From: Gammaproteobacteria bacterium
GTDB lineage: Bacteria > Pseudomonadota > Gammaproteobacteria > Pseudomonadales > Azotimanducaceae
Assembly: GCA_021773555.1 (NCBI GenBank)
Contig: JAJFKA010000113.1
Span: 1-64,000, forward strand
DNA length: 64,000 nt
Direction of reading: 5' to 3'
Of the stretch, positions 1-64,000 are shown one piece after another. Every line of letters starts with the position of its first letter. Positions within the stretch are counted from its first letter, which is position 1. The notes under the pieces were generated by a model, which saw nothing but the letters and a program-made list of their open reading frames with translations, ran no database searches and had not been told where the DNA came from. Made by a program: the position numbers and the translations under genes.

Positions 1-11
1 AATTGCGGCGC

Positions 12-458
12 TTATCGTGGATCCCGAATCGTGACCGTACCCTGGGCCACAGCAACCAGGCGCCCCTCATTAATCAATCGGATCTGCACTACCGCCTGGG
101 TTCGCGACAAATTTATAATTTCGGCAAAAGCATCAACTTCCCCTTGACTCACGGGAGCTGTCAAATTTATTTTAAATTCAGTGGTCGCTGCCCACTGGCC
201 TTTTTTCATCACCGGATAACAGACGCAACCGAGCATGTGATCGCTGAATGCAGAGAGTACGCCGCCGTGCATATTGCCTATGGGAGTCATGAAGTCATCC
301 CTGACGAGCAAGCGGCCATGCATGGTGCCCGGCCCGACCTCGACAATCCTGATCCCCAGGTACTCGTGCAATCCACCGGCACCACCGACATTACTAAGGA
401 AGTTGTCAGCAACTTTTTGAACATACTCAAATTTCGGTCGTGCGAATTCTTCACTCAT
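12..458 (-). CDS. PaaI-family hotdog-fold thioesterase
   Basis: A 148-residue single-domain protein of the PaaI/YbgC-like hotdog family, which hydrolyses acyl-CoA thioesters. The central helix region carries the family signature around NMHGGVLSAFSDHM, where the Asn/His-Gly-Gly segment normally binds the thioester. The ATG is preceded by AGAGGAAT at good spacing. It is the last gene of a minus-strand operon behind a luciferase-like oxidoreductase (30 bp gap) and a Zn alcohol dehydrogenase, so a role in degrading an acyl-CoA intermediate is plausible. The substrate cannot be read from sequence. Confidence 0.85.
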   Translation of the reverse strand: MSEEFARPKFEYVQKVADNFLSNVGGAGGLHEYLGIRIVEVGPGTMHGRLLVRDDFMTPIGNMHGGVLSAFSDHMLGCVCYPVMKKGQWAATTEFKINLTAPVSQGEVDAFAEIINLSRTQAVVQIRLINEGRLVAVAQGTVTIRDPR

Positions 459-488
459 GGATATTCCTCTTACTCCCCTGTCAGTTCG

Positions 489-1472
489 TTAGGCAGAAAA
501 TGTCTGGATGATCGATTTCATGTTTTCCATTTGCCTTTCTTTTTTCATGCCCACACTCGGTGAGTAGAACAGGCAGTGATCGGCCAGACCTTCCCAAAGT
601 TTAAGTTTTTCAACTACCTCTGAAGGGCTGCCTGTCAACGCAATTTCGTCCACCATTTCATCGGTCACGGCCGCAGTCATCGAAGCATAGTCACCTTTTC
701 TAAATGCGTCAGAGATGGTTATACCAATGTCCTCCCAGCCACTCGGGCGCAGCACCGAATGATACAAGCGCGTTGTGTAGTAAAAAGCAATCTGCGCCCG
801 CGCTTCATTGCGCGCCTGGATCGGGTCCTCATGGATACTGGTAATGATGTAGGGTAAAAGCTGACACTGACTGCCCGACAGAATCGGATTGACCACATCT
901 TTTATATACCGGCGAGTAAAGATCGGGTGGCCAACCAGGCCATCTGCGAGCCTTGCTGCTGCCCTGATCATGCCTGTGTTCACAGCCGCAAGGTAAATCG
1001 GAATCATTTCCCGGGCAGCACCTGGTCGCGAGTACTGCGGAATTCTGACCTTGTAGAACTCTCCTGTGTAGATCAGTCCACCACCCTTTTGTGCCGCAAT
1101 CGCCGCACGCACCAGCCCAATCGCATCGCTGACTCGCGGCGCCGGTGCACCTTCAAAGGGCATGGAGTACCAGTTTTCGTTCATCGTTTTGGTGCCGGTG
1201 CCGAGGCCAAGAATAACTCTGCCAGCGGAGATCTCATCAATATCCATGGCACCACTTGCTGCCAGCATCGGCGTGCGCATAAAGGCATAAGCAATGGCGG
1301 TACCTAATTTGATGCTCGAAGTGGCCGTGGCAACCGCTGCCAACCGAACCAGACCATGTTGATTGAAGAACTCGGTTGTCCACACCGATTCAAACCCTGC
1401 TTTTTCCGCCAGGGCTGCAATATCCATCTGTTCCCGAATACCTGGGGCCGTCAGTATCAGACCGTGCTTCAT
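489..1472 (-). CDS. luciferase-like (LLM class) flavin/F420-dependent oxidoreductase
   Basis: A 327-residue TIM-barrel protein of the bacterial luciferase-like superfamily. Visible hallmarks are the N-terminal LAEKAGFESVWTTEF segment, the ISAGRVILGLGTGTK loop that usually contacts the flavin phosphate, and the C-terminal GSPSEVVEKL motif. Members use FMNH2 or F420 to oxidise or reduce diverse substrates. The cofactor cannot be decided here; many gammaproteobacterial members are annotated F420-dependent without evidence. It sits between the alcohol dehydrogenase (36 bp upstream) and the thioesterase (30 bp downstream), forming a likely three-gene catabolic operon. Confidence 0.85.
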   Translation of the reverse strand: MKHGLILTAPGIREQMDIAALAEKAGFESVWTTEFFNQHGLVRLAAVATATSSIKLGTAIAYAFMRTPMLAASGAMDIDEISAGRVILGLGTGTKTMNENWYSMPFEGAPAPRVSDAIGLVRAAIAAQKGGGLIYTGEFYKVRIPQYSRPGAAREMIPIYLAAVNTGMIRAAARLADGLVGHPIFTRRYIKDVVNPILSGSQCQLLPYIITSIHEDPIQARNEARAQIAFYYTTRLYHSVLRPSGWEDIGITISDAFRKGDYASMTAAVTDEMVDEIALTGSPSEVVEKLKLWEGLADHCLFYSPSVGMKKERQMENMKSIIQTFSA

Positions 1473-1508
1473 CAGTACTCCTTTTATCTTGCTATGCAGG
1501 CGTTTTTT

Positions 1509-2606
1509 TCACATGGGTGGAATCAAACAACTGTGAATTGATTCCTGGCCTTCAATTTCCCGCGCCAGCGTTCTGATTGCCAGTTCGGCATCCTGCAAAT
1601 CAAAATCGTGGGTATGCATCGGACTGAGGTCAACTGTCCCTGACTCTATTAACGCGATAGCTTTCCTGTATCCCGTGGAGGTCACGCCGATGGCACCCTT
1701 GATGGCGATTTCCTTCATCACAATCAGGTCGGACACAAAATTGTCGACTGGTTTGTATCCTTTAACGCCGGCAAGAATGATCTGCCCGCCGGTGCGAACC
1801 ATTTGTAATGCATCCGCGACCGGTTTGGTGGCGTAAGAGGAAACATCGACAACAATATCCGCGCCGCGTCCCTGGGTTAGTTCCTTAACCCGGTGGACGG
1901 GGTTTTCGTTATCCACGTCGATCACTTCATCTGCGCCAAAGTGCAACGCCAGCCTGAGTTTTTCTGAGTCAGCGGCAAGCCCGGTGACGATAATCCTGTC
2001 AACACCGGCCTGGCGCAGGGCAATCACACTTGCCAGACCGCGTTGTCCAGGACCCAGCACCACGACAGTATCTCCCGGACCCGCGCCGGGCATCTCAACC
2101 GCCCAGCGAAATCCTGCTCCCAGTGGATTAAACATGACCGCCAGCCCGGGGGCCAACGATCGATCAATTTTGTGCACAATTGAGTTACCGTGCACGAACA
2201 TATATTGGGAGTAAGCACCCCATAGTCCTGGTGGTTCTGACAGGGGAATATAGGAATAGATTTTTCTGTTATCACACAAATGATAACTGCCACCAAGACA
2301 GGTGGCGCAGTGATGACAGGCAAGCATCGTTTCCACGGCAACTCGATCACCCATATCGACGCCCCAGCGGCGTGCCGCCCGGTCACCAATCTTCTCGATA
2401 ACACCTAAGGGTTCATGACCTGGAATAACCGGCATCGGAGTATTCAGCACACCTTCAAATTGTTCATAGTCACTACCACAGATGCCGCAGGCTTCGATGC
2501 GGATGATTGCAGAGTCTTCATCGATTTCCGGAATCGCCACGTCCATTCGGGTAAGCTCGCGTTTGGCGGTTTGTACCATGGCCATACTTTTATCGGGCAG
2601 GTGCAT
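1509..2606 (-). CDS. zinc-dependent alcohol dehydrogenase (MDR family)
   Basis: A medium-chain dehydrogenase/reductase of about 365 residues. It has the catalytic-zinc region (CGICGSD and GHEPLG), a complete structural-zinc cluster (C-x2-C-x2-C-x7-C in CHHCATCLGGSYHLC), and a Rossmann nucleotide-binding stretch (VLGPGQRGLASVIALRQAG). It should oxidise an alcohol or threonine/sorbitol-like substrate with NAD(P). The ATG at 2606 is chosen because GGGGGAG lies just upstream; an in-frame TTG five codons earlier lacks such a site. It is the first gene of the operon with the LLM oxidoreductase and thioesterase. Confidence 0.88.
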   Translation of the reverse strand: MHLPDKSMAMVQTAKRELTRMDVAIPEIDEDSAIIRIEACGICGSDYEQFEGVLNTPMPVIPGHEPLGVIEKIGDRAARRWGVDMGDRVAVETMLACHHCATCLGGSYHLCDNRKIYSYIPLSEPPGLWGAYSQYMFVHGNSIVHKIDRSLAPGLAVMFNPLGAGFRWAVEMPGAGPGDTVVVLGPGQRGLASVIALRQAGVDRIIVTGLAADSEKLRLALHFGADEVIDVDNENPVHRVKELTQGRGADIVVDVSSYATKPVADALQMVRTGGQIILAGVKGYKPVDNFVSDLIVMKEIAIKGAIGVTSTGYRKAIALIESGTVDLSPMHTHDFDLQDAELAIRTLAREIEGQESIHSCLIPPM

Positions 2607-2843
2607 CGTCTCCCCCTTCAATTCAAGTGTTCAGTCGTACTGGTGGCGAACTCATGACCGGTTCGCCTGAAACGCTTCGCTTTGCGCAACTCATCCGCAC
2701 AGTTAAGATGATTACATTCATCGAGCTACCTTACCAGCAAACGCCCGGAAATGAATCAGCGATGAAGCGCACGAGGTTGACGGCAATGTTCCTGCTTGTG
2801 ATGATACCTTAGCGATATAAAAGCAGCTCAAATCAGGATTGCC

Positions 2844-3806
2844 ATGCCCTCGGATCAACCGGATATCTACCCCGCCAGGGAAGATGCACTCATTACCCAG
2901 CTTAAGGACAACATCGAAACGGTTGTCCGCTGCAATAATGAAAGCATTAAGTGGTTACTCACAGCATTCTTCGCGGGTGGCCATGTGCTGCTTGAAGACG
3001 TACCCGGCACCGGTAAGACTACCCTGGCAAAAGCGCTTGCCGGGTCGATCAATGCTGATTTCAAGCGAATTCAGTTCACACCGGACCTTTTGCCTTCTGA
3101 CATTCTTGGTGTCTCCATCTACGATCAAAACAGCCTGGATTTTCGCTTCAGAAGAGGTCCGATATTTACCCAGATACTCCTGGCCGACGAGATCAATCGC
3201 GCCTCCCCTCGAACCCAGTCCGCGCTGCTTGAAGCCATGGGGGAAAACCAGGTCAGTGTCGAAGGCAATTCCATCGATATGGATGAACTCTTTTTCGTCA
3301 TCGCAACCCAGAACCCGGTGGAGTTTCACGGTACCTACCCGCTACCCGAGGCTCAAATGGACAGGTTTGCGATGCGCTTTCAGTTGGGCTATGTCTCCCG
3401 TGAAGATGAATTACAGATCCTCGACTCACAACGCTTCAGTCATCCGCTGGCAGACCTCAAAGCCTGCGCTGACCTTGAGGACATACGCGCCGTACGTGAG
3501 GCGGTGGCCCGGGTGCGCATCACCGATGAGCTGAAACTCTATATCGTGGACCTCGTGAGTGCGACACGTACCCATCCCGGGATTCAAATGGGCGCAAGTC
3601 CCCGGGCCGGAATTACCATGATGAAGTGTGCACAGGCGCTGGCGCTCATTGAGGGTCAGAATTTTGTTACACCCGATATCATTCAGCAGCTAACTGTCCC
3701 CATTATTGCGCACCGGCTGGTGCTCGACTCCGAATCCCAATACTCCGGTAAAGATGCGCGGCAGTGTATTGCGGAGATCATCCAAGACATCGCCGTGCCG
3801 GTCTAG
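2844..3806 (+). CDS. MoxR-family AAA+ ATPase
   Basis: A 320-residue AAA+ ATPase with Walker A (VPGTGKTT, about residues 53-60), Walker B (ILLADEINRA, about 111-120) and a sensor-1 Asn in ATQNPVE. MoxR proteins act as chaperone-like ATPases and are typically encoded next to DUF58 and transglutaminase-like proteins, as here. The stop codon TAG lies inside a CTAG target-site duplication of a 243-bp MITE-like element. Removing the element would place the stop 5 bases before the ATG of the next gene, so this was probably a tight operon before insertion. Confidence 0.92.
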   Translation: MPSDQPDIYPAREDALITQLKDNIETVVRCNNESIKWLLTAFFAGGHVLLEDVPGTGKTTLAKALAGSINADFKRIQFTPDLLPSDILGVSIYDQNSLDFRFRRGPIFTQILLADEINRASPRTQSALLEAMGENQVSVEGNSIDMDELFFVIATQNPVEFHGTYPLPEAQMDRFAMRFQLGYVSREDELQILDSQRFSHPLADLKACADLEDIRAVREAVARVRITDELKLYIVDLVSATRTHPGIQMGASPRAGITMMKCAQALALIEGQNFVTPDIIQQLTVPIIAHRLVLDSESQYSGKDARQCIAEIIQDIAVPV

Positions 3807-4049
3807 CCCACATTATTCACGAAGGCGACACAGTAGAATCGTTAGGTCATTATATTTTAATAGGTTAGGTAAAAATGGAGGTCAATTCGTGAAATACAGT
3901 CTGTGTCTGAATGGTTTTCTGACAATTCTGCCTTCGAATCTTGAACAAAATCGCTCAAGACATAGCTACCGCTATGCCTTTCACGATGTTTGTCCAACCT
4001 TCTTCGCCACAATTGCCATAAAATCCATTCCCTTCATGAATAATGCGGG
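3807..4049. mobile_element. MITE-like element, 19-bp TIRs, CTAG target duplication
   Basis: A 243-bp non-coding insertion between moxR and the DUF58 gene. The left end CCCACATTATTCACGAAGG (3807-3825) and the right end (4031-4049, reverse complement CCCGCATTATTCATGAAGG) are inverted repeats matching at 17 of 19 positions. Direct CTAG copies flank it at 3803-3806 and 4050-4053. The interior has no convincing gene, though it contains small palindromes such as CATAGC...GCTATG near 3960. End structure and the 4-bp duplication are compatible with mobilisation by an IS1380-like transposase; that assignment is inference. No transposase for it is in the window. Confidence 0.82.
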
Positions 4050-4058
4050 CTAGTCACT

Positions 4059-5378
4059 ATGATCCGGGAATTCATCTTTCCAGGTTTTGCGCGACTTTCC
4101 CGAATAAGCCGCAACGCCAGCAGGCGTTCCTCTGAGCGAGGTCAACTGGTGACTACCAGCGCGGTCATTAGTGCCGCCGTCGGTATCGATACCAGCCTGA
4201 CAATGGTTTACCAGCTATTTGCATTATTACTCTGCATCATCATCGTCTCCAGACTGTCCTTGCGTCTGCAAAAGCCAAAAGTCAGTATCCGTCGACGCCT
4301 GCCAAAATACGCAACGGCTGGCGAGCCATTCGAGTATTTTATCAACGTTGCCAACGAGGGGACTCAACCAGAGAGGGACCTCCGCCTGATCGACAATCCA
4401 AAGGTACTGCCGCCGGATTTCGAGCAGTTTGACAGATCCAGGGAGCCTGGCGAGGAAACCCGCAACGCCTATGACCGCTGGTTAGGCTTCCACCGCTTTA
4501 TCTGGCTGCAGCGCCTCAACACAGGCGTGACTATAAAGCAGGGCATGGTGCCTGAAATCAGTCTGAAGGCAGCCGTTGACACACCCATGGAAGCGACGCC
4601 GCTTCGCCGCGGCATCGTTAACTTTCAATCAATTACGTTGTTGTGCCCTGATCCGTTCGGTCTTAACTACTCGGTCTCAAACTTCCCAGATTTCGAGCAA
4701 CTGATGATCCTGCCCAGGCGATATGCGATACCGAAAAGTTTCGAGCTACCGGGTGGCAGACACTTTCAACCTGGGGGGGTCAACAGTACCTGGTCAATAG
4801 GCGAGTCAGACGAGTTTGTTTCCCTGCGCGACTATCGTGACGGTGATTCCATGCGCAAAATTCACTGGGCAAGTACCGCCAAACGCGACAAGCCGGTGGT
4901 TAAGGAGTTTCAGGACGAATTTTTTGTTCGCCAGGCGATCATTCTTGATACCGCGGTTGATGATATGGAGGTGCTGGAAGAAACCATTTCAGTTGCCGCC
5001 AGCTTATTGTTGCAATCTGAAAATACCGACGGCCTCATGGATCTTATTTATGTCGCGGATGTCGCGAAAATAGTTACCGCCGGACGGGGTCACGCCCAAC
5101 CCACCCATCAACTCGAGGTACTGGCAACGATCGGGAGGAATGAAGGCACACCGGAAAAACTACTCGACGTGGTCGCCGCACACCAACGACTGTTAAGTGG
5201 TGCAATGCTGGTATTGCCAGGCTGGACAGACGAACACAAACGGTTGGTGCGTATGCTCGGCAAGCTGCCACTCGCGATATTCATCATCACTCGTGAGGAA
5301 GAGAACCTGACAGAAGTGCCTGCAGGTGCCAATGTATTGCCACTCGGCAAAATTGCAGAACGGCTGGCAGGCGCATGA
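4059..5378 (+). CDS. DUF58 domain protein
   Basis: A 439-residue protein with an N-terminal membrane segment (about residues 49-67, MVYQLFALLLCIIIV) and the DUF58 signature around LRDYRDGDSMRKIHWASTAKRDKPVVKEF, normally followed by a vWA-like region. DUF58 proteins work with MoxR ATPases and transglutaminase-like partners, but their biochemical function is not established. The final ATGA overlaps the start of the transglutaminase gene. The spacing from moxR is enlarged by a MITE insertion, so expression may depend on read-through of that element or a promoter within it. Confidence 0.88.
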   Translation: MIREFIFPGFARLSRISRNASRRSSERGQLVTTSAVISAAVGIDTSLTMVYQLFALLLCIIIVSRLSLRLQKPKVSIRRRLPKYATAGEPFEYFINVANEGTQPERDLRLIDNPKVLPPDFEQFDRSREPGEETRNAYDRWLGFHRFIWLQRLNTGVTIKQGMVPEISLKAAVDTPMEATPLRRGIVNFQSITLLCPDPFGLNYSVSNFPDFEQLMILPRRYAIPKSFELPGGRHFQPGGVNSTWSIGESDEFVSLRDYRDGDSMRKIHWASTAKRDKPVVKEFQDEFFVRQAIILDTAVDDMEVLEETISVAASLLLQSENTDGLMDLIYVADVAKIVTAGRGHAQPTHQLEVLATIGRNEGTPEKLLDVVAAHQRLLSGAMLVLPGWTDEHKRLVRMLGKLPLAIFIITREEENLTEVPAGANVLPLGKIAERLAGA

Positions 5379-7318
5379 CAGATTCGACTAAACCCAGATT
5401 CATCCAGGGCCTGGTGATACTTGCCTGGGGTTTCCAGGCGGATCTTTTCTGGGTCGCTTTGCCAATGGCCTTATCACTGGAAGCTCGCTACTACATCAAT
5501 CGCCGCTGGGCGCTGGAAAAACTTGACTTCTATCGGGTTGCCGACCTGACCAGCATCGGACTACTTGGCTTGCTTTTATTTCTGTTCCTGAACGCCAGGA
5601 CCTACCATTTCATTACCACGCTGCTCGAATGGTTACCCATCCTGTTTTTTCCGTTAACCATTGTCTACGCATACAGCACCACGGAGCGGATGTCACTGGA
5701 CGTTATGTTCCACTCTCTGCGCAAACAAAAAGAACCTGTGCAGCAATCCTGGGATATGGATTACTTCCTGTTTGGCCTGGCATTACTGGCGGCCGGCATC
5801 AGCACCGCACACAGCACTGCATTTTTCCCACTCGCGGCTATCGCCATCCTGTGGTCACTATATCCACTCCGATCAAAGCGCTACCAGCGGAGCTTCTGGG
5901 TTCTGGCCATTACCATCGCTATTCTCACCGGCAGCTTCACCCATCAATTCATCAGGGAATCCCACCTGGCCTTTAAGGCAAAAACCGAACAATGGATCGC
6001 TCGCTGGCTTGCACGACGGACTGATCCGCTAAAGACCAGAACCGCATTCGGGAAGGTTGGCCAGTTGAAACTCTCGGATTCCATCCTGTTCCGAATCCAG
6101 TCAGCCGGAGGAATTCCAAACCTTATCCATGAAGCCAGCTACGATCATGTGGATGATGGGGATGGCATGAACTGGTCCATCTGGGATCCGGGTTTTGAGA
6201 CCGTCAACCACGAGGATGACTTCCGGTGGCGATTCGCGCCGCGCAGTGAGCATGAGGGTCTGGCCAGAGTTTTCCTGGAATTCGACCGGGAATATTCCCT
6301 GGTACCCGTCCCCGCCGCGCTATCAGAGATTTCTGACCTGCCTGCCCTTGATGTAAAGATGAATGCTTATGGCGCCATCCAGGGAACCGGGCTCGTACCC
6401 AGCCCGTACTACGACATTCGCTATGGCAGCGGCCAATCCATCTACAGCAAACCCACAAAGATCGACACCCTGGTGCCTGAAAACTACCAGTTATTGCTCT
6501 CGCGGATCATCGATAAGGATCAGTATCCGGGGCCTGAAGCAGTCGCCTTTGTGCGCAGTTTCCTTGGAGACTATAAATACTCTCTGTTCCAGGACGAACC
6601 TCGCCCCTCAGTCAGCCCCCTGGAACATTTTCTGTTTGTGAAAAAGGCGGGGCACTGCGAATACTTCGCCAACGCCACCACCCTGCTGCTTCGTTACATG
6701 GGCATTCCTGCCAGGTATGTTGTGGGTTATTCGACCACGGAGTACAACGAGGGTATTGACATGTATATCATCCGGCAACGGCATGCACATGCCTGGACCA
6801 TTGCCTGGATCAATGGTAGCTGGCAGGTCGTTGATACTACGCCCTCGACCTGGTTCGCAGCTGAACACGCTAACGAGCCGCTGCTGCAACCACTTGTTGA
6901 TCTGTTAGCAAATTACACTTTTGTATTCCAGCTGTGGTGGAACGATCAAAAAATTGAGGACTATGAAGTCGAGCTTTATGTTATCGGCGCGTTGCTTGCT
7001 TTGATTCTTCTCTGGCGGATCACTACCAGTGAACAAGTGATCCTGACCGATGAGCGCAGTATTCAAAAAACACGTGAATTTCCCGGCAGTGATTCACCTT
7101 TTTTCAAACTGGAGCACTATCTGACAGAAATTGGACTAAAACGCGGCCGGGGTGAACTACTGAGAGACTGGCTGGTCCGAATTCAGAAAACCGAACTGCT
7201 GCCGCTGCTCGCCATTCACAACCGCTGGCGCTTCGATCCATTCGGTGTAAACCAGGACGACAAGGCGCTGCTCGATCAGACATCACAGCAATGGCTGGCT
7301 GACCAGGAACCAAAGTAA
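5375..7318 (+). CDS. transglutaminase-like membrane protein (DUF3488-type)
   Basis: A 647-residue protein with several N-terminal membrane segments, a periplasmic transglutaminase-like domain and one membrane helix near residue 540 followed by a cytoplasmic tail. The cysteine-protease-type triad is visible: C428 in GHCEYFA, H472 in HAHAW and D487 in VVDTTP. It could be a protease, amidase or cross-linking enzyme. It overlaps the DUF58 gene by four bases (ATGA), which supports the known MoxR-DUF58-transglutaminase gene set. Confidence 0.9.
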   Translation: MTDSTKPRFIQGLVILAWGFQADLFWVALPMALSLEARYYINRRWALEKLDFYRVADLTSIGLLGLLLFLFLNARTYHFITTLLEWLPILFFPLTIVYAYSTTERMSLDVMFHSLRKQKEPVQQSWDMDYFLFGLALLAAGISTAHSTAFFPLAAIAILWSLYPLRSKRYQRSFWVLAITIAILTGSFTHQFIRESHLAFKAKTEQWIARWLARRTDPLKTRTAFGKVGQLKLSDSILFRIQSAGGIPNLIHEASYDHVDDGDGMNWSIWDPGFETVNHEDDFRWRFAPRSEHEGLARVFLEFDREYSLVPVPAALSEISDLPALDVKMNAYGAIQGTGLVPSPYYDIRYGSGQSIYSKPTKIDTLVPENYQLLLSRIIDKDQYPGPEAVAFVRSFLGDYKYSLFQDEPRPSVSPLEHFLFVKKAGHCEYFANATTLLLRYMGIPARYVVGYSTTEYNEGIDMYIIRQRHAHAWTIAWINGSWQVVDTTPSTWFAAEHANEPLLQPLVDLLANYTFVFQLWWNDQKIEDYEVELYVIGALLALILLWRITTSEQVILTDERSIQKTREFPGSDSPFFKLEHYLTEIGLKRGRGELLRDWLVRIQKTELLPLLAIHNRWRFDPFGVNQDDKALLDQTSQQWLADQEPK

Positions 7319-7343
7319 CCATCCAGTGATGCGTGACAGCGGG

Positions 7344-8702
7344 TTAGTGTTCTGACATCACCCTGGCAAACGCCTCCTTTGTGCGCCAGCGCGAACTAAT
7401 CAGGCGGAGCAGATACATACCAGCCGTCATCAGAATCATGAAAACGAATACCGCCCAGGATGCCTTGGGGCCTAGCTGCCAGACTTTGATGACGAAATAC
7501 TGGATCACCAGCATAAACCAGTGAATCAGGATGCTCGCCCACATAAGCCACCGGGTATCACCTGCGCCCCGAAGGACGCCACCGGCAATCAGGATCGTCG
7601 CGTCAGCCATCACATAGGTAGCGAGACCGATCATCATATAAGTGGAAAGTTCAACGATCCAGCCAGAGCTTCCGACCGCGAGAAATATGGTCACGAATGG
7701 CTCGCGAAACACAAAGAAAACGACGGCAAGCACGCTCGAATAACCAATTCCCATAAGGAATCCTGCGCGAATAACCTCTTGCATGTTATCTGTATTACCT
7801 GCACCAAGGTTGCGCCCTATCAGACTGATGATAGCGACGTTCAGACCGATCATGGGGACGTAGGAAAGTAGATCCCAGTTAAACACGATCGCCGCTGAAG
7901 CAGCCTCATCAATCCCGTAGGACTGGAACATCAACAGGAACAGGTTAAATGCTGCGACATTCAGAAACATCTCGACCCCAGCAGGAAATCCCAGCCGAAT
8001 GAAACGACGCTGAATCCCCAGGTCAAAGCGGAACGCGCGTGCGACTGAAAATTCGTCGCGGTGCTTCGACTCAAAGTAGTAGCAAAAGAAAACCAGAACA
8101 CTGAACAGGGTGCTGATGATCGTTCCGTAAGCCGCACCTTCGATTCCGAGTTCGGGGACACCCCAACGTCCGAAGACTAACGCGTAGGAAAGCGGGATGT
8201 TGAGCGCGACACCCAGCGTATCTGCGATCATAACGACCCGCGTTCGACCGATGCCAGAAAAATAAGAGGCTATGCAGGTCTTGGCAAGACTGATGCTGGC
8301 ACCCCACAGAAGAATAATGAAGTATTGTCTCTCCAGCACCGCCTGCTCTGGCGCATGCCCCATAAAAGAAAAAACATTCGCAACCAGATAACCGATCAGA
8401 ATCAGCACCGGCATAAATCCGAGTGTCAGCAACCAGCCCTGGGTAACCACGCGCGGACATTTTTCAAATTCTCCAGCGCCAAAATACTGCGCCACCAGTG
8501 CATTGGAATAAGACAGGACGCCAATGAACAGCGACATGCAAAAGAATGACGCGACACCACCGCCGAGCGAGGCGCCCATGTGTGTTGGACTCACCAGCGA
8601 CATGAAATAGCGATCCGTGAAGATCATCAATGCAAACGCACCCTGGGAAATTACCATAGGGTAGGCGAGGATCGACAGGGCTTTCAGGGTTGATTTGTGC
8701 AC
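7344..8702 (-). CDS. MATE-family multidrug/metabolite efflux transporter
   Basis: A 452-residue polytopic protein with about 12 hydrophobic segments in two pseudo-symmetric halves, typical of the MATE (NorM/DinF-like) family. These export cationic drugs or metabolites in exchange for Na+ or H+. The start is a GTG at 8702 without a strong ribosome-binding site. It is transcribed towards the transglutaminase gene, with only 25 bp between the two stops. The substrate cannot be deduced. Confidence 0.88.
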   Translation of the reverse strand: MHKSTLKALSILAYPMVISQGAFALMIFTDRYFMSLVSPTHMGASLGGGVASFFCMSLFIGVLSYSNALVAQYFGAGEFEKCPRVVTQGWLLTLGFMPVLILIGYLVANVFSFMGHAPEQAVLERQYFIILLWGASISLAKTCIASYFSGIGRTRVVMIADTLGVALNIPLSYALVFGRWGVPELGIEGAAYGTIISTLFSVLVFFCYYFESKHRDEFSVARAFRFDLGIQRRFIRLGFPAGVEMFLNVAAFNLFLLMFQSYGIDEAASAAIVFNWDLLSYVPMIGLNVAIISLIGRNLGAGNTDNMQEVIRAGFLMGIGYSSVLAVVFFVFREPFVTIFLAVGSSGWIVELSTYMMIGLATYVMADATILIAGGVLRGAGDTRWLMWASILIHWFMLVIQYFVIKVWQLGPKASWAVFVFMILMTAGMYLLRLISSRWRTKEAFARVMSEH

Positions 8703-8839
8703 TACAGGCCATGCCGTGATTACGCGTGTTAGTCACTCGTAAGCAGGCAGTCCATTGAGAAAAATGATCGCGAAGTATACGGGATAAGAAATCAGATCGT
8801 TAGTATCAGAACTCACTGGGAACAATTTTCGGGGCGCAA

Positions 8840-9238
8840 TTAGTCATGCACCGGCACCGTCGATGGTGCTCCGGCCTTTTTCAGAAAGTGCACCAGGATT
8901 TTCGCTGGTTTATCCAGACTTGCATTCTTTGAGACCAGATGGACATCGTTTGGGCGCTCAGAAAAGGTCTGTCCCTTTGACAGCGTCACCGGATCTTCAC
9001 CCTCAATTTGCATGACCACCTGGCCCTCCAGTACATAGACAAAGACATCGGCATTGTGGCGATGCGGGGGTGATGCCTCACCGGGTCCGTAGGCAACCGT
9101 TAAAGCCAGAAATTCCTGGCCACCCGCAGACGTACCAACTGGTCCACTTAACAGGGGAACAACCTCTGCGGCAAGCAGGCTCGTATTGATCAACAACGCA
9201 GAAATAAAGCCTGAAAAAGCCAGGACGCATTTTCGCAA
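8840..9238 (-). CDS. secreted cupin-domain protein
   Basis: A single cupin barrel behind a signal peptide (VLAFSGFISALLINTSLLAA). The metal-binding motif 1 is seen in PPHRHNADVFVYVLEG and motif 2 around the FSERPNDVHLVSKN segment. The TTG at 9238, preceded by AGAGGA at about 7 nt, gives 132 residues and a well-formed signal peptide. An ATG at 9280 is the alternative. Longer in-frame starts would run into the divergent gene at 9370. Function is unknown; small periplasmic cupins often bind metals or act as dioxygenase-like or sensor proteins. Confidence 0.75.
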   Translation of the reverse strand: MRKCVLAFSGFISALLINTSLLAAEVVPLLSGPVGTSAGGQEFLALTVAYGPGEASPPHRHNADVFVYVLEGQVVMQIEGEDPVTLSKGQTFSERPNDVHLVSKNASLDKPAKILVHFLKKAGAPSTVPVHD

Positions 9239-9369
9239 GATGATATCCTCTGAATCGCATCTGTTAAGTGCATACTGCATCAGTAAACCCGGATTGCCTA
9301 GCCAGGTTTTATCAGATCCGGTCGATGCAGCAGTAGCTACGAACCCATCGACTAACGCAGGGGAATCAA

Positions 9370-10104
9370 ATGAACATCGTAGCCTGGAACATTCGATCAG
9401 GCGGCGGTACGAGAGTTGAGGCAATCTATCGACAACTGGTCAGCTGGCGCCCCGATATCATCGCCCTGTCAGAATTTCGCGGCACACCCAGCAGCCAGTA
9501 TTTAGCCTCACAGTTAGCGGCTGCGGGCTGGTGCAACCAGCTCTCCACGATCAGACGAGTGGGTGATGCCACCAACGGGCTGCTGATCGCCTCCATCCAC
9601 AAGCTCTCATCGATCACTGATCGAACTCGCATCGATACTTATCGCTGGCTGCCTTGTATTGTCCACACTGAGCCTGAATTGTTCATCGGATCAATGCATA
9701 TTCCAAACCGTGTCAGCGGTAGAAAGGATAATTTTTACGACGCTTCCATCAGGTTTCTTGGGAAGTTTCAATTTAACGAGGGATTGCTGATCGGAGATAC
9801 TAATTCCGGGTTGCCAGGCATCGATGAACAGTCACCGGCTTTTGGCCGAAAGGAGATTGCCTGGATCAGCAGGCTTGAGCGTCGCCGCTGGCATGATGGA
9901 TTTCGCCACCTGCGTCCGGACCTCCGTGAATACAGCTGGTACTCTCCCAATGGCAACAACGGATTCAGGCTTGACCATGCTTATCTGAATCCGCGACTAC
10001 TGGCTCGTCTCAGATCAATATCCTATCAATGGGGCTCGACTGAGGAAGACACTCGACGCGAAGCGCTCAGCGATCACGCCGCATTACACCTTACGCTGTT
10101 CTAA
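9370..10104 (+). CDS. endonuclease/exonuclease/phosphatase-family protein
   Basis: A 244-residue EEP-fold phosphodiesterase. Metal and catalytic motifs are visible: N in MNIVAWNIRSGGG, E in ALSEFRG, D and N in LIGDTNSG, and the terminal SDHAALHLTL. Family members hydrolyse phosphodiesters in nucleic acids, phosphoinositides or sphingolipids; the specific substrate is not apparent. The 3' end overlaps the convergent MFS gene by 14 bases. Confidence 0.8.
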   Translation: MNIVAWNIRSGGGTRVEAIYRQLVSWRPDIIALSEFRGTPSSQYLASQLAAAGWCNQLSTIRRVGDATNGLLIASIHKLSSITDRTRIDTYRWLPCIVHTEPELFIGSMHIPNRVSGRKDNFYDASIRFLGKFQFNEGLLIGDTNSGLPGIDEQSPAFGRKEIAWISRLERRRWHDGFRHLRPDLREYSWYSPNGNNGFRLDHAYLNPRLLARLRSISYQWGSTEEDTRREALSDHAALHLTLF

Positions 10105-11614
10105 TTTCATGCGACCTGTAGTCTGAACCAGACGCATCGGCAAGTTCGAGCGCGACGCGTCTGCGATCAGTGAGTTCAACCAGTATTTCCGCATGTCGCT
10201 TTGGCGTCAGGTTATACAGTGTGTAGAAAAACACCGATATAAATCCGAGTGATGCGATCATCGGACCGTAAAAAATACCCATGTCGAGCAACGTCTCCGG
10301 TGGAACATCTGCGGCGGTACGTATATCCGCACCGACCGGCCAACTGATAAACTCGAGAGCCCAGCCAGCGATAACGGCGCCGAATCCGCTGGTCGCTTTC
10401 GCGGAGAATGCGACCGCAGCAAAAAATGCGCCTTCCTGACGTCGTCCGGTGTTGTATTCATGCTCATCGCAGACATCCGCCATCATTGAACCGTAGCCAA
10501 CATTCGCCTGGGCGGTCGCCATTCCCTGTACAAACTTCACAGCGACAAGCAGCGGCATGATGATGTTTGTCTCAAACGAGCCAATCGTAATAGTGTCATC
10601 GTTTTCGGGAAACCAGCCCAACAGTCGTAGCACTACCGGTAGCGTTTGAAAAAATGCCCAGGACAAGCCGCCGCCAATAAGACAGGCTTTTTTCCCAAAT
10701 CGCGCAAATAGATTAACTGAGATCAGCGTACCAAAGGCATTGCCAATGGCATAGGCGATGAGCACTGGCAATACCACCGAATCATCCAACTCCCAGAAAT
10801 AAGTCACCATATAGATATCAAGGGTGCCGGTGACTCCCACCATAATGTAGACCACCAATACACCGGTAAACAGAAACCGAAAATTCCTGTTGCGCGTGAC
10901 ATCTTTGAAATCGGTGATAAGTCGAACGACCAGGGACTTGAACGTTAATCGCGATTGCGCCGCAATTTTAGGCAGAAATGGAATGACCGAACGCGTACCC
11001 CAGGCACTCCAGAAGATAGTGCCTCCCATGCCGAGGGCAAGAAAAAACGCCCAGGGTTTGTAGGCCTCTGCGTTAAACCGACCGACCTCGCCGAGCAGCG
11101 GGGAGAAGATCAGGAAGAAACTCATTAATGCGACCAGGCCACCGATATTCGAGAAGAACTGCCGGGCGGCAACCAAAGCGGAACGATCGCTAACATCCTC
11201 GGTTATTTCTGCGCCTAGTGCGATATGGGGTACGTGGTAGAGCGACATCATGGTTCTGGCAATGTTGGTGAACACGGCCAGCCAGATAAACAGTCCCAAC
11301 TCAGAGTCTACCATTGGGAAGAACAGCAAAAAAAAGCTGAGTGACAAGGGCACGAACGATGCATACATGAACGGATGTCGCCGCCCGTTGCTGGATTCCC
11401 AGTGGTCCGACAGGGAACCCGCAAAAATATCGGACACCGCATCGACCATCACTGCCAGGCCAATGGCCGAACCCGCAAGACCGGGACTCAGTCCGAGAAT
11501 CTGGCTATAGTAAAACAGCAGAAAGAATCCCAATCCCGTGCCGAACATACCCTCGCCTGCCTGGCCGATGCCGTAGGCAACCTTGAAATTGAAACTGAGT
11601 TTTTCTTTCATCAT
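10091..11614 (-). CDS. GPH/MelB-type MFS transporter
   Basis: A 507-residue, roughly 12-helix transporter resembling the glycoside-pentoside-hexuronide:cation symporter (MFS_2) group, with the SDHWESSNGRRHPFMYASF loop between helices 2 and 3 and a matching loop in the second half (CDEHEYNTGRRQEGAFFA). Such proteins import sugars or glycosides with Na+ or H+, and marine members are often of unknown substrate. Its 3' end overlaps the convergent nuclease-like gene. A second transporter of this type lies at 25224-26609. Confidence 0.85.
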   Translation of the reverse strand: MMKEKLSFNFKVAYGIGQAGEGMFGTGLGFFLLFYYSQILGLSPGLAGSAIGLAVMVDAVSDIFAGSLSDHWESSNGRRHPFMYASFVPLSLSFFLLFFPMVDSELGLFIWLAVFTNIARTMMSLYHVPHIALGAEITEDVSDRSALVAARQFFSNIGGLVALMSFFLIFSPLLGEVGRFNAEAYKPWAFFLALGMGGTIFWSAWGTRSVIPFLPKIAAQSRLTFKSLVVRLITDFKDVTRNRNFRFLFTGVLVVYIMVGVTGTLDIYMVTYFWELDDSVVLPVLIAYAIGNAFGTLISVNLFARFGKKACLIGGGLSWAFFQTLPVVLRLLGWFPENDDTITIGSFETNIIMPLLVAVKFVQGMATAQANVGYGSMMADVCDEHEYNTGRRQEGAFFAAVAFSAKATSGFGAVIAGWALEFISWPVGADIRTAADVPPETLLDMGIFYGPMIASLGFISVFFYTLYNLTPKRHAEILVELTDRRRVALELADASGSDYRSHEIRTA

Positions 11615-12129
11615 CCGAACTGTCTCTGTTTTTTATTTGGCATTCGGACTGAGTACGCCCATGGACCGCGATGCTCACCTGAACACAAGTCAGGTATCGT
11701 GCATATGATTATCTGGTGACATGGAGATTAGTTTGTGTACGCTCTTATGTCGAGGTGTTGCGCAGGGTGCCGCTCAATCCAATCGCACGATTGCAAAATC
11801 AGCCTTTACCAACCGACCGTCAGGCGCGGCCCACACGAGATTAAGGTGCGCTTGCGACGGAAATTGTTTAATGTTTTAAACCACTATCAGGTTTCGTGAC
11901 GCTGTTGCTTGATCGTCACTAGATATCCAGGGCACAACGTCATGCATAAACGTATCCTGGTCATTTGATCGCACAAGGATACAGACGACCATTTCGGCAT
12001 CCGTTGATCATCTCGGAGCTTTGCGATTTGATCAAGCGGATTACAGAGCTACAACTGTCCTGCGACATTCTGTTGCAGGATAGTGTTGCCGGGGGGCGCG
12101 AATAACATGCAAACAATGGAGTTGGCACA
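11615..12129. other. 515-bp intergenic region
   Basis: A comparatively long gap between the divergently transcribed MFS and DUF1330-like genes. It holds no convincing complete gene. A short minus-strand open stretch (11774-11875) reads like the C-terminus of a lost protein and is listed separately. A GGAG ribosome-binding site for the next gene lies near 12119. No terminator or repeat was recognised. Confidence 0.5.
11774..11875 (-). pseudogene. possible C-terminal gene remnant
   Basis: An open stretch of 33 codons ending in TGA at 11774. It reads as plausible protein (for example AHLNLVWAAPDGRLVKADF) but is closed upstream by an in-frame TAA at 11876-11878, and no start codon is near. It could be the tail of a deleted gene or chance. 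Family not recognised. Confidence 0.22.
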
Positions 12130-12429
12130 ATGATCTCCATGGTAGTGCTTTTAAAGGCAGGAACCGACGGGTTACCTGGGCTGCGTCGATATGAGGAGCA
12201 GATACTGCCGATTCTAAGAGAACACGGAGGTAAGCTGATAGTTGCCTTCAATCCTATGGATACGGGGGCGGACGCCCCTGACGAGATCCACGTTATCCAG
12301 TTTCCATCAGAACAAAAACTTCAGGCGTATCGCGATGACGCTCGGACCTTGTCCCTTTCAGCGCAGAGACAAACCGCCATCGCCTCCACTACTGTTTATG
12401 CATCGAATCAGGTCATTGAATATTCCTAG
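12130..12429 (+). CDS. DUF1330-like small protein
   Basis: A 99-residue ferredoxin-like alpha/beta protein resembling the DUF1330 / dimeric alpha-beta barrel group. Visible marks are the YEEQILPILREHGGKLI helix and strand and the IHVIQFPSEQKLQAYRDD region. Related proteins are small cytosolic dimers without an assigned reaction. The ATG has GGAG about 7 bases upstream. It is followed by an acetyltransferase gene 55 bp downstream, likely cotranscribed. Confidence 0.72.
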   Translation: MISMVVLLKAGTDGLPGLRRYEEQILPILREHGGKLIVAFNPMDTGADAPDEIHVIQFPSEQKLQAYRDDARTLSLSAQRQTAIASTTVYASNQVIEYS

Positions 12430-12484
12430 ACTTATCTTCGGTGATAAACTGACAGCACACCAACCCTGCGAAAGCCAGTTATCT

Positions 12485-13042
12485 ATGCCAGAAGTTCTTA
12501 TCCGAAAGGCCAGGTTTGAAGATCGTTACGCCCTTGCTCGCATTACCATCGATGCTACCGACTCCGCTTTCCGGGGCCGGGTCCCGGAACCCTGTTTAAA
12601 AGGCCTGACCGTCCAACAAAGCGCCGCCAATTGGGGACGATCGATTCTGGAGGAAAACGTCGGTGAACATTTGCTGGTGGCAGAAGTGGAGGCGGTGGAT
12701 GTGGTGGGTCTCGTACTGGCAAGATGCTTCATTAGAGATATCGCAGATGCCGACATTGTTGAGCGATACGCCCACGAGATCAATTCACTACAGATCGATC
12801 CTGCATGGCAGCGCAGGGGATTAGGAGAACGGCTAATTAACGAAGCGGCGCGACTAACATCGACGAGTGAACGGCAGGGCCTGATTGTGCGGGTACTAAA
12901 GGACAATCCCAATATAACGTTCTACCAGACCCTCGGGGCAGAAATAGTAGGGTCCCAGCCCTATGTGTGGGAGGGCTACATCACCGCAGAAATCATACTG
13001 GCATGGAAGGCCATCGAAAACATCCGTAACAGGCACACCTGA
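12485..13042 (+). CDS. GNAT-family N-acetyltransferase
   Basis: A 185-residue GNAT domain protein. The acetyl-CoA-binding motif A is seen in INSLQIDPAWQRRGLGERLINEAAR, and motif B in FYQTLGAEIVGSQPYVWEGY. The acceptor is unknown. The start at 12485 (MPEVLIRKARFEDRYAL) gives a typical GNAT N-terminus; the frame is open further upstream but lacks family similarity there. Confidence 0.85.
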   Translation: MPEVLIRKARFEDRYALARITIDATDSAFRGRVPEPCLKGLTVQQSAANWGRSILEENVGEHLLVAEVEAVDVVGLVLARCFIRDIADADIVERYAHEINSLQIDPAWQRRGLGERLINEAARLTSTSERQGLIVRVLKDNPNITFYQTLGAEIVGSQPYVWEGYITAEIILAWKAIENIRNRHT

Positions 13043-13093
13043 TCCGTGCAGGCATGTTAGTCTGACTCTTTCCGAAGCGAGACCGAATTCACC

Positions 13094-13597
13094 ATGACAA
13101 GACAATCCTCATTCAGTCACGATGAACTTATTGAATGTGCACAAGGAAAAATGTTCGGACCCGGGAATGCACAATTACCCATGCCACCCATGCTGATGAT
13201 GGACCGAATCGTCAGGATCAGTGACACGGGAGGCGCTTGCGGGCAGGGTGAAGTGATTGCCGAACTGGACATTACGCCACAACTCTGGTTCTTTGATTGC
13301 CACTTCGAAGGTGACCCGGTGATGCCGGGTTGCCTGGGCCTCGATGCCATGTGGCAATTACTCGGATTCTATCTTGGCTGGAAGGGATTCCCTGGTAAGG
13401 GACGCGCCCGGGGTGGTGAGATCAAGTTCAATGGGACGGTATTGCCGGATGCCAAAAAAGTTGTCTATGACCTGCAAATAACACGGGTACTTGATCAACG
13501 ACTGAAGATGGGCATCGCCGATGCGACGATGAGCGTCGATGGAAATGAGATCTACCGTGCCTCCAATTTGCGGACGGTCATGACAACGTCCCTCTGA
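13094..13597 (+). CDS. fabA: 3-hydroxydecanoyl-ACP dehydratase/isomerase FabA
   Basis: A 167-residue FabA. It catalyses dehydration of 3-hydroxyacyl-ACP and isomerisation of trans-2- to cis-3-decenoyl-ACP, the branch point to unsaturated fatty acids. The catalytic pair H70 ([20 protein letters not shown]) and D84 falls at the numbering known for the E. coli enzyme. Length is normal. FabB, the usual partner, is not in the adjacent genes, so it must be encoded elsewhere in the genome. Confidence 0.93.
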
Positions 13598-13637
13598 GTC
13601 TCGAAAATTCTATGAAAGCAAGCATAGAGCATAATTA

Positions 13638-14039
13638 ATGTACAGGAAGATCGTTGCACTGGTGCTGGGACTAAACGGATTGCTGTTGTTAGCAATAGGG
13701 TCAGCCATGATTGCGAAGGCACCATCAACTCTCGCGGAGCTTTCACTTAAGGGACCCGAGGCCGAATCGTTGGCCGTGACACTCTATGCACTCGGTATGT
13801 CAGATGTTGGTCTGAGTGTATTTTCGCTGGCCGCGGCATATTTCATCATCATCGGTAGAAACGCCGGCAGAACTCTGGCACTAATCGTCGGCGTGGACCT
13901 GATCATCGTCGGCGCAGGCATTTTCCTGCTAACCAGTGCACTGTTTGGCCTGCTGTTCATTGCCCTGCGAGGTGCCGTCATTATGGCGTTGGCATGGTGG
14001 CTAAAACCCATCACTGATCAAATCCGTGCGCAAACTTAA
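13638..14039 (+). CDS. small four-helix membrane protein of unknown function
   Basis: A 133-residue hydrophobic protein with four predicted membrane helices (about residues 7-27, 52-75, 79-100 and 103-125). No family was recognised. It lies 40 bp behind fabA and overlaps the convergent Ldh-family gene by four bases. Normal composition and position suggest a real gene. Confidence 0.65.
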   Translation: MYRKIVALVLGLNGLLLLAIGSAMIAKAPSTLAELSLKGPEAESLAVTLYALGMSDVGLSVFSLAAAYFIIIGRNAGRTLALIVGVDLIIVGAGIFLLTSALFGLLFIALRGAVIMALAWWLKPITDQIRAQT

Positions 14040-15091
14040 CCGGTTGCCGCAGCGATAGCAGAATCGCTTAGACCTGCCTTCCCTGCGGCAGTGCAGATTG
14101 CCTGCCAGGATTGGTCGTCAATGGGGATCCCTGAGCTTGCTCTCTCGGCCATGGATTCACGTTCAGGTTCTCCGGGCAACCTGACCTTATCGAAACCTTT
14201 CGCCGGTTTTGATGCGTGTAGCCAGTCTCGCATACCAAGCACTTCTCGTTTAAAGCCCTCAGCACCACCAAACAGATCCGGGTCGAGTATGAACATCAGC
14301 ATGTGATTAATCGTGTAATTTTTCTGTCTGGAAACATCCTGCATGGTCCACTCACCCGCCAGCGCACCACCCAGCAATTCGCAGATAAGCGCCAGCCCAT
14401 ATCCTTTATGCGCCCCGAATGGACCGAGGGACCCACCCTGGCCGAGTACGCCCGGGTCGGTGCTCGGTACTCCTTCTGCATCGAACAAGGAACCATCCGG
14501 GACCGCGATCCCCTTCATACCCGCAACTCTAACCTTGCCAAGGGCAATTGCACTGGTCGCCATGTCCAGGACAATCGGATCGGTGTCCGTCGGAATCGCA
14601 CAGCAGAACGGATTGGTTTGCATGCGTTTGTCCCTGCCACCCCAGGGGGAGACAAAAGGCGCATGGCCCACGACATTAACGAAATGTATAGAAACGAGTC
14701 CTGCCCTGGCACATTGTTCCCCATAACTACCGATCCTGCCGAGATGATGGTTATTGCGGGACCCGACGCAGGCGATGCCGGTTTGTTTTACCCTCTCAAT
14801 CCCATAGTCAGTCGCCTGCCGCCCAACCACCTGACCAAATCCCGAATTGCCATCAACCATCAGCACAGCCCCTTTATCCACTGTCACCTGTGCGTCGGCA
14901 TTGACGAGAAGCGATCCGGCAAGCGCGCCGCCAACGTAATTGGGTACCATGCCGACACCGTGCGAATCGTGTCCCTTCAGATTCGCCTCAACCAGATGCG
15001 CGGCGACTTCCTGCGCCCGTTCAGCTGTCGTGCCCAGCGATACGAAAATCTCTCTTGCAAATTCAGTTAAGGCTTCTTTCTGGATGAGCAT
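14036..15091 (-). CDS. Ldh family (malate/L-lactate/ureidoglycolate) dehydrogenase
   Basis: A 351-residue NAD(P)-dependent oxidoreductase of the Ldh_2 family, unrelated to classical MDH. Signature stretches are KGHDSHGVGMVPNYV, with the conserved His, and SRNNHHLGRIGSYGEQCARAG with the GLVSIHFVN segment. Members oxidise malate, lactate, sulfolactate or ureidoglycolate, and the exact substrate is not decided. The gene stands alone, and its 3' end overlaps the small membrane protein gene by four bases. Confidence 0.87.
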   Translation of the reverse strand: MLIQKEALTEFAREIFVSLGTTAERAQEVAAHLVEANLKGHDSHGVGMVPNYVGGALAGSLLVNADAQVTVDKGAVLMVDGNSGFGQVVGRQATDYGIERVKQTGIACVGSRNNHHLGRIGSYGEQCARAGLVSIHFVNVVGHAPFVSPWGGRDKRMQTNPFCCAIPTDTDPIVLDMATSAIALGKVRVAGMKGIAVPDGSLFDAEGVPSTDPGVLGQGGSLGPFGAHKGYGLALICELLGGALAGEWTMQDVSRQKNYTINHMLMFILDPDLFGGAEGFKREVLGMRDWLHASKPAKGFDKVRLPGEPERESMAERASSGIPIDDQSWQAICTAAGKAGLSDSAIAAATG

Positions 15092-15358
15092 CCGCTTTGT
15101 CCCAGTGATCGTAAAACAGAGGTACCAGCAGTCGCGATGCTGGCGTTAAGTTACAAAAAAACGCCAACCTATAGTCTTTACCTTCCAAAGCATTGTCAAC
15201 CGCGAGGCAGACGGCAGCTGACACATCTCCTGCTGTTCCAGGCACACGAATCGATGGAATCATTACGAATGGAGAGTGCGGTCAAAAGATTACCAGACCG
15301 TGAACCAGAACTGCCACGTACCTTCGATTTACCGCACAGGAAGTCGCGCGTCAGAAGC

Positions 15359-16390
15359 TCAACCGACAGGGCTAACCGCCTGACCATCCTGGAGTCGCTC
15401 AACACCCCGGACCGCAACGCGATCACCAACGGCAAGATCGCCGAGCACGGAGACAAGATCCCCCTGCCCCTCCCCCAGGGTCACAGAAATTTTTTCAGCC
15501 ACGTTGTTGTTACCAATACGAAACACAAAGTTACCTTCGCTGCGCAATACGACCGCATCTCTGGGCACATACAAGCGCTTACCTGCACGCAGCAGCGGTA
15601 GTGAGACCTCGGCAAACTGACCGCCGACGAGCAGTTCACAATACTCCGGTGGAACATCAATAATCGCATCAAACGTCTGCGACGTCTGGTTGCCCGCGTG
15701 AATGACCGAGCGCAGTGCTGCTGTGAAGGTCAGCTGGTTGACTATCACATCAACGGGCCGGTCGCGCGCGAGGCGGCGCAGGTAATCAACCGGAATCGAA
15801 ACTTTGATTTCGAGTGAATCGGGATTGACGACACGTACAACACTCTCGCCCCGACGGGCGTACTCTCCGCCCTGAAGCAATCGTTCAACCACAACGCCGC
15901 CTTCCGGGGTTACAATGTCCGTCTTGCGTATATTCTCCTGCAATTGCGCGACCCGTGCCCCGGCAACGGCAACATCGCTGATACTTAAATCCCGGCGGGA
16001 AACCATTTCGGCCAGTTGCGTTCTTGAAGCCAGCTTCGTTTTCTCCAGCGCCTGCAGCCTGACAACTTCTTCTTCAAGATAGTCGCTGTTAATCCGCGCG
16101 CGCGTTCTGAGCAGCTCCTGCTCGGCCAACTGAAGTTTAAGCTGCATGTCATCGACCTTTGCAACGGTCATTCCGGGCGCTACCAGTTCACCTTCTTCGA
16201 GCACCCAGAGCAACTCACCATCCATGGTACTGGGCAGGAACAGATCGCGCCGATTCCTCAGCACGCCATTAACTTTTACCGGCTTTACCTCAAGGACTTC
16301 GGTGACCTCACGAACCACAACCGTGGGATCTGCTGAATACGCCGCGAGACTTGTCGCGAACAATAGAACGCCAGTCAACAATGAATTCAT
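15359..16390 (-). CDS. RND efflux periplasmic adaptor (membrane fusion protein)
   Basis: A 343-residue HlyD/AcrA-like adaptor with an N-terminal signal peptide (LLTGVLLFATSLAAYS), a split lipoyl domain, an alpha-helical hairpin (about residues 75-130) and a beta-barrel. It would link the inner-membrane RND pump to an outer-membrane channel. Its start codon overlaps the end of the RND gene by four bases (16387-16390), so the pair is co-translated. No TolC gene is adjacent; one occurs at 39730. Confidence 0.87.
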   Translation of the reverse strand: MNSLLTGVLLFATSLAAYSADPTVVVREVTEVLEVKPVKVNGVLRNRRDLFLPSTMDGELLWVLEEGELVAPGMTVAKVDDMQLKLQLAEQELLRTRARINSDYLEEEVVRLQALEKTKLASRTQLAEMVSRRDLSISDVAVAGARVAQLQENIRKTDIVTPEGGVVVERLLQGGEYARRGESVVRVVNPDSLEIKVSIPVDYLRRLARDRPVDVIVNQLTFTAALRSVIHAGNQTSQTFDAIIDVPPEYCELLVGGQFAEVSLPLLRAGKRLYVPRDAVVLRSEGNFVFRIGNNNVAEKISVTLGEGQGDLVSVLGDLAVGDRVAVRGVERLQDGQAVSPVG

Positions 16391-19300
16391 CTGGCAAGAT
16401 TCTCCTGGTTCGACATGCTTTGTTTGCTATCGATGAGTCTGACGAAAGTCGCGACTTCCAGTCTGAGCAACGCGGGCATCAATATGAGCGTGAGCATGAC
16501 ACTGGCTAGCATCCCTCCGACGATTACCGTGGCGAGTCCCCGATAAATTTCAGAACCCACTCCCGGAATAGCCATAAGCGGAATCATGCCAAAAATACTG
16601 GTAAAGGAACTCATAAATATCGGCCTGGCCCGGGCTACAATCGCCGTATGCACGGCCGACGTCCTGGTATCGCCCTGACGTTCTGACCGCCGGGTTTGAT
16701 CTACCAGCAGGATCGCATTATTCACCACCAGGCCCAACAGTATAATAAAGCCGATCATGGTCAACATATCCAGCGACTGGAATGTGAAGAGGTTTAATAC
16801 CTTCAAACCAGCCAGGCCGCCCGCAACGGCCACCGGCATCACAAGCAACACCAGAAAACTGTCCGTCAGCGATTTAAACAACGCTGCCATTATCATAAAC
16901 AGGATCAACAGCGATAACAGAAAGTTAATCGAAATTTCATTTAATGCCTGTTTCAATCGATCAGCGTTACCCCGGTATTTCACACTGCCATTGGCAGGTA
17001 GCGCTGCCTTGATCACTGGTGTCGCCTCGGCCTGCAGCGTTTCAAGCGCTTCCTCCAGAGTGATGTGGTCAGGCGGTGTGACGTTCAGGGTAACGGTGCG
17101 CCTGCCGTCCACGCGTTGCAATCGGGTCGGTCCGACAGAGCGCTCCACCGAGACGAGATCTCCAATTTTCTGCACACCCGATAATGGTGTCGAGATTGGC
17201 AGCGTCAACAATTCTTCCGGTGAACGCCATTTTTCAGTCCTGATCAGCATGTCCATTCGCTGGTTTCCATCGAAATATTCACCGGCGTACAGACCTCCGG
17301 TGTAGGCTCTGATCGCACTACCCAGCGCGGCCCGATCAATGCCTGCCGTGTTAATTCGACGATCGTCCGGCAGCACTCTCAGCTCAGGTTCATCGAGGCT
17401 CAGACCTCCCTGGGAGAAGACATTTGTATTTTCCCAGAGGGTGACAATTTTCTCCTGGCCTTTTCTGGCAGCTTCGAGCAGTAGTGGCAGGTCGTTACCC
17501 TGGATATCGACATTGATGCTTCGCCCACCACCGTTGTCCACATTGATCATGGAGGCCTGGCTGACAAACGCATTGACATCAGGTAAGCCAATCAGTATTT
17601 CACCGCGCAACTTGTCGATCAGTTCGACAACTCTTTCCGGGTCGTCTGGATAAATGTAGACCTGGGTAAAAAATCCGTTAAAGGAGGCAAAGTTATAGGC
17701 GCGGATTTTTGGCTGTTTTTCGCCGGTAAAATACGGCTGCAAACGACCAACGACTTCTGTTGCAAGCTCCGTTTCAATGGTTTTGATGTTCATGCCAGCC
17801 GGAATATTAAAGAACACCGAGATCGCGTCGATGTTCGCCCGGGGAAGAAAGTCCACCTTGGGAATCAGCAACCAGGCAGCAATCAGGGATCCTGACAGGA
17901 TTATCACGATCGAACCGAAGCAAGCGACCGGTCGTTTTGTCAACTTCATCACCCCATCCGCTATTCGTTGCCAGAGCGCCCCAAATCGGTCGGTGGGGGT
18001 CTCCACCTCTTTCCAGGTCGCAGTGATGGCGGGCAAAACCGTCAACGCACTCAACATGGAAACCAGCACCGCCACGGATATCGTAATCGCGAGATCCTTG
18101 AACAGTTGCCCCTCTATACCCTGCATAAACAGAATCGGCACGAAGATCGCAATGGTTGTCAGCGTTGATGAAAACAGTGCGCCTGAAACCTGGGCACAAC
18201 CCTCCAGGACCGCACTGCCGAGTTTCATCCCCTGCTGCCGCAATCGATAGATATTCTCCTGGACGATAATTGCGGCATCCATGACCAGACCGACAGAAAA
18301 TGCGAGACCCGCAAGGCTAATCACATTTAAGGTGAGGTTCAGCAGATAAAGGGCGATAAAAGAAGCCAGCAGGGACACCGGTACTGTCAGTGTAATCACC
18401 AGAGTCGCACGGGCATTGCGCAGAAAGTAGAACAGCACTCCGGTTGCGAGCAGGATACCGAGCAGAAGATTGCTCTGCACCATGGAGATCGCCCGGCGAA
18501 TATGCAGCGACGCATCGAAGCTTAGCTGAATGCGAATATCTGCGTCTTTCAGAGGCCCCTCGTTCAGTTCGGCCAGCGCCTGGTTCAGTGCATCCAGCAG
18601 TTGTACGGTATTGGCATCATTCCGCCGGGTCACTGAAATGTAGTACGAGGGATATCCGTTACGCAGGCTGATGCCCTGGTTCTCTGCATAATCAACATTG
18701 ATGCTCGCCACTTCTTCCAGGTAGACCGGCTGGTCTGCCCGCCAGCCAACCACGAGACGGCCTAGCTCAGAAACCTCCTGCTCACCCAAAAATCGGACCG
18801 TGTACCTGCGTCGTCCCACATCCGCAAATCCGCCGGACACATCCCGGGCCCGTGCGAGCGCACTGGCAATATCACTGATCTGGACACCCTGTATCGCTGC
18901 TTTGAAAGGATTAACAACGATGTTAATTTCTTTGGGCCGGCGCGCGTTCAGGTTGACCTGGGCAACGCCAGGGATCCTGCTGAGTCGCGGCTCGACGACC
19001 TCGTCAATCAGGTCCTGGTATTCAATCATGTCCTTAACCGGATTGTTCGGACCCGCGTAGACAAGTACGGACGCCGCACCGGGAAGGCCGCCATCGCCAC
19101 CACTGGCCACATACGGTTCTCCCGCATCTGCCGGTAATGCCGGTGCCTGGTTTAGTCGATTGATGACATCCAGCAATGCCTGGTTCATGTCGTAGCCAAG
19201 CTGATAGTTCAATACAACTTGTCCCTGGCCACGTGAAGTACTGCTAACGATGCTTTCGACGCCGGAGTTAAAGCGCAGTACCTCCTCCTGGGGCTGTACA

Positions 19301-19488
19301 ATCGCTTCCTCTACTTCCTGGGGAGCCGCGGACCGCCAGTTGTTGTAAATAGAGATCTGCGGCCTGGTCACATCAGGCAGCAGTTGCAGCGGTAACTGAC
19401 TGATACTGACATAGCCAAACAGGCCAATCAGACCAATTACCACGGCCACGGCACTCTTGTACTTCACAGCGAGTTGCGTCAGATTCAC
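16387..19488 (-). CDS. RND-family efflux transporter permease
   Basis: An inner-membrane proton-driven efflux pump of about 1033 residues, with two sets of six helices and two large periplasmic loops. Typical segments are ISQLPLQLLPDVTRPQI, VGLVMDAAIIVQENIYR in helix 4 (the GXXXDXXXXXXE region) and GLVVNNAILLVDQTRR. A GTG start at 19488 gives the usual MNLTQLAVKYK N-terminus; the frame is open to 19575 but the extra residues look unlike the family. Closest in style to the AcrB/AcrD/AcrF group with broad substrates. It is upstream of and overlaps the adaptor gene. Confidence 0.88.
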   Translation of the reverse strand: MNLTQLAVKYKSAVAVVIGLIGLFGYVSISQLPLQLLPDVTRPQISIYNNWRSAAPQEVEEAIVQPQEEVLRFNSGVESIVSSTSRGQGQVVLNYQLGYDMNQALLDVINRLNQAPALPADAGEPYVASGGDGGLPGAASVLVYAGPNNPVKDMIEYQDLIDEVVEPRLSRIPGVAQVNLNARRPKEINIVVNPFKAAIQGVQISDIASALARARDVSGGFADVGRRRYTVRFLGEQEVSELGRLVVGWRADQPVYLEEVASINVDYAENQGISLRNGYPSYYISVTRRNDANTVQLLDALNQALAELNEGPLKDADIRIQLSFDASLHIRRAISMVQSNLLLGILLATGVLFYFLRNARATLVITLTVPVSLLASFIALYLLNLTLNVISLAGLAFSVGLVMDAAIIVQENIYRLRQQGMKLGSAVLEGCAQVSGALFSSTLTTIAIFVPILFMQGIEGQLFKDLAITISVAVLVSMLSALTVLPAITATWKEVETPTDRFGALWQRIADGVMKLTKRPVACFGSIVIILSGSLIAAWLLIPKVDFLPRANIDAISVFFNIPAGMNIKTIETELATEVVGRLQPYFTGEKQPKIRAYNFASFNGFFTQVYIYPDDPERVVELIDKLRGEILIGLPDVNAFVSQASMINVDNGGGRSINVDIQGNDLPLLLEAARKGQEKIVTLWENTNVFSQGGLSLDEPELRVLPDDRRINTAGIDRAALGSAIRAYTGGLYAGEYFDGNQRMDMLIRTEKWRSPEELLTLPISTPLSGVQKIGDLVSVERSVGPTRLQRVDGRRTVTLNVTPPDHITLEEALETLQAEATPVIKAALPANGSVKYRGNADRLKQALNEISINFLLSLLILFMIMAALFKSLTDSFLVLLVMPVAVAGGLAGLKVLNLFTFQSLDMLTMIGFIILLGLVVNNAILLVDQTRRSERQGDTRTSAVHTAIVARARPIFMSSFTSIFGMIPLMAIPGVGSEIYRGLATVIVGGMLASVMLTLILMPALLRLEVATFVRLIDSKQSMSNQENLAR

Positions 19489-19624
19489 TTCCAGGTTCCC
19501 GGAATTTTGCAGATCACGAATTGTTATCCAGTCTGGTGATGAAATCACCCATTTGAGGCAAGTTGAGGTAACCATACGTTTAAAGTGCGTCGCACAGCCC
19601 GGGATCAGCTAAAAAGGGGTAAAA

Positions 19625-20101
19625 TTGTCCCGTTTCGACGATCAACACGCTCAACCTTTGGAACCCATACGCTTGCCAGTATCAAGAATCCGTTCAACCG
19701 TTGTCTGCACCAGAGACAATGAAATCCTGTTGATCGAACTCCGCGACCCGACCACACAAAAACGCATGTGGTCCCTGCCGGGTGGCAAGATTGAACCACA
19801 CGAGCAAGCTTTTGAAGCGGCAGTCCGGGAAACCCTCGAAGAAACCGGATACCAGGTGACCCTGGACCGCACGACTCCGATCGTAAGTCACTATCTGTTC
19901 CGCTGGGATGGACAGGTTTTCGACGTAACCAATCACTGGTTTAAAGGTACACCAACAAAAAACCCACCTGCAGTCGTCGATGATGCAGCATATCTGCTGG
20001 GTCACCGCTGGCTGCCTATAACCCGGGTCGCGGCGTTATTGTCCTACCATCCGCACGTCTGCGAAACAACATTGAAACTGTTTGCAGACCACGAGGTCTG
20101 A
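19625..20101 (+). CDS. NUDIX hydrolase
   Basis: A 158-residue NUDIX protein with a complete Nudix box (GGKIEPHEQAFEAAVRETLEETGY, matching G-x5-E-x7-R-E-x2-E-E-x-G). It hydrolyses a nucleoside-diphosphate-linked compound of unknown identity. The start is TTG at 19625 with AGGGG spaced about 6 bases upstream. It is transcribed divergently from the RND pump and lies 54 bp ahead of the isomerase gene. Confidence 0.83.
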   Translation: MSRFDDQHAQPLEPIRLPVSRIRSTVVCTRDNEILLIELRDPTTQKRMWSLPGGKIEPHEQAFEAAVRETLEETGYQVTLDRTTPIVSHYLFRWDGQVFDVTNHWFKGTPTKNPPAVVDDAAYLLGHRWLPITRVAALLSYHPHVCETTLKLFADHEV

Positions 20102-20116
20102 ACAGCGGGTATCACG

Positions 20117-20122
20117 TATAAT
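20117..20122 (+). promoter_or_regulatory. possible -10 box upstream of the SIS isomerase gene
   Basis: A perfect TATAAT lies between the NUDIX gene and the SIS gene. No clear -35 element is present at 16-18 bp, so this is only a partial promoter signal. It would give a transcript starting near 20129, about 27 bases before the likely start codon. Confidence 0.35.
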
Positions 20123-20155
20123 GTCGCCACATTTAGCACAGGCAGGTCCGCTTTT

Positions 20156-20761
20156 TTGAACATCAGAGAAAACATCGAGAAAATCATCCGCATCGAGGCC
20201 GCGGCGATCAGCGCAATCGAGGTCACCGCAGAGTTTGAACAGGCGGTCGAGATTATTCTGGCCTGCCAGGGAAGAATCGTCACAACCGGCATCGGCAAGG
20301 CCGGTTACATTGCCCATAAGTTTGCTGCGACCCTGGCCTCAACCGGCACACCCGCATTCTTCATCCATCCGGCTGAGGCAGGACACGGAGATATGGGGAT
20401 GTTGTCAGAAGGTGACTGCATCATCGCTTTCTCCACCAGTGGCAAGTCCAATGAAGTTATCGAGATGCTGGAGATCGCCCACCATCTCGGCGTGCACCAT
20501 ATAATTGGCATTACCTCGCATACGGACTCACCACTCAGAAGCTTAAGTGAACTGGTCCTGGACATGGGCCCGGATATCGAGGAGCCATGCCCGCTGAAAC
20601 TGACACCCAGCGCGACGATCGCTGTTATGTTGGCAATCAGCGACGCCCTCGCCCTGACGCTGATGGAATTAAAAAACTTCACCTCAGAAGACTATGGTAT
20701 GCGCCACCATAAAGGGTACCTCGGCTCAATCACCCGTAAAAAATATGATGCAGAAAGCTGA
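20156..20761 (+). CDS. single-domain SIS sugar-phosphate isomerase (KdsD/KpsF-like)
   Basis: A 201-residue SIS domain. The core TGIGKAGYIAHKFAATLASTGTPAFFIHPAEAGHGD closely follows the D-arabinose-5-phosphate isomerase (KdsD/KpsF/GutQ) pattern, including the active-site His/Glu region. Classical KdsD is about 320 residues with two C-terminal CBS domains; these are absent here. The gene overlaps the start of the methylene-THF dehydrogenase gene. It may supply arabinose-5-phosphate for Kdo or act on another ketose phosphate; 6-phospho-3-hexuloisomerase is a weaker alternative. The start is a TTG with a poor ribosome-binding site. Confidence 0.8.
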   Translation: MNIRENIEKIIRIEAAAISAIEVTAEFEQAVEIILACQGRIVTTGIGKAGYIAHKFAATLASTGTPAFFIHPAEAGHGDMGMLSEGDCIIAFSTSGKSNEVIEMLEIAHHLGVHHIIGITSHTDSPLRSLSELVLDMGPDIEEPCPLKLTPSATIAVMLAISDALALTLMELKNFTSEDYGMRHHKGYLGSITRKKYDAES

Positions 20762-21668
20762 AGCTCCACCGGATCTCGACCCCGGCATCCTGGCAGAGAA
20801 GTACGTCGACGAGGTGAAGCAGGAAGTACAGGCGCTGGGGGCCACGATGAAGGTCGTCGGCCTGATCGCGACCCGCGACAAGCCATCGCTCGCATACGCC
20901 CGCGCAACCCAGCAGAAATTCAACGATATTGGTATTGAATACGACCTGCGCCCCGTAGAGCGACTGGAACTGGAAACAGAAATCCTGCGGGCAAACGAGG
21001 ATGTCACGGTGCACGGGGTATTTATCTATTTCCCGGTGTTTAATAGCCAGCAGGATGACTATCTGCGTAATCAGGTGGACTACCGCAAGGATATAGAAGC
21101 CGGCAGTATCTACTGGACACGGAAACTCTACGACAATGATCGTTACGCACTCGGCCCTGACGAGGGAAAGAAGGCGCTCATACCATGCACGCCACTGGCC
21201 ATCGTCAAGATATTGACCGAAGTGGGTGTCTATGCTGCGGGAGTTGATCGACCTATCGCAGGAAAAAAAGTTACTATATTCAATCGCAGCGAAGTCGTAG
21301 GCCGGCCCCTTGCGGTGATGATGTCCAATGATGGTGCAAAGGTCGTTTCATTTGATCTGAACGGTCCGCTGGTATTTATCAATTCCATCCCCCACGAATC
21401 GAGTATCACAAGAGCCGAAGCATTACGGCAGTCCGACATCGTCATCACGGGTGTGCCCGGCGATTCCTTTCAAAAAATAAGCGCCTCGGAGATCGATCCA
21501 GGGACTATCTGCCTGAATTTTTCCAGCTCGCCAAACTTCGAAGATGATGTTAATACGCATACGGATATCTACATCCCCCGGGTCGGACCCATGACTGTCG
21601 CCATGTGCATGAGAAATCTCATCCGGCTATATAACATCTTTCATGTGACCGCGACCGATGGAAAATAA
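20745..21668 (+). CDS. MTD1-like methylenetetrahydrofolate dehydrogenase
   Basis: A 307-residue protein of the FolD superfamily that resembles the yeast monofunctional NAD-dependent MTD1 more than bacterial FolD. Shared stretches include the AYARATQQKFNDIGIEYDLR region, YFPVF, KALIPCTPLAIVKIL, NRSEVVGRPLA and VVITGVPGD. In FolD the cyclohydrolase Lys sits four residues after the motif Tyr (Tyr52/Lys56 in E. coli); here Y51 is followed by T55, so cyclohydrolase activity is probably lost. The next gene encodes FchA, which would supply it. It overlaps the SIS gene by 17 bases and fchA by 11. The start was chosen at the first ATG giving family similarity. Confidence 0.85.
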   Translation: MMQKAEAPPDLDPGILAEKYVDEVKQEVQALGATMKVVGLIATRDKPSLAYARATQQKFNDIGIEYDLRPVERLELETEILRANEDVTVHGVFIYFPVFNSQQDDYLRNQVDYRKDIEAGSIYWTRKLYDNDRYALGPDEGKKALIPCTPLAIVKILTEVGVYAAGVDRPIAGKKVTIFNRSEVVGRPLAVMMSNDGAKVVSFDLNGPLVFINSIPHESSITRAEALRQSDIVITGVPGDSFQKISASEIDPGTICLNFSSSPNFEDDVNTHTDIYIPRVGPMTVAMCMRNLIRLYNIFHVTATDGK

Positions 21669-22263
21669 CCTCAAAGACATGCTCCTTGGGGATTATCTCG
21701 CGGACCTGGCGAGCAAGGCACCTACACCTGGAGGTGGCGCAGTTGCAGCAATCACCGGTGCCCAGGCAGCGTCCTTGATCGTTATGGTTTGTGAGCTGAC
21801 AAAGACAGACGCGAAAGCACCCATACTGGGCAGGGCCGAGTCCGCCCGAAACCGGTTTATCGAGCTCGGTACCGCAGACATGCAGGCGTTTACAGAGCTG
21901 ATGGCAATTTACAGGATGCCCGATGAACCAGCACGCAAGGCGCAGTTGCAAAATGCGCTGCGGAAGGCGGCAGAACCACCGAGAGCAATGCTGTTATTAA
22001 TTGATTCGCTGATTGATGATCTCGTGCGCCTGTTCGAAATTGGCAACAGAAACCTGATTTCCGATACTGCCATTGCGGCCGTGCTCGCTGATGCCACGGT
22101 GAAGTCAGCGGTATTGAACATGCGCATTAACCTGAAACAAATCAGGGATAGGGACTACCGATCAACCCTGGAACAGGAGATAGTCCGGGTCGAAGCGCAC
22201 GCGACAACCCTTAATGAACTCAACGATGCGGTTTGCACATCACTGCGTTCCACCGGGCCTTAA
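21658..22263 (+). CDS. fchA: methenyltetrahydrofolate cyclohydrolase / cyclodeaminase family FchA
   Basis: A 201-residue all-helical protein of the FTCD_C/FchA family. It should hydrolyse 5,10-methenyl-THF to 10-formyl-THF (or, in relatives, deaminate formimino-THF). The N-terminal signature ASKAPTPGGGAVAAITGAQAAS is clear. It follows the MTD1-like dehydrogenase, whose cyclohydrolase Lys is replaced, so the two together would do what one bifunctional FolD normally does. No histidine-degradation genes are nearby, which argues against a cyclodeaminase role. Confidence 0.85.
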   Translation: MENNLKDMLLGDYLADLASKAPTPGGGAVAAITGAQAASLIVMVCELTKTDAKAPILGRAESARNRFIELGTADMQAFTELMAIYRMPDEPARKAQLQNALRKAAEPPRAMLLLIDSLIDDLVRLFEIGNRNLISDTAIAAVLADATVKSAVLNMRINLKQIRDRDYRSTLEQEIVRVEAHATTLNELNDAVCTSLRSTGP

Positions 22264-22264
22264 C

Positions 22265-23533
22265 TTGTTGAGCGCGAGGCGCAGCAGAGCCCCCCTGATC
22301 CTTTTGGTGAGTTCGCTGCTCGTAAGCGCCTGCATGCCGTTCGGACAAAACCGCCAATCTGCCCCCCAGGATACTGACCATCCTGCACCTGTGGCACTGA
22401 TTGATGAGTTTGAGAACCGTGTTGCCGAAAAACTCCTGGCGGAAGCCCTGGCTGATCTCGACACTGTGGAACCGGAAAGTCGGTTTTCGCTGTTGTCTGA
22501 ACACCATGCGCGGCTCGCGCGTTTCGTTTCGGCTGACAGGCTCAGCGGGCGTAATCAAACCGATCTGGCCGTGTTTAATTTACTGTGGCAGCGCGAAGAA
22601 AGTAGACGGCGTGAGCGATCGGCCGAAACCAGTTCCCGAACAATAGGCAACCTGACTTTAACCACCAGTATCGAATTTGACCTGGAAGAATTTCTGGTAC
22701 AGGCGACCGGGTGGCTGACTTTGGCACACCAGCGAATTACGCTAAAAGAAAACCATTCAGCTGGCACCACCATTCGCCAGTGGCTGGACGCTGAGCGGAA
22801 CAATGACGACAACTACCTTCCGGACTCGCCAGCAGCTCGCCAGCAGTACCTCAGCCTGTTTGTAGATCTGGCGTCCACCAATGTGCAACTCAGCGATCTC
22901 ATTCCCCCTGACGCCCTGGATTTTCATCTTGACGGGTTGCCGGAAGACCCGGATACCCTGTTTCAGTTTGATGCCAGTAAGGCAACGCTTTCAATCGACC
23001 TGCGCCACATGGATGAGCTACCCTTGTTCGAGCTCACATGTGCAGCACCATATTACGCGCTGCCGGGGTTCTACCTGTCGAACAGCCGACCCTTAACATC
23101 GGGCTTCGAGGCATATTTTGACCTCAAGGGATTTGAGCGGGGATGGGCTGCTTATGTCACCCGTTCGGCCAGTGAATCGAATCAGCCTCAGCGCAATGCC
23201 AATCTGGCATTATGTGAATCATGGCAAATATCCCTGGGGATCGTCGATTTGCATCTACATACCGGCGAATGGCCAGCGGAAAAAGCGGTGGATTATCTCC
23301 TGGCGAACACGCCCTATCCACTCAACCGAATCCGACGCGCAGTAACACAGATACAAGGGCAACCTGGCGCAGCGTTTGCCGGTTTGTTATGGCGAGGTCA
23401 GTTCGAGAAACTCCACAAGGCTTTTCCGGCATCGATGCCAGCAGAAGCCGTTCACCGCCAGTTGTTCTTGCTGGGCAGACTCCCGGCGGATGAACTCGAA
23501 CGACGCGTCCAGGCTTTAACTCTTAATCAGTGA
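22265..23533 (+). CDS. putative lipoprotein of unknown function
   Basis: About 423 residues with a lipoprotein signal: a basic n-region (SARRSRAP), a hydrophobic core (LILLVSSLLVSAC) and a lipobox VSAC. The remainder is hydrophilic with no family recognised. A TTG at 22265 gives a normal-length signal; in-frame ATGs at 22214 and 22226 lie inside fchA and would give an overlong n-region. It follows fchA directly, so it is probably cotranscribed with the folate genes. Its end overlaps the convergent nitrile hydratase accessory gene by seven bases. Confidence 0.65.
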   Translation: MLSARRSRAPLILLVSSLLVSACMPFGQNRQSAPQDTDHPAPVALIDEFENRVAEKLLAEALADLDTVEPESRFSLLSEHHARLARFVSADRLSGRNQTDLAVFNLLWQREESRRRERSAETSSRTIGNLTLTTSIEFDLEEFLVQATGWLTLAHQRITLKENHSAGTTIRQWLDAERNNDDNYLPDSPAARQQYLSLFVDLASTNVQLSDLIPPDALDFHLDGLPEDPDTLFQFDASKATLSIDLRHMDELPLFELTCAAPYYALPGFYLSNSRPLTSGFEAYFDLKGFERGWAAYVTRSASESNQPQRNANLALCESWQISLGIVDLHLHTGEWPAEKAVDYLLANTPYPLNRIRRAVTQIQGQPGAAFAGLLWRGQFEKLHKAFPASMPAEAVHRQLFLLGRLPADELERRVQALTLNQ

Positions 23534-23871
23534 TCATGGCCGTGAGGCCGCTGGTTGAGCAATGCATCACGGGAGGTCAATTCGGATAGATCAAATAGTG
23601 CTTTGTCCTCAAGCAGATCTGTCAGTGCAGCCAGGAAGTGGTCATAGTAAGCGTAAGGCTCATCGCGTTGCTGGTTTTGATCCCAGTCATCGATTCGCCT
23701 GATCAGGGCTTTCCTGAAGTCATCCCAGTGATATAGCCCCTGCTCACACAATATCCGAGCGATCGCAAATACCCTTCCCTGCCAGGGCGCTTCAAACAAT
23801 AATTCACCGTTAGCCATCGGTGGCGACAGCGCTTGTTCAAGGGGCATCGGTTCAACCGAATTCCCGCTCAT
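23527..23871 (-). CDS. nitrile hydratase accessory protein (activator)
   Basis: A 114-residue protein resembling the N-terminal part of the nitrile hydratase beta subunit (FEAPWQGRVFAIARILCEQG ... WDDFRKALIRRIDDW), the hallmark of the small accessory chaperones that help insert the metal into the alpha subunit. It has a His-rich C-terminus (RPHGHDH). It is the third gene of a beta-alpha-accessory operon and overlaps the alpha gene by four bases. Confidence 0.87.
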   Translation of the reverse strand: MSGNSVEPMPLEQALSPPMANGELLFEAPWQGRVFAIARILCEQGLYHWDDFRKALIRRIDDWDQNQQRDEPYAYYDHFLAALTDLLEDKALFDLSELTSRDALLNQRPHGHDH

Positions 23872-24458
23872 AACACCGCGACACCAATCATTGAATCCCG
23901 GGTAACCCGTTCCACAAGTTGTGCTTCATCCTCGCCAACACTTTCACCCGGCTGTAAGGGTAACACCATGTAGCGGATCTCGGCGCTGGAGTCCCAGACG
24001 CGAATCTCGATATCCGGCGCCAGCGCCAGTCCCATCTCTGCCAGTAGTACCCGCGGTTCACGAACAATACGCGACCGGTATGCCGGATCTTTGTACCACT
24101 TTGGCGGCAGGCCAAGTACTGCCCAGGGATAACAGGAGCACAATGTACAAACAACCACGTTGTGTATCTGTTCGGTATTCGCGACCACCACCAGTTTCTC
24201 GACCTGGCCGCCTTCGAAATTAAAATCTGCCACTGCGGAAGTACCATCCTCGAGCAACTGCTGCCGAAATACCGGGTCACACCAGGCCTTCGCAACCAGT
24301 CGTGCGCCGTTCAGTGGTCCAACCCGTTCACCGTACCGAATTATCACCTCATCAATTGCATCCGGTGTCAGCAGGCCTTTCTCAATGAGCAATGACTCGA
24401 GCGCCTCCGCCCGGATCGCCTGGGGAGGCTGCTGATGCTCATGTTCATGGTTGCTCAT
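23868..24458 (-). CDS. cobalt-type nitrile hydratase alpha subunit
   Basis: A 196-residue catalytic subunit. The metal-binding motif is CTLCSC (C104, C107, C109). Thr after the first Cys is characteristic of cobalt enzymes, whereas iron enzymes have CSLCSC. The two outer Cys flanking Ser normally become sulfinic/sulfenic acids. The following YPWAVLGLPPKWYKDPAYRSRIVREPR is strongly conserved in the family. The enzyme hydrates nitriles to amides. It overlaps both neighbours by four bases, showing translational coupling. The N-terminus is His-rich (HEHEH). Confidence 0.92.
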   Translation of the reverse strand: MSNHEHEHQQPPQAIRAEALESLLIEKGLLTPDAIDEVIIRYGERVGPLNGARLVAKAWCDPVFRQQLLEDGTSAVADFNFEGGQVEKLVVVANTEQIHNVVVCTLCSCYPWAVLGLPPKWYKDPAYRSRIVREPRVLLAEMGLALAPDIEIRVWDSSAEIRYMVLPLQPGESVGEDEAQLVERVTRDSMIGVAVL

Positions 24459-25180
24459 AGACGTGCTCCTGATGTGGCAGGCGTGAGATAGGGCTCAAAC
24501 AAATCGAGGCAAACGCGGATGTTCTGATCCTGGCTACTCTCTGGCTGATCATCAGCAGCATCAATCGGTGCGGGGAAAAGTTCACTGCCGGTAAACGCAA
24601 CGGTATACAAATGCTGGGGCTGTTCGCCACGACCATGGGCGTTGGTATCGGGATAAACCCAGCCACCATGAACATCAATCACCTGTCCGATTTTACCTCT
24701 GGCGTAAGCAGGAAGGCGGGTGTGTCCCGATTGAACGACAGTTGCAGTGCGCACCAGATCACCCGGTTTGTAGCGTGCAGGTCTATTCAGGGAACGGTCA
24801 CTCATCGAATTAACCGGCGGGTCACCTTGTGGATCAGGGACCAATCCCGGGCGAGCTGCAATCAGGTCCGAGGCATCCGCACCGTGCTCTAAAGCTTTGC
24901 GGCTAATCTCGTCCGTTGTTATCAGACCGGCTTCCACCAGCAGGGTTTCGACACCACCCAGCCAACGACCGTAGTAGCCGTGCGACAGATAGGCCACTGG
25001 GTCAATTCGCTCGATTGCGTGGCGAAACCTGTCGGTGTTTTTAAATGCGCCACTGGCCGCAGCCGCATTGACCATCGCGAAGACCGCAGCCTCCCAACGT
25101 GCGTGAAAAGCAGGTTCGGAAGATTCCTGCCGAACATGTCCATGGCCGTGTTTGCCGCCGAGATCATGAATGCCGTCCAT
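24455..25180 (-). CDS. nitrile hydratase beta subunit
   Basis: A 241-residue beta subunit beginning with the typical MDGIHDLGG. The C-terminal SH3-like part is visible (FKPGDLVRT-like KPGDLVRTATVV, then GKIGQVIDVHGGWVYPDTNAHG). The start ATG has AGGAG about six bases upstream. Beta-first gene order is common in cobalt-type operons and agrees with the CTLCSC motif of the alpha subunit. A transporter gene lies upstream on the same strand. Confidence 0.9.
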   Translation of the reverse strand: MDGIHDLGGKHGHGHVRQESSEPAFHARWEAAVFAMVNAAAASGAFKNTDRFRHAIERIDPVAYLSHGYYGRWLGGVETLLVEAGLITTDEISRKALEHGADASDLIAARPGLVPDPQGDPPVNSMSDRSLNRPARYKPGDLVRTATVVQSGHTRLPAYARGKIGQVIDVHGGWVYPDTNAHGRGEQPQHLYTVAFTGSELFPAPIDAADDQPESSQDQNIRVCLDLFEPYLTPATSGARL

Positions 25181-25223
25181 TGCCTGCTCCTGCTGGTTTC
25201 AGATGTCGCCGTGTATCCGTCCG

Positions 25224-26609
25224 CTATACCTCGACGCCCACTGCCACTTTATCCCCATCACCCTGGTTGTTTCCATCCAGTGCATCACGAATTCTCTGGT
25301 AACTGACTTCATCCAGACTGAACCGGGTAAAAATCAATGCGGCAAACAGATAACATACCAGAGGAAACAGCGCATAAAGTACCAGCAAAGCCGTTTTCGA
25401 TTCCTCCGTTTGTACCACGTTAGGCACGAAACCCGTGGCACTCAGGACAAATCCCGTTAACATCAGGGTCAGGCCGGTGGCACTCTTGAAGACGAAATTC
25501 CAGGTCGCAAAATAAGCCCCCTCCTTTCGCTTGCCTGATTTGTACTCGTCATAGTCGATCACATCCGCCTGGATTGAAGGAGCTACTACAGCACCTGAAC
25601 CAGCGCCAAGACCACAAATCACAGCAAGCACACTGATCAGGGTATCTGAGCCCTCTTTGAGGAAGAACATCGAGCCAAATCCGAGACCAGTAACAATCAT
25701 TGAGAAAATCCACATATTCTTTTTCCCAACACGTCGAGACAGTGGCAGCCACAATGGAACTGAGAACACCGAGGGGATCAGATAGAGCAGGATGTACACC
25801 ACCGTTTTTTCCGGTCGACCAACAATGTATTCGGCGATGTAAGGTGTGAGGATGCCAATGGTCGCGCCGCCCAGGCTCTCCACCAGAAAAACCAGGAGTA
25901 ACAGGCGCGCGTGGGTATTTCTGAACACATCTCCAAACGCAATGAAGGCATTTACCTCACCTCGTCCCTGATATTCCGGCCGCTCCTGAACCTTCATAAA
26001 CATCCACAGGATTAACACCGCCGTCACAACACAGGCAACAACAGAAATCGAGAACGCGGTTTCGCGCACATCATCACCCGTAATGAGCATGTGCATGGCA
26101 ATCAGCGCCAGTAACGACCCGGAATTCCAGATCATGTGGCGCAGGCCAAATATCTTGGTTCGCTCATGGTAGTTATTGCTGAGTTCCGCCCCGAGCGAAG
26201 TATGAGGTACCGAGAAGGCAGTCATTGCGGTGTAAAACAGGATAATCGCGAAGCCCATCCAGAGTACATTTTCGAGGCCTGTCAGGCCTTCTGGTGGATT
26301 CCACATCATGTAGAAGGTCAGTACGATTGGCACAATGGACACCAGCATCCAGGGCCTTCTGCGACCCGCCTTCAGATTGGTCCGGTCACTGAAGTAGCCT
26401 GCCAGGGGATCAGTGACTGCATCCCAGATTCTGGAGATCCCGAAGATCACGCCCATCGCGGCTGGCGAAATAAGCAATTCATCGGTGGAGAATTTCATCA
26501 GGTACAAGCTGACGATGAAGAACATGAAGCCAACCCCAACCGTTGGCATGTTGTAGTTGATAATCGTCGACAGTGGGAGTTGGTCAGATCGGTTGGTCGT
26601 GTTACTCAA
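25224..26609 (-). CDS. GPH-type MFS transporter near nitrile hydratase
   Basis: A 461-residue, about 12-helix transporter related to the MelB/GPH group (ISRIWDAVTDPLAGYFSDRTNLKAGRRRPWM between helices 2 and 3; DYDEYKSGKRKEGAYFATWNF in the second half). It lies 43 bp upstream of the nitrile hydratase beta gene on the same strand, so it may be cotranscribed and could take up the nitrile or a related compound; that is inference. The TTG start at 26609 lacks a good ribosome-binding site. Confidence 0.82.
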   Translation of the reverse strand: MSNTTNRSDQLPLSTIINYNMPTVGVGFMFFIVSLYLMKFSTDELLISPAAMGVIFGISRIWDAVTDPLAGYFSDRTNLKAGRRRPWMLVSIVPIVLTFYMMWNPPEGLTGLENVLWMGFAIILFYTAMTAFSVPHTSLGAELSNNYHERTKIFGLRHMIWNSGSLLALIAMHMLITGDDVRETAFSISVVACVVTAVLILWMFMKVQERPEYQGRGEVNAFIAFGDVFRNTHARLLLLVFLVESLGGATIGILTPYIAEYIVGRPEKTVVYILLYLIPSVFSVPLWLPLSRRVGKKNMWIFSMIVTGLGFGSMFFLKEGSDTLISVLAVICGLGAGSGAVVAPSIQADVIDYDEYKSGKRKEGAYFATWNFVFKSATGLTLMLTGFVLSATGFVPNVVQTEESKTALLVLYALFPLVCYLFAALIFTRFSLDEVSYQRIRDALDGNNQGDGDKVAVGVEV

Positions 26610-26657
26610 GTTTGCATGCTGCGCTGATCCTGCGGTTAAGTTGCCAATGTGCCCGAA

Positions 26658-27113
26658 CTAGTCTTCACAAGCTATCCATTTTTGTCGACTCGGGCGTCCA
26701 CCGCGATAGGTTGTGGACAAGACCTCGGACGGACACAGCTCAAAACACAGGTAACGACTTGCCGGACGATAACTTGACACTGACTCCGCAAGCCCGCGTG
26801 TCTCAGTGTCTTCAACCAGCCGTGCCACACCTGAAATCTGGAATTCCCCACTGCTACCCGAGCTGTCATTCATGGAGCAATGCAGACAGAAGAATCCGTT
26901 GTCCTGTAAGTCACCTGCTTTGGGCGAACTTGGTTCAACAAAAATAAAACAATGTCCCTGCCCGATGATTGGGGTTACTGGATGTGCCCTTGGCTGGCCA
27001 TTTTTCTTCACGGTGGCAAGGTACGCGACTTTACCGTCGAGTCGGACTTTGCCGAATCCCGCCAATTCAGGCACAGCCGCTTCCATGTCACGCCAGGATG
27101 CAGAAATCATCAA
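26658..27113 (-). CDS. pyridoxamine 5'-phosphate oxidase-fold protein
   Basis: A 151-residue split-beta-barrel protein of the PPOX/FMN-binding superfamily. AYLATVKKNGQPRAHPVTPIIGQGHCFIFVEP and the DLQDNGFFCLHCSMND segment match the FMN- or heme-utilisation group. The reaction is unknown; such proteins bind FMN, F420, heme or biliverdin. It lies 48 bp upstream of the GPH transporter on the same strand. Confidence 0.78.
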   Translation of the reverse strand: MMISASWRDMEAAVPELAGFGKVRLDGKVAYLATVKKNGQPRAHPVTPIIGQGHCFIFVEPSSPKAGDLQDNGFFCLHCSMNDSSGSSGEFQISGVARLVEDTETRGLAESVSSYRPASRYLCFELCPSEVLSTTYRGGRPSRQKWIACED

Positions 27114-27187
27114 AGCTCCCTATACAAATTGAGTGCGTACTTTATCATGCTTCGTTTATCCCGGATTTCCGATTCGACGCCACCCGG

Positions 27188-28567
27188 TTACAGGATCGAG
27201 GATGATGCAGATATAGTCACTGGCGAGTCTATCTTCACTCCGATGAGCGCTGCCAGTCCCGCCAGCTGCTCCGGGTAATTCCGCCAGCGATTAACTGAAG
27301 TCTGATAGAGCGGTTTCCTCACTTGTAAAAAACTGGCCGTTTTGACGGCCCGATCATTCTCGTAGAACGAGAAGCAGGACGCTTCCAAATCCAGCTCACA
27401 ATAATCCAGCAACTTTCTGATCTCCGTCTCCTGGTCGGCTAACAGCGCTTCATAGTCCAGTTTCAAAATCCGGCCCGGGTATAACGTGTCCCAGTGATCC
27501 ATAAGCCGGCTATAGTCATTGTAGAAATGGCCCAGACTCTCAAGATTAAAACTATAATCCTGTCCCCGGGTAAAGTTCTGGAAGAAACAGGACAGACAGG
27601 TGTCGAGTGGATGTCGAACCGTGTGAATTATTTTTGCGTTCGGTAACATCTGCAGAATCGGGCCGACAAACTGAAAGTTAAGTGGGTGCTTGTCGACCAC
27701 ACGTTGCGAAGGTTCACTTTCAATCAACTTCGCCAGGGCCCGCAGATACCGTGTGCCCATCTCGGCAAATCCTGCGGTCGGGAGCCCTGAAAGATTGGCT
27801 GGGAATCGTGACTTGCCAGCGGAGCCGGCCGCAATCACAACATGCTTCAGATCATTGATTTCTCCGGCGCCGAAAACACTGGAGTGGCTGGCCAGGATCT
27901 GCTCGACCAGCGAGGTGCCGGATCGCGGCATGCCCAGAATAAATATCGGCTGGCGACTTGGAACTCCGGAATTAGCGTGACGCTTAACAAAAGCAGAACT
28001 GAATAGATAAATCGTGTCCTTCACCTGCTGGCGAAAAGCAGCATTATTGAAGCTCCGGTTCGCGGCCTGATTGCCATACTGGTAGTGCCTGAAGGCGGCG
28101 CTGTATTGGCCGATGTCATCATAAATTTTGCCCGCAGCAAAATGGCAGAAACACCTGAGACTGTCATCTTTGGCAGTTTTAAGCTGGGTTTCTATTTGTG
28201 CGAGCAACGGGTCTGACTTTTCAAACCTCACCATTTCCGCCAGGCCCTGATAAGACTCGCCATAGTCCGGTTTCAGTGCGATGGCCCGGCGGAATTCCGC
28301 TTCCGATTCCGCCAGTCGGCCAACTCGACGATAGATACCCGCAATATTGTGGTGAAATGATGGCGCGCTGGCATTGAGGCTGATCGCCTTCTCTATTAAT
28401 TGCATCGCCAGGTCATTTTCATCCCTTTCAGAATGAATAAGGCCAAGCAGATGATTGGCATCCGCATTGTCTGCATCCAGTCGTAACACTTCCCGATAAA
28501 TTGTCTCTGCAGCAGAAAAATTTCCTCCAATCTGAAGTTTTACCGCCTTGTTGAGCTTTTCAAGCAT
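27188..28567 (-). CDS. TPR-repeat sulfotransferase
   Basis: A 459-residue protein with an N-terminal TPR array (about residues 1-130, for example LNKAVKLQIGGNFSAAETIYREVLRLD) and a C-terminal PAPS-dependent sulfotransferase domain. The 5'-phosphosulfate loop is FILGMPRSGTSLVEQIL and the 3'-phosphate region is IIHTVRHPLDTCLSCFF. Such proteins sulfate peptides, polysaccharides or small molecules; bacterial targets are mostly unknown. Its start lies 6 bp downstream of the PCu(A)C stop codon, suggesting joint transcription. Confidence 0.86.
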   Translation of the reverse strand: MLEKLNKAVKLQIGGNFSAAETIYREVLRLDADNADANHLLGLIHSERDENDLAMQLIEKAISLNASAPSFHHNIAGIYRRVGRLAESEAEFRRAIALKPDYGESYQGLAEMVRFEKSDPLLAQIETQLKTAKDDSLRCFCHFAAGKIYDDIGQYSAAFRHYQYGNQAANRSFNNAAFRQQVKDTIYLFSSAFVKRHANSGVPSRQPIFILGMPRSGTSLVEQILASHSSVFGAGEINDLKHVVIAAGSAGKSRFPANLSGLPTAGFAEMGTRYLRALAKLIESEPSQRVVDKHPLNFQFVGPILQMLPNAKIIHTVRHPLDTCLSCFFQNFTRGQDYSFNLESLGHFYNDYSRLMDHWDTLYPGRILKLDYEALLADQETEIRKLLDYCELDLEASCFSFYENDRAVKTASFLQVRKPLYQTSVNRWRNYPEQLAGLAALIGVKIDSPVTISASSSIL

Positions 28568-28573
28568 GGGACT

Positions 28574-29062
28574 TCAAAACTCCGGTTCCGACATCTGGCT
28601 GATCGCACCGACTCTTATCACCGCGACACTCGAGCCGGTCTCCGGCGCGAGACCCGGATTTGATGGCGATGTGCCTGCGAGTGCAAAGTTAACCGCCAGC
28701 GTAAAAACTTCTCCCTTCCTGAGCGGCCGTTTCAATCCAGTTACCATCAAGTGGTAGCCCCCAGGCTCGAAGCGGATCTCACCTCCGGCCGGAAATTCAA
28801 TCGTCGGCACGTGTTCCATTTTCATCATATCGCCCTGCAGTCGGGATTGGTGAATCATGATCCGCCCGGCGATATCACTACCAAGCGAGACAAGGCGTAA
28901 CGGCGTCGGACTGGTATTCACAAACCTGCCATAGACCGCTGCCGAAACAGCGCCTGGCGTACTGGCACGCGCCCAACCGTTCATCAACAACAGCTCGCCC
29001 TCGGCCCGGACAGTGCCGGGCAGGGCAAGACACATCAACATCAACACTAAAATACGGGGCAC
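28574..29062 (-). CDS. PCu(A)C-family periplasmic copper chaperone
   Basis: About 162 residues with a signal peptide (ILVLMLMCLALPGTVRA) and the exact copper-binding signature H-x10-M-x21-H-x-M: H71, M82, H104 and M106. Family members deliver Cu(I) to the CuA site of cytochrome oxidase in the periplasm. The GTG at 29062 is chosen because AGAGG lies five bases upstream and it starts the signal peptide directly; the frame is open up to 29149. It lies 6 bp upstream of the sulfotransferase gene. Confidence 0.87.
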   Translation of the reverse strand: MPRILVLMLMCLALPGTVRAEGELLLMNGWARASTPGAVSAAVYGRFVNTSPTPLRLVSLGSDIAGRIMIHQSRLQGDMMKMEHVPTIEFPAGGEIRFEPGGYHLMVTGLKRPLRKGEVFTLAVNFALAGTSPSNPGLAPETGSSVAVIRVGAISQMSEPEF

Positions 29063-29316
29063 ATTCACCTCTTTGCCGTGTACCGGCTGAAACCGGTATT
29101 CGACGAGATTGTAGCATTCCTTACACTGCAAATTTTTGACCAGACTCATTTCTCAGGTACACATATATGTGGGTATAAGTGAGCCGCGATCGTGCCACTC
29201 AATTGCACAATCGGGTAGAATGATGAACAGCGATAAATCGTACCTTTTCCAGGAACCATTTTTCTCATTATCACCGCACTAATCACCATTCCGAAGCTTA
29301 ACGTGGGCGAAGCAAA

Positions 29317-30009
29317 GTGACCGAAGAAAAAGTGGAATTGGCATTTTCAGATAAGTACAACGAAGAACACTCGAAGGCTTATCTGGAAAAGCATCGTACC
29401 GGATTCTGGCGAAACAGGTCTAACCAACGTGAACTGAATGTGGCGAGCATGGCGTTGCAGTCAGCCGGATACCCGCAATCAATCCTCGATCTGCCCTGTG
29501 GTGCAGGTCGGTTCTGGCCGATCCTGGTTTCCTCTGGCGCGACAAAATTGCTGGCCGCGGACAACAGCCCATCGATGCTGGAGGTAGCAAGATCCTCTCA
29601 GGCACCAGAGATCGCAGCCCGCTTTGAACTTATGCAAACATCGGCATTCGATATCCAACTGACCGACAACGCAGTCGACAGTATTTTCTGCATGCGTCTT
29701 ATTCATCATGTCGGCGAGGCCAGCGATCGACAACGCCTGCTGGCTGAGTTCTATCGGGTCACCCGGGAAACAGTTTGCATTTCCCTCTGGGTAGACGGCA
29801 ACTATCAGGCATGGCGACGCTACCGACTGGAACGCAAACGATCAAAAAAAGGCTACCAGAACCGTTTTGTCATTCCCCGGGAAACCATCGAAGCCGAATT
29901 CAGGGATGCCGGCTTCAGGATTCGAAGCTTCCACGATATGACCCCAAAAATTTCCATGTGGCGGATATACGTGCTGGAAAAAGTTATCGAGGAAACAGGA
30001 ACACCCTGA
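29317..30009 (+). CDS. class I SAM-dependent methyltransferase
   Basis: A 230-residue Rossmann-fold methyltransferase. SAM-binding motif I is ILDLPCGAGRFWPIL, followed by an acidic motif II (LLAADNSPSMLEVA) and DSIFCMRLIHHV. The substrate is unknown. The GTG start at 29317 has only a weak ribosome-binding site. The stop is 4 bp before the Kdo-kinase-like gene, so it likely belongs to the same transcript and may act in envelope biosynthesis. Confidence 0.83.
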   Translation: MTEEKVELAFSDKYNEEHSKAYLEKHRTGFWRNRSNQRELNVASMALQSAGYPQSILDLPCGAGRFWPILVSSGATKLLAADNSPSMLEVARSSQAPEIAARFELMQTSAFDIQLTDNAVDSIFCMRLIHHVGEASDRQRLLAEFYRVTRETVCISLWVDGNYQAWRRYRLERKRSKKGYQNRFVIPRETIEAEFRDAGFRIRSFHDMTPKISMWRIYVLEKVIEETGTP

Positions 30010-30013
30010 ACCC

Positions 30014-30700
30014 ATGGACTATGTTGATCTCCAATATTTCCTGAACCTTGAGCTTCCGTTCTTCGAGCCCAAAAATATTCGCCGTGGAGGCTGGAGTGGT
30101 GTGTCACGAGTCGAAACAACCGGAGATCATGTCTATTTTGTTAAACGCCAGGTCAATCACAGTTATCGCGAACCGCGTAGATTGTTCCTGAAGACTCCGA
30201 CCCTGCGCCGGGAGTTTCATAATTTCAAGCGGGTGCAAACGGCAGGTTTGATTACGCCCTTGATCGCTCTTTATGCAGAGGCAAAGGGTGATGCGATGAT
30301 GGCCATGGAGGCATTGACCGGGTACGTAGACCTGTCCACCTACCTGAATGGTGATGCCACAGATGCCGACCGGAATACCTTGTTTGCCCATCTCATACCT
30401 TCGCTGATCAGCCTGCATCAGCATCGCTACCTGCACGGGTGTCTCTACGGCAAGCATATTATGGTGTTTTGCGCGGACCCGGCGCGGATCGCGTTTATTG
30501 ATCTCGAAAAATTGCGCTGGAAACCCCTGCGTAAACGCAACGCCCAGCGCGACATTGCACAACTCCTGCGGCACACGGAGGGATTGCGTGACGAGGAAAC
30601 GGAACAGATCATCGCGGCCTACGAATCGGTTTATCCGGGATTTCGACAAGGTCTGAAGAAGCGGCTTCACCACAAACGCTCGGGGATAGATCATGCCTGA
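30014..30700 (+). CDS. lipopolysaccharide (Kdo/WaaP/InaA-type) kinase
   Basis: A 228-residue kinase-fold protein. The ATP-binding lysine is in VYFVKRQ, a catalytic-loop equivalent is in HRYLHGCLYGKHIMV, and the metal-binding Asp is in AFIDLEKLRW. This matches the lipopolysaccharide kinase family (KdkA/WaaP/InaA), which phosphorylates Kdo or heptose of the inner core. Which sugar it uses is not clear. It overlaps purN by eight bases. Confidence 0.8.
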   Translation: MDYVDLQYFLNLELPFFEPKNIRRGGWSGVSRVETTGDHVYFVKRQVNHSYREPRRLFLKTPTLRREFHNFKRVQTAGLITPLIALYAEAKGDAMMAMEALTGYVDLSTYLNGDATDADRNTLFAHLIPSLISLHQHRYLHGCLYGKHIMVFCADPARIAFIDLEKLRWKPLRKRNAQRDIAQLLRHTEGLRDEETEQIIAAYESVYPGFRQGLKKRLHHKRSGIDHA

Positions 30701-31325
30701 TGTCGCGCTAGCCCAAAAGTGCCGCCTGGCAGTGCTCGCCTCGCATCGCGGTACAAATTTCCAGGCAATCATCGACGCCTGCAGTGCCGGCATTCTGAAT
30801 GCAGAAGTTGTCGTCGCCATCAGTAATAACAGTAACGCCCAGGCACTGGTGCGAGCCGCCAATAATGGTATTCCCATCGCCCATCTGTCCAGCAAAACAT
30901 ACCCCCAGGCCGAGGCGCTGGATTGCGCTATGCTTGCCCGGCTGAAGTCTTACGATGTCTCTCTGGTGGTTACCGCAGGCTACCTGAAGAAGCTCGGAGC
31001 ACAGGTTTTGCACGCCTACAAAGGCAGAATCATCAACATTCATCCGTCGCTGCTACCGGCTCACGGCGGCAAGGGTATGTTTGGCAGCGCCATCCACAAG
31101 GCTGTCATCAAGGCAGGCGATCGCAAAACCGGAATTACCATCCATCATGTTGATGAGGACTATGATACCGGAGAGATAATCAGCCAGGTCGAAATTGACG
31201 TTCGTCCGGAGGATTCGCCAGAGTCGCTGGCCGAGCGCGTTATCCAGCAGGAACATATCCTGCTGATCAATACACTTCGTAAACTGACAGAGCCCACATG
31301 GAACCAACAACAGATAGTAAAATGA
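30693..31325 (+). CDS. purN: phosphoribosylglycinamide formyltransferase PurN
   Basis: A 210-residue GAR transformylase that uses 10-formyl-THF in purine synthesis. Catalytic and folate-site motifs are INIHPSLLPAHGG (Asn and His of the formyl-transfer site) and GITIHHVDEDYDTGEII (the catalytic Asp). purM, its usual neighbour, is not present; instead the prs gene follows with an ATGA overlap. The 10-formyl-THF it needs could come from the MTD1-like/FchA pair at 20.7-22.3 kb. Confidence 0.9.
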   Translation: MPDVALAQKCRLAVLASHRGTNFQAIIDACSAGILNAEVVVAISNNSNAQALVRAANNGIPIAHLSSKTYPQAEALDCAMLARLKSYDVSLVVTAGYLKKLGAQVLHAYKGRIINIHPSLLPAHGGKGMFGSAIHKAVIKAGDRKTGITIHHVDEDYDTGEIISQVEIDVRPEDSPESLAERVIQQEHILLINTLRKLTEPTWNQQQIVK

Positions 31326-32353
31326 GGGTCCGCGACGCACGCGCTCCTATCGCACTCATGACATGCGAATCCGGTCGGCGCTTTGCAGAGTCGGTTTCCG
31401 TACGCATGGGACACGAACTTGTCCCCACGACTGAAACCTGGTTCGCCTGCGGCGAGGGCAAGTTTGAGATCGGCGCCAATGTACGCGGCCACGATGTCTA
31501 TATATTCCAGTCACCTGTCAGCGCTCAGGACGAACGCTCCATTTATGATCGGTTCATCATGTTATTGCATGCGGTCGAGGCTGCTGCCCTGTCGGATGCG
31601 CAATATGTAACCGCTGTCGTACCCTACTATCCCGGCGCAAGACAGGATAAGCGCAAGGGCCGCACGCGCGAAGGTATCAGTGCCGGACTGTTTGCCCGAA
31701 TGTTGCAAAGTGCCGGAGCTGACCGGGTTGTCACCATCGAAATACATAACGATGCCATTGCCGGGATGTTCAATCCCACCCTGACTCATCTGGAAAATGT
31801 TTTTTTAACTCGCCGGTTCTCCCAGTGGCTCAAGGAACGCGGACTCGTGGGGGACGTGGTGGTTTCACCCGATGTAGGTTACCTCGAACGCGCCCGGGCT
31901 TATGCCGAGGAGCTTGAAGCCGACCTCGCTGCCCTTTCCAAGGAGAGAGATTACTCCAAGCCCAATCACGTATTTCGATCAACACTTATCGGCGACGTCA
32001 AAGATCGAAACATCCTGCTGGTTGACGACATCATCGACACCGCGGGGTCTGTGGCTGCATCGGTCGACGAATTGAAGAGCCATGGCGCGAAAAACATCGT
32101 GGTGGCCTGTGTCCACCCGGTGTTTTCAGATCCTGCCTGGAAAACACTCACCAAAGTCAGGGAAACCGCGATTCGGGAGGGTTGGGACTTCCAGGTGGTA
32201 GGCACCAATGCGGTCCATCATGAGAATCCGCCAGACTGGTATCATGCCTTTAAGATCGAAAAACTGCTCGCCGCGATCCTCGAAAAAATCAATTCTCGCG
32301 GTAGCGTCACCGGCGTCCAGGATGAAAAGGAACTGGAAGATGCCAATGACTAG
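31322..32353 (+). CDS. prs: ribose-phosphate diphosphokinase (PRPP synthetase)
   Basis: About 343 residues with the Prs architecture: a flexible-loop region (VVPYYPGARQDKRKGRTREG), a divergent metal-site segment EIHND (usually DLHA) and the PRPP-binding motif LLVDDIIDTAGSV. It makes PRPP from ribose-5-phosphate and ATP. The ATG at 31322 overlaps the purN stop (ATGA); an in-frame ATG at 31298 is possible. The sequence is more divergent than the housekeeping Prs of enterobacteria and could be a second paralogue. purN and prs in one transcript link PRPP supply to purine synthesis. Confidence 0.83.
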   Translation: MRVRDARAPIALMTCESGRRFAESVSVRMGHELVPTTETWFACGEGKFEIGANVRGHDVYIFQSPVSAQDERSIYDRFIMLLHAVEAAALSDAQYVTAVVPYYPGARQDKRKGRTREGISAGLFARMLQSAGADRVVTIEIHNDAIAGMFNPTLTHLENVFLTRRFSQWLKERGLVGDVVVSPDVGYLERARAYAEELEADLAALSKERDYSKPNHVFRSTLIGDVKDRNILLVDDIIDTAGSVAASVDELKSHGAKNIVVACVHPVFSDPAWKTLTKVRETAIREGWDFQVVGTNAVHHENPPDWYHAFKIEKLLAAILEKINSRGSVTGVQDEKELEDAND

Positions 32354-32368
32354 GGGAATCTCTGATTA

Positions 32369-32643
32369 GAATGGCGCTTACTTAAGCAAATTCCGTCGTT
32401 CGAGGTGCCATCTCGAAGACTTTAGCAGGAGGTGTAGTGGTTCCTTTCCGCAGTCTTCAGGTCGGGCCGCGCAGGACGGGCCGCGTTCGGATAGCGCCGA
32501 ACGCGTGAAGGAAGGGGGCCGCCATCGGACCCGCAGGGGCTTTCGACCAAGTGAGGGGAGCTCGGAGAGCCGCAAGCCGCGGAGGAAAGGAACCACTGCA
32601 CCTTCTGCGAAACAACCCGGTTCAGGTTAAGTAAGTGCCATTC
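32369..32643. mobile_element. palindromic MITE, copy A (IS4-like ends, 11-bp duplication)
   Basis: A 275-bp non-coding element between prs and the ileS promoter. Terminal inverted repeats are GAATGGCGCTTACTTAA (32369-32385) and its near-perfect inverse at 32627-32643 (one mismatch in 17). An inner pair of 25-bp inverted repeats at 32425-32449 and 32584-32608 differs at two positions. Exact 11-bp direct repeats ATCTCTGATTA flank it at 32358-32368 and 32644-32654. The ends resemble, from memory, those of the IS4 subgroup, which also makes 11-13 bp duplications. Copy B is at 61517-61748. Open frames inside are not genes. Confidence 0.88.
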
Positions 32644-32707
32644 ATCTCTGATTAAAAAGCATTTACTCAGCGGTTCTGTGCACATATTCCCGAAAGGGCC
32701 CCGAGCC

Positions 32708-32735
32708 TTGACATAAGGCGTGATAAGTCTATGCT
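32708..32735 (+). promoter_or_regulatory. sigma70-type promoter of the ileS leader
   Basis: A consensus -35 TTGACA (32708-32713) and a -10 TATGCT (32730-32735) with a 16-bp spacer. Predicted transcription start is near 32742, one base before the ATG of the leader peptide. It lies 54 bp downstream of the MITE target duplication, so the insertion left it intact. Confidence 0.65.
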
Positions 32736-32742
32736 TGCCCGA

Positions 32743-32808
32743 ATGAGGACTAACAAGTCAGTACAGGCAATAATTATTCGCATTATTCACTACCCGATGG
32801 TGGGTTAA
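32743..32808 (+). CDS. Ile-rich leader peptide of the ileS attenuator
   Basis: A 21-codon open frame starting ATG AGG ACT and ending TAA at 32806-32808. Residues 10-15 are IIIRII, that is five isoleucine codons (ATA ATT ATT CGC ATT ATT, 32770-32787). Its stop codon falls on the segment that can form the antiterminator stem. This is the arrangement of amino-acid-biosynthesis attenuator peptides, here before the gene for isoleucyl-tRNA synthetase. There is almost no room for a ribosome-binding site downstream of the predicted start of transcription, so the peptide may be translated from a (near-)leaderless end or from a longer transcript. Confidence 0.72.
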   Translation: MRTNKSVQAIIIRIIHYPMVG

Positions 32809-32840
32809 TGCTTGCATGACAAGATGCCAAAAACCCGCCA
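32792..32840 (+). promoter_or_regulatory. antiterminator and pause structures of the ileS attenuator
   Basis: Segment 32798-32806 (TGGTGGGTT) can pair with 32832-32840 (AACCCGCCA) over nine positions, including one G-U pair. This antiterminator uses up the left arm of the terminator. The same segment can alternatively pair upstream with ACCC at 32792-32795 as a small pause-type hairpin. A ribosome stalled on the Ile codons would leave 32798-32806 free, whereas one reaching the stop codon at 32806-32808 would cover it. Confidence 0.65.
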
Positions 32841-32859
32841 GCAAGGCGGGTTTTTTTTT
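32829..32859 (+). terminator. intrinsic terminator of the ileS attenuator
   Basis: The stem CCCGCC (32834-32839) pairs with GGCGGG (32845-32850) around the loop AGCAA, is extended by A/T pairs, and is followed by nine T residues (32851-32859). It lies 74 bp before the ileS start codon. No other gene ends here, which fits an attenuator rather than an end-of-gene terminator. Confidence 0.88.
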
Positions 32860-32933
32860 GGTGAAACTTATTAGTAACGAGCAGCTTATTAACAGGCAGT
32901 TTTTGAACTGGCAATGACATTCAGGAAGGCAAC

Positions 32934-35900
32934 GTGACCAACAGTATCGAATCCACAGATAAGGATCTGACCAGACCCGGGAGCGACAATTTTTCATTCG
33001 TGGCAGCGGAACACGAGGTCCTGGCGTTCTGGGAAACCACTGACGCATTCCAGAAGTCATTGCAGCAAACCGAAAATGCCACCCCGTATATCTTTTACGA
33101 CGGCCCGCCCTTTGCGACCGGCCTGCCACATCACGGTCATCTCGTCGGCTCCATCCTCAAAGATGCAGTGCCACGATACTTCACGATGAAGGGATTTCAT
33201 GTGCAGCGACGCTTCGGCTGGGACTGTCACGGTCTGCCCATCGAGCATGAAATCGATAAATCCCTCGGCATGTCCTCGGTAGAAGCGGTCAATAAACTCG
33301 GCATCAAAGGCTACAACGACGAGTGTCGCGGTATTGTCCAGCGTTACACATCGCAATGGCGCAAGACCATTACCCGTATTGGCCGTTGGGTGGATTTCGA
33401 TAACGACTACAAAACCATGGAACCCTGGTACATGGAATCCGTGTGGTGGGTTTTGAAGCAACTCTGGGAGAAAGATCTGATCTATCGCGGAGAGAAAGTC
33501 GTACCATTTTCCACCGCGCTGGGCACGGTATTGTCGAATTTCGAGGCAACCTCCAACTACCAGGACGTGCAGGACCCGGCAGTCACCGTGATGTTTAAAC
33601 TTGAGGACGAAGATACCTGGATCGCTGCCTGGACAACGACTCCCTGGACACTGCCTTCTAATCTTGCGCTTTGTGTTGGTGCAGACATCGAATATACGCG
33701 AGTACATGATGCGCAACTGAATCGTAACATCATCATTGCCAGTGACCGTCTTGAGGAAGTTGGCAGGTCAAAGCAACTGACAGTCCTCGAAACCTTTAAA
33801 GGAGCTGATCTGGTCGGTAAGCGCTATGAGCCACTGTTTCCTTACTTCAGTGATCTCAAAGAGCAGGGTGCGTTTAGTATTCTCGCGGATGACTACGTAT
33901 CCACCGAGAGTGGTACCGGCGTTGTCCACCAGGCACCAGCTTTTGGAGAGGACGACTACCGGGTAATGCGAAACGCCGGCATTTTTGCTTCCGTGTGTCC
34001 GGTGGATATGACTGGCAAGTTCACATCCGAGGTAACTGACTTCGATGGTATGCACGTCAAGGAGGCGGATCGGCACATCATTCGTCATCTGAAGGAAAAC
34101 GGATACCTGTACATTCAGGATGTCGTGGTGCATAGCTACCCCTTCTGTCCCCGCTCCGATACACCGATCATCTACAGGACCATCGATTCCTGGTACGTCA
34201 AAGTGGAACAGATGCGCGACGAGCTGTCGGCTGCAAACGATGAGATCAACTGGGTCCCCGCACACATCAAGTCCGGTCGGATGGGTAACTGGTTAAGTAA
34301 TGCGATTGACTGGGCAATTTCCAGAAATCGATACTGGGGAACACCGTTACCGATCTGGATCAACGACGTCACCGGCAGGCAGATCTGTATAGGCTCACGA
34401 GAAGAGCTGACAAGTTATTCCGGCGTGCGCATCGATGACCTCCACCGGGAAAATGTCGATCCCATCACCTTTGAGGTGGCCGGTGAAGCCGGCACCTACA
34501 GGCGCATTGAAGAAGTTCTCGATTGCTGGTTCGAATCCGGATCTATGCCTTATGCCCAGTTGCACTATCCGTTTGAAAACAAGGAGTTGTTCGAACAAGG
34601 ATTCCCAGCTGAGTTTATTGCCGAGGGGCTCGATCAGACCAGAGGATGGTTCTATACCCTGATCGTTCTTGGAACGGCACTATTCGGTAAAAACCCGTTC
34701 AAGAACGTCATTGTTAACGGCATCGTCATGGCAGAAGACGGCAAGAAGATGTCAAAACGACTTAAAAATTACACACCACCCGATGACCTGATGGAGCAAT
34801 ACGGGGCGGATGCATTGCGTTTATACCTGATTAACTCCGGCCTGGTACGTGCCGAAGAGCAGCGATTTTCTGACAGCGGTGTCAAGGAGATGACCCGCCG
34901 AGCCCTGTTACCCTGGCTGAACGCCTTCAAATTTATGAAAACCTATGCGGAAATCGACAGCTGGCAGCCGCTCCTGGCACCCCCGCGATCAAAGAACATT
35001 ATGGACCAGTGGATCCTGTCCCGCTTACAGACACTGAAGGCCAACATCGCCACCGAGATGGAAAACTATCGGCTGTATAACGTGGTCCCGGCATTGTTTG
35101 AGTTCATTGAGGATCTTACCAACTGGTACATTCGGCTTAACCGCGCCAGATTTTGGAATCAGGAGATGAGTCAGGACAAATCAGATGCTTACAACACCCT
35201 GTACCAGACGATTTACGAGCTGAGTCTGAGCATGGCACCCTTCGCACCTTTTCTTGCGGAGACCCTGTACCAGGAATTACGCAGTATGAATGCGGAGACG
35301 CTGCCGGAATCGGTTCATCTTTGCAGCTATCCGGTCGCCGACGAGACCAATCAGGCGCCTTTGCTGGAACGTGCAGTCACGCGCATGCAGCATATTGTTC
35401 AGCTTGGCCGGCAGAAACGAAACCAGGAGAAAGTGAAAACGAAATTCCCGGTTTCGCAACTAACAATTATCCACAAGGACCAGGAATTGCTGGACGAGAT
35501 TGCTCGTCTGGATGATTACATCAAAGCCGAATTGAACGTCAAGGTATTGTCCTATTCAACTGATGAACACAAATACATAACGCTCTACTCGAAACCGAAC
35601 TCACCTGTTCTGGGGAAAAGACTGGGCAAGCAATTCAAAGCCTTCACTGCAAAAATTCAAGCTCTGGCTGCCAGCGAAATCGATGCGTTCCAGGAATCTG
35701 GTGAAATCACCATCGACGGCGAACAATTCACGAAGGACGATCTGCTGGTATTTCGGGAAGCCCGGAGCGGCACTAACGCACTGTCCGATCGCTTCATTTC
35801 AATTGACATGGACTGTGAGCTCAACGACGACCTTCGCAGTGAGGGACTTAGCCGTGAAGTGGTCAATCGTATTCAGAAGTCAAGGCGTGAGTCAGGCCTT

Positions 35901-36089
35901 GCGGTAACCGATCGTATTCAGCTGGAGATCAATGCATCGCCATTGCTGGCAGAGGCGATCAGCAAACACAAAACGCACATCATGAACGAAACCCTGGCAC
36001 TGGCACTTGACCTTGTGAACACCGAATTGCCGCTCGAGTTTGAAGTTGATGAGCACAGCTTTTCCATGTCCCTAAAGAAAGATCTCTAA
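32934..36089 (+). CDS. ileS: isoleucyl-tRNA synthetase, IleS2-like
   Basis: A 1051-residue class Ia synthetase. The HIGH motif is HHGH (residues 66-69) and the KMSKS motif is KMSKR (605-609). The CP1 editing domain is seen around [16 protein letters not shown], and the anticodon-binding domain and a long C-terminal extension follow. Length and the segment [24 protein letters not shown] match the eukaryote-like type 2 enzymes, which are known as mupirocin-insensitive in several bacteria. The start is GTG with AGGAAGG four bases upstream. It is preceded by an Ile-codon attenuator. Confidence 0.93.
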   Translation: [1051 protein letters not shown]

Positions 36090-36173
36090 AAAAAGGTCAC
36101 TAAAGAAAAAGGTCTCTTAACAAAAACGTCCATTGGAAAACCCGATCACTCCTGACCCGGTGACCGGCGAGGC

Positions 36174-38072
36174 TCACCTCTGGTCGCCCAGATCTGTCTC
36201 GGCTGGATCAGCCAGGGCCTGCGCTACACAATTAAGCAGATCATCTACATCAAAAGGCTTTTTGATAAAGTAGGCACGGCTATCATCACTGATTTCTATC
36301 ACCAGCTGGTTCTGGTTGTACCCGCTCATCAGGATAATCGGTGTATCAATACCCGCAGCTCGTATTTGCTGATAGACAGCGGGGCCTGACAGCATTGGCA
36401 TGGTGCAGTCCAGAACAAACAGGTTGTATGTCTCCGGCATTTGCTCGATCTTGTCGACCACTTCCCTGCCGTTGCCGACAGACATCACTTCAAAGCCCTC
36501 ATCTTCCAGAATCGCCGTTACCAGGCCGCGAATTCGCAGATCATCATCTGCCACCAACACAATCCTCCTGCCGGATGAATCCCGAGGCAGGGTCTCAAAA
36601 CTCATCGATTGTTTTTCCATGACCGAGACTGCGGGGAAATAGACAGTGAACTGCGCGCCCTCACCCGTCCTGGATATTACATTGATGAATCCCTTATGCT
36701 GGCGGACAATGCCGGAGAGCGACGCCAGACCTAATCCCCTTCGTGCACTCTTACCATGATAAAACGGATCAAAGATATTTTCCGTCTTCGTCACATCAAA
36801 TCCGATACCAGAGTCCTTAACGCGGAGGAACAGGTAAGCTCCCTTCTCTCGCTCTCCCGCGAAAAAACTCTCCCGCAATAACCGGTCATCGACTTCAGCT
36901 AATCCCGTTGCAATTTCGATAACACCTGAATCAGTCTCGATCGCATCCACCGCGTTGGCAATCAGATTCATCAACACCTGACCAATTTGTACCGGGTCAC
37001 CTTTCATCACTGGTAAACCACGCACAACATGATGTTCAAGCTGGATTTTTCTGGGCACTATGGAGTCAACCTGTGCGGTCATGTCGTCGACTGCTCTCGC
37101 CAGGTCAAGGGGTTGAAATCCGCTTGCACCCTTACCGGCATAAACCAGCATCTGGGCCGTCAGGTCGACTGCCTGCCTCGCCCCAGACATGACCATGTAA
37201 AGATCCTTGCGCACTTCGCTGTCCGCTTCGAGTTTTTTCATCGCGACCCCGGCATAGCCGAGAATGCTGGTCAGCATATTATTGAAATCGTGGGCAATGC
37301 CACCGGCCAGCGCACCGAGGCTTTCGAGCTTCTGGGCCTGGCTGAACTGGAATGTAAGGCGACGGTTTTCGCGTTCTTTTTCTTCAAGTGCAAGACTCTG
37401 ACTGCCGAGAGAACTGAGAAGCCCCTCAGACGAGATCATGACTGTCACCGCACCCATCATCATCACGACCACGGCATCATAGAAATACAGGAGAGGAAAC
37501 AGGATGGAATTTCCGAGGAAAAAAGGCAGGGACAATTGCAAGAACAGATGCAGACCAATAAGCCCTCCCAACCAGGAAGTCCCCAGTGTTCGAGGTTGTT
37601 TCGTACTGAGCAGAAACCAGACCGCGGTCAGGTTAAGGACCATGTTTGGTAATTCAACAAGAAACCAGCTACCCGGCCCGAATACACCGGTCAGACTGAC
37701 GAAAATGCTCTGACTGAGATACATCAGCAACCAGGCCAGCATCCATTTGAAAGGCAGTGGCCGCCGCATTACATGGCTCACACAACTGAGCACCAGCATG
37801 GAATAGACAATTCTTCCAATACCGCCCAGTGAAAACAGTGCTGTCAAACCTGCCGCGCTCGCAGTAAAAAAAACGCACTGGATAAGCATCTCGACCGCCA
37901 TAGCAGCCGCACCGAGCTTAAGATAAGTAAAGTGCAGGACACGATAACGGGACATCATGCTCACCAGCAAGATCATATCAAAGGTGAGGACGAAGCAAAG
38001 TGAGTAAAATGCAGGGAGCCAATCGGAGGTCATGGGTGAAGCATACCGAAGGTATTGCCGCGCAGTTTCCAC
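36174..38072 (-). CDS. hybrid sensor histidine kinase/response regulator
   Basis: A 632-residue protein. The first 220 residues contain about seven membrane helices. A short coiled coil follows, then a HisKA-type domain with H261 in [15 protein letters not shown], an ATPase domain (N-box around [20 protein letters not shown] and RRGLGLASL), and a C-terminal receiver domain with the phospho-Asp in LFVLDCTMP and the Lys in FIKKPFD. There is no DNA-binding output, so it would pass the phosphate to an unseen partner. It is a lone gene. The GTG at 38072 is uncertain; ATG at 38033 is an alternative. Confidence 0.87.
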
Positions 38073-38191
38073 CGCAGACCGCTAAAATGCAATGCCGTCG
38101 TTATTTTGATCTTTGATGCAATCTGCGATACTCAGCCGGTGCCATCACAGTTTCCAGTTTAACTTTCCATCATTCACGGGAGTCGCCAGAC

Positions 38192-39580
38192 ATGGAAGAA
38201 CTGCTCAACAGTTCAGTTGTGACGCTTGCGCAGAAATTACGCACCAAACAGGTTAAATCTGCTGAGCTCACCCGGGCTTTCCTTGACCGTATCGAGCGAG
38301 TTAACAGTCAATTGAACGCGGTTGTTCTCTCAACCGCTGAGACTGCCATGAAGTATGCTGAGAAAGCGGATCTTGACCTTCAAAACGGAACCCTGCAGGG
38401 ACAATTGCACGGCCTGCCAATCACAATCAAGGACAGTCTGGACACCAAAGATGCAGTCACCACCTGGGGCACGCTCGGTAGACGCGACTTCAGACCTGGT
38501 CGCGATGCGACTTGTGTCGCACGATTGCGGGACCAGGGGGCGATAATTATGGGTAAGACCAATACACCCGAATTCACCCTGGCTTTCCAGACTGACAACC
38601 TGGTCTACGGCAGAACCAATAATCCTTTTAATCCTGATCTGACCCCGGGAGGCAGTAGCGGTGGTGCTGCGGCCATTATTGCTGCAGGTGCATCACCACT
38701 CGATATTGGTACCGACACTGGCGGCAGTATTCGTCTGCCCTCGCACTTCTCCGGTATTGTCGGTATCAAGCCAACTTCCGGTCGCGTGCCTTGCACGGGT
38801 AACGCACTACCGAGTACTGGATTCATTGCTCCGCTTTCACAACCTGGTCCCATGGCCCGATATGTCGAAGACCTGGGCTTCGTGCTCAAGTTGATATCCG
38901 GCCCCGACCTGCTCGACCCGCATACAGTTGATGCGATCTGGCGGGAACCCTCCGAGGTTGACGTCCCGGCACTGCGAGTTGGTTATCACACTGACAATGG
39001 CATCAAGACGCCGGACGCTGATATCGTCACTATAGTGCGGAATGTCGTTAATTTACTCAACGACGAGAATATTGTTGCGACCGAGGCGAGACCCAGTGGC
39101 ATTGAAATGGCTGGATTTATCATGGCAAGAGTATTTTCTGCGGATTCCGGCGAAATGCTTGAAGCGCTGCTCGAGGACTGCAGAACCGAAACGGTTTCGC
39201 CCCAGGTCCTGCGGAACATGCAAATGCCGGAATCAACCGCCCGGGAGTTCGCCCAGACCCTCCATCTCTGGCAAAACTACCAGAGTTCCATGCTCGGGTA
39301 TTTCAATGACTTTGATATTCTGATCAGCCCGGTGAATGCGCATACCGCAATAGAACACGGCGAAGCGGAAGATATGAATGCCTATACTTACACCAGTGCC
39401 TACAACCTCACAGGCTGGCCCGCCGCAGTCATACGGGCAGGGACTGACCACTCCGGCATGCCTATTGGAGTGCAAATTATTGCCAGACCCTATCGCGAAG
39501 ACCACATTCTCGCTCTGGCGGGCTTGCTGGAGACGAGACTCGGCAGTTTTCCTGTGCCCGGTATCAACGCATTCGGATAA
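38192..39580 (+). CDS. amidase (amidase-signature family)
   Basis: A 462-residue amidase with the Ser-Ser-Lys triad elements visible: K80 (LPITIKDS), the cis-Ser in GGSSGG (S155/S156) and nucleophile S179 in DTGGSIRLP. It hydrolyses an amide to a carboxylic acid and ammonia. Together with the nitrile hydratase at 23.9-25.2 kb it could complete a nitrile to amide to acid route, but the genes are 13 kb apart, so the link is speculative. GGGAG lies upstream of the ATG. Confidence 0.87.
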   Translation: MEELLNSSVVTLAQKLRTKQVKSAELTRAFLDRIERVNSQLNAVVLSTAETAMKYAEKADLDLQNGTLQGQLHGLPITIKDSLDTKDAVTTWGTLGRRDFRPGRDATCVARLRDQGAIIMGKTNTPEFTLAFQTDNLVYGRTNNPFNPDLTPGGSSGGAAAIIAAGASPLDIGTDTGGSIRLPSHFSGIVGIKPTSGRVPCTGNALPSTGFIAPLSQPGPMARYVEDLGFVLKLISGPDLLDPHTVDAIWREPSEVDVPALRVGYHTDNGIKTPDADIVTIVRNVVNLLNDENIVATEARPSGIEMAGFIMARVFSADSGEMLEALLEDCRTETVSPQVLRNMQMPESTAREFAQTLHLWQNYQSSMLGYFNDFDILISPVNAHTAIEHGEAEDMNAYTYTSAYNLTGWPAAVIRAGTDHSGMPIGVQIIARPYREDHILALAGLLETRLGSFPVPGINAFG

Positions 39581-39729
39581 TGGTCTAAACCGGATGGGCA
39601 CGAACTGCGTCTTACTGAAAGATTCGTCCCGTGATAGCTGCGTACCGTCGATCCGAGACTGGTAACACCTCGCCTCTATCAGTATGCTACGCAGGCCGAT
39701 TTTGATACCCGTTGGTAAAGGAAATAACC

Positions 39730-41160
39730 ATGATTTTAGCGTCGCGCAGCCTGACTGCAGCCATATCTGCCTTCTCGTTAACGTTACTTTGTGCAGGTTT
39801 ACCCGTTCAGGCAGTAAGTTTGAGTGAAGTTTATGACAGCGCTGTCAATAATGACCCACAGCTGGGCGCCGCCACTGCGCTGTATAAATCCAGGGGTGAA
39901 GTCGTCAACCAGGCGATGGCGGGCATTCTTCCCTTTGTATCTGTGGGCGGATCAACCTCGGATAATCGTCGACGCATTCCCTTGCCACTCACCGAAATCG
40001 ATTCAGATCCGGGCAGTCCGACATTCGGGCAACTCACCACGGTGCCCGGCACACGCCCGACTGATCGATTTAACAGTCATTCCTGGCAAGCCGTACTAAG
40101 TCAGCCCGTGTTCCGACTGGATCGCTGGTATCAATTCCAACAATCAAAGAATATTGAAGCCCAGGCGCTCGCACAATTCGCAGCAGACCAGCAGGATCTC
40201 ATTGTCAGGGTTACTGACAGCTATCTGGATATACTGCAATCCCAGGACGGCCTAAGCGCATCAAATGCCGAACGCGACGCCGTGGGTCGGCAGTTGGAGC
40301 AGGTTCAGCAGCGCTTTGATGTCGGCCTGGTCGCGATTACCGACGTGCTTGAATCCACTGCCGCATTCGATTCCTCAACCGTCAATGTGATCGAGGCGGA
40401 AGGTGCCCAGTCCAGCAGTTTTGAACCCTTGCTGCGGTTAACCGGTGAGCGGGTTGAAAGCGTACTCGGACTTTCCGGCGATTTCCCGGTCAGACCCCCT
40501 GAACCTGCGAACGAAGAGGACTGGGTTCAAATCGCGCTGCAGCAAAACTACTCGCTGATCGCATCTCGGGAAGCAGTTCGCGCCGCAGAACGACAAATTA
40601 TGATTGCAAAGTCAGGGCACCTGCCCACCATCGATGCCCAGGTTTCATGGTCACACAGTGTCTCGGGGGGAGGCGGCTTTTTCGGATCGAAAACCGATAA
40701 CCGTGCACTTGCGCTGCAGGTCAATGTGCCCCTGTATTCAGGCGGTTCAACTCGATCAATTGTCAAACAATCCGGCTATCAGCTCGAGGAAGCGCAACAA
40801 AACTTCGACCTCACCCAGAGAACCGTTGTTGAAAATACGCGAATCCTGTTTATCGCAATCATCACCGATGTGGCCAGGGTGCGAGCCCGTCTGCGCGGCA
40901 TCGAGTCCAGCCAGAGCGCACTGGACGCAACGCAAACCGGGTACGAGGTTGGAACACGTAACATTGTCGACGTCCTTCTGGCCCAGCAACGTCTTTACCA
41001 GTCACAATTCCAGTACGACAGCGCCAGATACCAGTACGTCAAGGATACCTTTCGCCTGAAACAAGTCGTTGGTTCATTGAGCCCGGACGACATTTATGAG
41101 CTGAACAAGTTCATTGTTGGGAACAAAATCGTCAGCAGAATCACGCCTACCACCAGATAG
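39730..41160 (+). CDS. TolC-family outer membrane channel protein
   Basis: About 476 residues with a signal peptide (SLTAAISAFSLTLLCAGLPVQA) and two OEP repeats rich in heptad coiled coil, for example YDSAVNNDPQLGAATALYKSRGE and YRQS/YQSQFQYDSARYQYVKDTFRLKQVVGSLSPDDI. This is typical of TolC-type exit ducts for RND pumps or type I secretion. ATG at 39730 is preceded by AAAGGAA. It is followed by a protease gene and has no adjacent pump; it could serve the RND system at 15.4-19.5 kb. Confidence 0.88.
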   Translation: MILASRSLTAAISAFSLTLLCAGLPVQAVSLSEVYDSAVNNDPQLGAATALYKSRGEVVNQAMAGILPFVSVGGSTSDNRRRIPLPLTEIDSDPGSPTFGQLTTVPGTRPTDRFNSHSWQAVLSQPVFRLDRWYQFQQSKNIEAQALAQFAADQQDLIVRVTDSYLDILQSQDGLSASNAERDAVGRQLEQVQQRFDVGLVAITDVLESTAAFDSSTVNVIEAEGAQSSSFEPLLRLTGERVESVLGLSGDFPVRPPEPANEEDWVQIALQQNYSLIASREAVRAAERQIMIAKSGHLPTIDAQVSWSHSVSGGGGFFGSKTDNRALALQVNVPLYSGGSTRSIVKQSGYQLEEAQQNFDLTQRTVVENTRILFIAIITDVARVRARLRGIESSQSALDATQTGYEVGTRNIVDVLLAQQRLYQSQFQYDSARYQYVKDTFRLKQVVGSLSPDDIYELNKFIVGNKIVSRITPTTR

Positions 41161-41240
41161 GCAGGCCCAATCTGGACAGATTGATCAGGGCTGGAACTGT
41201 TCCGGGTACTGTGGGTCAAATCCCCATAGATGGAGCCTCA

Positions 41241-42338
41241 ATGAACTACAAATGGATATCAGCGATACTGGTCACAGTGCTATTAGGTGCTGCAGTCCTT
41301 GTGACGAGATCCCAGGATTCGGATGCAGCGGTTGAATCCGCCTCCAGCGATGCTCCGGTCTATCCGTTTTTGACTAATGATGAAAGCAACAACATGGCGG
41401 TATTCCGTGATGTGAGTCCCTCCGTGGTTTTCGTCACCAACACCCAATTGCGACGCCAGCGGTTTTCCTTGAACGTGATGGAAATTCCCCGCGGCAGCGG
41501 CACCGGTTTTGTCTGGGATGCCTCAGGACTGATTGTGACCAACTTCCATGTGGTTTTCGGCGCCAACAAAATCGTCATTACCCTGCAATCGGGGAAGACC
41601 TACGACGCGGAGGTTGTCGGCACGTCGCCGGAGAAAGATCTCGCATTACTACGAATTCGTACTGACGAAGAACTCAAACCAATCCCCCTCGGAGATTCAG
41701 ACAGCCTTTCGGTGGGCAGAAAGGTGCTGGCCATCGGCAATCCGTTTGCGCTGGATACAACGCTTACTGTCGGGGTGGTGAGTGCACTGGGCAGGGAAAT
41801 AAACTCCATCAGGGATCGCACTATCAAAAATGTCATCCAGACGGACGCGGCTATCAATCCCGGGAATTCCGGTGGTCCTCTGCTTGATTCCATGGGACGC
41901 CTGGTAGGCGTTAACACCGCGATTTACAGTCCATCCGGTGCAAGCGCCGGTATTGGGTTTGCGATTCCAATTAACACCATCAAGGCTATTGTTCCCCAGC
42001 TACTGGAATTTGGCCGCCTCAATCGGCCGGTACTCGGGATAGAGACCCTGACCGACTACTGGGCGAAACGGCTCCGTGTCAAAGGTGTGGCAATACTCAA
42101 GGCGACGTCCGGCTTTGCCGCGGAGGAAGCCGGTATGGTTGGCGTTCGTGAGGATCGCGCCGGAAACATCCACCTGGGCGATGTTATCATTGCCATCAAC
42201 GATGAGCCTGTTATCAATGAGGACACCCTGCTGACATTGCTCGAGAAGTTTGCGCCCGGTGACTCTGTCAAAGTGACAACCCTGCGAGATGAGGAAATTC
42301 ATCACTACCAGGTAACCCTGGATGCGCCCGATTCCTAA
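41241..42338 (+). CDS. DegS/HtrA-like S1C serine protease
   Basis: A 365-residue trypsin-like periplasmic protease anchored by an N-terminal helix (ISAILVTVLLGAAVLVT). The catalytic triad is H103 (TNFHVVF), D133 (KDLALLRI) and S210 (GNSGGPLL). A single C-terminal PDZ domain follows, as in DegS. Such proteases sense misfolded envelope proteins, though no rseA homologue is nearby. The ATG at 41241 has TGGAG upstream. Confidence 0.89.
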   Translation: MNYKWISAILVTVLLGAAVLVTRSQDSDAAVESASSDAPVYPFLTNDESNNMAVFRDVSPSVVFVTNTQLRRQRFSLNVMEIPRGSGTGFVWDASGLIVTNFHVVFGANKIVITLQSGKTYDAEVVGTSPEKDLALLRIRTDEELKPIPLGDSDSLSVGRKVLAIGNPFALDTTLTVGVVSALGREINSIRDRTIKNVIQTDAAINPGNSGGPLLDSMGRLVGVNTAIYSPSGASAGIGFAIPINTIKAIVPQLLEFGRLNRPVLGIETLTDYWAKRLRVKGVAILKATSGFAAEEAGMVGVREDRAGNIHLGDVIIAINDEPVINEDTLLTLLEKFAPGDSVKVTTLRDEEIHHYQVTLDAPDS

Positions 42339-42388
42339 ACCATCTCGGATAACCATTATGCTTATCTGGCGGATTCCCTTCATGGAAG

Positions 42389-42820
42389 ATGAACGCTAGA
42401 CTTAACAACAAAAAAAACAGCAGACAACGGATGTTTCTCGCTTCATTCAACAAACAACAAAAAGAAGCCTTCTTCTGTCTTGCTCATGATGTGGTCGTTT
42501 CCGACGGTGACCTGTCTGTGGGTGAACAGATAATGATGGAAGATATGCGTCAGGAGATGTCGCTGGACCTGGCTTTTGAACCGCACTATCTGGACATTGA
42601 TGGCATGGACCAGATATTCGACACCCATCGCTCTCGAACCATTGCCATCATCTCATTGATCCGGCTGGGTTATGCAGATGGTGCGTTCGAGATTGAGGAA
42701 CAAAGCTTCCTGAAGTTACTTTGCCATACCTTCGAAATCGCCGATTCAGAGTTTGTCCTCATCGAAAACTGGGTTCGGCGTTTGAATGCCCTTGAAGAAG
42801 AAGGCAAGGCATTTCTATGA
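42389..42820 (+). CDS. TerB-like small protein
   Basis: A 143-residue all-helical protein resembling the TerB tellurite-resistance fold: two related halves, CLAHDVVVSDGDLSVGEQIMMEDM and SLIRLGYADGAFEIEEQSFLKLL, each with an acidic DGxxxxxE pattern suggestive of metal binding. Function unknown. An internal ATG at 42431 is an alternative start. It is followed 25 bp later by a lipoprotein gene. Confidence 0.68.
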   Translation: MNARLNNKKNSRQRMFLASFNKQQKEAFFCLAHDVVVSDGDLSVGEQIMMEDMRQEMSLDLAFEPHYLDIDGMDQIFDTHRSRTIAIISLIRLGYADGAFEIEEQSFLKLLCHTFEIADSEFVLIENWVRRLNALEEEGKAFL

Positions 42821-42845
42821 ATGTTATCCATGCGCCAGGCGAGCC

Positions 42846-43433
42846 ATGATTTTTCCAGGCGAGGCTGGCAGGGCACTGCTGCTAACCGGGTTGCTATTGT
42901 CCGTTGCAGCCTGCACCAGTACGCCCGGATCAGCGCATACGGAACAGTTATTAGCAAGCCCGCCGCCTGACTGGACCCTTGTCTACCAACTGAACAATGT
43001 CACCTCTCGGCTATCAGATTTCATACCACCGGGAGAATCTGAAAACGAGTGGACTACCAAATTGTCGTTTGAGTCCTTCACCGGGCTCAAAGGCGCTGAC
43101 CCGATCGAGACATTGCTTTCAGAGGTCACCAGTGACGAGCAAAATTGCAGTTTCGTTCAGCACTTCAACCTGTATTCCGGGCTCGAAAATGGCTACCCGG
43201 CTTCAGTCAGACTTTATTTTTGCGGCGAGAATCTGCTCACCGGAAAGGGCGAAGTCAAGTTGGTCAAAGCCATCGGCGGCAACGAGTATTTTTACCTGGT
43301 CAGAATACTGAAAGTCATTGAGCCTTTTCAGATAAATGAACCGGACATGGCGAAGGAGGAGATCGCAGAATGGTCCTCCTATTTACGTAAAATCGTCCTC
43401 TGCGATCCGCAAAGTGCTGCCCAGGCGTGCTGA
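42846..43433 (+). CDS. putative lipoprotein, unknown function
   Basis: About 195 residues with a lipoprotein signal peptide (ALLLTGLLLSVAAC, lipobox VAAC). The mature part is acidic and contains no recognised domain. The ATG at 42846 starts a normal signal; longer versions from 42786 overlap the TerB-like gene and precede it with unlikely sequence. Two further Cys pairs in the mature part could form disulfides. Confidence 0.62.
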   Translation: MIFPGEAGRALLLTGLLLSVAACTSTPGSAHTEQLLASPPPDWTLVYQLNNVTSRLSDFIPPGESENEWTTKLSFESFTGLKGADPIETLLSEVTSDEQNCSFVQHFNLYSGLENGYPASVRLYFCGENLLTGKGEVKLVKAIGGNEYFYLVRILKVIEPFQINEPDMAKEEIAEWSSYLRKIVLCDPQSAAQAC

Positions 43434-43544
43434 TCACACCAGATCTGTACACTCACGCACGCGGATCCAGGCAAAAGTATATGGCATCTAAATGCCCTTG
43501 CGCGCCACCATGTGAGCCACTAATTACAACCCGCTTAATCCACC

Positions 43545-44246
43545 ATGCAACCATGGCTCGAATCCCTCGTTCACATTTTTCTGCCCGGCATCTGCCTGCT
43601 GTGCAGTGCTCCCACTCACCGTCCACGGGATTTGTGTCAAGCCTGTGAGTTGGATCTGCCCTGGCTCACCAGTGTCTGCCAGCGCTGCAGCCTGCCGCTG
43701 CCGGAAGGTGCACCTTCACTATGCGGTAAATGCCTCAGAAATCCACCACCTTACCGCCGATGTTACTGTACGTTCACCTACCAGTATCCCATCGACAGAC
43801 TCATTCTCGAATTCAAGGAAAACCGGAAACTGCTGATTGGCAAACTCCTGGCGACTCTGATGATCGATTCCCTGCCGCTGGACCATGCGGTACCAGACCT
43901 GATTATCCCTGTTCCGCTGCACAAGGCTGCCTTACGACAGCGTGGATTTAATCAATCCATGGAGATTGCTGAGGTGCTGTCGGACCAGTGGCGGGTACCC
44001 ATAGACAATCGAGGTTGCCGCAGGATTTTGCGCACCCAGGCCCAGAAATCATTGCCGCTAAAACAACGCCAGCAAAATGTCCGCGGCGCCTTCAGTGCCG
44101 ACAGATCTTATCGAGGTCTTCGGGTCGCAATCGTTGACGACGTCATCACCACTGGTTCAACAGTCAACGAACTTGCCCGCCTGATCACCGAGCGGGGTGC
44201 TGCCGCTATCCACGTTTTTTGTATTGCCAGAACCAAACCCAAATGA
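43545..44246 (+). CDS. comF: ComF-family phosphoribosyltransferase-like protein
   Basis: A 233-residue ComF protein with an N-terminal zinc-binding region (paired Cys motifs CLLC ... CQAC ... CQRC ... CGKC, residues about 16-65) and a PRPP-binding loop VAIVDDVITTGSTV. In transformable bacteria ComF helps single-stranded DNA uptake; in many gammaproteobacteria its role is untested. It is the first gene of a run with nudC, modABC and srkA. Confidence 0.87.
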   Translation: MQPWLESLVHIFLPGICLLCSAPTHRPRDLCQACELDLPWLTSVCQRCSLPLPEGAPSLCGKCLRNPPPYRRCYCTFTYQYPIDRLILEFKENRKLLIGKLLATLMIDSLPLDHAVPDLIIPVPLHKAALRQRGFNQSMEIAEVLSDQWRVPIDNRGCRRILRTQAQKSLPLKQRQQNVRGAFSADRSYRGLRVAIVDDVITTGSTVNELARLITERGAAAIHVFCIARTKPK

Positions 44247-44325
44247 GAGATACCGGGTACCCGCACGCATTACTGACCGCCACTTGCTGTGGTAAAGTCC
44301 GGGTTCAACCCGAACGGACCATTAA

Positions 44326-45189
44326 ATGGATTGGCAGGCAATCAATCTCGGTGAGGACTTCAACCCTGGCATCAAGCCACCAGAATCCTTTTCCAGCAGC
44401 TTTCACATTGTTATTTCAGACGACGAGATCCTCAACAGTGAAGGTGCCCACCCCTGGCGCCCGCTGGATCAGGACGAATGGCGTTGGCTGGATATTGAGG
44501 AAGTGGAAAGCCATTTCCTTGGCACAGTGGCGGGAGTTCCAATTTTCGCCAACGAGGTCGACCCGGATGCGGATGAGCCGGAAGGTTATGAGTTTTCAAC
44601 CCTGTGGTCTTTCCTGAGTCACACTGACCAGCAGGTTTTTTATCTGGTCGGTCGGGCCAAACAGATAGTTGAATGGCACCGTAATCACCACTATTGCGGT
44701 CAATGCGGGCAGATAACTACCAGTTCCAGCCTGGACCGGTCACGAAAATGCGCCAGTTGCGAGCTCATTTTCTATCCTCGTTTGTCACCATCAATCATTG
44801 TTTGTGTAAATCGGGGTGAAGAAATTCTGCTGGCAAAAAACGCCAATGCACGGGGCAATTTTTATAGTACGCTCGCCGGATTTGTGGAACCAGGTGAGTC
44901 AATTGAAGAAACCGTCCATCGGGAAGTCTTTGAAGAAGTCGGCATCAAAATCAAAAACCTGAAATATTTCGGTAGTCAGTCCTGGCCCTTTCCTAACTCT
45001 CTCATGCTTGGATTCCATGCCGAGTATGACCGTGGTGAATTCGTACTCCAGGAAGAAGAAATAGCCGATGCGGGGTGGTTTCACTACACCCAACTACCGA
45101 ACAAGCCTGCACTGGTGTCAATCTCCGGCTGGTTGATTGATGATTTCATCAAACGAGCCATGGCCAACCAGATCATGGGACTTAAATGA
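44326..45189 (+). CDS. nudC: NAD+ diphosphatase / NAD-decapping enzyme NudC
   Basis: A 287-residue NudC with a zinc ribbon (CGQCG ... CASCE), a Nudix box (GFVEPGESIEETVHREVFEEVGI) and the diagnostic SQxWPFPxS motif (SQSWPFPNS; usual form SQPWPFPxS). It hydrolyses NADH/NAD+ and removes NAD caps from RNA. It overlaps modA by four bases (ATGA). Confidence 0.92.
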   Translation: MDWQAINLGEDFNPGIKPPESFSSSFHIVISDDEILNSEGAHPWRPLDQDEWRWLDIEEVESHFLGTVAGVPIFANEVDPDADEPEGYEFSTLWSFLSHTDQQVFYLVGRAKQIVEWHRNHHYCGQCGQITTSSSLDRSRKCASCELIFYPRLSPSIIVCVNRGEEILLAKNANARGNFYSTLAGFVEPGESIEETVHREVFEEVGIKIKNLKYFGSQSWPFPNSLMLGFHAEYDRGEFVLQEEEIADAGWFHYTQLPNKPALVSISGWLIDDFIKRAMANQIMGLK

Positions 45190-45968
45190 AACAAACCCGG
45201 CAACCGCCGGTTCGGCGCTCGCTGGGTTTGGTTCTTCTGCTGACATCCCTGTTAACAGTACCCTTGACCCTCAAGTCTGACACTCTGCAGATCGCGGTCG
45301 CGGCAAACTTTCGCCCTACGTTATTGCGTGTGATAACAGCACTCGAGCGGCAGTCGCCTCATCGCTACAAAATAATCGCCGGATCCACTGGAACCCTCTA
45401 TGCACAGATCGTAAACGGCGCACCCTATGATGTTTTCCTTGCCGCGGATGACGCGCGACCCAGACTTCTAGAGGAAGCGCGCCTTATTGAACCCGGCAGC
45501 CGACGGACCTATGCTGTTGGTCAGCTCGCCTTATGGTGGCCAGGGTCTAAAGGAGCGTTAAGCCGCGATTCGCTGGTGAACCTTCGCGGCACCCTCGCCA
45601 TTGCAAATCCTGACATCGCGCCTTATGGTCGTGCGGCAATGGAAGTAATCAGCTCATCGGGCGCACATGACTATCGACTTATCACTGGTGTTAACGTTGC
45701 CCAGGTTTACCATTTTATTGCATCGGGAAACGCGAACGCCGGATTTGTCGCCCTGTCCCTCATTCGGGATGCAGCACCGGCCAATAATACCTTTTGGGTC
45801 GTGGATCAAAATCTATACAGCGCCATTGAGCAACAGTCCGTGATTTTAAAATCATCGCAACTTGCCACGGACTTCGATAGATTTCTGCGTAACGAAACGA
45901 CTTGGAAGTTGCTGGCCAAAGACGGATATCATGTTCCGGGAAACCCAGCAGGCGGTGTATCTGAATGA
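45186..45968 (+). CDS. modA: molybdate-binding protein ModA
   Basis: A 260-residue periplasmic molybdate/tungstate-binding protein with a signal peptide (LGLVLLLTSLLTVPLTL). Family marks are LQIAVAANFRPTL near the N-terminus, AGSTGTLYAQIVNGAPYDVFLAADDARP and the ligand-site segment NVAQVYHFIASGNANAGFVALS. It feeds ModBC. It overlaps nudC and modB by four bases. No ModE site or molybdenum-cofactor riboswitch is visible, since there is no space upstream. Confidence 0.9.
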   Translation: MKQTRQPPVRRSLGLVLLLTSLLTVPLTLKSDTLQIAVAANFRPTLLRVITALERQSPHRYKIIAGSTGTLYAQIVNGAPYDVFLAADDARPRLLEEARLIEPGSRRTYAVGQLALWWPGSKGALSRDSLVNLRGTLAIANPDIAPYGRAAMEVISSSGAHDYRLITGVNVAQVYHFIASGNANAGFVALSLIRDAAPANNTFWVVDQNLYSAIEQQSVILKSSQLATDFDRFLRNETTWKLLAKDGYHVPGNPAGGVSE

Positions 45969-46657
45969 TCGACCCTGATCTCATTTCCGTTGGTATCACG
46001 CTGAAACTAGCAACCATCACAACCCTGGTGTTGTTTGTTCTGGCAACACCACTCACCTGGTGGATCGCGCGCACTACCCACATCAGTCGTTACCTGCTGG
46101 AACCCATCGTCGCCCTGCCGATTGTTTTGCCGCCGACTGTGCTCGGTTTTTACCTGCTGCTCCTGTTCTCACCGAACAATGAATTCGGACAGCTATGGGC
46201 TACCATATTCGGTCGGCCGCTGGCATTTTCTTTCGAAGCTCTGGTCATAGGATCAGTCATCTATAGTCTGCCATTCTATGTCCAGCCGCTGCAGGTCGCC
46301 TTTGAGAACGTCCGGCAGGAATTGCTTGATGCTGCGGCGACACTCGGAGCAGGGCCAATTGATCGATTCATCACTATCGTGTGCCCCCTCAGCAGGCGAG
46401 GTTTCATTGTCGCGGCGACCCTGGCATTCGCACACACTGTCGGCGAGTTTGGTATTGTGCTGATGATCGGTGGCAACATTCCAGATGAAACCCGGGTGCT
46501 TTCTATCGCCTTGTTCGATCACGTGGAAACCTTACAGTATCAACGCGCGCACCTGCTGGCCGCGGGTTTGTTGACATTTTCTTTCATCACGTTATTCCTG
46601 GTTTATTTCTCCAACAGGACCCGGCAGTCTCCCCCATTCCGTCGCGGGATTGAATGA
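45965..46657 (+). CDS. modB: molybdate ABC transporter permease ModB
   Basis: A 230-residue inner-membrane permease with about five helices and the EAA-loop signature ELLDAAATLGAGPIDRFITIVCPLSRRG. LPIVLPPTVLGFYLLLLF is typical of ModB. It forms the channel of the molybdate importer and is translationally coupled to modA and modC by four-base overlaps. Confidence 0.92.
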   Translation: MIDPDLISVGITLKLATITTLVLFVLATPLTWWIARTTHISRYLLEPIVALPIVLPPTVLGFYLLLLFSPNNEFGQLWATIFGRPLAFSFEALVIGSVIYSLPFYVQPLQVAFENVRQELLDAAATLGAGPIDRFITIVCPLSRRGFIVAATLAFAHTVGEFGIVLMIGGNIPDETRVLSIALFDHVETLQYQRAHLLAAGLLTFSFITLFLVYFSNRTRQSPPFRRGIE

Positions 46658-47745
46658 TGGCGATATCTGCTGATATCAAACTCGAACGTTTGTCCGGATT
46701 CAGCCTGGACGTCAGCCTGACTATTCCCAATAACGGAATTACAGGGCTCTATGGTCCCTCCGGTTCCGGTAAGTCAACACTGCTGCGTTTACTCGCAGGG
46801 CTCGAGCGTGGCGGACCTTCGGACTCGGTGGTCATTCGCAGTGATGAAGATACCTGGCAAAACGAATCGCAGTTTACTCCCGCCGAACAACGTGGCGTCG
46901 GATTCGTCTTTCAGCGCCAGCAGTTGTTTCCTCACTTAGATGTTCAGGAAAACCTGCAGTTTGCGATCCGTCGTCAGCACACCCAGGATTCCACGGATGC
47001 AGGCCAGGTCTATGAGTGGCTGAATATTGCCCCACTGCTGCGCAAACAGGTTGACCAACTTTCTGGTGGGGAAGCTCAGCGCGTCGCTATCGCACGGGTA
47101 TTGCTGAATGGTGCGCGCTGCATCCTGTTCGACGAACCGCTGGGCTCAATAGATCGCAGCGCACGATCAAAGATCCTGCCGTATCTGGAAAGATTACATC
47201 GTAATCTGCAGATTCCCATGATTTACGTCAGCCACTCTCTTGATGAAATAACCTATCTGGCCGATACCCTATACGTGCTGGATGCAGGGCGCGTCACACT
47301 CAACGGCTCGATGCTTGAATTGAGCGCTTCGCTGGAACTGAATGCCGCGGAAGGGGAAACAGCCTCGGCTGTAATCGCCTGCCGGGTAGCCCGGCACGAC
47401 CAGCAATATGGACTGTGTGAATTAGACTTTGAAGGTGCCCCTGTATTCGTCAACGCACAACTTTATGCACCCGGTGAACAGGTGCGGGTGCGCATCATCG
47501 CACGGGACGTCAGCATTGCGACCACGAAGCCTGCATCAACCAGCATTCTAAATATCATCGAAGCCAGGATCGCGGCGATCGAACTGGACACAGGTCCTGC
47601 CGCTCTCGTTCGCCTTGAGCGAAAGGGCCAATGTTTCCTGGCCAGGATCACTCGTAAATCTCTGGACACACTGAACCTGGTCATCGGTCAAACAGTATTT
47701 GCCCAAATCAAGAGCATTGCTCTGCTAACGGATATTATTCCTTGA
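46654..47745 (+). CDS. modC: molybdate ABC transporter ATPase ModC
   Basis: A 363-residue ATPase with Walker A (GPSGSGKST), signature LSGGEAQRVAIAR, Walker B (CILFDEPLG) and a C-terminal TOBE (mop-like) domain that binds oxyanions. It energises ModAB. The stop overlaps the following kinase gene by four bases, so srkA seems part of the same transcript. Confidence 0.92.
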   Translation: MMAISADIKLERLSGFSLDVSLTIPNNGITGLYGPSGSGKSTLLRLLAGLERGGPSDSVVIRSDEDTWQNESQFTPAEQRGVGFVFQRQQLFPHLDVQENLQFAIRRQHTQDSTDAGQVYEWLNIAPLLRKQVDQLSGGEAQRVAIARVLLNGARCILFDEPLGSIDRSARSKILPYLERLHRNLQIPMIYVSHSLDEITYLADTLYVLDAGRVTLNGSMLELSASLELNAAEGETASAVIACRVARHDQQYGLCELDFEGAPVFVNAQLYAPGEQVRVRIIARDVSIATTKPASTSILNIIEARIAAIELDTGPAALVRLERKGQCFLARITRKSLDTLNLVIGQTVFAQIKSIALLTDIIP

Positions 47746-48725
47746 ACAACCCACACCCATTTACCACCCTGACACCCGATTTCGTCATGGATGCAGTCGA
47801 GAGCCTTGGCTATCAATGTGATGCGCGCATTCTCGAATTGAACAGCTACGAAAATCGCGTCTACCAGATTGGGATCGAAGGGGCAGAGCCATTAATCGGA
47901 AAATTTTACCGACCCGATCGCTGGACCGACTCAGAAATTTTAGAGGAGCATGAATTCACTCAGGATCTTATGGACGAGGAGATATCGGTGGTTGCGCCGC
48001 TACAATCACCGGCGGGTATTTCGCTTCACCATTTCAGGGAATTCAGGTTCGCATTGTATCCACGACGCGGCGGCAGAGCTCCGGAGCTCGATGACATCAA
48101 TTGCCTGACCATCCTTGGACGCTTTATTGGCCGTATCCACGCCGTCGGTGCAAGGACTGAATTCGCTCACCGCCGTGCAATTACCATCGAAGAATATGGT
48201 ATCGACGCGCGATCGTACCTGCTTGAGAACAACTTCCTGTCCAGGGAATTGATCCCTGCTTATGAATCCGTCAGCGCGGGTTTACTCGATGATTTAAAAT
48301 TGATATTTGCAGATCACACCTACCGCGCTATACGCCTCCACGGCGATTGCCATATGGGAAACGTTTTGTGGCGTATGGATACACCCCACTTCGTAGACTT
48401 CGACGATGCGCGTTCCGGCCCGGCAATTCAGGATTTATGGATGATGTTGTCCGGTGATCATGCAAATCAATCCGTGCAAATGTCAAAAATCCTCGAAGGG
48501 TATCGCGATTTTCTGGATTTTGACTTATCCCAGATCCGGCTCATCGAACCGCTTCGTACTTTGCGCATGATGTATCATGCTGCGTGGCTCGCCAGGCGCT
48601 GGGATGACCCTGCTTTTCCCAGAGCATTTCCGTTTTTTAATACTGAGCGATTCTGGTCAGAACATATTCTCGAACTGCGTGAACAGTGGTCGAAGCTGAG
48701 TGAGCCCAGTTTGCAAATCTACTGA
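47742..48725 (+). CDS. srkA: stress response kinase A (SrkA/YihE/RdoA)
   Basis: A 327-residue aminoglycoside-phosphotransferase-fold Ser/Thr kinase. NSYENRVYQIGIEG, GKFYRPDRWTDSEILEEHEF and the catalytic RLHGDCHMGNVLW with VDFDDARSGP are diagnostic. In E. coli SrkA protects against stress-induced death under Cpx control. The TTG start overlaps the modC stop by four bases. Linkage to modABC is unusual compared with the common srkA-dsbA arrangement; dsbA is absent here. Confidence 0.9.
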   Translation: MNNPHPFTTLTPDFVMDAVESLGYQCDARILELNSYENRVYQIGIEGAEPLIGKFYRPDRWTDSEILEEHEFTQDLMDEEISVVAPLQSPAGISLHHFREFRFALYPRRGGRAPELDDINCLTILGRFIGRIHAVGARTEFAHRRAITIEEYGIDARSYLLENNFLSRELIPAYESVSAGLLDDLKLIFADHTYRAIRLHGDCHMGNVLWRMDTPHFVDFDDARSGPAIQDLWMMLSGDHANQSVQMSKILEGYRDFLDFDLSQIRLIEPLRTLRMMYHAAWLARRWDDPAFPRAFPFFNTERFWSEHILELREQWSKLSEPSLQIY

Positions 48726-48744
48726 CAGGTCGTGGCCACCTTTA

Positions 48745-49923
48745 TCAAAGCAGCGAGCGTCGGTATTTGTTGACCACCGGATTCGCATACATCTTAAGCC
48801 AGGCTAATCGATTCTCCGGCTCCACAGTATCGAGGCGCTCCTTATAACTGACGCCAGAGTTGGCCTGCGCCTGCACCCTCTCCCATATTTCGCGGTAGGA
48901 TGGATCCTCGATCATGGAGAGCGCCCAGAAGTTGATTGGGAACAGTTCCAGACCAGCGACGATCTGACGATCAACCTCCATTGCCACCTCATCTGCATCA
49001 TTGAAGTTGCCATCGACGACACTACCCAGTCTCAGCGTGACATTACCCTTGAATCCCACCAGCCCTTTTACAAGACTCAGCAAATCTTCACCCTCCTCTT
49101 TCTCGTAGCCGCCTTCGCTGTCACCTCGGTTAAGCTCGCGTGCCTTCAAATCATCGCAGGGGTCGAATTCGTAACTCAGGGACATCGGCACAATGTTCAG
49201 GTTTCTTATCGATTCACTAAAATTTTCCTTACGCACAGACAGAGTCAGCATCTTGATGACTGCAGGGTCGGTCTCGTCCATACCGTCCTTACAGCGACCC
49301 TCCCGCTGCGCGATCCATACAGAATTACCCTCGCCAAGAGACCAGCGAATATAGGCTGAAGCCTGGTGCAGCGCGGCGAAAAGCTTCTTCGCGCCTTCGA
49401 CCGAGCGTTTGATGAAAAAACTTTTGTTTAGCTTCATCAGGTCTGTCGCAAATTGCCGCTGAATCAGATTATCACCCACTGCGATTCTTGCGGTACGGAA
49501 ACCGCACTTGAACAATGCGTAGTTAAGTAACATGGAATCACCGGCGATATCTCGATGATTGCTCATGAAGACATAAGAACCGTATTTGTCCAGTTGGTCG
49601 AATCCCTGGAAATTGAAGGTAGTGATGGATTCCTTCACAATTTTACGAACAAACAACTCCACCTTCTGCTGGAATTGCTCAATGGTCTTCACTCGTCCAA
49701 TTAGAACGTGAAGTGTCAGCCGTACCACCAGGTGAGCCAGCGGCGGAATCTTTTGATTCAGCCGGGGTAAACGCCAGTTGCTGATGAACTCTACGAATTT
49801 CTGATCGTTCAACAGCCGCTGAATAACCGTCTCTACTTCGAAATCTTCATAACAGCGTATGTCGTCAAATGATGCTTCATCAGCATGGCCTGATTCACGT
49901 AACTCTACTGTCGATTCCGGCAT
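48745..49923 (-). CDS. PlsC-like 1-acyl-glycerol-3-phosphate acyltransferase domain protein
   Basis: A 392-residue protein with a glycerolipid acyltransferase domain. The catalytic block is SNHRDIAGDS, where His and Asp are separated by five residues rather than the usual four, a spacing I recall from a subfamily annotated as glycerol acyltransferase. VWIAQREGRCKDG follows as the downstream substrate-binding block. It has no obvious transmembrane helix. It probably transfers an acyl chain in phospholipid or storage-lipid synthesis. Confidence 0.78.
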   Translation of the reverse strand: MPESTVELRESGHADEASFDDIRCYEDFEVETVIQRLLNDQKFVEFISNWRLPRLNQKIPPLAHLVVRLTLHVLIGRVKTIEQFQQKVELFVRKIVKESITTFNFQGFDQLDKYGSYVFMSNHRDIAGDSMLLNYALFKCGFRTARIAVGDNLIQRQFATDLMKLNKSFFIKRSVEGAKKLFAALHQASAYIRWSLGEGNSVWIAQREGRCKDGMDETDPAVIKMLTLSVRKENFSESIRNLNIVPMSLSYEFDPCDDLKARELNRGDSEGGYEKEEGEDLLSLVKGLVGFKGNVTLRLGSVVDGNFNDADEVAMEVDRQIVAGLELFPINFWALSMIEDPSYREIWERVQAQANSGVSYKERLDTVEPENRLAWLKMYANPVVNKYRRSLL

Positions 49924-50107
49924 TCAACCCTCTTGTTTCCAGACCACGGCTGCAGATGGCGCTGGCGCCAAATCAACTGCAGTTGTGCGCCAGAATAAAC
50001 AACTGACAGGTAAAGGCAACCGGATGTTTCGGTGTAATTGTGTCCGTTTTGTTGACCTTGTATTAGCGGATAATCAATGATGGCAGGACGTTTTCAGGAG
50101 AAATTCA

Positions 50108-50602
50108 GTGGCTCGAATCAGGCAAGCGGTTCACGCGGACCTCCCGCAACTCACAGAAATTTACAATTATTACGTCATCAATACCCCGGCGACTTTCGAC
50201 ATCAACCCTTACACCTCGTCAGAACGTCAAGTCTGGTTTGATCAGTTCAACCAACACCCCAGACATCGACTACTGGTTTTGGCGGACGTCGACAAAGTTC
50301 TGGGCTATGCCTCGAGTCAGCAACTGAGGATCAAACCTGCTTATGCACAATCCATCGAAACAACCATCTATCTTGCCAATGACCAGCGGGGAGCAGGATT
50401 CGGAGAAATGCTTTATACCGCGCTACTGAGTGAGCTTATTCTTGCCGGGACACACCGGTGTTATGGTGTGATCACACTGCCAAACGATGCCAGTATTGCC
50501 CTGCACGAAAAACTCGGTTTTAGAAAGGTCGCACATTTAACCGAAGTTGGTTTCAAATTTGACCGTTACTGGGATACCGTGTGGATGGAAAAATCGCCCT
50601 GA
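50108..50602 (+). CDS. GNAT-family N-acetyltransferase (phosphinothricin-acetyltransferase-like)
   Basis: A 164-residue GNAT. The N-terminus RQAVHADLPQLTEIYNYYVINTPATFD and the acetyl-CoA motif ANDQRGAGFGEMLYTALLSEL, with the later GFRKVAHLTEVGFKFDRYWDTVWMEK, match the phosphinothricin/methionine-sulfoximine acetyltransferase group. The GTG start has AGGAGA upstream. Its 3' end overlaps the convergent TauE gene by 37 bases. Confidence 0.84.
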   Translation: MARIRQAVHADLPQLTEIYNYYVINTPATFDINPYTSSERQVWFDQFNQHPRHRLLVLADVDKVLGYASSQQLRIKPAYAQSIETTIYLANDQRGAGFGEMLYTALLSELILAGTHRCYGVITLPNDASIALHEKLGFRKVAHLTEVGFKFDRYWDTVWMEKSP

Positions 50603-51345
50603 GCACTGTTAACGATAAGAAATGTCCCAACGGCAATCAACAATACAAACACCATCCGGCGCACCAGCCTATCCGGTATCATCTGGACGTATCGGGAAGT
50701 GAGCATCGTCGATGCAATTACAATCGGTATCGCAACGGCAACGGTTTTAAGCACTTCCCAATCCACATGACCCGCCGCACCAGCAACCAGTGTGCGTCCC
50801 AGGGTTGAGACAGCAAAAATGGCAAGTAACGTTGCCCGTATTGTGTTCAACGGAATCGGTTGTCGATACATAAAATAGGCAAGCGGTGCACCACCGGCAC
50901 TATACAAACCGGCAATCAGGCCACCGAGCATGCCACAGCCAATGATTGACGACGCCGGGGACTCGCGGGAATAGGCCGCAGGGGTAATCATCAGCAGGAC
51001 ACCGGCAGCGATGATGACAACACCCAACGCCGGCTTTAACAGCTCGTAGAATTGACCACTCAGGTAGTCCAGAAGAAGCACACCAAGAATCAGTGTCGGG
51101 AGTAATCCGAAAGAGACCTGGCGCAGGTAGGTGTAGTCAATGTGGCGATGGTTGTGACGTAACGCCACTGCCGTATTGGTCAGCGAGATAAAGCTAACGA
51201 CGGCTGCAGAAAAAGAAATCTCTGCAAGACCCAGCGCCGTTACACCAGCGATAATAATCAAGCCCATAGCAAAACCCGTGATGGTCTGTACCATTGCACC
51301 CATTGCGACAAGGCTAAAAAACAGTATCGTGTTAAGCTCGAACAC
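50566..51345 (-). CDS. TauE/SafE-family membrane transporter
   Basis: A 259-residue protein with about eight hydrophobic helices arranged as two repeats, typical of the TauE/SafE (sulfite/organosulfur exporter) family. The N-terminal GAMVQTITGFAMGLI and the inner GGLIAGLYSAGGAPLAYFMY are family motifs. Substrate unknown. It overlaps the convergent acetyltransferase gene by 37 bases. Confidence 0.84.
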   Translation of the reverse strand: MFELNTILFFSLVAMGAMVQTITGFAMGLIIIAGVTALGLAEISFSAAVVSFISLTNTAVALRHNHRHIDYTYLRQVSFGLLPTLILGVLLLDYLSGQFYELLKPALGVVIIAAGVLLMITPAAYSRESPASSIIGCGMLGGLIAGLYSAGGAPLAYFMYRQPIPLNTIRATLLAIFAVSTLGRTLVAGAAGHVDWEVLKTVAVAIPIVIASTMLTSRYVQMIPDRLVRRMVFVLLIAVGTFLIVNSAQGDFSIHTVSQ

Positions 51346-51406
51346 GCATTAAATCCAATACCGAATCACTCAGGATAACGCATATGGCGATGGAGCGGAG
51401 TTGTTG

Positions 51407-51820
51407 ATGTTATGGGTTAAAGCAGCTCACGTACTTTTCGTCATTGCGTGGATGGCTGGAGTTTTTTATCTGCCACGAATCCTGGTCCACTACGTCGAAG
51501 GCAAAGCTGCGGGAGAAGATGTCAGCCGCCTTGTTATCATGGCGCAGAAACTGCTGCGCTTCTCTACCGTCATGGCGGGCCTGGCAATCGTACCGGGATT
51601 ATGGTTGTGGCTGGGATACGGCATTAGTGGCGGCTGGCTACAGGTAAAGCTGGCGCTGGTGCTGATGCTCATCGGTTACCAATTCCAGTCCTGGCGTTAC
51701 ATTATCGCAATGCAGGAGAATCGCCTCATCAGGACATCGCTGTTCTTCAGGCTGTACAACGAATCAGCACTCATTCTGGTTATACCAATATTGATTCTGG
51801 TCATCGTGAAACCTTTCTAG
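51407..51820 (+). CDS. hemJ: HemJ-type protoporphyrinogen oxidase (CopD/UPF0093 family)
   Basis: A 137-residue protein with four membrane helices. The N-terminal WVKAAHVLFVIAWMAGVFYLPRILVHY and the WLQVKLALVLMLIGYQFQSW region, with the conserved His and Lys, match HemJ, which oxidises protoporphyrinogen IX in heme synthesis of many Gram-negatives. The ATG at 51407 has GGAG upstream; two in-frame TTG codons precede it. The related CopD-like group is the alternative. Confidence 0.83.
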   Translation: MLWVKAAHVLFVIAWMAGVFYLPRILVHYVEGKAAGEDVSRLVIMAQKLLRFSTVMAGLAIVPGLWLWLGYGISGGWLQVKLALVLMLIGYQFQSWRYIIAMQENRLIRTSLFFRLYNESALILVIPILILVIVKPF

Positions 51821-51942
51821 CTGGCAGCCATGACGGCGAGAATCGGATTGCCGGAGAGTCTGCACAACGGAAAACATCGCGACAGGTTTTCGTAGCTGAC
51901 ACGTATGAAGCTCTGACACCAACCAACAATTCGGAGATAACC

Positions 51943-52428
51943 ATGGACAATTCATTCATCGCAAAATGCATCGCAGCCGCATTACTCTGCACGGCAGCGT
52001 TGAGTACTCTGGCAGAGAAGCCCGGTCGAGGCGCAATGGCAAAACTTGACGCCGATGGCGACAAGTTGATTAGTTTTGACGAATTCCAGATGGGCGGGCA
52101 ACGCGCCGAGAGCATGCTTGAACGCGCCGACCAGGATGGCGACGGCGCAGTAACCATGGCGGAACTCGAAGCGGCACGAGAAAGTTTCAAACAGGAACGT
52201 GAGGCAGAAATGAAAGCCAGGCGGGCCGAGCATGAGGAACGCATGGCCACCCGTTTCGCCGATATGGACACGGACGGTGATGGGGCAGTAACCCCACTTG
52301 AAGCAAAGCAGCACGCGTTTAGTCAAATGGATGCAGACAATGATGGCTTTATCTCGCAAAAAGAGTTCCGCAAGGCAAGAAAGAACCATCGGAAAATGCG
52401 CCCCCATCACCAACCCGGAGAGCACTAA
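51943..52428 (+). CDS. periplasmic EF-hand protein
   Basis: A 161-residue protein with a signal peptide (IAAALLCTAALSTLA) and four EF-hand loops: DADGDKLISFDE, DQDGDGAVTMAE, DTDGDGAVTPLE and DADNDGFISQKE. A charged helical linker separates the two pairs. It should bind Ca2+ or other divalent cations in the periplasm. It lies 24 bp upstream of an ECF sigma factor gene and probably belongs to its operon. Confidence 0.85.
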   Translation: MDNSFIAKCIAAALLCTAALSTLAEKPGRGAMAKLDADGDKLISFDEFQMGGQRAESMLERADQDGDGAVTMAELEAARESFKQEREAEMKARRAEHEERMATRFADMDTDGDGAVTPLEAKQHAFSQMDADNDGFISQKEFRKARKNHRKMRPHHQPGEH

Positions 52429-52452
52429 CGGAACCGGATAACTCACTGAACC

Positions 52453-52989
52453 GTGGTAGTGGATGAGGCTGAACTTGTCAGGAAGGTCGTTGCTGGTGAC
52501 AGGTTCGCCTATGAACGCCTGCTCGCCTTGCATCTGCCATCACTCACTGCCTACGTTATGCGCATGATGGCTAATTCAGCTGACGCGGACGACGTCATTC
52601 AAGAGACGTTTCTGCGTTTGTGGACGAAGGGGCAGCGATTTGACCCAGCCAGGGCCAAGTTGACGACCTGGCTGCACAATATCGCCCACAACCTTGTTAT
52701 TGACTATTTTCGTGGCCGCAATCGGCTGGTGGGTGAACCCATTCCTGATCAACCAGATGAACAAGGCGGACCAGCGCAGAACTACACGCACCTGAATCTG
52801 CGCGCTGAAATCAGCAATGCGATGATGGTATTGCCGGAACGTCAGCGGAGCGCCATCATCATGTGTTATTACCAGGGCATGTCCAATCGGGACGCAGCCG
52901 CTGTTCTTGATGTCACCACCGACGCACTGGAATCGCTGATGGCGAGAGGGAGAAGGCGATTACGCTCATTACTGGCTGAAAAAACATGA
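52453..52989 (+). CDS. ECF-type RNA polymerase sigma factor
   Basis: A 178-residue sigma-70 family protein with region 2 (YVMRMMANSADADDVIQETFLRLW, then RAKLTTWLHNIAHNLVIDYFRGRN) and region 4 (MMVLPERQRSAIIMCYYQGMSNRDAAAVLDVTTDALESLMARGRRRLRSLL, a helix-turn-helix). The start is GTG at 52453. It overlaps the next gene by four bases. Its target promoters and inducing signal are unknown; the neighbours suggest a metal or calcium cue. Confidence 0.9.
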   Translation: MVVDEAELVRKVVAGDRFAYERLLALHLPSLTAYVMRMMANSADADDVIQETFLRLWTKGQRFDPARAKLTTWLHNIAHNLVIDYFRGRNRLVGEPIPDQPDEQGGPAQNYTHLNLRAEISNAMMVLPERQRSAIIMCYYQGMSNRDAAAVLDVTTDALESLMARGRRRLRSLLAEKT

Positions 52990-53444
52990 CCGAAGAACAA
53001 TTCGAAAACATGCTGGACACTTATGGTGCAAATCCACAACACTGGCCAGACGAAATTCGCACCGAGGCCGAGGCACTACTCAATCGCAGCGATCACTGCC
53101 GCCAACTGCTGGCTCCCCACCGTGCGCTTGATAACCTGTTGGACAGTTACAAGGCGCGTACTCCGTCTTCGCTGCACCATAGAATACTGGAAAATCTGCC
53201 CCTGTCGCTGTCCGAACGAATCCTGCGGTGGCTGATACCAGGGGTCCCGACGGACTTGTGGCATCCGATTGCAGCTGCCTGCCTGCCACTGGTATTTGGC
53301 GTGATTGTAGGCGCCAGTACCCCAGACAACTGGGCGTTTGAGGATGAGGCAGCGCTCAGCTGGGAACAGGAGGAAATCTACCTGCTGGCAGTGGGCGACC
53401 TGACACCGCCAATCAACCCCAGAGACACAGAGTCATTACCATGA
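52986..53444 (+). CDS. anti-sigma-like single-pass membrane protein
   Basis: A 152-residue protein with an N-terminal cytoplasmic helical region (about 1-90), one membrane segment (HPIAAACLPLVFGVIVGAS, about residues 97-115) and a short periplasmic tail. No zinc anti-sigma motif is visible. Position between the sigma gene and the metal-sensor gene, with four-base overlaps on both sides, suggests an anti-sigma factor or co-sensor. This is inference from context. Confidence 0.68.
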   Translation: MTEEQFENMLDTYGANPQHWPDEIRTEAEALLNRSDHCRQLLAPHRALDNLLDSYKARTPSSLHHRILENLPLSLSERILRWLIPGVPTDLWHPIAAACLPLVFGVIVGASTPDNWAFEDEAALSWEQEEIYLLAVGDLTPPINPRDTESLP

Positions 53445-53896
53445 GTCAAAAACGCCTGATCAACATCGCACTGGTTTTGTCACTGGGGGTCAATCTATTA
53501 TTTGTTGGTGCCATACTCGGACGCATCGTCTTCGACCGTGGCCACAGGCCGGCGCCGATGGAGTGGATTTTGCGGAATCTCGATGAACCAACCCGGGAGA
53601 AAATTCACGCCAACATGAAGGCACAGACGGCGGTGGTGCAACCGCTGCGAGAAGAAATGCGCGCCGCGAGAAAAGAGTTTAATGACCTGCTCGACCAACC
53701 CGAACTCGATGATGAAGCACTGAGGGCGTCGCTTGAGCGACTACACAAGGTGGCCGGTGAATACCAATCGACGCTGCAAACCAATATGGTCGCCATCTTG
53801 AAGGAGCTTCCACCAGATCAACGGCGCAGGGTCTCCCGCATGCTGATGTTCCCGAGGGGATTTCAGCCTGGCGAGCGACCCCCTCACAAACCTTAG
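53441..53896 (+). CDS. periplasmic heavy-metal sensor (Spy/CpxP/CnrX-like)
   Basis: A 151-residue protein with one N-terminal membrane helix (IALVLSLGVNLLFVGAILGRIVF) and a helical periplasmic domain with the pattern seen in the Spy/CpxP and CnrX/ZraP sensor families (QPLREEMRAARKEFNDLLDQPELDDEAL ... LPPDQRRRVSRML). It likely senses metal or misfolding and signals to the ECF sigma factor. Confidence 0.76.
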   Translation: MSQKRLINIALVLSLGVNLLFVGAILGRIVFDRGHRPAPMEWILRNLDEPTREKIHANMKAQTAVVQPLREEMRAARKEFNDLLDQPELDDEALRASLERLHKVAGEYQSTLQTNMVAILKELPPDQRRRVSRMLMFPRGFQPGERPPHKP

Positions 53897-53901
53897 CCCG
53901 C

Positions 53902-54456
53902 GTGAACACCAACGTCACCCAGGCACTGAAAGTGCTGATCGACAAATACCCGGATATTGGCTGTGACAGTTTCATGGCCGATCTGGACCCGGAGTGGCGT
54001 TCACCTTGCGAGATAGCCGAGAAAGATGACAAAACGCGCTGGTACCCCTGCCTCCAGGAAAATCCCGTGTCATTCGCGGGGCTGGCCAACGCAGTAGATG
54101 CCCCCATCCATCCGGACATTTGCAGTTATTATGGTAGCTACTGGTCGGGAACCCTTCCTTCTGCAAGCGAGGAAGGCCACGTCAGTCTTATCCAGCTTTG
54201 GAATCCGGAGGACTTTGATCGACTTGTTGCCAACCTGATTGGCCACTACATGATGACGCAAAAAAACCGCCAGCCTTTCACTCTGTTTTTTGCCAATACC
54301 GAACCAGAATCCGAGTATTTCCTGAGTGTTCACAATAGCACCGGAGAAATTCTGCTGGAGGAACCCGCTACAGGCCCGATTCGTGTCGTCGAGGCCGATT
54401 TAGCCACATTTCTTACCCGTCTGACTCCTGTTAACAGCCCTCCTGGAATATACTAG
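53902..54456 (+). CDS. syd: SecY-interacting protein Syd
   Basis: A 184-residue Syd protein, a cytosolic, membrane-associated factor that checks SecYEG assembly in gammaproteobacteria. Matching features are PCEIAEKDDKTRWYPCLQ and DICSYYGSYWSGTLPSASEEGHVSLIQLWNPEDFDRL. The GTG start lies 5 bp behind the metal-sensor stop. Presence of Syd is a strong indicator of the class Gammaproteobacteria. Confidence 0.89.
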   Translation: MNTNVTQALKVLIDKYPDIGCDSFMADLDPEWRSPCEIAEKDDKTRWYPCLQENPVSFAGLANAVDAPIHPDICSYYGSYWSGTLPSASEEGHVSLIQLWNPEDFDRLVANLIGHYMMTQKNRQPFTLFFANTEPESEYFLSVHNSTGEILLEEPATGPIRVVEADLATFLTRLTPVNSPPGIY

Positions 54457-54481
54457 GCGCCCGCAGTCACCAGCATGTTTC

Positions 54482-55762
54482 ATGGATTCCATCACATTAA
54501 AGCCAATCAGCGCCGTTAAGGGCGAAGTAACGCTGCCCGGATCAAAGAGCCTGTCGAACCGTGCGTTATTACTTTCTGCGGTCGGTAGTGGTGACACACG
54601 CCTGACCAACCTGCTGAAAAGCGACGACACCAGTCGCATGGTGGACGCCCTGCGCCAACTGCAAATTAACGTCGAACTCAGTCCTGACTGGGCTGAATGT
54701 CGTGTACAGGGAAATGGCGGATTATTCGAAACACCGGCTAATTCCCGCTTTAACCTCGGCAATGCAGGCACAGCGATCAGGCCACTCACATCGATGCTTG
54801 CGCTGGTTCCTGGCAGTTTTGAAGTTGATGGTGACAAATATATGCGAGAGCGGCCAATCAACCACCTCGGCGACGCACTCACGGCGCTTGGCGCGACAAT
54901 CCAGTATATGGACAAACCTGGCTATCCACCTCTGCGTATCGAAGGTGGGAAAATACTCGGGGGTCCCGTCTCCATCGATGGCAGTATTTCCAGCCAGTTC
55001 CTGACTTCACTGCTGATGAGCCTTCCGCTGGCCCGCAACGACAGCCAGATCGAAGTCGTTGGCGATCAGGTATCAAAACCGTACCTGGATATCACCCTGC
55101 ACATGATGTCATTGTTCGGTGTGCAGGCGACGCATCTGGACTACAAAACCTTCAATATCCCGGGGGGACAACGCTATTCCTCACCCGGTACCTACATGAT
55201 AGAGGGTGATGCTTCATCGGCATCTTACTTTTTTGGTGCCGGTGCGATCTCCGGAAAAGTGCGTGTCAATGGCATTGGTAAAAACTCCATCCAGGGCGAT
55301 CTGGCATTCATCGATGTCATAGAAAAGATGGGCGCACGCGTTTCCAGAAGCGATCAATGGATTGAGGTGGAAAGCGCGCCGCTCAAAGGCATCGATATCG
55401 ATCTTAACCATATTCCCGATGCAGCGATGACATTGGCGAGCGTTGCCCTGTTCGCTCGCGGTAGAACTACTATCCGTAACATTTACAACTGGCGGGTAAA
55501 GGAAACCGATCGTATGCACGCTATGGCGTCTGAGTTGCGCAAGCTCGGGGCAGTGATTGAAACCGGGAGTGACTATATCGTGATCGATCCGCCAAACAAA
55601 ATTTTGCCTGCGACAATTGAGACCTACGGTGACCACCGTGTCGCCATGGCGTTATCCCTTGCCGCTCTCGGCAATGAGGCCATCTGTATACTGGATCCTG
55701 ACTGTACCCGTAAAACCTTCCCGGGATATTTTGAAGTCCTAAACTCCATTGCAGAACATTAG
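54482..55762 (+). CDS. aroA: 3-phosphoshikimate 1-carboxyvinyltransferase (EPSP synthase)
   Basis: A 426-residue EPSP synthase. It transfers enolpyruvyl from PEP to shikimate-3-phosphate in aromatic amino acid synthesis. Visible motifs: LPGSKSLSNRALLLSA (substrate lysine), LGNAGTAIRPLTSML (the LGNAGTA glyphosate-sensitive class I loop) and KETDRMHAMASELRKLGA. Length is standard. It follows syd with 25 bp and precedes a START-domain gene by 3 bp. Confidence 0.95.
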   Translation: MDSITLKPISAVKGEVTLPGSKSLSNRALLLSAVGSGDTRLTNLLKSDDTSRMVDALRQLQINVELSPDWAECRVQGNGGLFETPANSRFNLGNAGTAIRPLTSMLALVPGSFEVDGDKYMRERPINHLGDALTALGATIQYMDKPGYPPLRIEGGKILGGPVSIDGSISSQFLTSLLMSLPLARNDSQIEVVGDQVSKPYLDITLHMMSLFGVQATHLDYKTFNIPGGQRYSSPGTYMIEGDASSASYFFGAGAISGKVRVNGIGKNSIQGDLAFIDVIEKMGARVSRSDQWIEVESAPLKGIDIDLNHIPDAAMTLASVALFARGRTTIRNIYNWRVKETDRMHAMASELRKLGAVIETGSDYIVIDPPNKILPATIETYGDHRVAMALSLAALGNEAICILDPDCTRKTFPGYFEVLNSIAEH

Positions 55763-55765
55763 GCA

Positions 55766-56500
55766 GTGGCCGTGTCCACAACCATTTTTGAGCCGAAATC
55801 CCGGTTTGGCAGATTCAGTCGCCCGTGCGGCTTACTGTTCGCGATCCTGGTTTCTTTCGGTGTGCCTGGAAAAGCCGCCACCAGCGATACAGAGGAGCCA
55901 CCCTGGCAACTGCGCAAGGACCGCGACGGTATTAAGGTCTATTCACGTCCGGTAAGGGGCAGCAACTATCATGCGTTCAAAGGCATTGTCGAACTGCAGG
56001 CCAGCCAGGCCAGCAGTCTCGCATTGTTAAACGATACGGATGCCTGCGCCAGCTGGTTGCACAGATGCAAATCCAGCGCGGTGCTCAATCAGACCAGTCA
56101 GTTTGAAAAATATGTCTACCAGGTAACGAGACTTCCATTCCCCGCCGTTTCCCGGGACGCAATATTTAGGGCAACCGTGCTCCAGCTCAACGACAAGATC
56201 ATAGAGGTGAAACTGCTCTCCGAACCAGAATACATTGGACATACAGACTATGTGCGCATAATCGATGCTAACGGATCGTATTATCTTGAGAACCTGGACT
56301 CAGGTATGTTGCGCTTCACCTGGGTGCAATATGTTGATCCAGCCGGAGTATTACCCGCATTTATGGTCAACAGTCTGTTAACCGATATTCCGTTCAATTC
56401 ACTGAAAAATTTTCGCAGTCTCGTGCGCAAGGAAAAATATCGCTCGGTGACATTTATCTATGATGAGTTCGGGACACCGGTCGGCCTCAACCAACCCTGA
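55766..56500 (+). CDS. secreted START-domain protein
   Basis: A 244-residue protein with a signal peptide (PCGLLFAILVSFGVPGKAA) and a START/Bet v1-like lipid-binding domain (KVYSRPVRGSNYHAFKGIVELQASQASSLALLND ... FPAVSRDAIF). It likely binds a hydrophobic ligand in the periplasm. The start is GTG. The gene is nearly contiguous with aroA and its stop lies 13 bp from the convergent ogt gene. Confidence 0.82.
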   Translation: MAVSTTIFEPKSRFGRFSRPCGLLFAILVSFGVPGKAATSDTEEPPWQLRKDRDGIKVYSRPVRGSNYHAFKGIVELQASQASSLALLNDTDACASWLHRCKSSAVLNQTSQFEKYVYQVTRLPFPAVSRDAIFRATVLQLNDKIIEVKLLSEPEYIGHTDYVRIIDANGSYYLENLDSGMLRFTWVQYVDPAGVLPAFMVNSLLTDIPFNSLKNFRSLVRKEKYRSVTFIYDEFGTPVGLNQP

Positions 56501-56513
56501 CAGGCACAAAGGC

Positions 56514-57008
56514 TCAAGCGAGCGCCAACTCTCCCTGGGAGCCGGATTCAAGCTCAAGTAAGAATTTCTTGGTGTCGAGTCCGCCACCAAATCCGGTCAG
56601 GGATCCGTCAGCACCTATGACCCTGTGACAAGGAATGACGATCGGCAGTGGATTCCTGCCGTTGGCTGCGCCGACCGCCCGGACTGCCTTCTCTCGACCA
56701 ATACGGACTGCAATGTCTCGATACGTGCACGTGTGTCCAAACGGGATCTCACACAAGGCATCCAGAACTTCTCGTTGAAACGGAGTCCCGCTGGGGGCAA
56801 GTTCCAGATCAAATACTTTTCGTTGCCCGCGAAAATATTCTTCCAGCTGGGTTATCACCTGTTCAAATCCGTCGCGGGTTTCAATCCAGTCCGGTGCCGG
56901 TACTACCCTACCCTTACCTGACGGAAATCCAATCAGTTGGAGTGGGCCGCCCTGCTCTTTAGCGAGAAGAAGCGCGCCGATTGGTGATTGCATGTAACAA
57001 TAGTTCAC
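56514..57008 (-). CDS. ogt: methylated-DNA-[protein]-cysteine S-methyltransferase (Ogt)
   Basis: A 164-residue O6-alkylguanine-DNA alkyltransferase with the acceptor C127 in IPCHRV and the helix-turn-helix region (GHTCTYRDIAVRIGREKAVRAVGAANGRNPLPIV) that contacts DNA. It repairs O6-methylguanine by suicidal transfer. It is 35 bp downstream of the Ada-AlkA gene on the same strand. Confidence 0.92.
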   Translation of the reverse strand: MNYCYMQSPIGALLLAKEQGGPLQLIGFPSGKGRVVPAPDWIETRDGFEQVITQLEEYFRGQRKVFDLELAPSGTPFQREVLDALCEIPFGHTCTYRDIAVRIGREKAVRAVGAANGRNPLPIVIPCHRVIGADGSLTGFGGGLDTKKFLLELESGSQGELALA

Positions 57009-57043
57009 TGGATTCTCCTGACGAAATTTATGTGATTACCTGT

Positions 57044-58471
57044 CTAACCCGCATTGCGCCACAGATGCATACCTGCATAGGCTCGCCACGGCCGCCAGGC
57101 CTCTGCGCGATTGATCAGCTCTTTTTCGGTCTCAATCCCCAGTTTCTCCCGGGCTACTTTTAGCAGCACCAGGTCACCCTGAAGAAAGGCGTCCGGGTCA
57201 TTGAGCGCACGCATGGCGACATATTGTGCCGTCCAGGGACCGATACCCTTGATGGCCACCAGTTGTTCAACCAGTGCGCTGGCATGATTGCTGCCATCCA
57301 GTTGCAATTCCCCGGCGAGCACCGCCTCGGACATCAGCTTAATCGCCTGCGCACGTTTTACCGGCATGGGAAAATCATGGGGATCAAGTTTGCTAAGCGC
57401 TTCGGGACCGGGAAACAGTAACCCGTAACTGCTTTGCGAACCGTACGCCAGGGCAATTCTGCCCATGACCGTTGTTGCGCCTTTGACCGACACCTGTTGG
57501 CCAACGATTGCCCTGACAGTAATTTCAAATGCATCCCAACAACCTGGCAGACGCAAGCCAGGATGGCGACCAACGAGCCTCGCCAGCTGCTTGTCCGCGC
57601 TTAACCTGCCTGTTATTTCCTCAGGGATTGCATTCAGGTCAAACAAACGTTTTATTCGATCAACGACGCGAATCAGTTGCCGCGAGTCATCGACATCAAT
57701 TTTACAGTTTAAGGCGTTCACCGACGCATCATTGCTGATCGAAATTCGCCCGGGCTTGTTGTCAACGACGATTGTCCTGACATAACAACGTTCTGATGTG
57801 AATTCAACACCCGGTATCGCCCTGACGGAGAGGAATTCAAGCAGGGCAGCAAAATCAAAGGGAGGCCGATAAGACAGCTTGATGGAAAACGCGCCACCCT
57901 CTTCGGTCACTCGTTTTTTTCGCAGACTACCCGGTGATCTTGCGTATACTTTCCGAAAGTGATCATTGAAGCGACGCACACTACCGTATCCGGAACTAAA
58001 AGCGATTTCAGTCATGCTCAGGCTGGTTTCATCCACCAACCGCTTGGCGAACTGCAGTCGACGCGTCTGTGCGATGGTAATCGGTGAAGCACCCAGATGC
58101 TCCTGGAACAAGCGCCCCAGATGTCGTGGTGTCACCCCGAGCCGATCACTCATTTCATTGACACCCTGATCGTCCATCGCACCTTCGCCAATCAGACGAA
58201 GCGCCCTGGTGACTGTCGTTGATGTCCCCTGCCAGGCAGGTGTGCCGGGGGACGCTTCCGGACGGCACCGCAAACAGGGACGAAAACCAGCCTCGGTCGC
58301 AGCTGCTGCGGTCGGATAAAAAACAACATTTTCGGGTTTCGGAATTTTCACACGACAGACCGGGCGACAATAAACACCGGTTGTTTTAACCGCAATAAAA
58401 AAGCGCCCATCGAATCTGGGGTCTCGCGATTGGCGTGCGGTTTCAAACGCCGCAGTTTGTTTTTCATTCAT
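57044..58471 (-). CDS. Ada-AlkA fusion: methyl-sensing activator and 3-methyladenine glycosylase
   Basis: A 475-residue protein. The N-terminus is an Ada zinc/methyl-acceptor domain with C35, C39, C66 and C69 (TTGVYCRPVC and FRPCLRCRPE), C35 being the likely phosphotriester acceptor. A pair of AraC-type helices follows (about residues 90-190, RHLGRLFQEHLGASP and FSSGYGSVRRFNDHFRKVYARSPGSLR). An AlkA domain closes the protein, with a helix-hairpin-helix IKGIGPWTAQYVAMRAL and the catalytic D433. This is a regulator and glycosylase in one polypeptide. ogt follows, together forming an alkylation-damage operon. Confidence 0.9.
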   Translation of the reverse strand: MNEKQTAAFETARQSRDPRFDGRFFIAVKTTGVYCRPVCRVKIPKPENVVFYPTAAAATEAGFRPCLRCRPEASPGTPAWQGTSTTVTRALRLIGEGAMDDQGVNEMSDRLGVTPRHLGRLFQEHLGASPITIAQTRRLQFAKRLVDETSLSMTEIAFSSGYGSVRRFNDHFRKVYARSPGSLRKKRVTEEGGAFSIKLSYRPPFDFAALLEFLSVRAIPGVEFTSERCYVRTIVVDNKPGRISISNDASVNALNCKIDVDDSRQLIRVVDRIKRLFDLNAIPEEITGRLSADKQLARLVGRHPGLRLPGCWDAFEITVRAIVGQQVSVKGATTVMGRIALAYGSQSSYGLLFPGPEALSKLDPHDFPMPVKRAQAIKLMSEAVLAGELQLDGSNHASALVEQLVAIKGIGPWTAQYVAMRALNDPDAFLQGDLVLLKVAREKLGIETEKELINRAEAWRPWRAYAGMHLWRNAG

Positions 58472-58585
58472 GGCACAAATCTTATGTCGGCCAGCCGGAC
58501 GTTACTAGCCATAATCGGACCTCGTATTTTTGTCGGCTTTCTGGAATAGTAGCCCCGCTGATGAAGGTGGGCATACCGACGACTT

Positions 58586-59917
58586 ATGATCAATTCACTG
58601 GGACAAATCACTAACCCCTCCCTGGAAATCCAGGCCATCCGCGATAGTGAGGCGACCAGCTGCCTGTATTTCGAATACGATCACTGCGATACCTATACTG
58701 GCGAGGGCAATACTGAACGTCTCGGCATTTTGTGTCTCGGTAGTCGCCATTTGCTGCAGACAGCATTCACTTCAGAACCACAAAAACTCCGCCAAACGCT
58801 GGAGGCAATTTCGACCGGCGATCCCGGGGAAGCCTACCTTACCCTGGTTGATTCTCTTAATTTAAGTTCCGTGGACATGACGCTGCCGTTGATGCTCGAT
58901 CCAGTACACATTGCAAAGCCATGGGGCCAGGAAGTCTGGTACACCGGTATCGAACAGCGAGGTGTGTGCACGGTACAGGGAACCCCACTGCCGTGGATAC
59001 TTGACGTATTCCAGCACATTGTCGTGGGTGATGTGGATCTGACGCCAGTGTTGTTGAAGATTCTCGATCCTCATCCCGATGAAGTTTATGGCGATCTGTA
59101 TTTTGAGGCGCACGCGGCCAAACGGGAAATCTATGTGGTCACGCACATTGATAAAATTGCATGGCCGGATGGCTATGGAGAAATTCGTTACGGTTTCAGT
59201 CCGGAGAAAATGGCGGCATACGACGACGATGCGGCGTTTAAAAAGGCTTACCTGTCTGCCGTAAATGATTATCAGGTGATCCGGAAAGAGATTGACAGAC
59301 AACTGGATCTGCAACGCAAGCGCCACCAGTACCTTCCTGAACAGGTTGTACCGGTCTCTGAATTACAGGCGTGGCATCGACACATTTCGAGTGAACTGAT
59401 TCAGCGTGAGCAACAGCTACGCCTGACCATGCACACATTTACGTCTGTCAGAGCCCTCAAGACAGGCGATGTTGTGCAGGTGCAACCACACACTCCGCAC
59501 GCGCTCCAGCACGGTGTGCGCGTTATTGAGTTCCAGACGCCTCATTACGAGCGCTACATTCTATCGTTCGCCCAGAAGGTGTTGACCCAGGATGGCTGGG
59601 ACACAGAGAAGGCACTGGAAACAATAATCCTTGCTCCTGAAGACCTGCCAGCACAAATGCCTGACGATTGCCGCATCGCTGACTTCGAGGAATTCTGTGT
59701 CGATCGTTTTGTCATGGCCCCGGGCTCAACACGGACTGTACTTGCGCATTGTTACTCCCTGCTCATCGGTGTGCACGGGCGCAGTTGTATCAATGGTGTT
59801 ATGTTGCCGGCTGAGTCTGCTTGCTACGTCCCTTTGTCCGCGGGGGAAATACACATCGTGAACCCAGGCAATGACCCCGCTATCCTGCTGTTGGCGACGC
59901 CGGGATCGCGCCTTTAG
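58586..59917 (+). CDS. mannose-6-phosphate isomerase-like double-cupin protein
   Basis: A 443-residue protein related to type I phosphomannose isomerases: KPWGQEVWYTGIEQRGV near residue 110, the acidic helical insert, and a C-terminal cupin VQPHTPHALQHGVRVIEFQTPHYERYIL. The Gln-x-His and Glu zinc-binding set of typical ManA (QVHP ... KPE) was not found in that form; DLYFEAHAAKREIYVVTHID occupies a comparable position. It may act on another sugar phosphate or be a degenerate member. Its 3' end overlaps the convergent SGNH hydrolase gene by 38 bases. Confidence 0.66.
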   Translation: MINSLGQITNPSLEIQAIRDSEATSCLYFEYDHCDTYTGEGNTERLGILCLGSRHLLQTAFTSEPQKLRQTLEAISTGDPGEAYLTLVDSLNLSSVDMTLPLMLDPVHIAKPWGQEVWYTGIEQRGVCTVQGTPLPWILDVFQHIVVGDVDLTPVLLKILDPHPDEVYGDLYFEAHAAKREIYVVTHIDKIAWPDGYGEIRYGFSPEKMAAYDDDAAFKKAYLSAVNDYQVIRKEIDRQLDLQRKRHQYLPEQVVPVSELQAWHRHISSELIQREQQLRLTMHTFTSVRALKTGDVVQVQPHTPHALQHGVRVIEFQTPHYERYILSFAQKVLTQDGWDTEKALETIILAPEDLPAQMPDDCRIADFEEFCVDRFVMAPGSTRTVLAHCYSLLIGVHGRSCINGVMLPAESACYVPLSAGEIHIVNPGNDPAILLLATPGSRL

Positions 59918-60503
59918 TCACCAGCAAATCATGGACCACCTGGGCCATCTTCCGGTAACCCTGCCGATTGAAGTGAATCGGGTCCGATTTCATACTGGCG
60001 TCCATTTGCAGATCGCGAATCAGATCGTACTCCACAACAACTCCGGTTAGCTGGTCGAGCCGGTCGTAGTAGCTATATGAGGCAGGAAAAATGCCCGGCT
60101 TCGGTACTGCAAGCACAACCACCTGACTACCAGACCCTTGCACAATGCGGATCATCGATTCGAGATTGGCGGCCGTCTGGTTCACAGGGAGTCGCCGCAG
60201 TACATCATTTCCACCGTGACAGATGATGACCAATGCCGGTGATGTCTCGTCCAGTACGCTCTGTAAGCGGCGTAGACCGACGGCGGAGATTTCACCCGGG
60301 ACTCCGGAGCGGACGACCTCGAATCCAGTCAGTTCTGCAAGCACCGCGGGGTAGCTCTGGTCTGCCGGGACGCCAATGCCAAACGTCAGGCTGTCGCCGA
60401 ACGCCAGTATCCTTGCCCCGGACGGCAAGGTTGTCAGCTCCTGGCCTGACCCGCAACTCACCATCGCCAGTAGTAACCAGCACAGAATGACGCGCACTAA
60501 CAT
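59880..60503 (-). CDS. SGNH/GDSL hydrolase (TesA-like), predicted lipoprotein
   Basis: A 207-residue SGNH hydrolase. Block I is FGDSLTFGIG (catalytic Ser), block III GGNDVL, and block V DPIHFN (Asp and His). The N-terminal MLVRVILCWLLLAMVSC fits a lipoprotein signal with lipobox MVSC. TesA-like enzymes act as lysophospholipase, thioesterase or arylesterase in the periplasm. It is encoded 6 bp behind mdh. Confidence 0.84.
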   Translation of the reverse strand: MLVRVILCWLLLAMVSCGSGQELTTLPSGARILAFGDSLTFGIGVPADQSYPAVLAELTGFEVVRSGVPGEISAVGLRRLQSVLDETSPALVIICHGGNDVLRRLPVNQTAANLESMIRIVQGSGSQVVVLAVPKPGIFPASYSYYDRLDQLTGVVVEYDLIRDLQMDASMKSDPIHFNRQGYRKMAQVVHDLLVTKGAIPASPTAG

Positions 60504-60509
60504 GATCGA

Positions 60510-61490
60510 TTAACCGGGCAAGAGGTGCTTCACCGCGTCTCTTTCTTCGGCAAGCTCATTTTCCGTTTCAGTCATGCGCGACCGGCTGAATTCGCTAATT
60601 TCCTGGCCCTGAACAATTTGCCAGGCACCGTTGGTACAGGTACAGGGAAAGGAATAAATCAATCCCTCCTGGATCCCGTAGCTGCCATCGGCGTAAACAC
60701 CCATGCTGACGATCTCTCCGTCGCTGCCCAGCGCCCAGTCATGCATATGGTCAATGGCGGCATTCGCGGCAGAAGCCGCACTCGACAGACCCCTGGCTTT
60801 GATTATGGCTGCGCCGCGTTGCTGCACAGTGGGAATAAAGTCATCCTCGATCCAGGCCTGATCAACCAGAGCCATGGCGGATTTTCCCGCGACGGATGCA
60901 TGAGAAATATCAGGATATTGCGTGGCGGAGTGGTTGCCCCAAATGGCAAGACCTTTTACATCGCTGACGTGCTTGCCGGTTTTTTGTGCCAGTTGGGTTG
61001 CCGCGCGATTGTGATCGAGCCGGGTCATCGCCGTGAACTGGTTTGGATTGATATCCGGTGCGTTTCGTTGTGCGATCAGGCAGTTGGTGTTCGCCGGATT
61101 TCCTACAACGAGCACTTTGATATCACTGGAGGCGTGGTCGTTAATAGACTTTCCCTGAACCGAGAAGATTTGCGCATTCGCTTCCAGAAGATCTTTTCGC
61201 TCCATACCCGGGCCTCGCGGTCTGGAGCCCACCAGCAACGCAAAGTCAGCTTCCTTGAACGCCACATCCGGATTATCGGTCGCTATGATTTCCGTCACGA
61301 GCGGGAATGCACAATCGTCCAGTTCCATGACCACGCCTTTCAACGCATCCATGGCCGGTGGTATTTCCAGCAACTGGAGAATAACCGGCTGGTCTTCGCC
61401 CAGCATCTGCCCTGCCGCAACCCGAAACAGCAACGAGTAGCTGATTTGACCTGCAGCGCCTGTAATTGCGATTTTTACTGGTGTTTTCAT
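60510..61490 (-). CDS. mdh: NAD-dependent malate dehydrogenase
   Basis: A 326-residue MDH of the type found in many proteobacteria and related to the cytosolic eukaryotic form. [17 protein letters not shown] binds [20 protein letters not shown] is the mobile substrate loop, [11 protein letters not shown] and MTRLDHNRA follow, and the catalytic His is in [12 protein letters not shown]. It interconverts malate and oxaloacetate in the TCA cycle. AGGA precedes the ATG. A MITE lies only 26 bp upstream of the start codon, so native promoter elements may have been displaced. Confidence 0.95.
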
Positions 61491-61516
61491 AGATTCCTAA
61501 GACCTTTACTTTGAGT

Positions 61517-61748
61517 GAATGGCACTTACTTAAGCAAATTCCGTCGTTCGAAGTGCCATTTCGAAGACTTTAGCAGAAGGTGCAGTGGTTCCTTTCCGCA
61601 GCCTTTAGGCGAAGCGCCGAGCGCGTGGAGAAAGACCCGCAGGGGCTTTCGACCAAGTGAGGGAAGCTCGGAGAGCCGCAAGCCGCGTAGGAAAGGAACC
61701 ACTGCACCTTCTGCGAAACAACCCGGTTCAATGTTAAGTAAGCTATTC
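61517..61748. mobile_element. palindromic MITE, copy B (IS4-like ends)
   Basis: A 232-bp second copy of the element at 32369-32643. Left end GAATGGCACTTACTTAA (61517-61533) and right end (61734-61748, inverse GAATAGCTTACTTAA) are inverted repeats with a two-base deletion and a mismatch on the right. The inner 25-bp inverted repeats at 61573-61597 and 61690-61714 are perfect. Flanking direct repeats are TACTTTGAGT (61507-61516) and TACTTTGGGT (61749-61758). It lacks about 43 bp of the loop present in copy A. Confidence 0.86.
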
Positions 61749-61919
61749 TACTTTGGGTGATTTTTCCGTGCACGCTGAGAAAGGCGGCGATTATATCAAT
61801 CCCTCCCGGCTTCAACCACGCTCATTTAAACGGGGCGCCTGACCCCTCAATTCAGCTTTCGCCCGATTGGCTTTAGTGCATATCAGACGCGCCTATTGAG
61901 AAATGATAAAGTGCCCGAC

Positions 61920-62714
61920 ATGCTCTACCTGAAATCCTTGCAGATCACCTCCGCCAACGCCCTTCCCGACGAGTTCCCCTTTAATGTCCCGGCAATCGAA
62001 GCCCTGGATAGCCTTGATTTTTTAGCACCGGTGACATTTTTTGTCGGCGAAAATGGAAGCGGCAAATCTACTTTGCTGGAAACCATCGCCTGCGGCCTCC
62101 GCTGCCCCACCATTGGCCGGACTGACGTCAACCTGGATGATGCGCTTGCCGGGCAGCAACAGCTGGCACGAGCCATGCGCTTTTCAAGGGCTCACAATCC
62201 GCGAATCAAGCTATTTTTCCGCGCTGAAGACGCCATTGGATTTACGCGCACGGTCAAGCAACAGATGCTGGAGCTTTCCCACCTCGAAGCACACTACGAA
62301 GACACCCTCGATGGCTACGCACAACAACTGGCCACCGGGGCAATGCGGGGACAGAAAGCTTCACTCGAAAAACGCTACGGTGAGAATCCAGATGGGCGGT
62401 CTCACGGCGAATGGTTCCTGAATGTCATCCAGCAAAGGATTCATCCAGGCGGCCTGTACCTGCTTGATGAGCCGGAAACTCCCTTGAGCCCGATCCATCA
62501 GTTGTCGCTGCTCTCGATTATCAAAGACAGCGTCGCGCAACGGTGCCAGTTTATCATCGCGACCCACTCACCGATTCTGATGGCGTTTAAGGATGCTTCG
62601 ATCTTGAGTTTTGATCACCAGCCAATAGCGCAAATCGCGTGGCAGGATGTCGAGCATGTCGCAATTACGCGCGCGTTCCTGAACGACCCGGAAAGCTTTC
62701 TGCGACACCTCTGA
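61920..62714 (+). CDS. AAA-family ABC-type ATPase
   Basis: A protein of about 264 residues with an ABC/SMC-like ATPase fold. Walker A is FFVGENGSGKSTLLE, Walker B is LYLLDEPETPLSP and an H-loop is ATHSPILM; the D-loop position is Glu-Thr-Pro. It lacks a membrane domain and a long coiled coil. Such stand-alone ATPases occur near repair and defence genes, but no partner is present here. The ATG at 61920 has no clear ribosome-binding site; a TTG at 61896 is the alternative. It lies about 160 bp downstream of MITE copy B. Confidence 0.74.
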   Translation: MLYLKSLQITSANALPDEFPFNVPAIEALDSLDFLAPVTFFVGENGSGKSTLLETIACGLRCPTIGRTDVNLDDALAGQQQLARAMRFSRAHNPRIKLFFRAEDAIGFTRTVKQQMLELSHLEAHYEDTLDGYAQQLATGAMRGQKASLEKRYGENPDGRSHGEWFLNVIQQRIHPGGLYLLDEPETPLSPIHQLSLLSIIKDSVAQRCQFIIATHSPILMAFKDASILSFDHQPIAQIAWQDVEHVAITRAFLNDPESFLRHL

Positions 62715-62813
62715 ACACCAGAATCAAATTTCCATCAAAACTCCATGTTTCAATATTCATTTATTTTCAACAACTTAGCGAATAAACTATCGGCGCGGTG
62801 TGTGCCTATACTA

Positions 62814-62841
62814 TTGACATTCGGGCGGCTAATGGTATTGT
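62814..62841 (+). promoter_or_regulatory. likely gltB promoter
   Basis: A consensus TTGACA (62814-62819) and TATTGT (62836-62841) spaced by 16 bp. It would start a transcript near 62848, giving a leader of about 250 nt before gltB. Confidence 0.45.
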
Positions 62842-62889
62842 TTTCGACCCTCAGGAAGGTAGGTAAACTCTGGTAAGGCGAGCGTCAGT

Positions 62890-62955
62890 ATGCCAGAGCG
62901 CCAGTCCATGCTTTCCCTGGTTGGCCCGATGTGGCTGCACGAAATGGGACTATAA
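62890..62955 (+). CDS. possible upstream open frame in the gltB leader
   Basis: A 21-codon frame starting ATG CCA GAG and ending TAA at 62953-62955, with a possible purine-rich AAGGCGAG about 8-13 bases upstream. It has single Glu and Gln codons but no run of them, so a Glu/Gln attenuator is not indicated. It may be chance. Confidence 0.2.
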   Translation: MPERQSMLSLVGPMWLHEMGL

Positions 62956-63097
62956 GTTGTAAGTAGTAAACACAGTCGGCTGCAGGAACTTCCCTGCTGA
63001 GCTGCGCCGGGTCTGTGACCCTCGCATAACCGCACAGTCTGTCGTGCGGTGACAGGAATGTCTGGAAATGTGCGTCGAATGTGAAAAGAGAGAGCCA

Positions 63098-64000
63098 ATG
63101 AATAATAAGAGAATTGATGGCAGGCTGGGATTTCCCGAAAGCCACGGGCTTTACGATCCGGCCAACGAAAAAGATTCCTGTGGAGTAGGCTTCGTCGCGC
63201 ACATAAAAGGTGTCGCGAGTCATGAGATATTGCAGGACGCCTATCATGTGAATTCTCGTATGGACCATCGGGGTGGCTGCGGGTTTGAGGAAAACACTGG
63301 CGATGGAGCCGGCATCCTGACTTCAATGCCACACTCCTTTTTCAAGAAGATTTCAGACATGCTCGGTATTGAATTGCCAGCGCCGGGAAGATATGCCGTG
63401 GGTAACCTGTTCCTTCCGCAACTGGAAAGCGAACGTGTTGTGTGCCGTGAGGTCATACAGCGGATTATCTTTGAAGAAGGTCAGATTTTTCTGGGTTTCC
63501 GCGCTGTGCCCACAGACCCGGACAAAGCAGATGTCGGACCAGCCGCGAGGGCGGCCATGCCGGAAATAGAACAGCTGTTCGTCGCGTCCGGTATTGATGC
63601 TGGCACAACTGATCCTGAAGGCGCATTCGATCGTGCCCTTTACATTATCCGCAAGCGCATGATGGAAGAACTGCGCCGAAACTCTGAGCTGACGCAACCT
63701 CAGATGCTGTATGCCTGCAGCCTGTCTCCGAAGGTAATTGTTTTCAAAGGCATGCTGACCCCAGGCCAGCTCTTTCCTTTTTACTGTGATCTTGAAGACG
63801 AGCGCTACGAGAGCCATCTGGCTATGGTGCATTCACGCTTCAGCACCAATACATTCCCCTCCTGGGATCGGGCGCAACCCAATCGGTACATGAGTCATAA
63901 CGGCGAAATCAACACCCTGCGAGGCAACAAGAATATGATGACGGCTCGCCAGGGTGTCGTTTCCTCGGAGCTTTTTGGCGACGACCTCAGTAAGTTGTTC
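63098..64000 (+). CDS. gltB: glutamate synthase large subunit (partial, runs off window)
   Basis: The first 301 codons of GltB, open to the window end. The Ntn amidotransferase nucleophile is C28 (KDSCGVGFVAH) after a short propeptide, followed by NSRMDHRGGCGFEENTGDGAGIL. A fragment of the GATase type-II domain is thus visible; the FMN-binding and central domains lie beyond the window. It converts glutamine and 2-oxoglutarate to two glutamates. The ATG has a purine-rich AAAGAGAGAG upstream. Confidence 0.93.
   Translation, partial: MNNKRIDGRLGFPESHGLYDPANEKDSCGVGFVAHIKGVASHEILQDAYHVNSRMDHRGGCGFEENTGDGAGILTSMPHSFFKKISDMLGIELPAPGRYAVGNLFLPQLESERVVCREVIQRIIFEEGQIFLGFRAVPTDPDKADVGPAARAAMPEIEQLFVASGIDAGTTDPEGAFDRALYIIRKRMMEELRRNSELTQPQMLYACSLSPKVIVFKGMLTPGQLFPFYCDLEDERYESHLAMVHSRFSTNTFPSWDRAQPNRYMSHNGEINTLRGNKNMMTARQGVVSSELFGDDLSKLF

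Follow-up and report, generated by a model that had tools for sequence, protein, structure and literature searches.

Organization of the ileS Upstream Region

The window analysed here, a 64,000-nucleotide stretch of a gammaproteobacterial genome, carries on its plus strand an ileS gene (32934–36089, GTG start, 1051 aa) with a Shine-Dalgarno-like AGGAAGG at 32923–32929 and the prs gene upstream in the same orientation. Inspection of positions 32708–32933 confirmed, with coordinates exact to the base, every element that the initial annotation had placed upstream of ileS: a promoter, a 21-codon leader with five Ile codons, a terminator 74 bp 5' of ileS, and a nine-position pairing. All of them lie on the plus strand. 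The promoter is of the sigma-70 type (TTGACA-16-TATGCT, 32708–32735, with TTGACA starting at 32708, a 16-nt spacer and TATGCT ending at 32735), and its position predicts a transcription start at about 32742–32743, which coincides with the leader ATG. The leader ORF MRTNKSVQAIIIRIIHYPMVG comprises 21 codons (32743–32808, ATG at 32743, TAA at 32806–32808) and includes the control codons ATA ATT ATT CGC ATT ATT, five of them for Ile, at 32770–32787; their assignment rests on the sequence and on in-frame Ile enrichment.

Three alternative pairings were recognized in the remainder of the region. A putative 1:2 hairpin (anti-antiterminator, 32780–32811), identified by folding and by the own-versus-swapped test described below, joins 32780–32785 with 32806–32811 and 32790–32794 with 32799–32803. 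Segment 2, the 5' strand of the antiterminator (TGGTGGGTT, 32798–32806), overlaps the leader stop codon and forms nine pairs, including one G-U, with segment 3 (AACCCGCCA, 32832–32840), which is common to the antiterminator and the terminator according to sequence and pairing comparison. The 3:4 hairpin is an intrinsic terminator, supported by both folding and comparison, that occupies 32829–32859, its stem spanning 32829–32855 and its nine-T tract ending at 32859. The terminator (−16.9 kcal/mol, z −4.7) and the antiterminator (−15.7 kcal/mol, z −2.9) both fold better than expected by chance. The 1:2 stem is modest in the window (z −0.6), with a stability no greater than that of shuffled sequences. 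Fold energies are compatible with the proposed states, but the whole free segment nonetheless folds best as the terminator, and antitermination must therefore be kinetic. No T-box or other Rfam leader was detected in the window at gathering score.

A covariance model built from the window leader and its relatives gave one strong match in the whole 5.2-Mb window genome. We also observed a palindromic, mobile-element-like repeat with 29-nt inverted ends (about 150–206 bp) at 32415–32620 and 61563–61726; approximately 25 copies or fragments are present in the genome, one copy being located between prs and the ileS promoter.

Conservation of the Leader among IleS2 Genes

The window ileS product exceeded the TIGR00392 cut-off (936.8 bits versus 621.4) and was 65% identical to TmlM, the ileS product of the thiomarinol plasmid pTML1; by sequence, it is an IleS2-type isoleucyl-tRNA synthetase. 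When the window protein was scored against MupA, the mupirocin-resistant IleRS of staphylococci, it reached 756.7 bits and did not meet the curated cut-off of 1900. Homologous leaders were found at 32 ileS loci, and the layout was present in four genomes of the window's genus. It commonly consists of a TTGACA promoter, a 15–25-codon leader usually containing 3–8 Ile codons, GGTGGGTT at the stop codon and a AACCCGCC...GGCGGGTT terminator. Relatives thus retained the Ile codons together with the terminator and the antiterminator complementarity, which was the alignment check proposed in the initial annotation. In one relative of the same genus (L006, reverse strand), the leader MEFRNKHVIITSDSQVVG has only two Ile codons, with antiterminator and terminator retained.

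On a tree of 76 IleS2 proteins, which included relatives from named genomes, the window protein and the pTML1 ileS product, the layout was present upstream of 30 genes and absent from 46. A scan of these 46 loci for an ORF with at least three Ile codons before a comparable terminator found none. Presence of the attenuator requires 6 state changes on the tree, compared to 23.8 in shuffles, a distribution that fits, as far as such a tree can tell, one origin followed by several losses, without proving it. That many relatives have lost the attenuator also means that it is not essential. Some of the loci without the layout still have a TTGACA promoter at about that position, which is what decay of a leader might leave behind.

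These comparisons also bear on a simpler reading of the hairpin, namely that it merely terminates transcription of prs, which does lie upstream on the same strand, and that the ORF arose by chance. A promoter and a conserved ORF intervene between prs and the hairpin, the same layout is retained at ilvA and kinase genes in other contexts (see below), and GGTGGGTT is retained although it would have no role in a plain terminator. We rejected this reading as scarcely credible, since it leaves the promoter, the ORF and the antiterminator unexplained and is contradicted by the comparison.

Isoleucine Codons and Their Spacing

Kinship inflates counts of this kind, which we countered by thinning the leader set and by own-versus-swapped tests of pairing. 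In 18 leaders thinned to exclude near relatives, Ile accounted for 103 of the 364 in-frame codons (28%), compared with 12 and 6 in the other two frames and a mean of 28 (maximum 41) in nucleotide shuffles. ATT, ATC and ATA were all used, so that the amino acid is conserved rather than the letters. The position of these codons is also constrained: in most leaders the last Ile codons lie at −17 and −14 nt relative to GGTGGG, the final one beginning at −14, and the first base of the stop codon is 7 nt past the first base of GGTGGG. Given the textbook footprint of a ribosome, we infer from this spacing that a ribosome at the last Ile codon would leave GGTGGGTT free and that one at the stop codon would cover it.

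Codon content alone is no proof of the signal, as illustrated by the Staphylococcus aureus ilv leader, which contains Ile and Leu codons and was shown to respond to Leu (PMC5794164). The leader could accordingly sense slow translation in general, or an amino acid other than Ile, and Arg and Val codons do occur in the leaders examined here. Only Ile is strongly enriched, however, the next commonest amino acid being Arg with 37 of 364 codons, and it is the last Ile codons that are held at a fixed spacing to segment 2. We therefore consider a signal other than Ile-tRNA quite unlikely.

The leaders are probably also leaderless in the sense of lacking an upstream ribosome-binding site. In 51 of 57 leaders, the −35 box (TTGA or a near form) begins 34–37 nt 5' of the leader start codon, a distance that would put the ATG at or next to the 5' end of the transcript; no transcript has been mapped. 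A Shine-Dalgarno-like tetramer was present within 20 nt in six leaders, but overlapped the promoter or the expected transcription start.

Alternative Base Pairing

The initial annotation had suggested covariation of the 2:3 and 3:4 stems as a further check, and the comparison as a whole spoke for its reading. The 3:4 terminator does covary: 99.6% of its pair cells are retained and two pairs are changed on both sides. The 2:3 helix, which retains 93.5% of pair cells in 25 leaders, hardly varies and shows almost no covariation; because it is nearly invariant, covariation is uninformative here. Two 2:3 variants preserve pairing, namely CCCACC in Vibrio penaeicida and GGCGGGTT in the P9 element of Pseudomonas aeruginosa.

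In addition to these two stems, a covarying 1:2 stem was found in the relatives. Its outer part, examined in 18 ileS leaders, scored 288 with its own partner versus 235.9 ± 11 with swapped partners, and none of 5000 swaps reached the observed value. The outer-stem sequences are lineage-specific (TCGCAA/TTGCGA, CCAACGA/TCGTTGG, TTGCGATC/GATCGCAA and ACGCAA/TTGCGT), and the stem extends to 16 pairs in Marinomonas. In the same leaders, native pairing of the inner stem gave no advantage over swapped pairing (421/2000), so that the case for 1:2 pairing there rests on the outer stem. In non-ileS leaders, the inner stem stands out (0/2000) and the outer stem is weak (100/5000). Separately, in kinase leaders and in Marinomonas ileS2 (L113, L116, L140, L074 and others), the loop of the terminator together with its 3' arm (CCCAAGAGGC) is able to pair with a GCCTCTTGGG-like sequence just past the terminator, giving one more alternative hairpin ahead of the ribosome-binding site.

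IleS2 as Sole and as Additional Isoleucyl-tRNA Synthetase

IleS2 genes occur in two settings. In the window genome, IleS2 is the sole protein above the TIGR00392 cut-off, another partial match being ValS as judged from its sequence, and in the uncultured relatives tested it is likewise the only IleRS over the cut-off. The switch would then let an essential enzyme regulate its own synthesis. Marinomonas, Vibrio penaeicida, Veronia and Natronospirillum encode, besides IleS2, another protein that has the length of IleS1. One Marinomonas genome lacks a ValS match, which does not affect the two-IleRS result. In these two-IleRS genomes, the model detected the attenuator at no gene other than the IleS2 copy, except for a kinase gene in Marinomonas piezotolerans.

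TmlM expressed in Escherichia coli confers high-level thiomarinol resistance (PMC3069032). No attenuator was found upstream of TmlM or of three close relatives in other genera. Near-identical ileS2 upstream regions, all without the attenuator, were observed in Pseudoalteromonas luteoviolacea, a Vibrio, Alkalimonas and pTML1 (L062, L063, L064, L183), which, on sequence similarity, suggests that a resistance gene of the thiomarinol type was transferred recently. The findings on the two settings suggest, but do not show, that these accessory IleS2 proteins are an inducible defence against IleRS inhibitors.

Other Genes Preceded by the Same Leader

A covariance model derived from 25 ileS leaders was used to search 392 genomes from the order and 369 from the class, and strong matches were inspected individually. 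About 40 order-level matches preceded genes for a P-loop kinase (21), ilvA (8), ileS2 (6), a SnoaL-like protein (3) and a cimA-like protein (2). In the class sample, matches were limited to four further genomes, where they preceded kinase, SnoaL-like and GNAT genes. The IlvA assignment was confirmed by TIGR02079 and TIGR01124, both over cut-off; the best family of the cimA-like protein was CimA, with a score below the CimA cut-off; and the SnoaL/DUF4440 and GNAT identities were established by Pfam. Since a model based on ileS alone found ilvA and cimA-like genes, which encode two unrelated enzymes of isoleucine synthesis, the matches provide independent support for isoleucine as the signal.

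The P-loop kinase is distantly related to PRK08118 (81 bits against a cut-off of 215), and one such gene with the same leader is located on a Vibrio pelagius plasmid. The protein is an orphan of approximately 175 aa, annotated as 'adenylate kinase' in Vibrio, whose gene has varied surroundings and whose leader often ends in RIIIIP. Kinase loci with the attenuator include L111, L113–L119, L121, L123, L125–L127, L130–L132, L134, L135 and L140, as well as L145, L146, L149, L181 and L184.

The initial annotation did not mention an Rfam entry that overlaps this family. Several leaders of the family, among them ileS2 leaders of Marinomonas and Vibrio penaeicida, exceed the cut-off of 43 for RF00624, 'Pseudomonas sRNA P9'; scores of 45.7 and 53.7 were reached by ileS2 leaders other than that of the window. 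The window leader reached 33.6 bits (E 8.7e-6 on 251 bases), below that cut-off, and its element is thus a relative of P9, not a formal member. Both share the same 1:2 hairpin and the same 3:4 terminator, and the first positions of the P9 model correspond to the Ile codons; they differ in that Rfam files P9 as an sRNA gene, with a 74-position model that lacks the leader start. P9 was reportedly named by Livny in 2006 as a predicted sRNA of P. aeruginosa. In one P. aeruginosa record, P9 matches with 89.8 bits from the Ile codons of a leader, MTFATLLTRRSIITAIPAMAG, onward. This leader starts ~38 nt past the first base of a TTGACA, and the match is followed by an SgcJ/SnoaL-like gene (L226, 1859–2266) that overlaps ilvA. 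The simplest reading of P9 from the sequence is that of an attenuated leader preceding a P. aeruginosa SnoaL-ilvA operon; a P. aeruginosa transcriptome paper contained nothing on ilvA attenuation. The SgcJ/SnoaL-like protein is a candidate accessory protein of isoleucine synthesis, and an antibiotic-resistance role that we had considered for it was dropped once the P. aeruginosa gene was seen to adjoin ilvA. At another locus (L194), the IlvA behind a P9-type leader has only 337 aa, the regulatory portion at the C terminus of the 499-aa model being absent, unlike the P. aeruginosa IlvA with its 515 aa. Weak RF00624 matches without a leader ORF (e.g., L208, L211 and L216) resemble plain terminators and were set aside.

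The Rfam listing of the 3' part of the element as an sRNA raises the possibility that the terminated leader acts mainly in trans, as a small RNA or as a peptide, and that control of ileS is secondary. A precedent is rnTrpL/peTrpL of Sinorhizobium meliloti, which acts in trans (PMC7298713); however, that RNA in turn derives from an attenuator acting in cis. The strong matches that we inspected are followed by a gene of the same orientation and contain Ile codons, with ileS, ilvA and cimA-like genes among the targets. We regard a mainly trans-acting role as improbable and favor cis control by attenuation.

Proposed Mechanism and Relationship to Known Systems

Taken together, the region upstream of ileS has the features of attenuation: a short leader ORF rich in cognate codons, mutually exclusive antiterminator and terminator structures sharing one segment, a 1:2 stem hiding segment 2 (clear across lineages, modest in the window), and a spacing that separates a stalled from a finishing ribosome. 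We conclude, with a probability of roughly 92%, that it is a ribosome-mediated transcription attenuator which senses charged tRNA-Ile and controls an ileS gene of the IleS2 type. This conclusion draws on sequence, conservation, pairing, spacing and distribution; the leaderless start, stalling and read-through are inferred, and transcript, termination and charging data are lacking. The initial annotation had proposed an Ile-codon transcription attenuator in front of ileS, and comparison across relatives, although not experiment, bears it out. It was incomplete in omitting the probable leaderless start, the 1:2 stem and the other target genes, besides the Rfam entry.

Transcription would begin at the leader ATG or beside it, and the 21 leader codons would be translated without an upstream ribosome-binding site. 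When Ile-tRNA is plentiful, the ribosome is expected to reach the stop codon and cover GGTGGGTT, allowing 3:4 to form and transcription to terminate before ileS. Under a shortage of Ile-tRNA, or with IleRS inhibited, the ribosome would instead stall at the Ile codons, covering segment 1 and freeing segment 2; 2:3 could then form, the terminator would be blocked and ileS transcribed. If the leader carries no ribosome, segment 2 would be hidden in the 1:2 stem, and termination would be the default.

The window leader resembles the trp, his, leu, thr and ilv attenuators and E. coli pheST, a synthetase operon under attenuation control (PMC4082710), in its cognate control codons, its 1:2/2:3/3:4 pairing and a terminator before the operon; it differs in its target, ileS, in its Ile control codons and in a leader that is probably leaderless. 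Transcripts that begin at or one base 5' of the leader start codon have been described for Corynebacterium glutamicum ilvL (PMC11857589) and S. meliloti trpL (PMC7298713), which share the leaderless leader peptide predicted for the window, but are actinobacterial and alphaproteobacterial, respectively, and precede other genes. Control of synthetase genes by the charging of their own tRNA (PMC1262725, PMC2965389) is a further likeness to Streptomyces leuS and trpS2, bacilli hisS/hisZ and the actinobacterial T-box ileS. The Streptomyces and bacilli systems use other amino acids, whereas the actinobacterial T-box, for which the window has no match, binds tRNA directly and is a different mechanism. 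We found no description of Ile-leader control of ileS in gammaproteobacteria in the open-access literature, subscription papers being outside the search. To our knowledge, tRNA-charging control of ileS is known only as T-boxes in Gram-positives.

A broader proposal, for which we see the evidence as evenly balanced, is that the leaderless Ile attenuator defines an uncharged-tRNA-Ile regulon across gammaproteobacteria. It would mediate autoregulation of IleS2 where this is the sole IleRS, and control an inducible, drug-insensitive spare beside IleS1 in Marinomonas, Vibrio penaeicida, Veronia and Natronospirillum; it would also drive ilvA, cimA and three orphan families (P-loop kinase, SnoaL-like and GNAT) that have no established connection with isoleucine or with inhibitors of IleRS.

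If the attenuator is real, the ileS gene of gammaproteobacteria would gain tRNA-charging control, and the 'sRNA' P9 of Rfam would be explained as an attenuator. A tie to the supply of isoleucine-tRNA would open the function of the orphan enzymes to testing. The findings also suggest that accessory IleS2 genes may be induced by the very inhibition they could resist.
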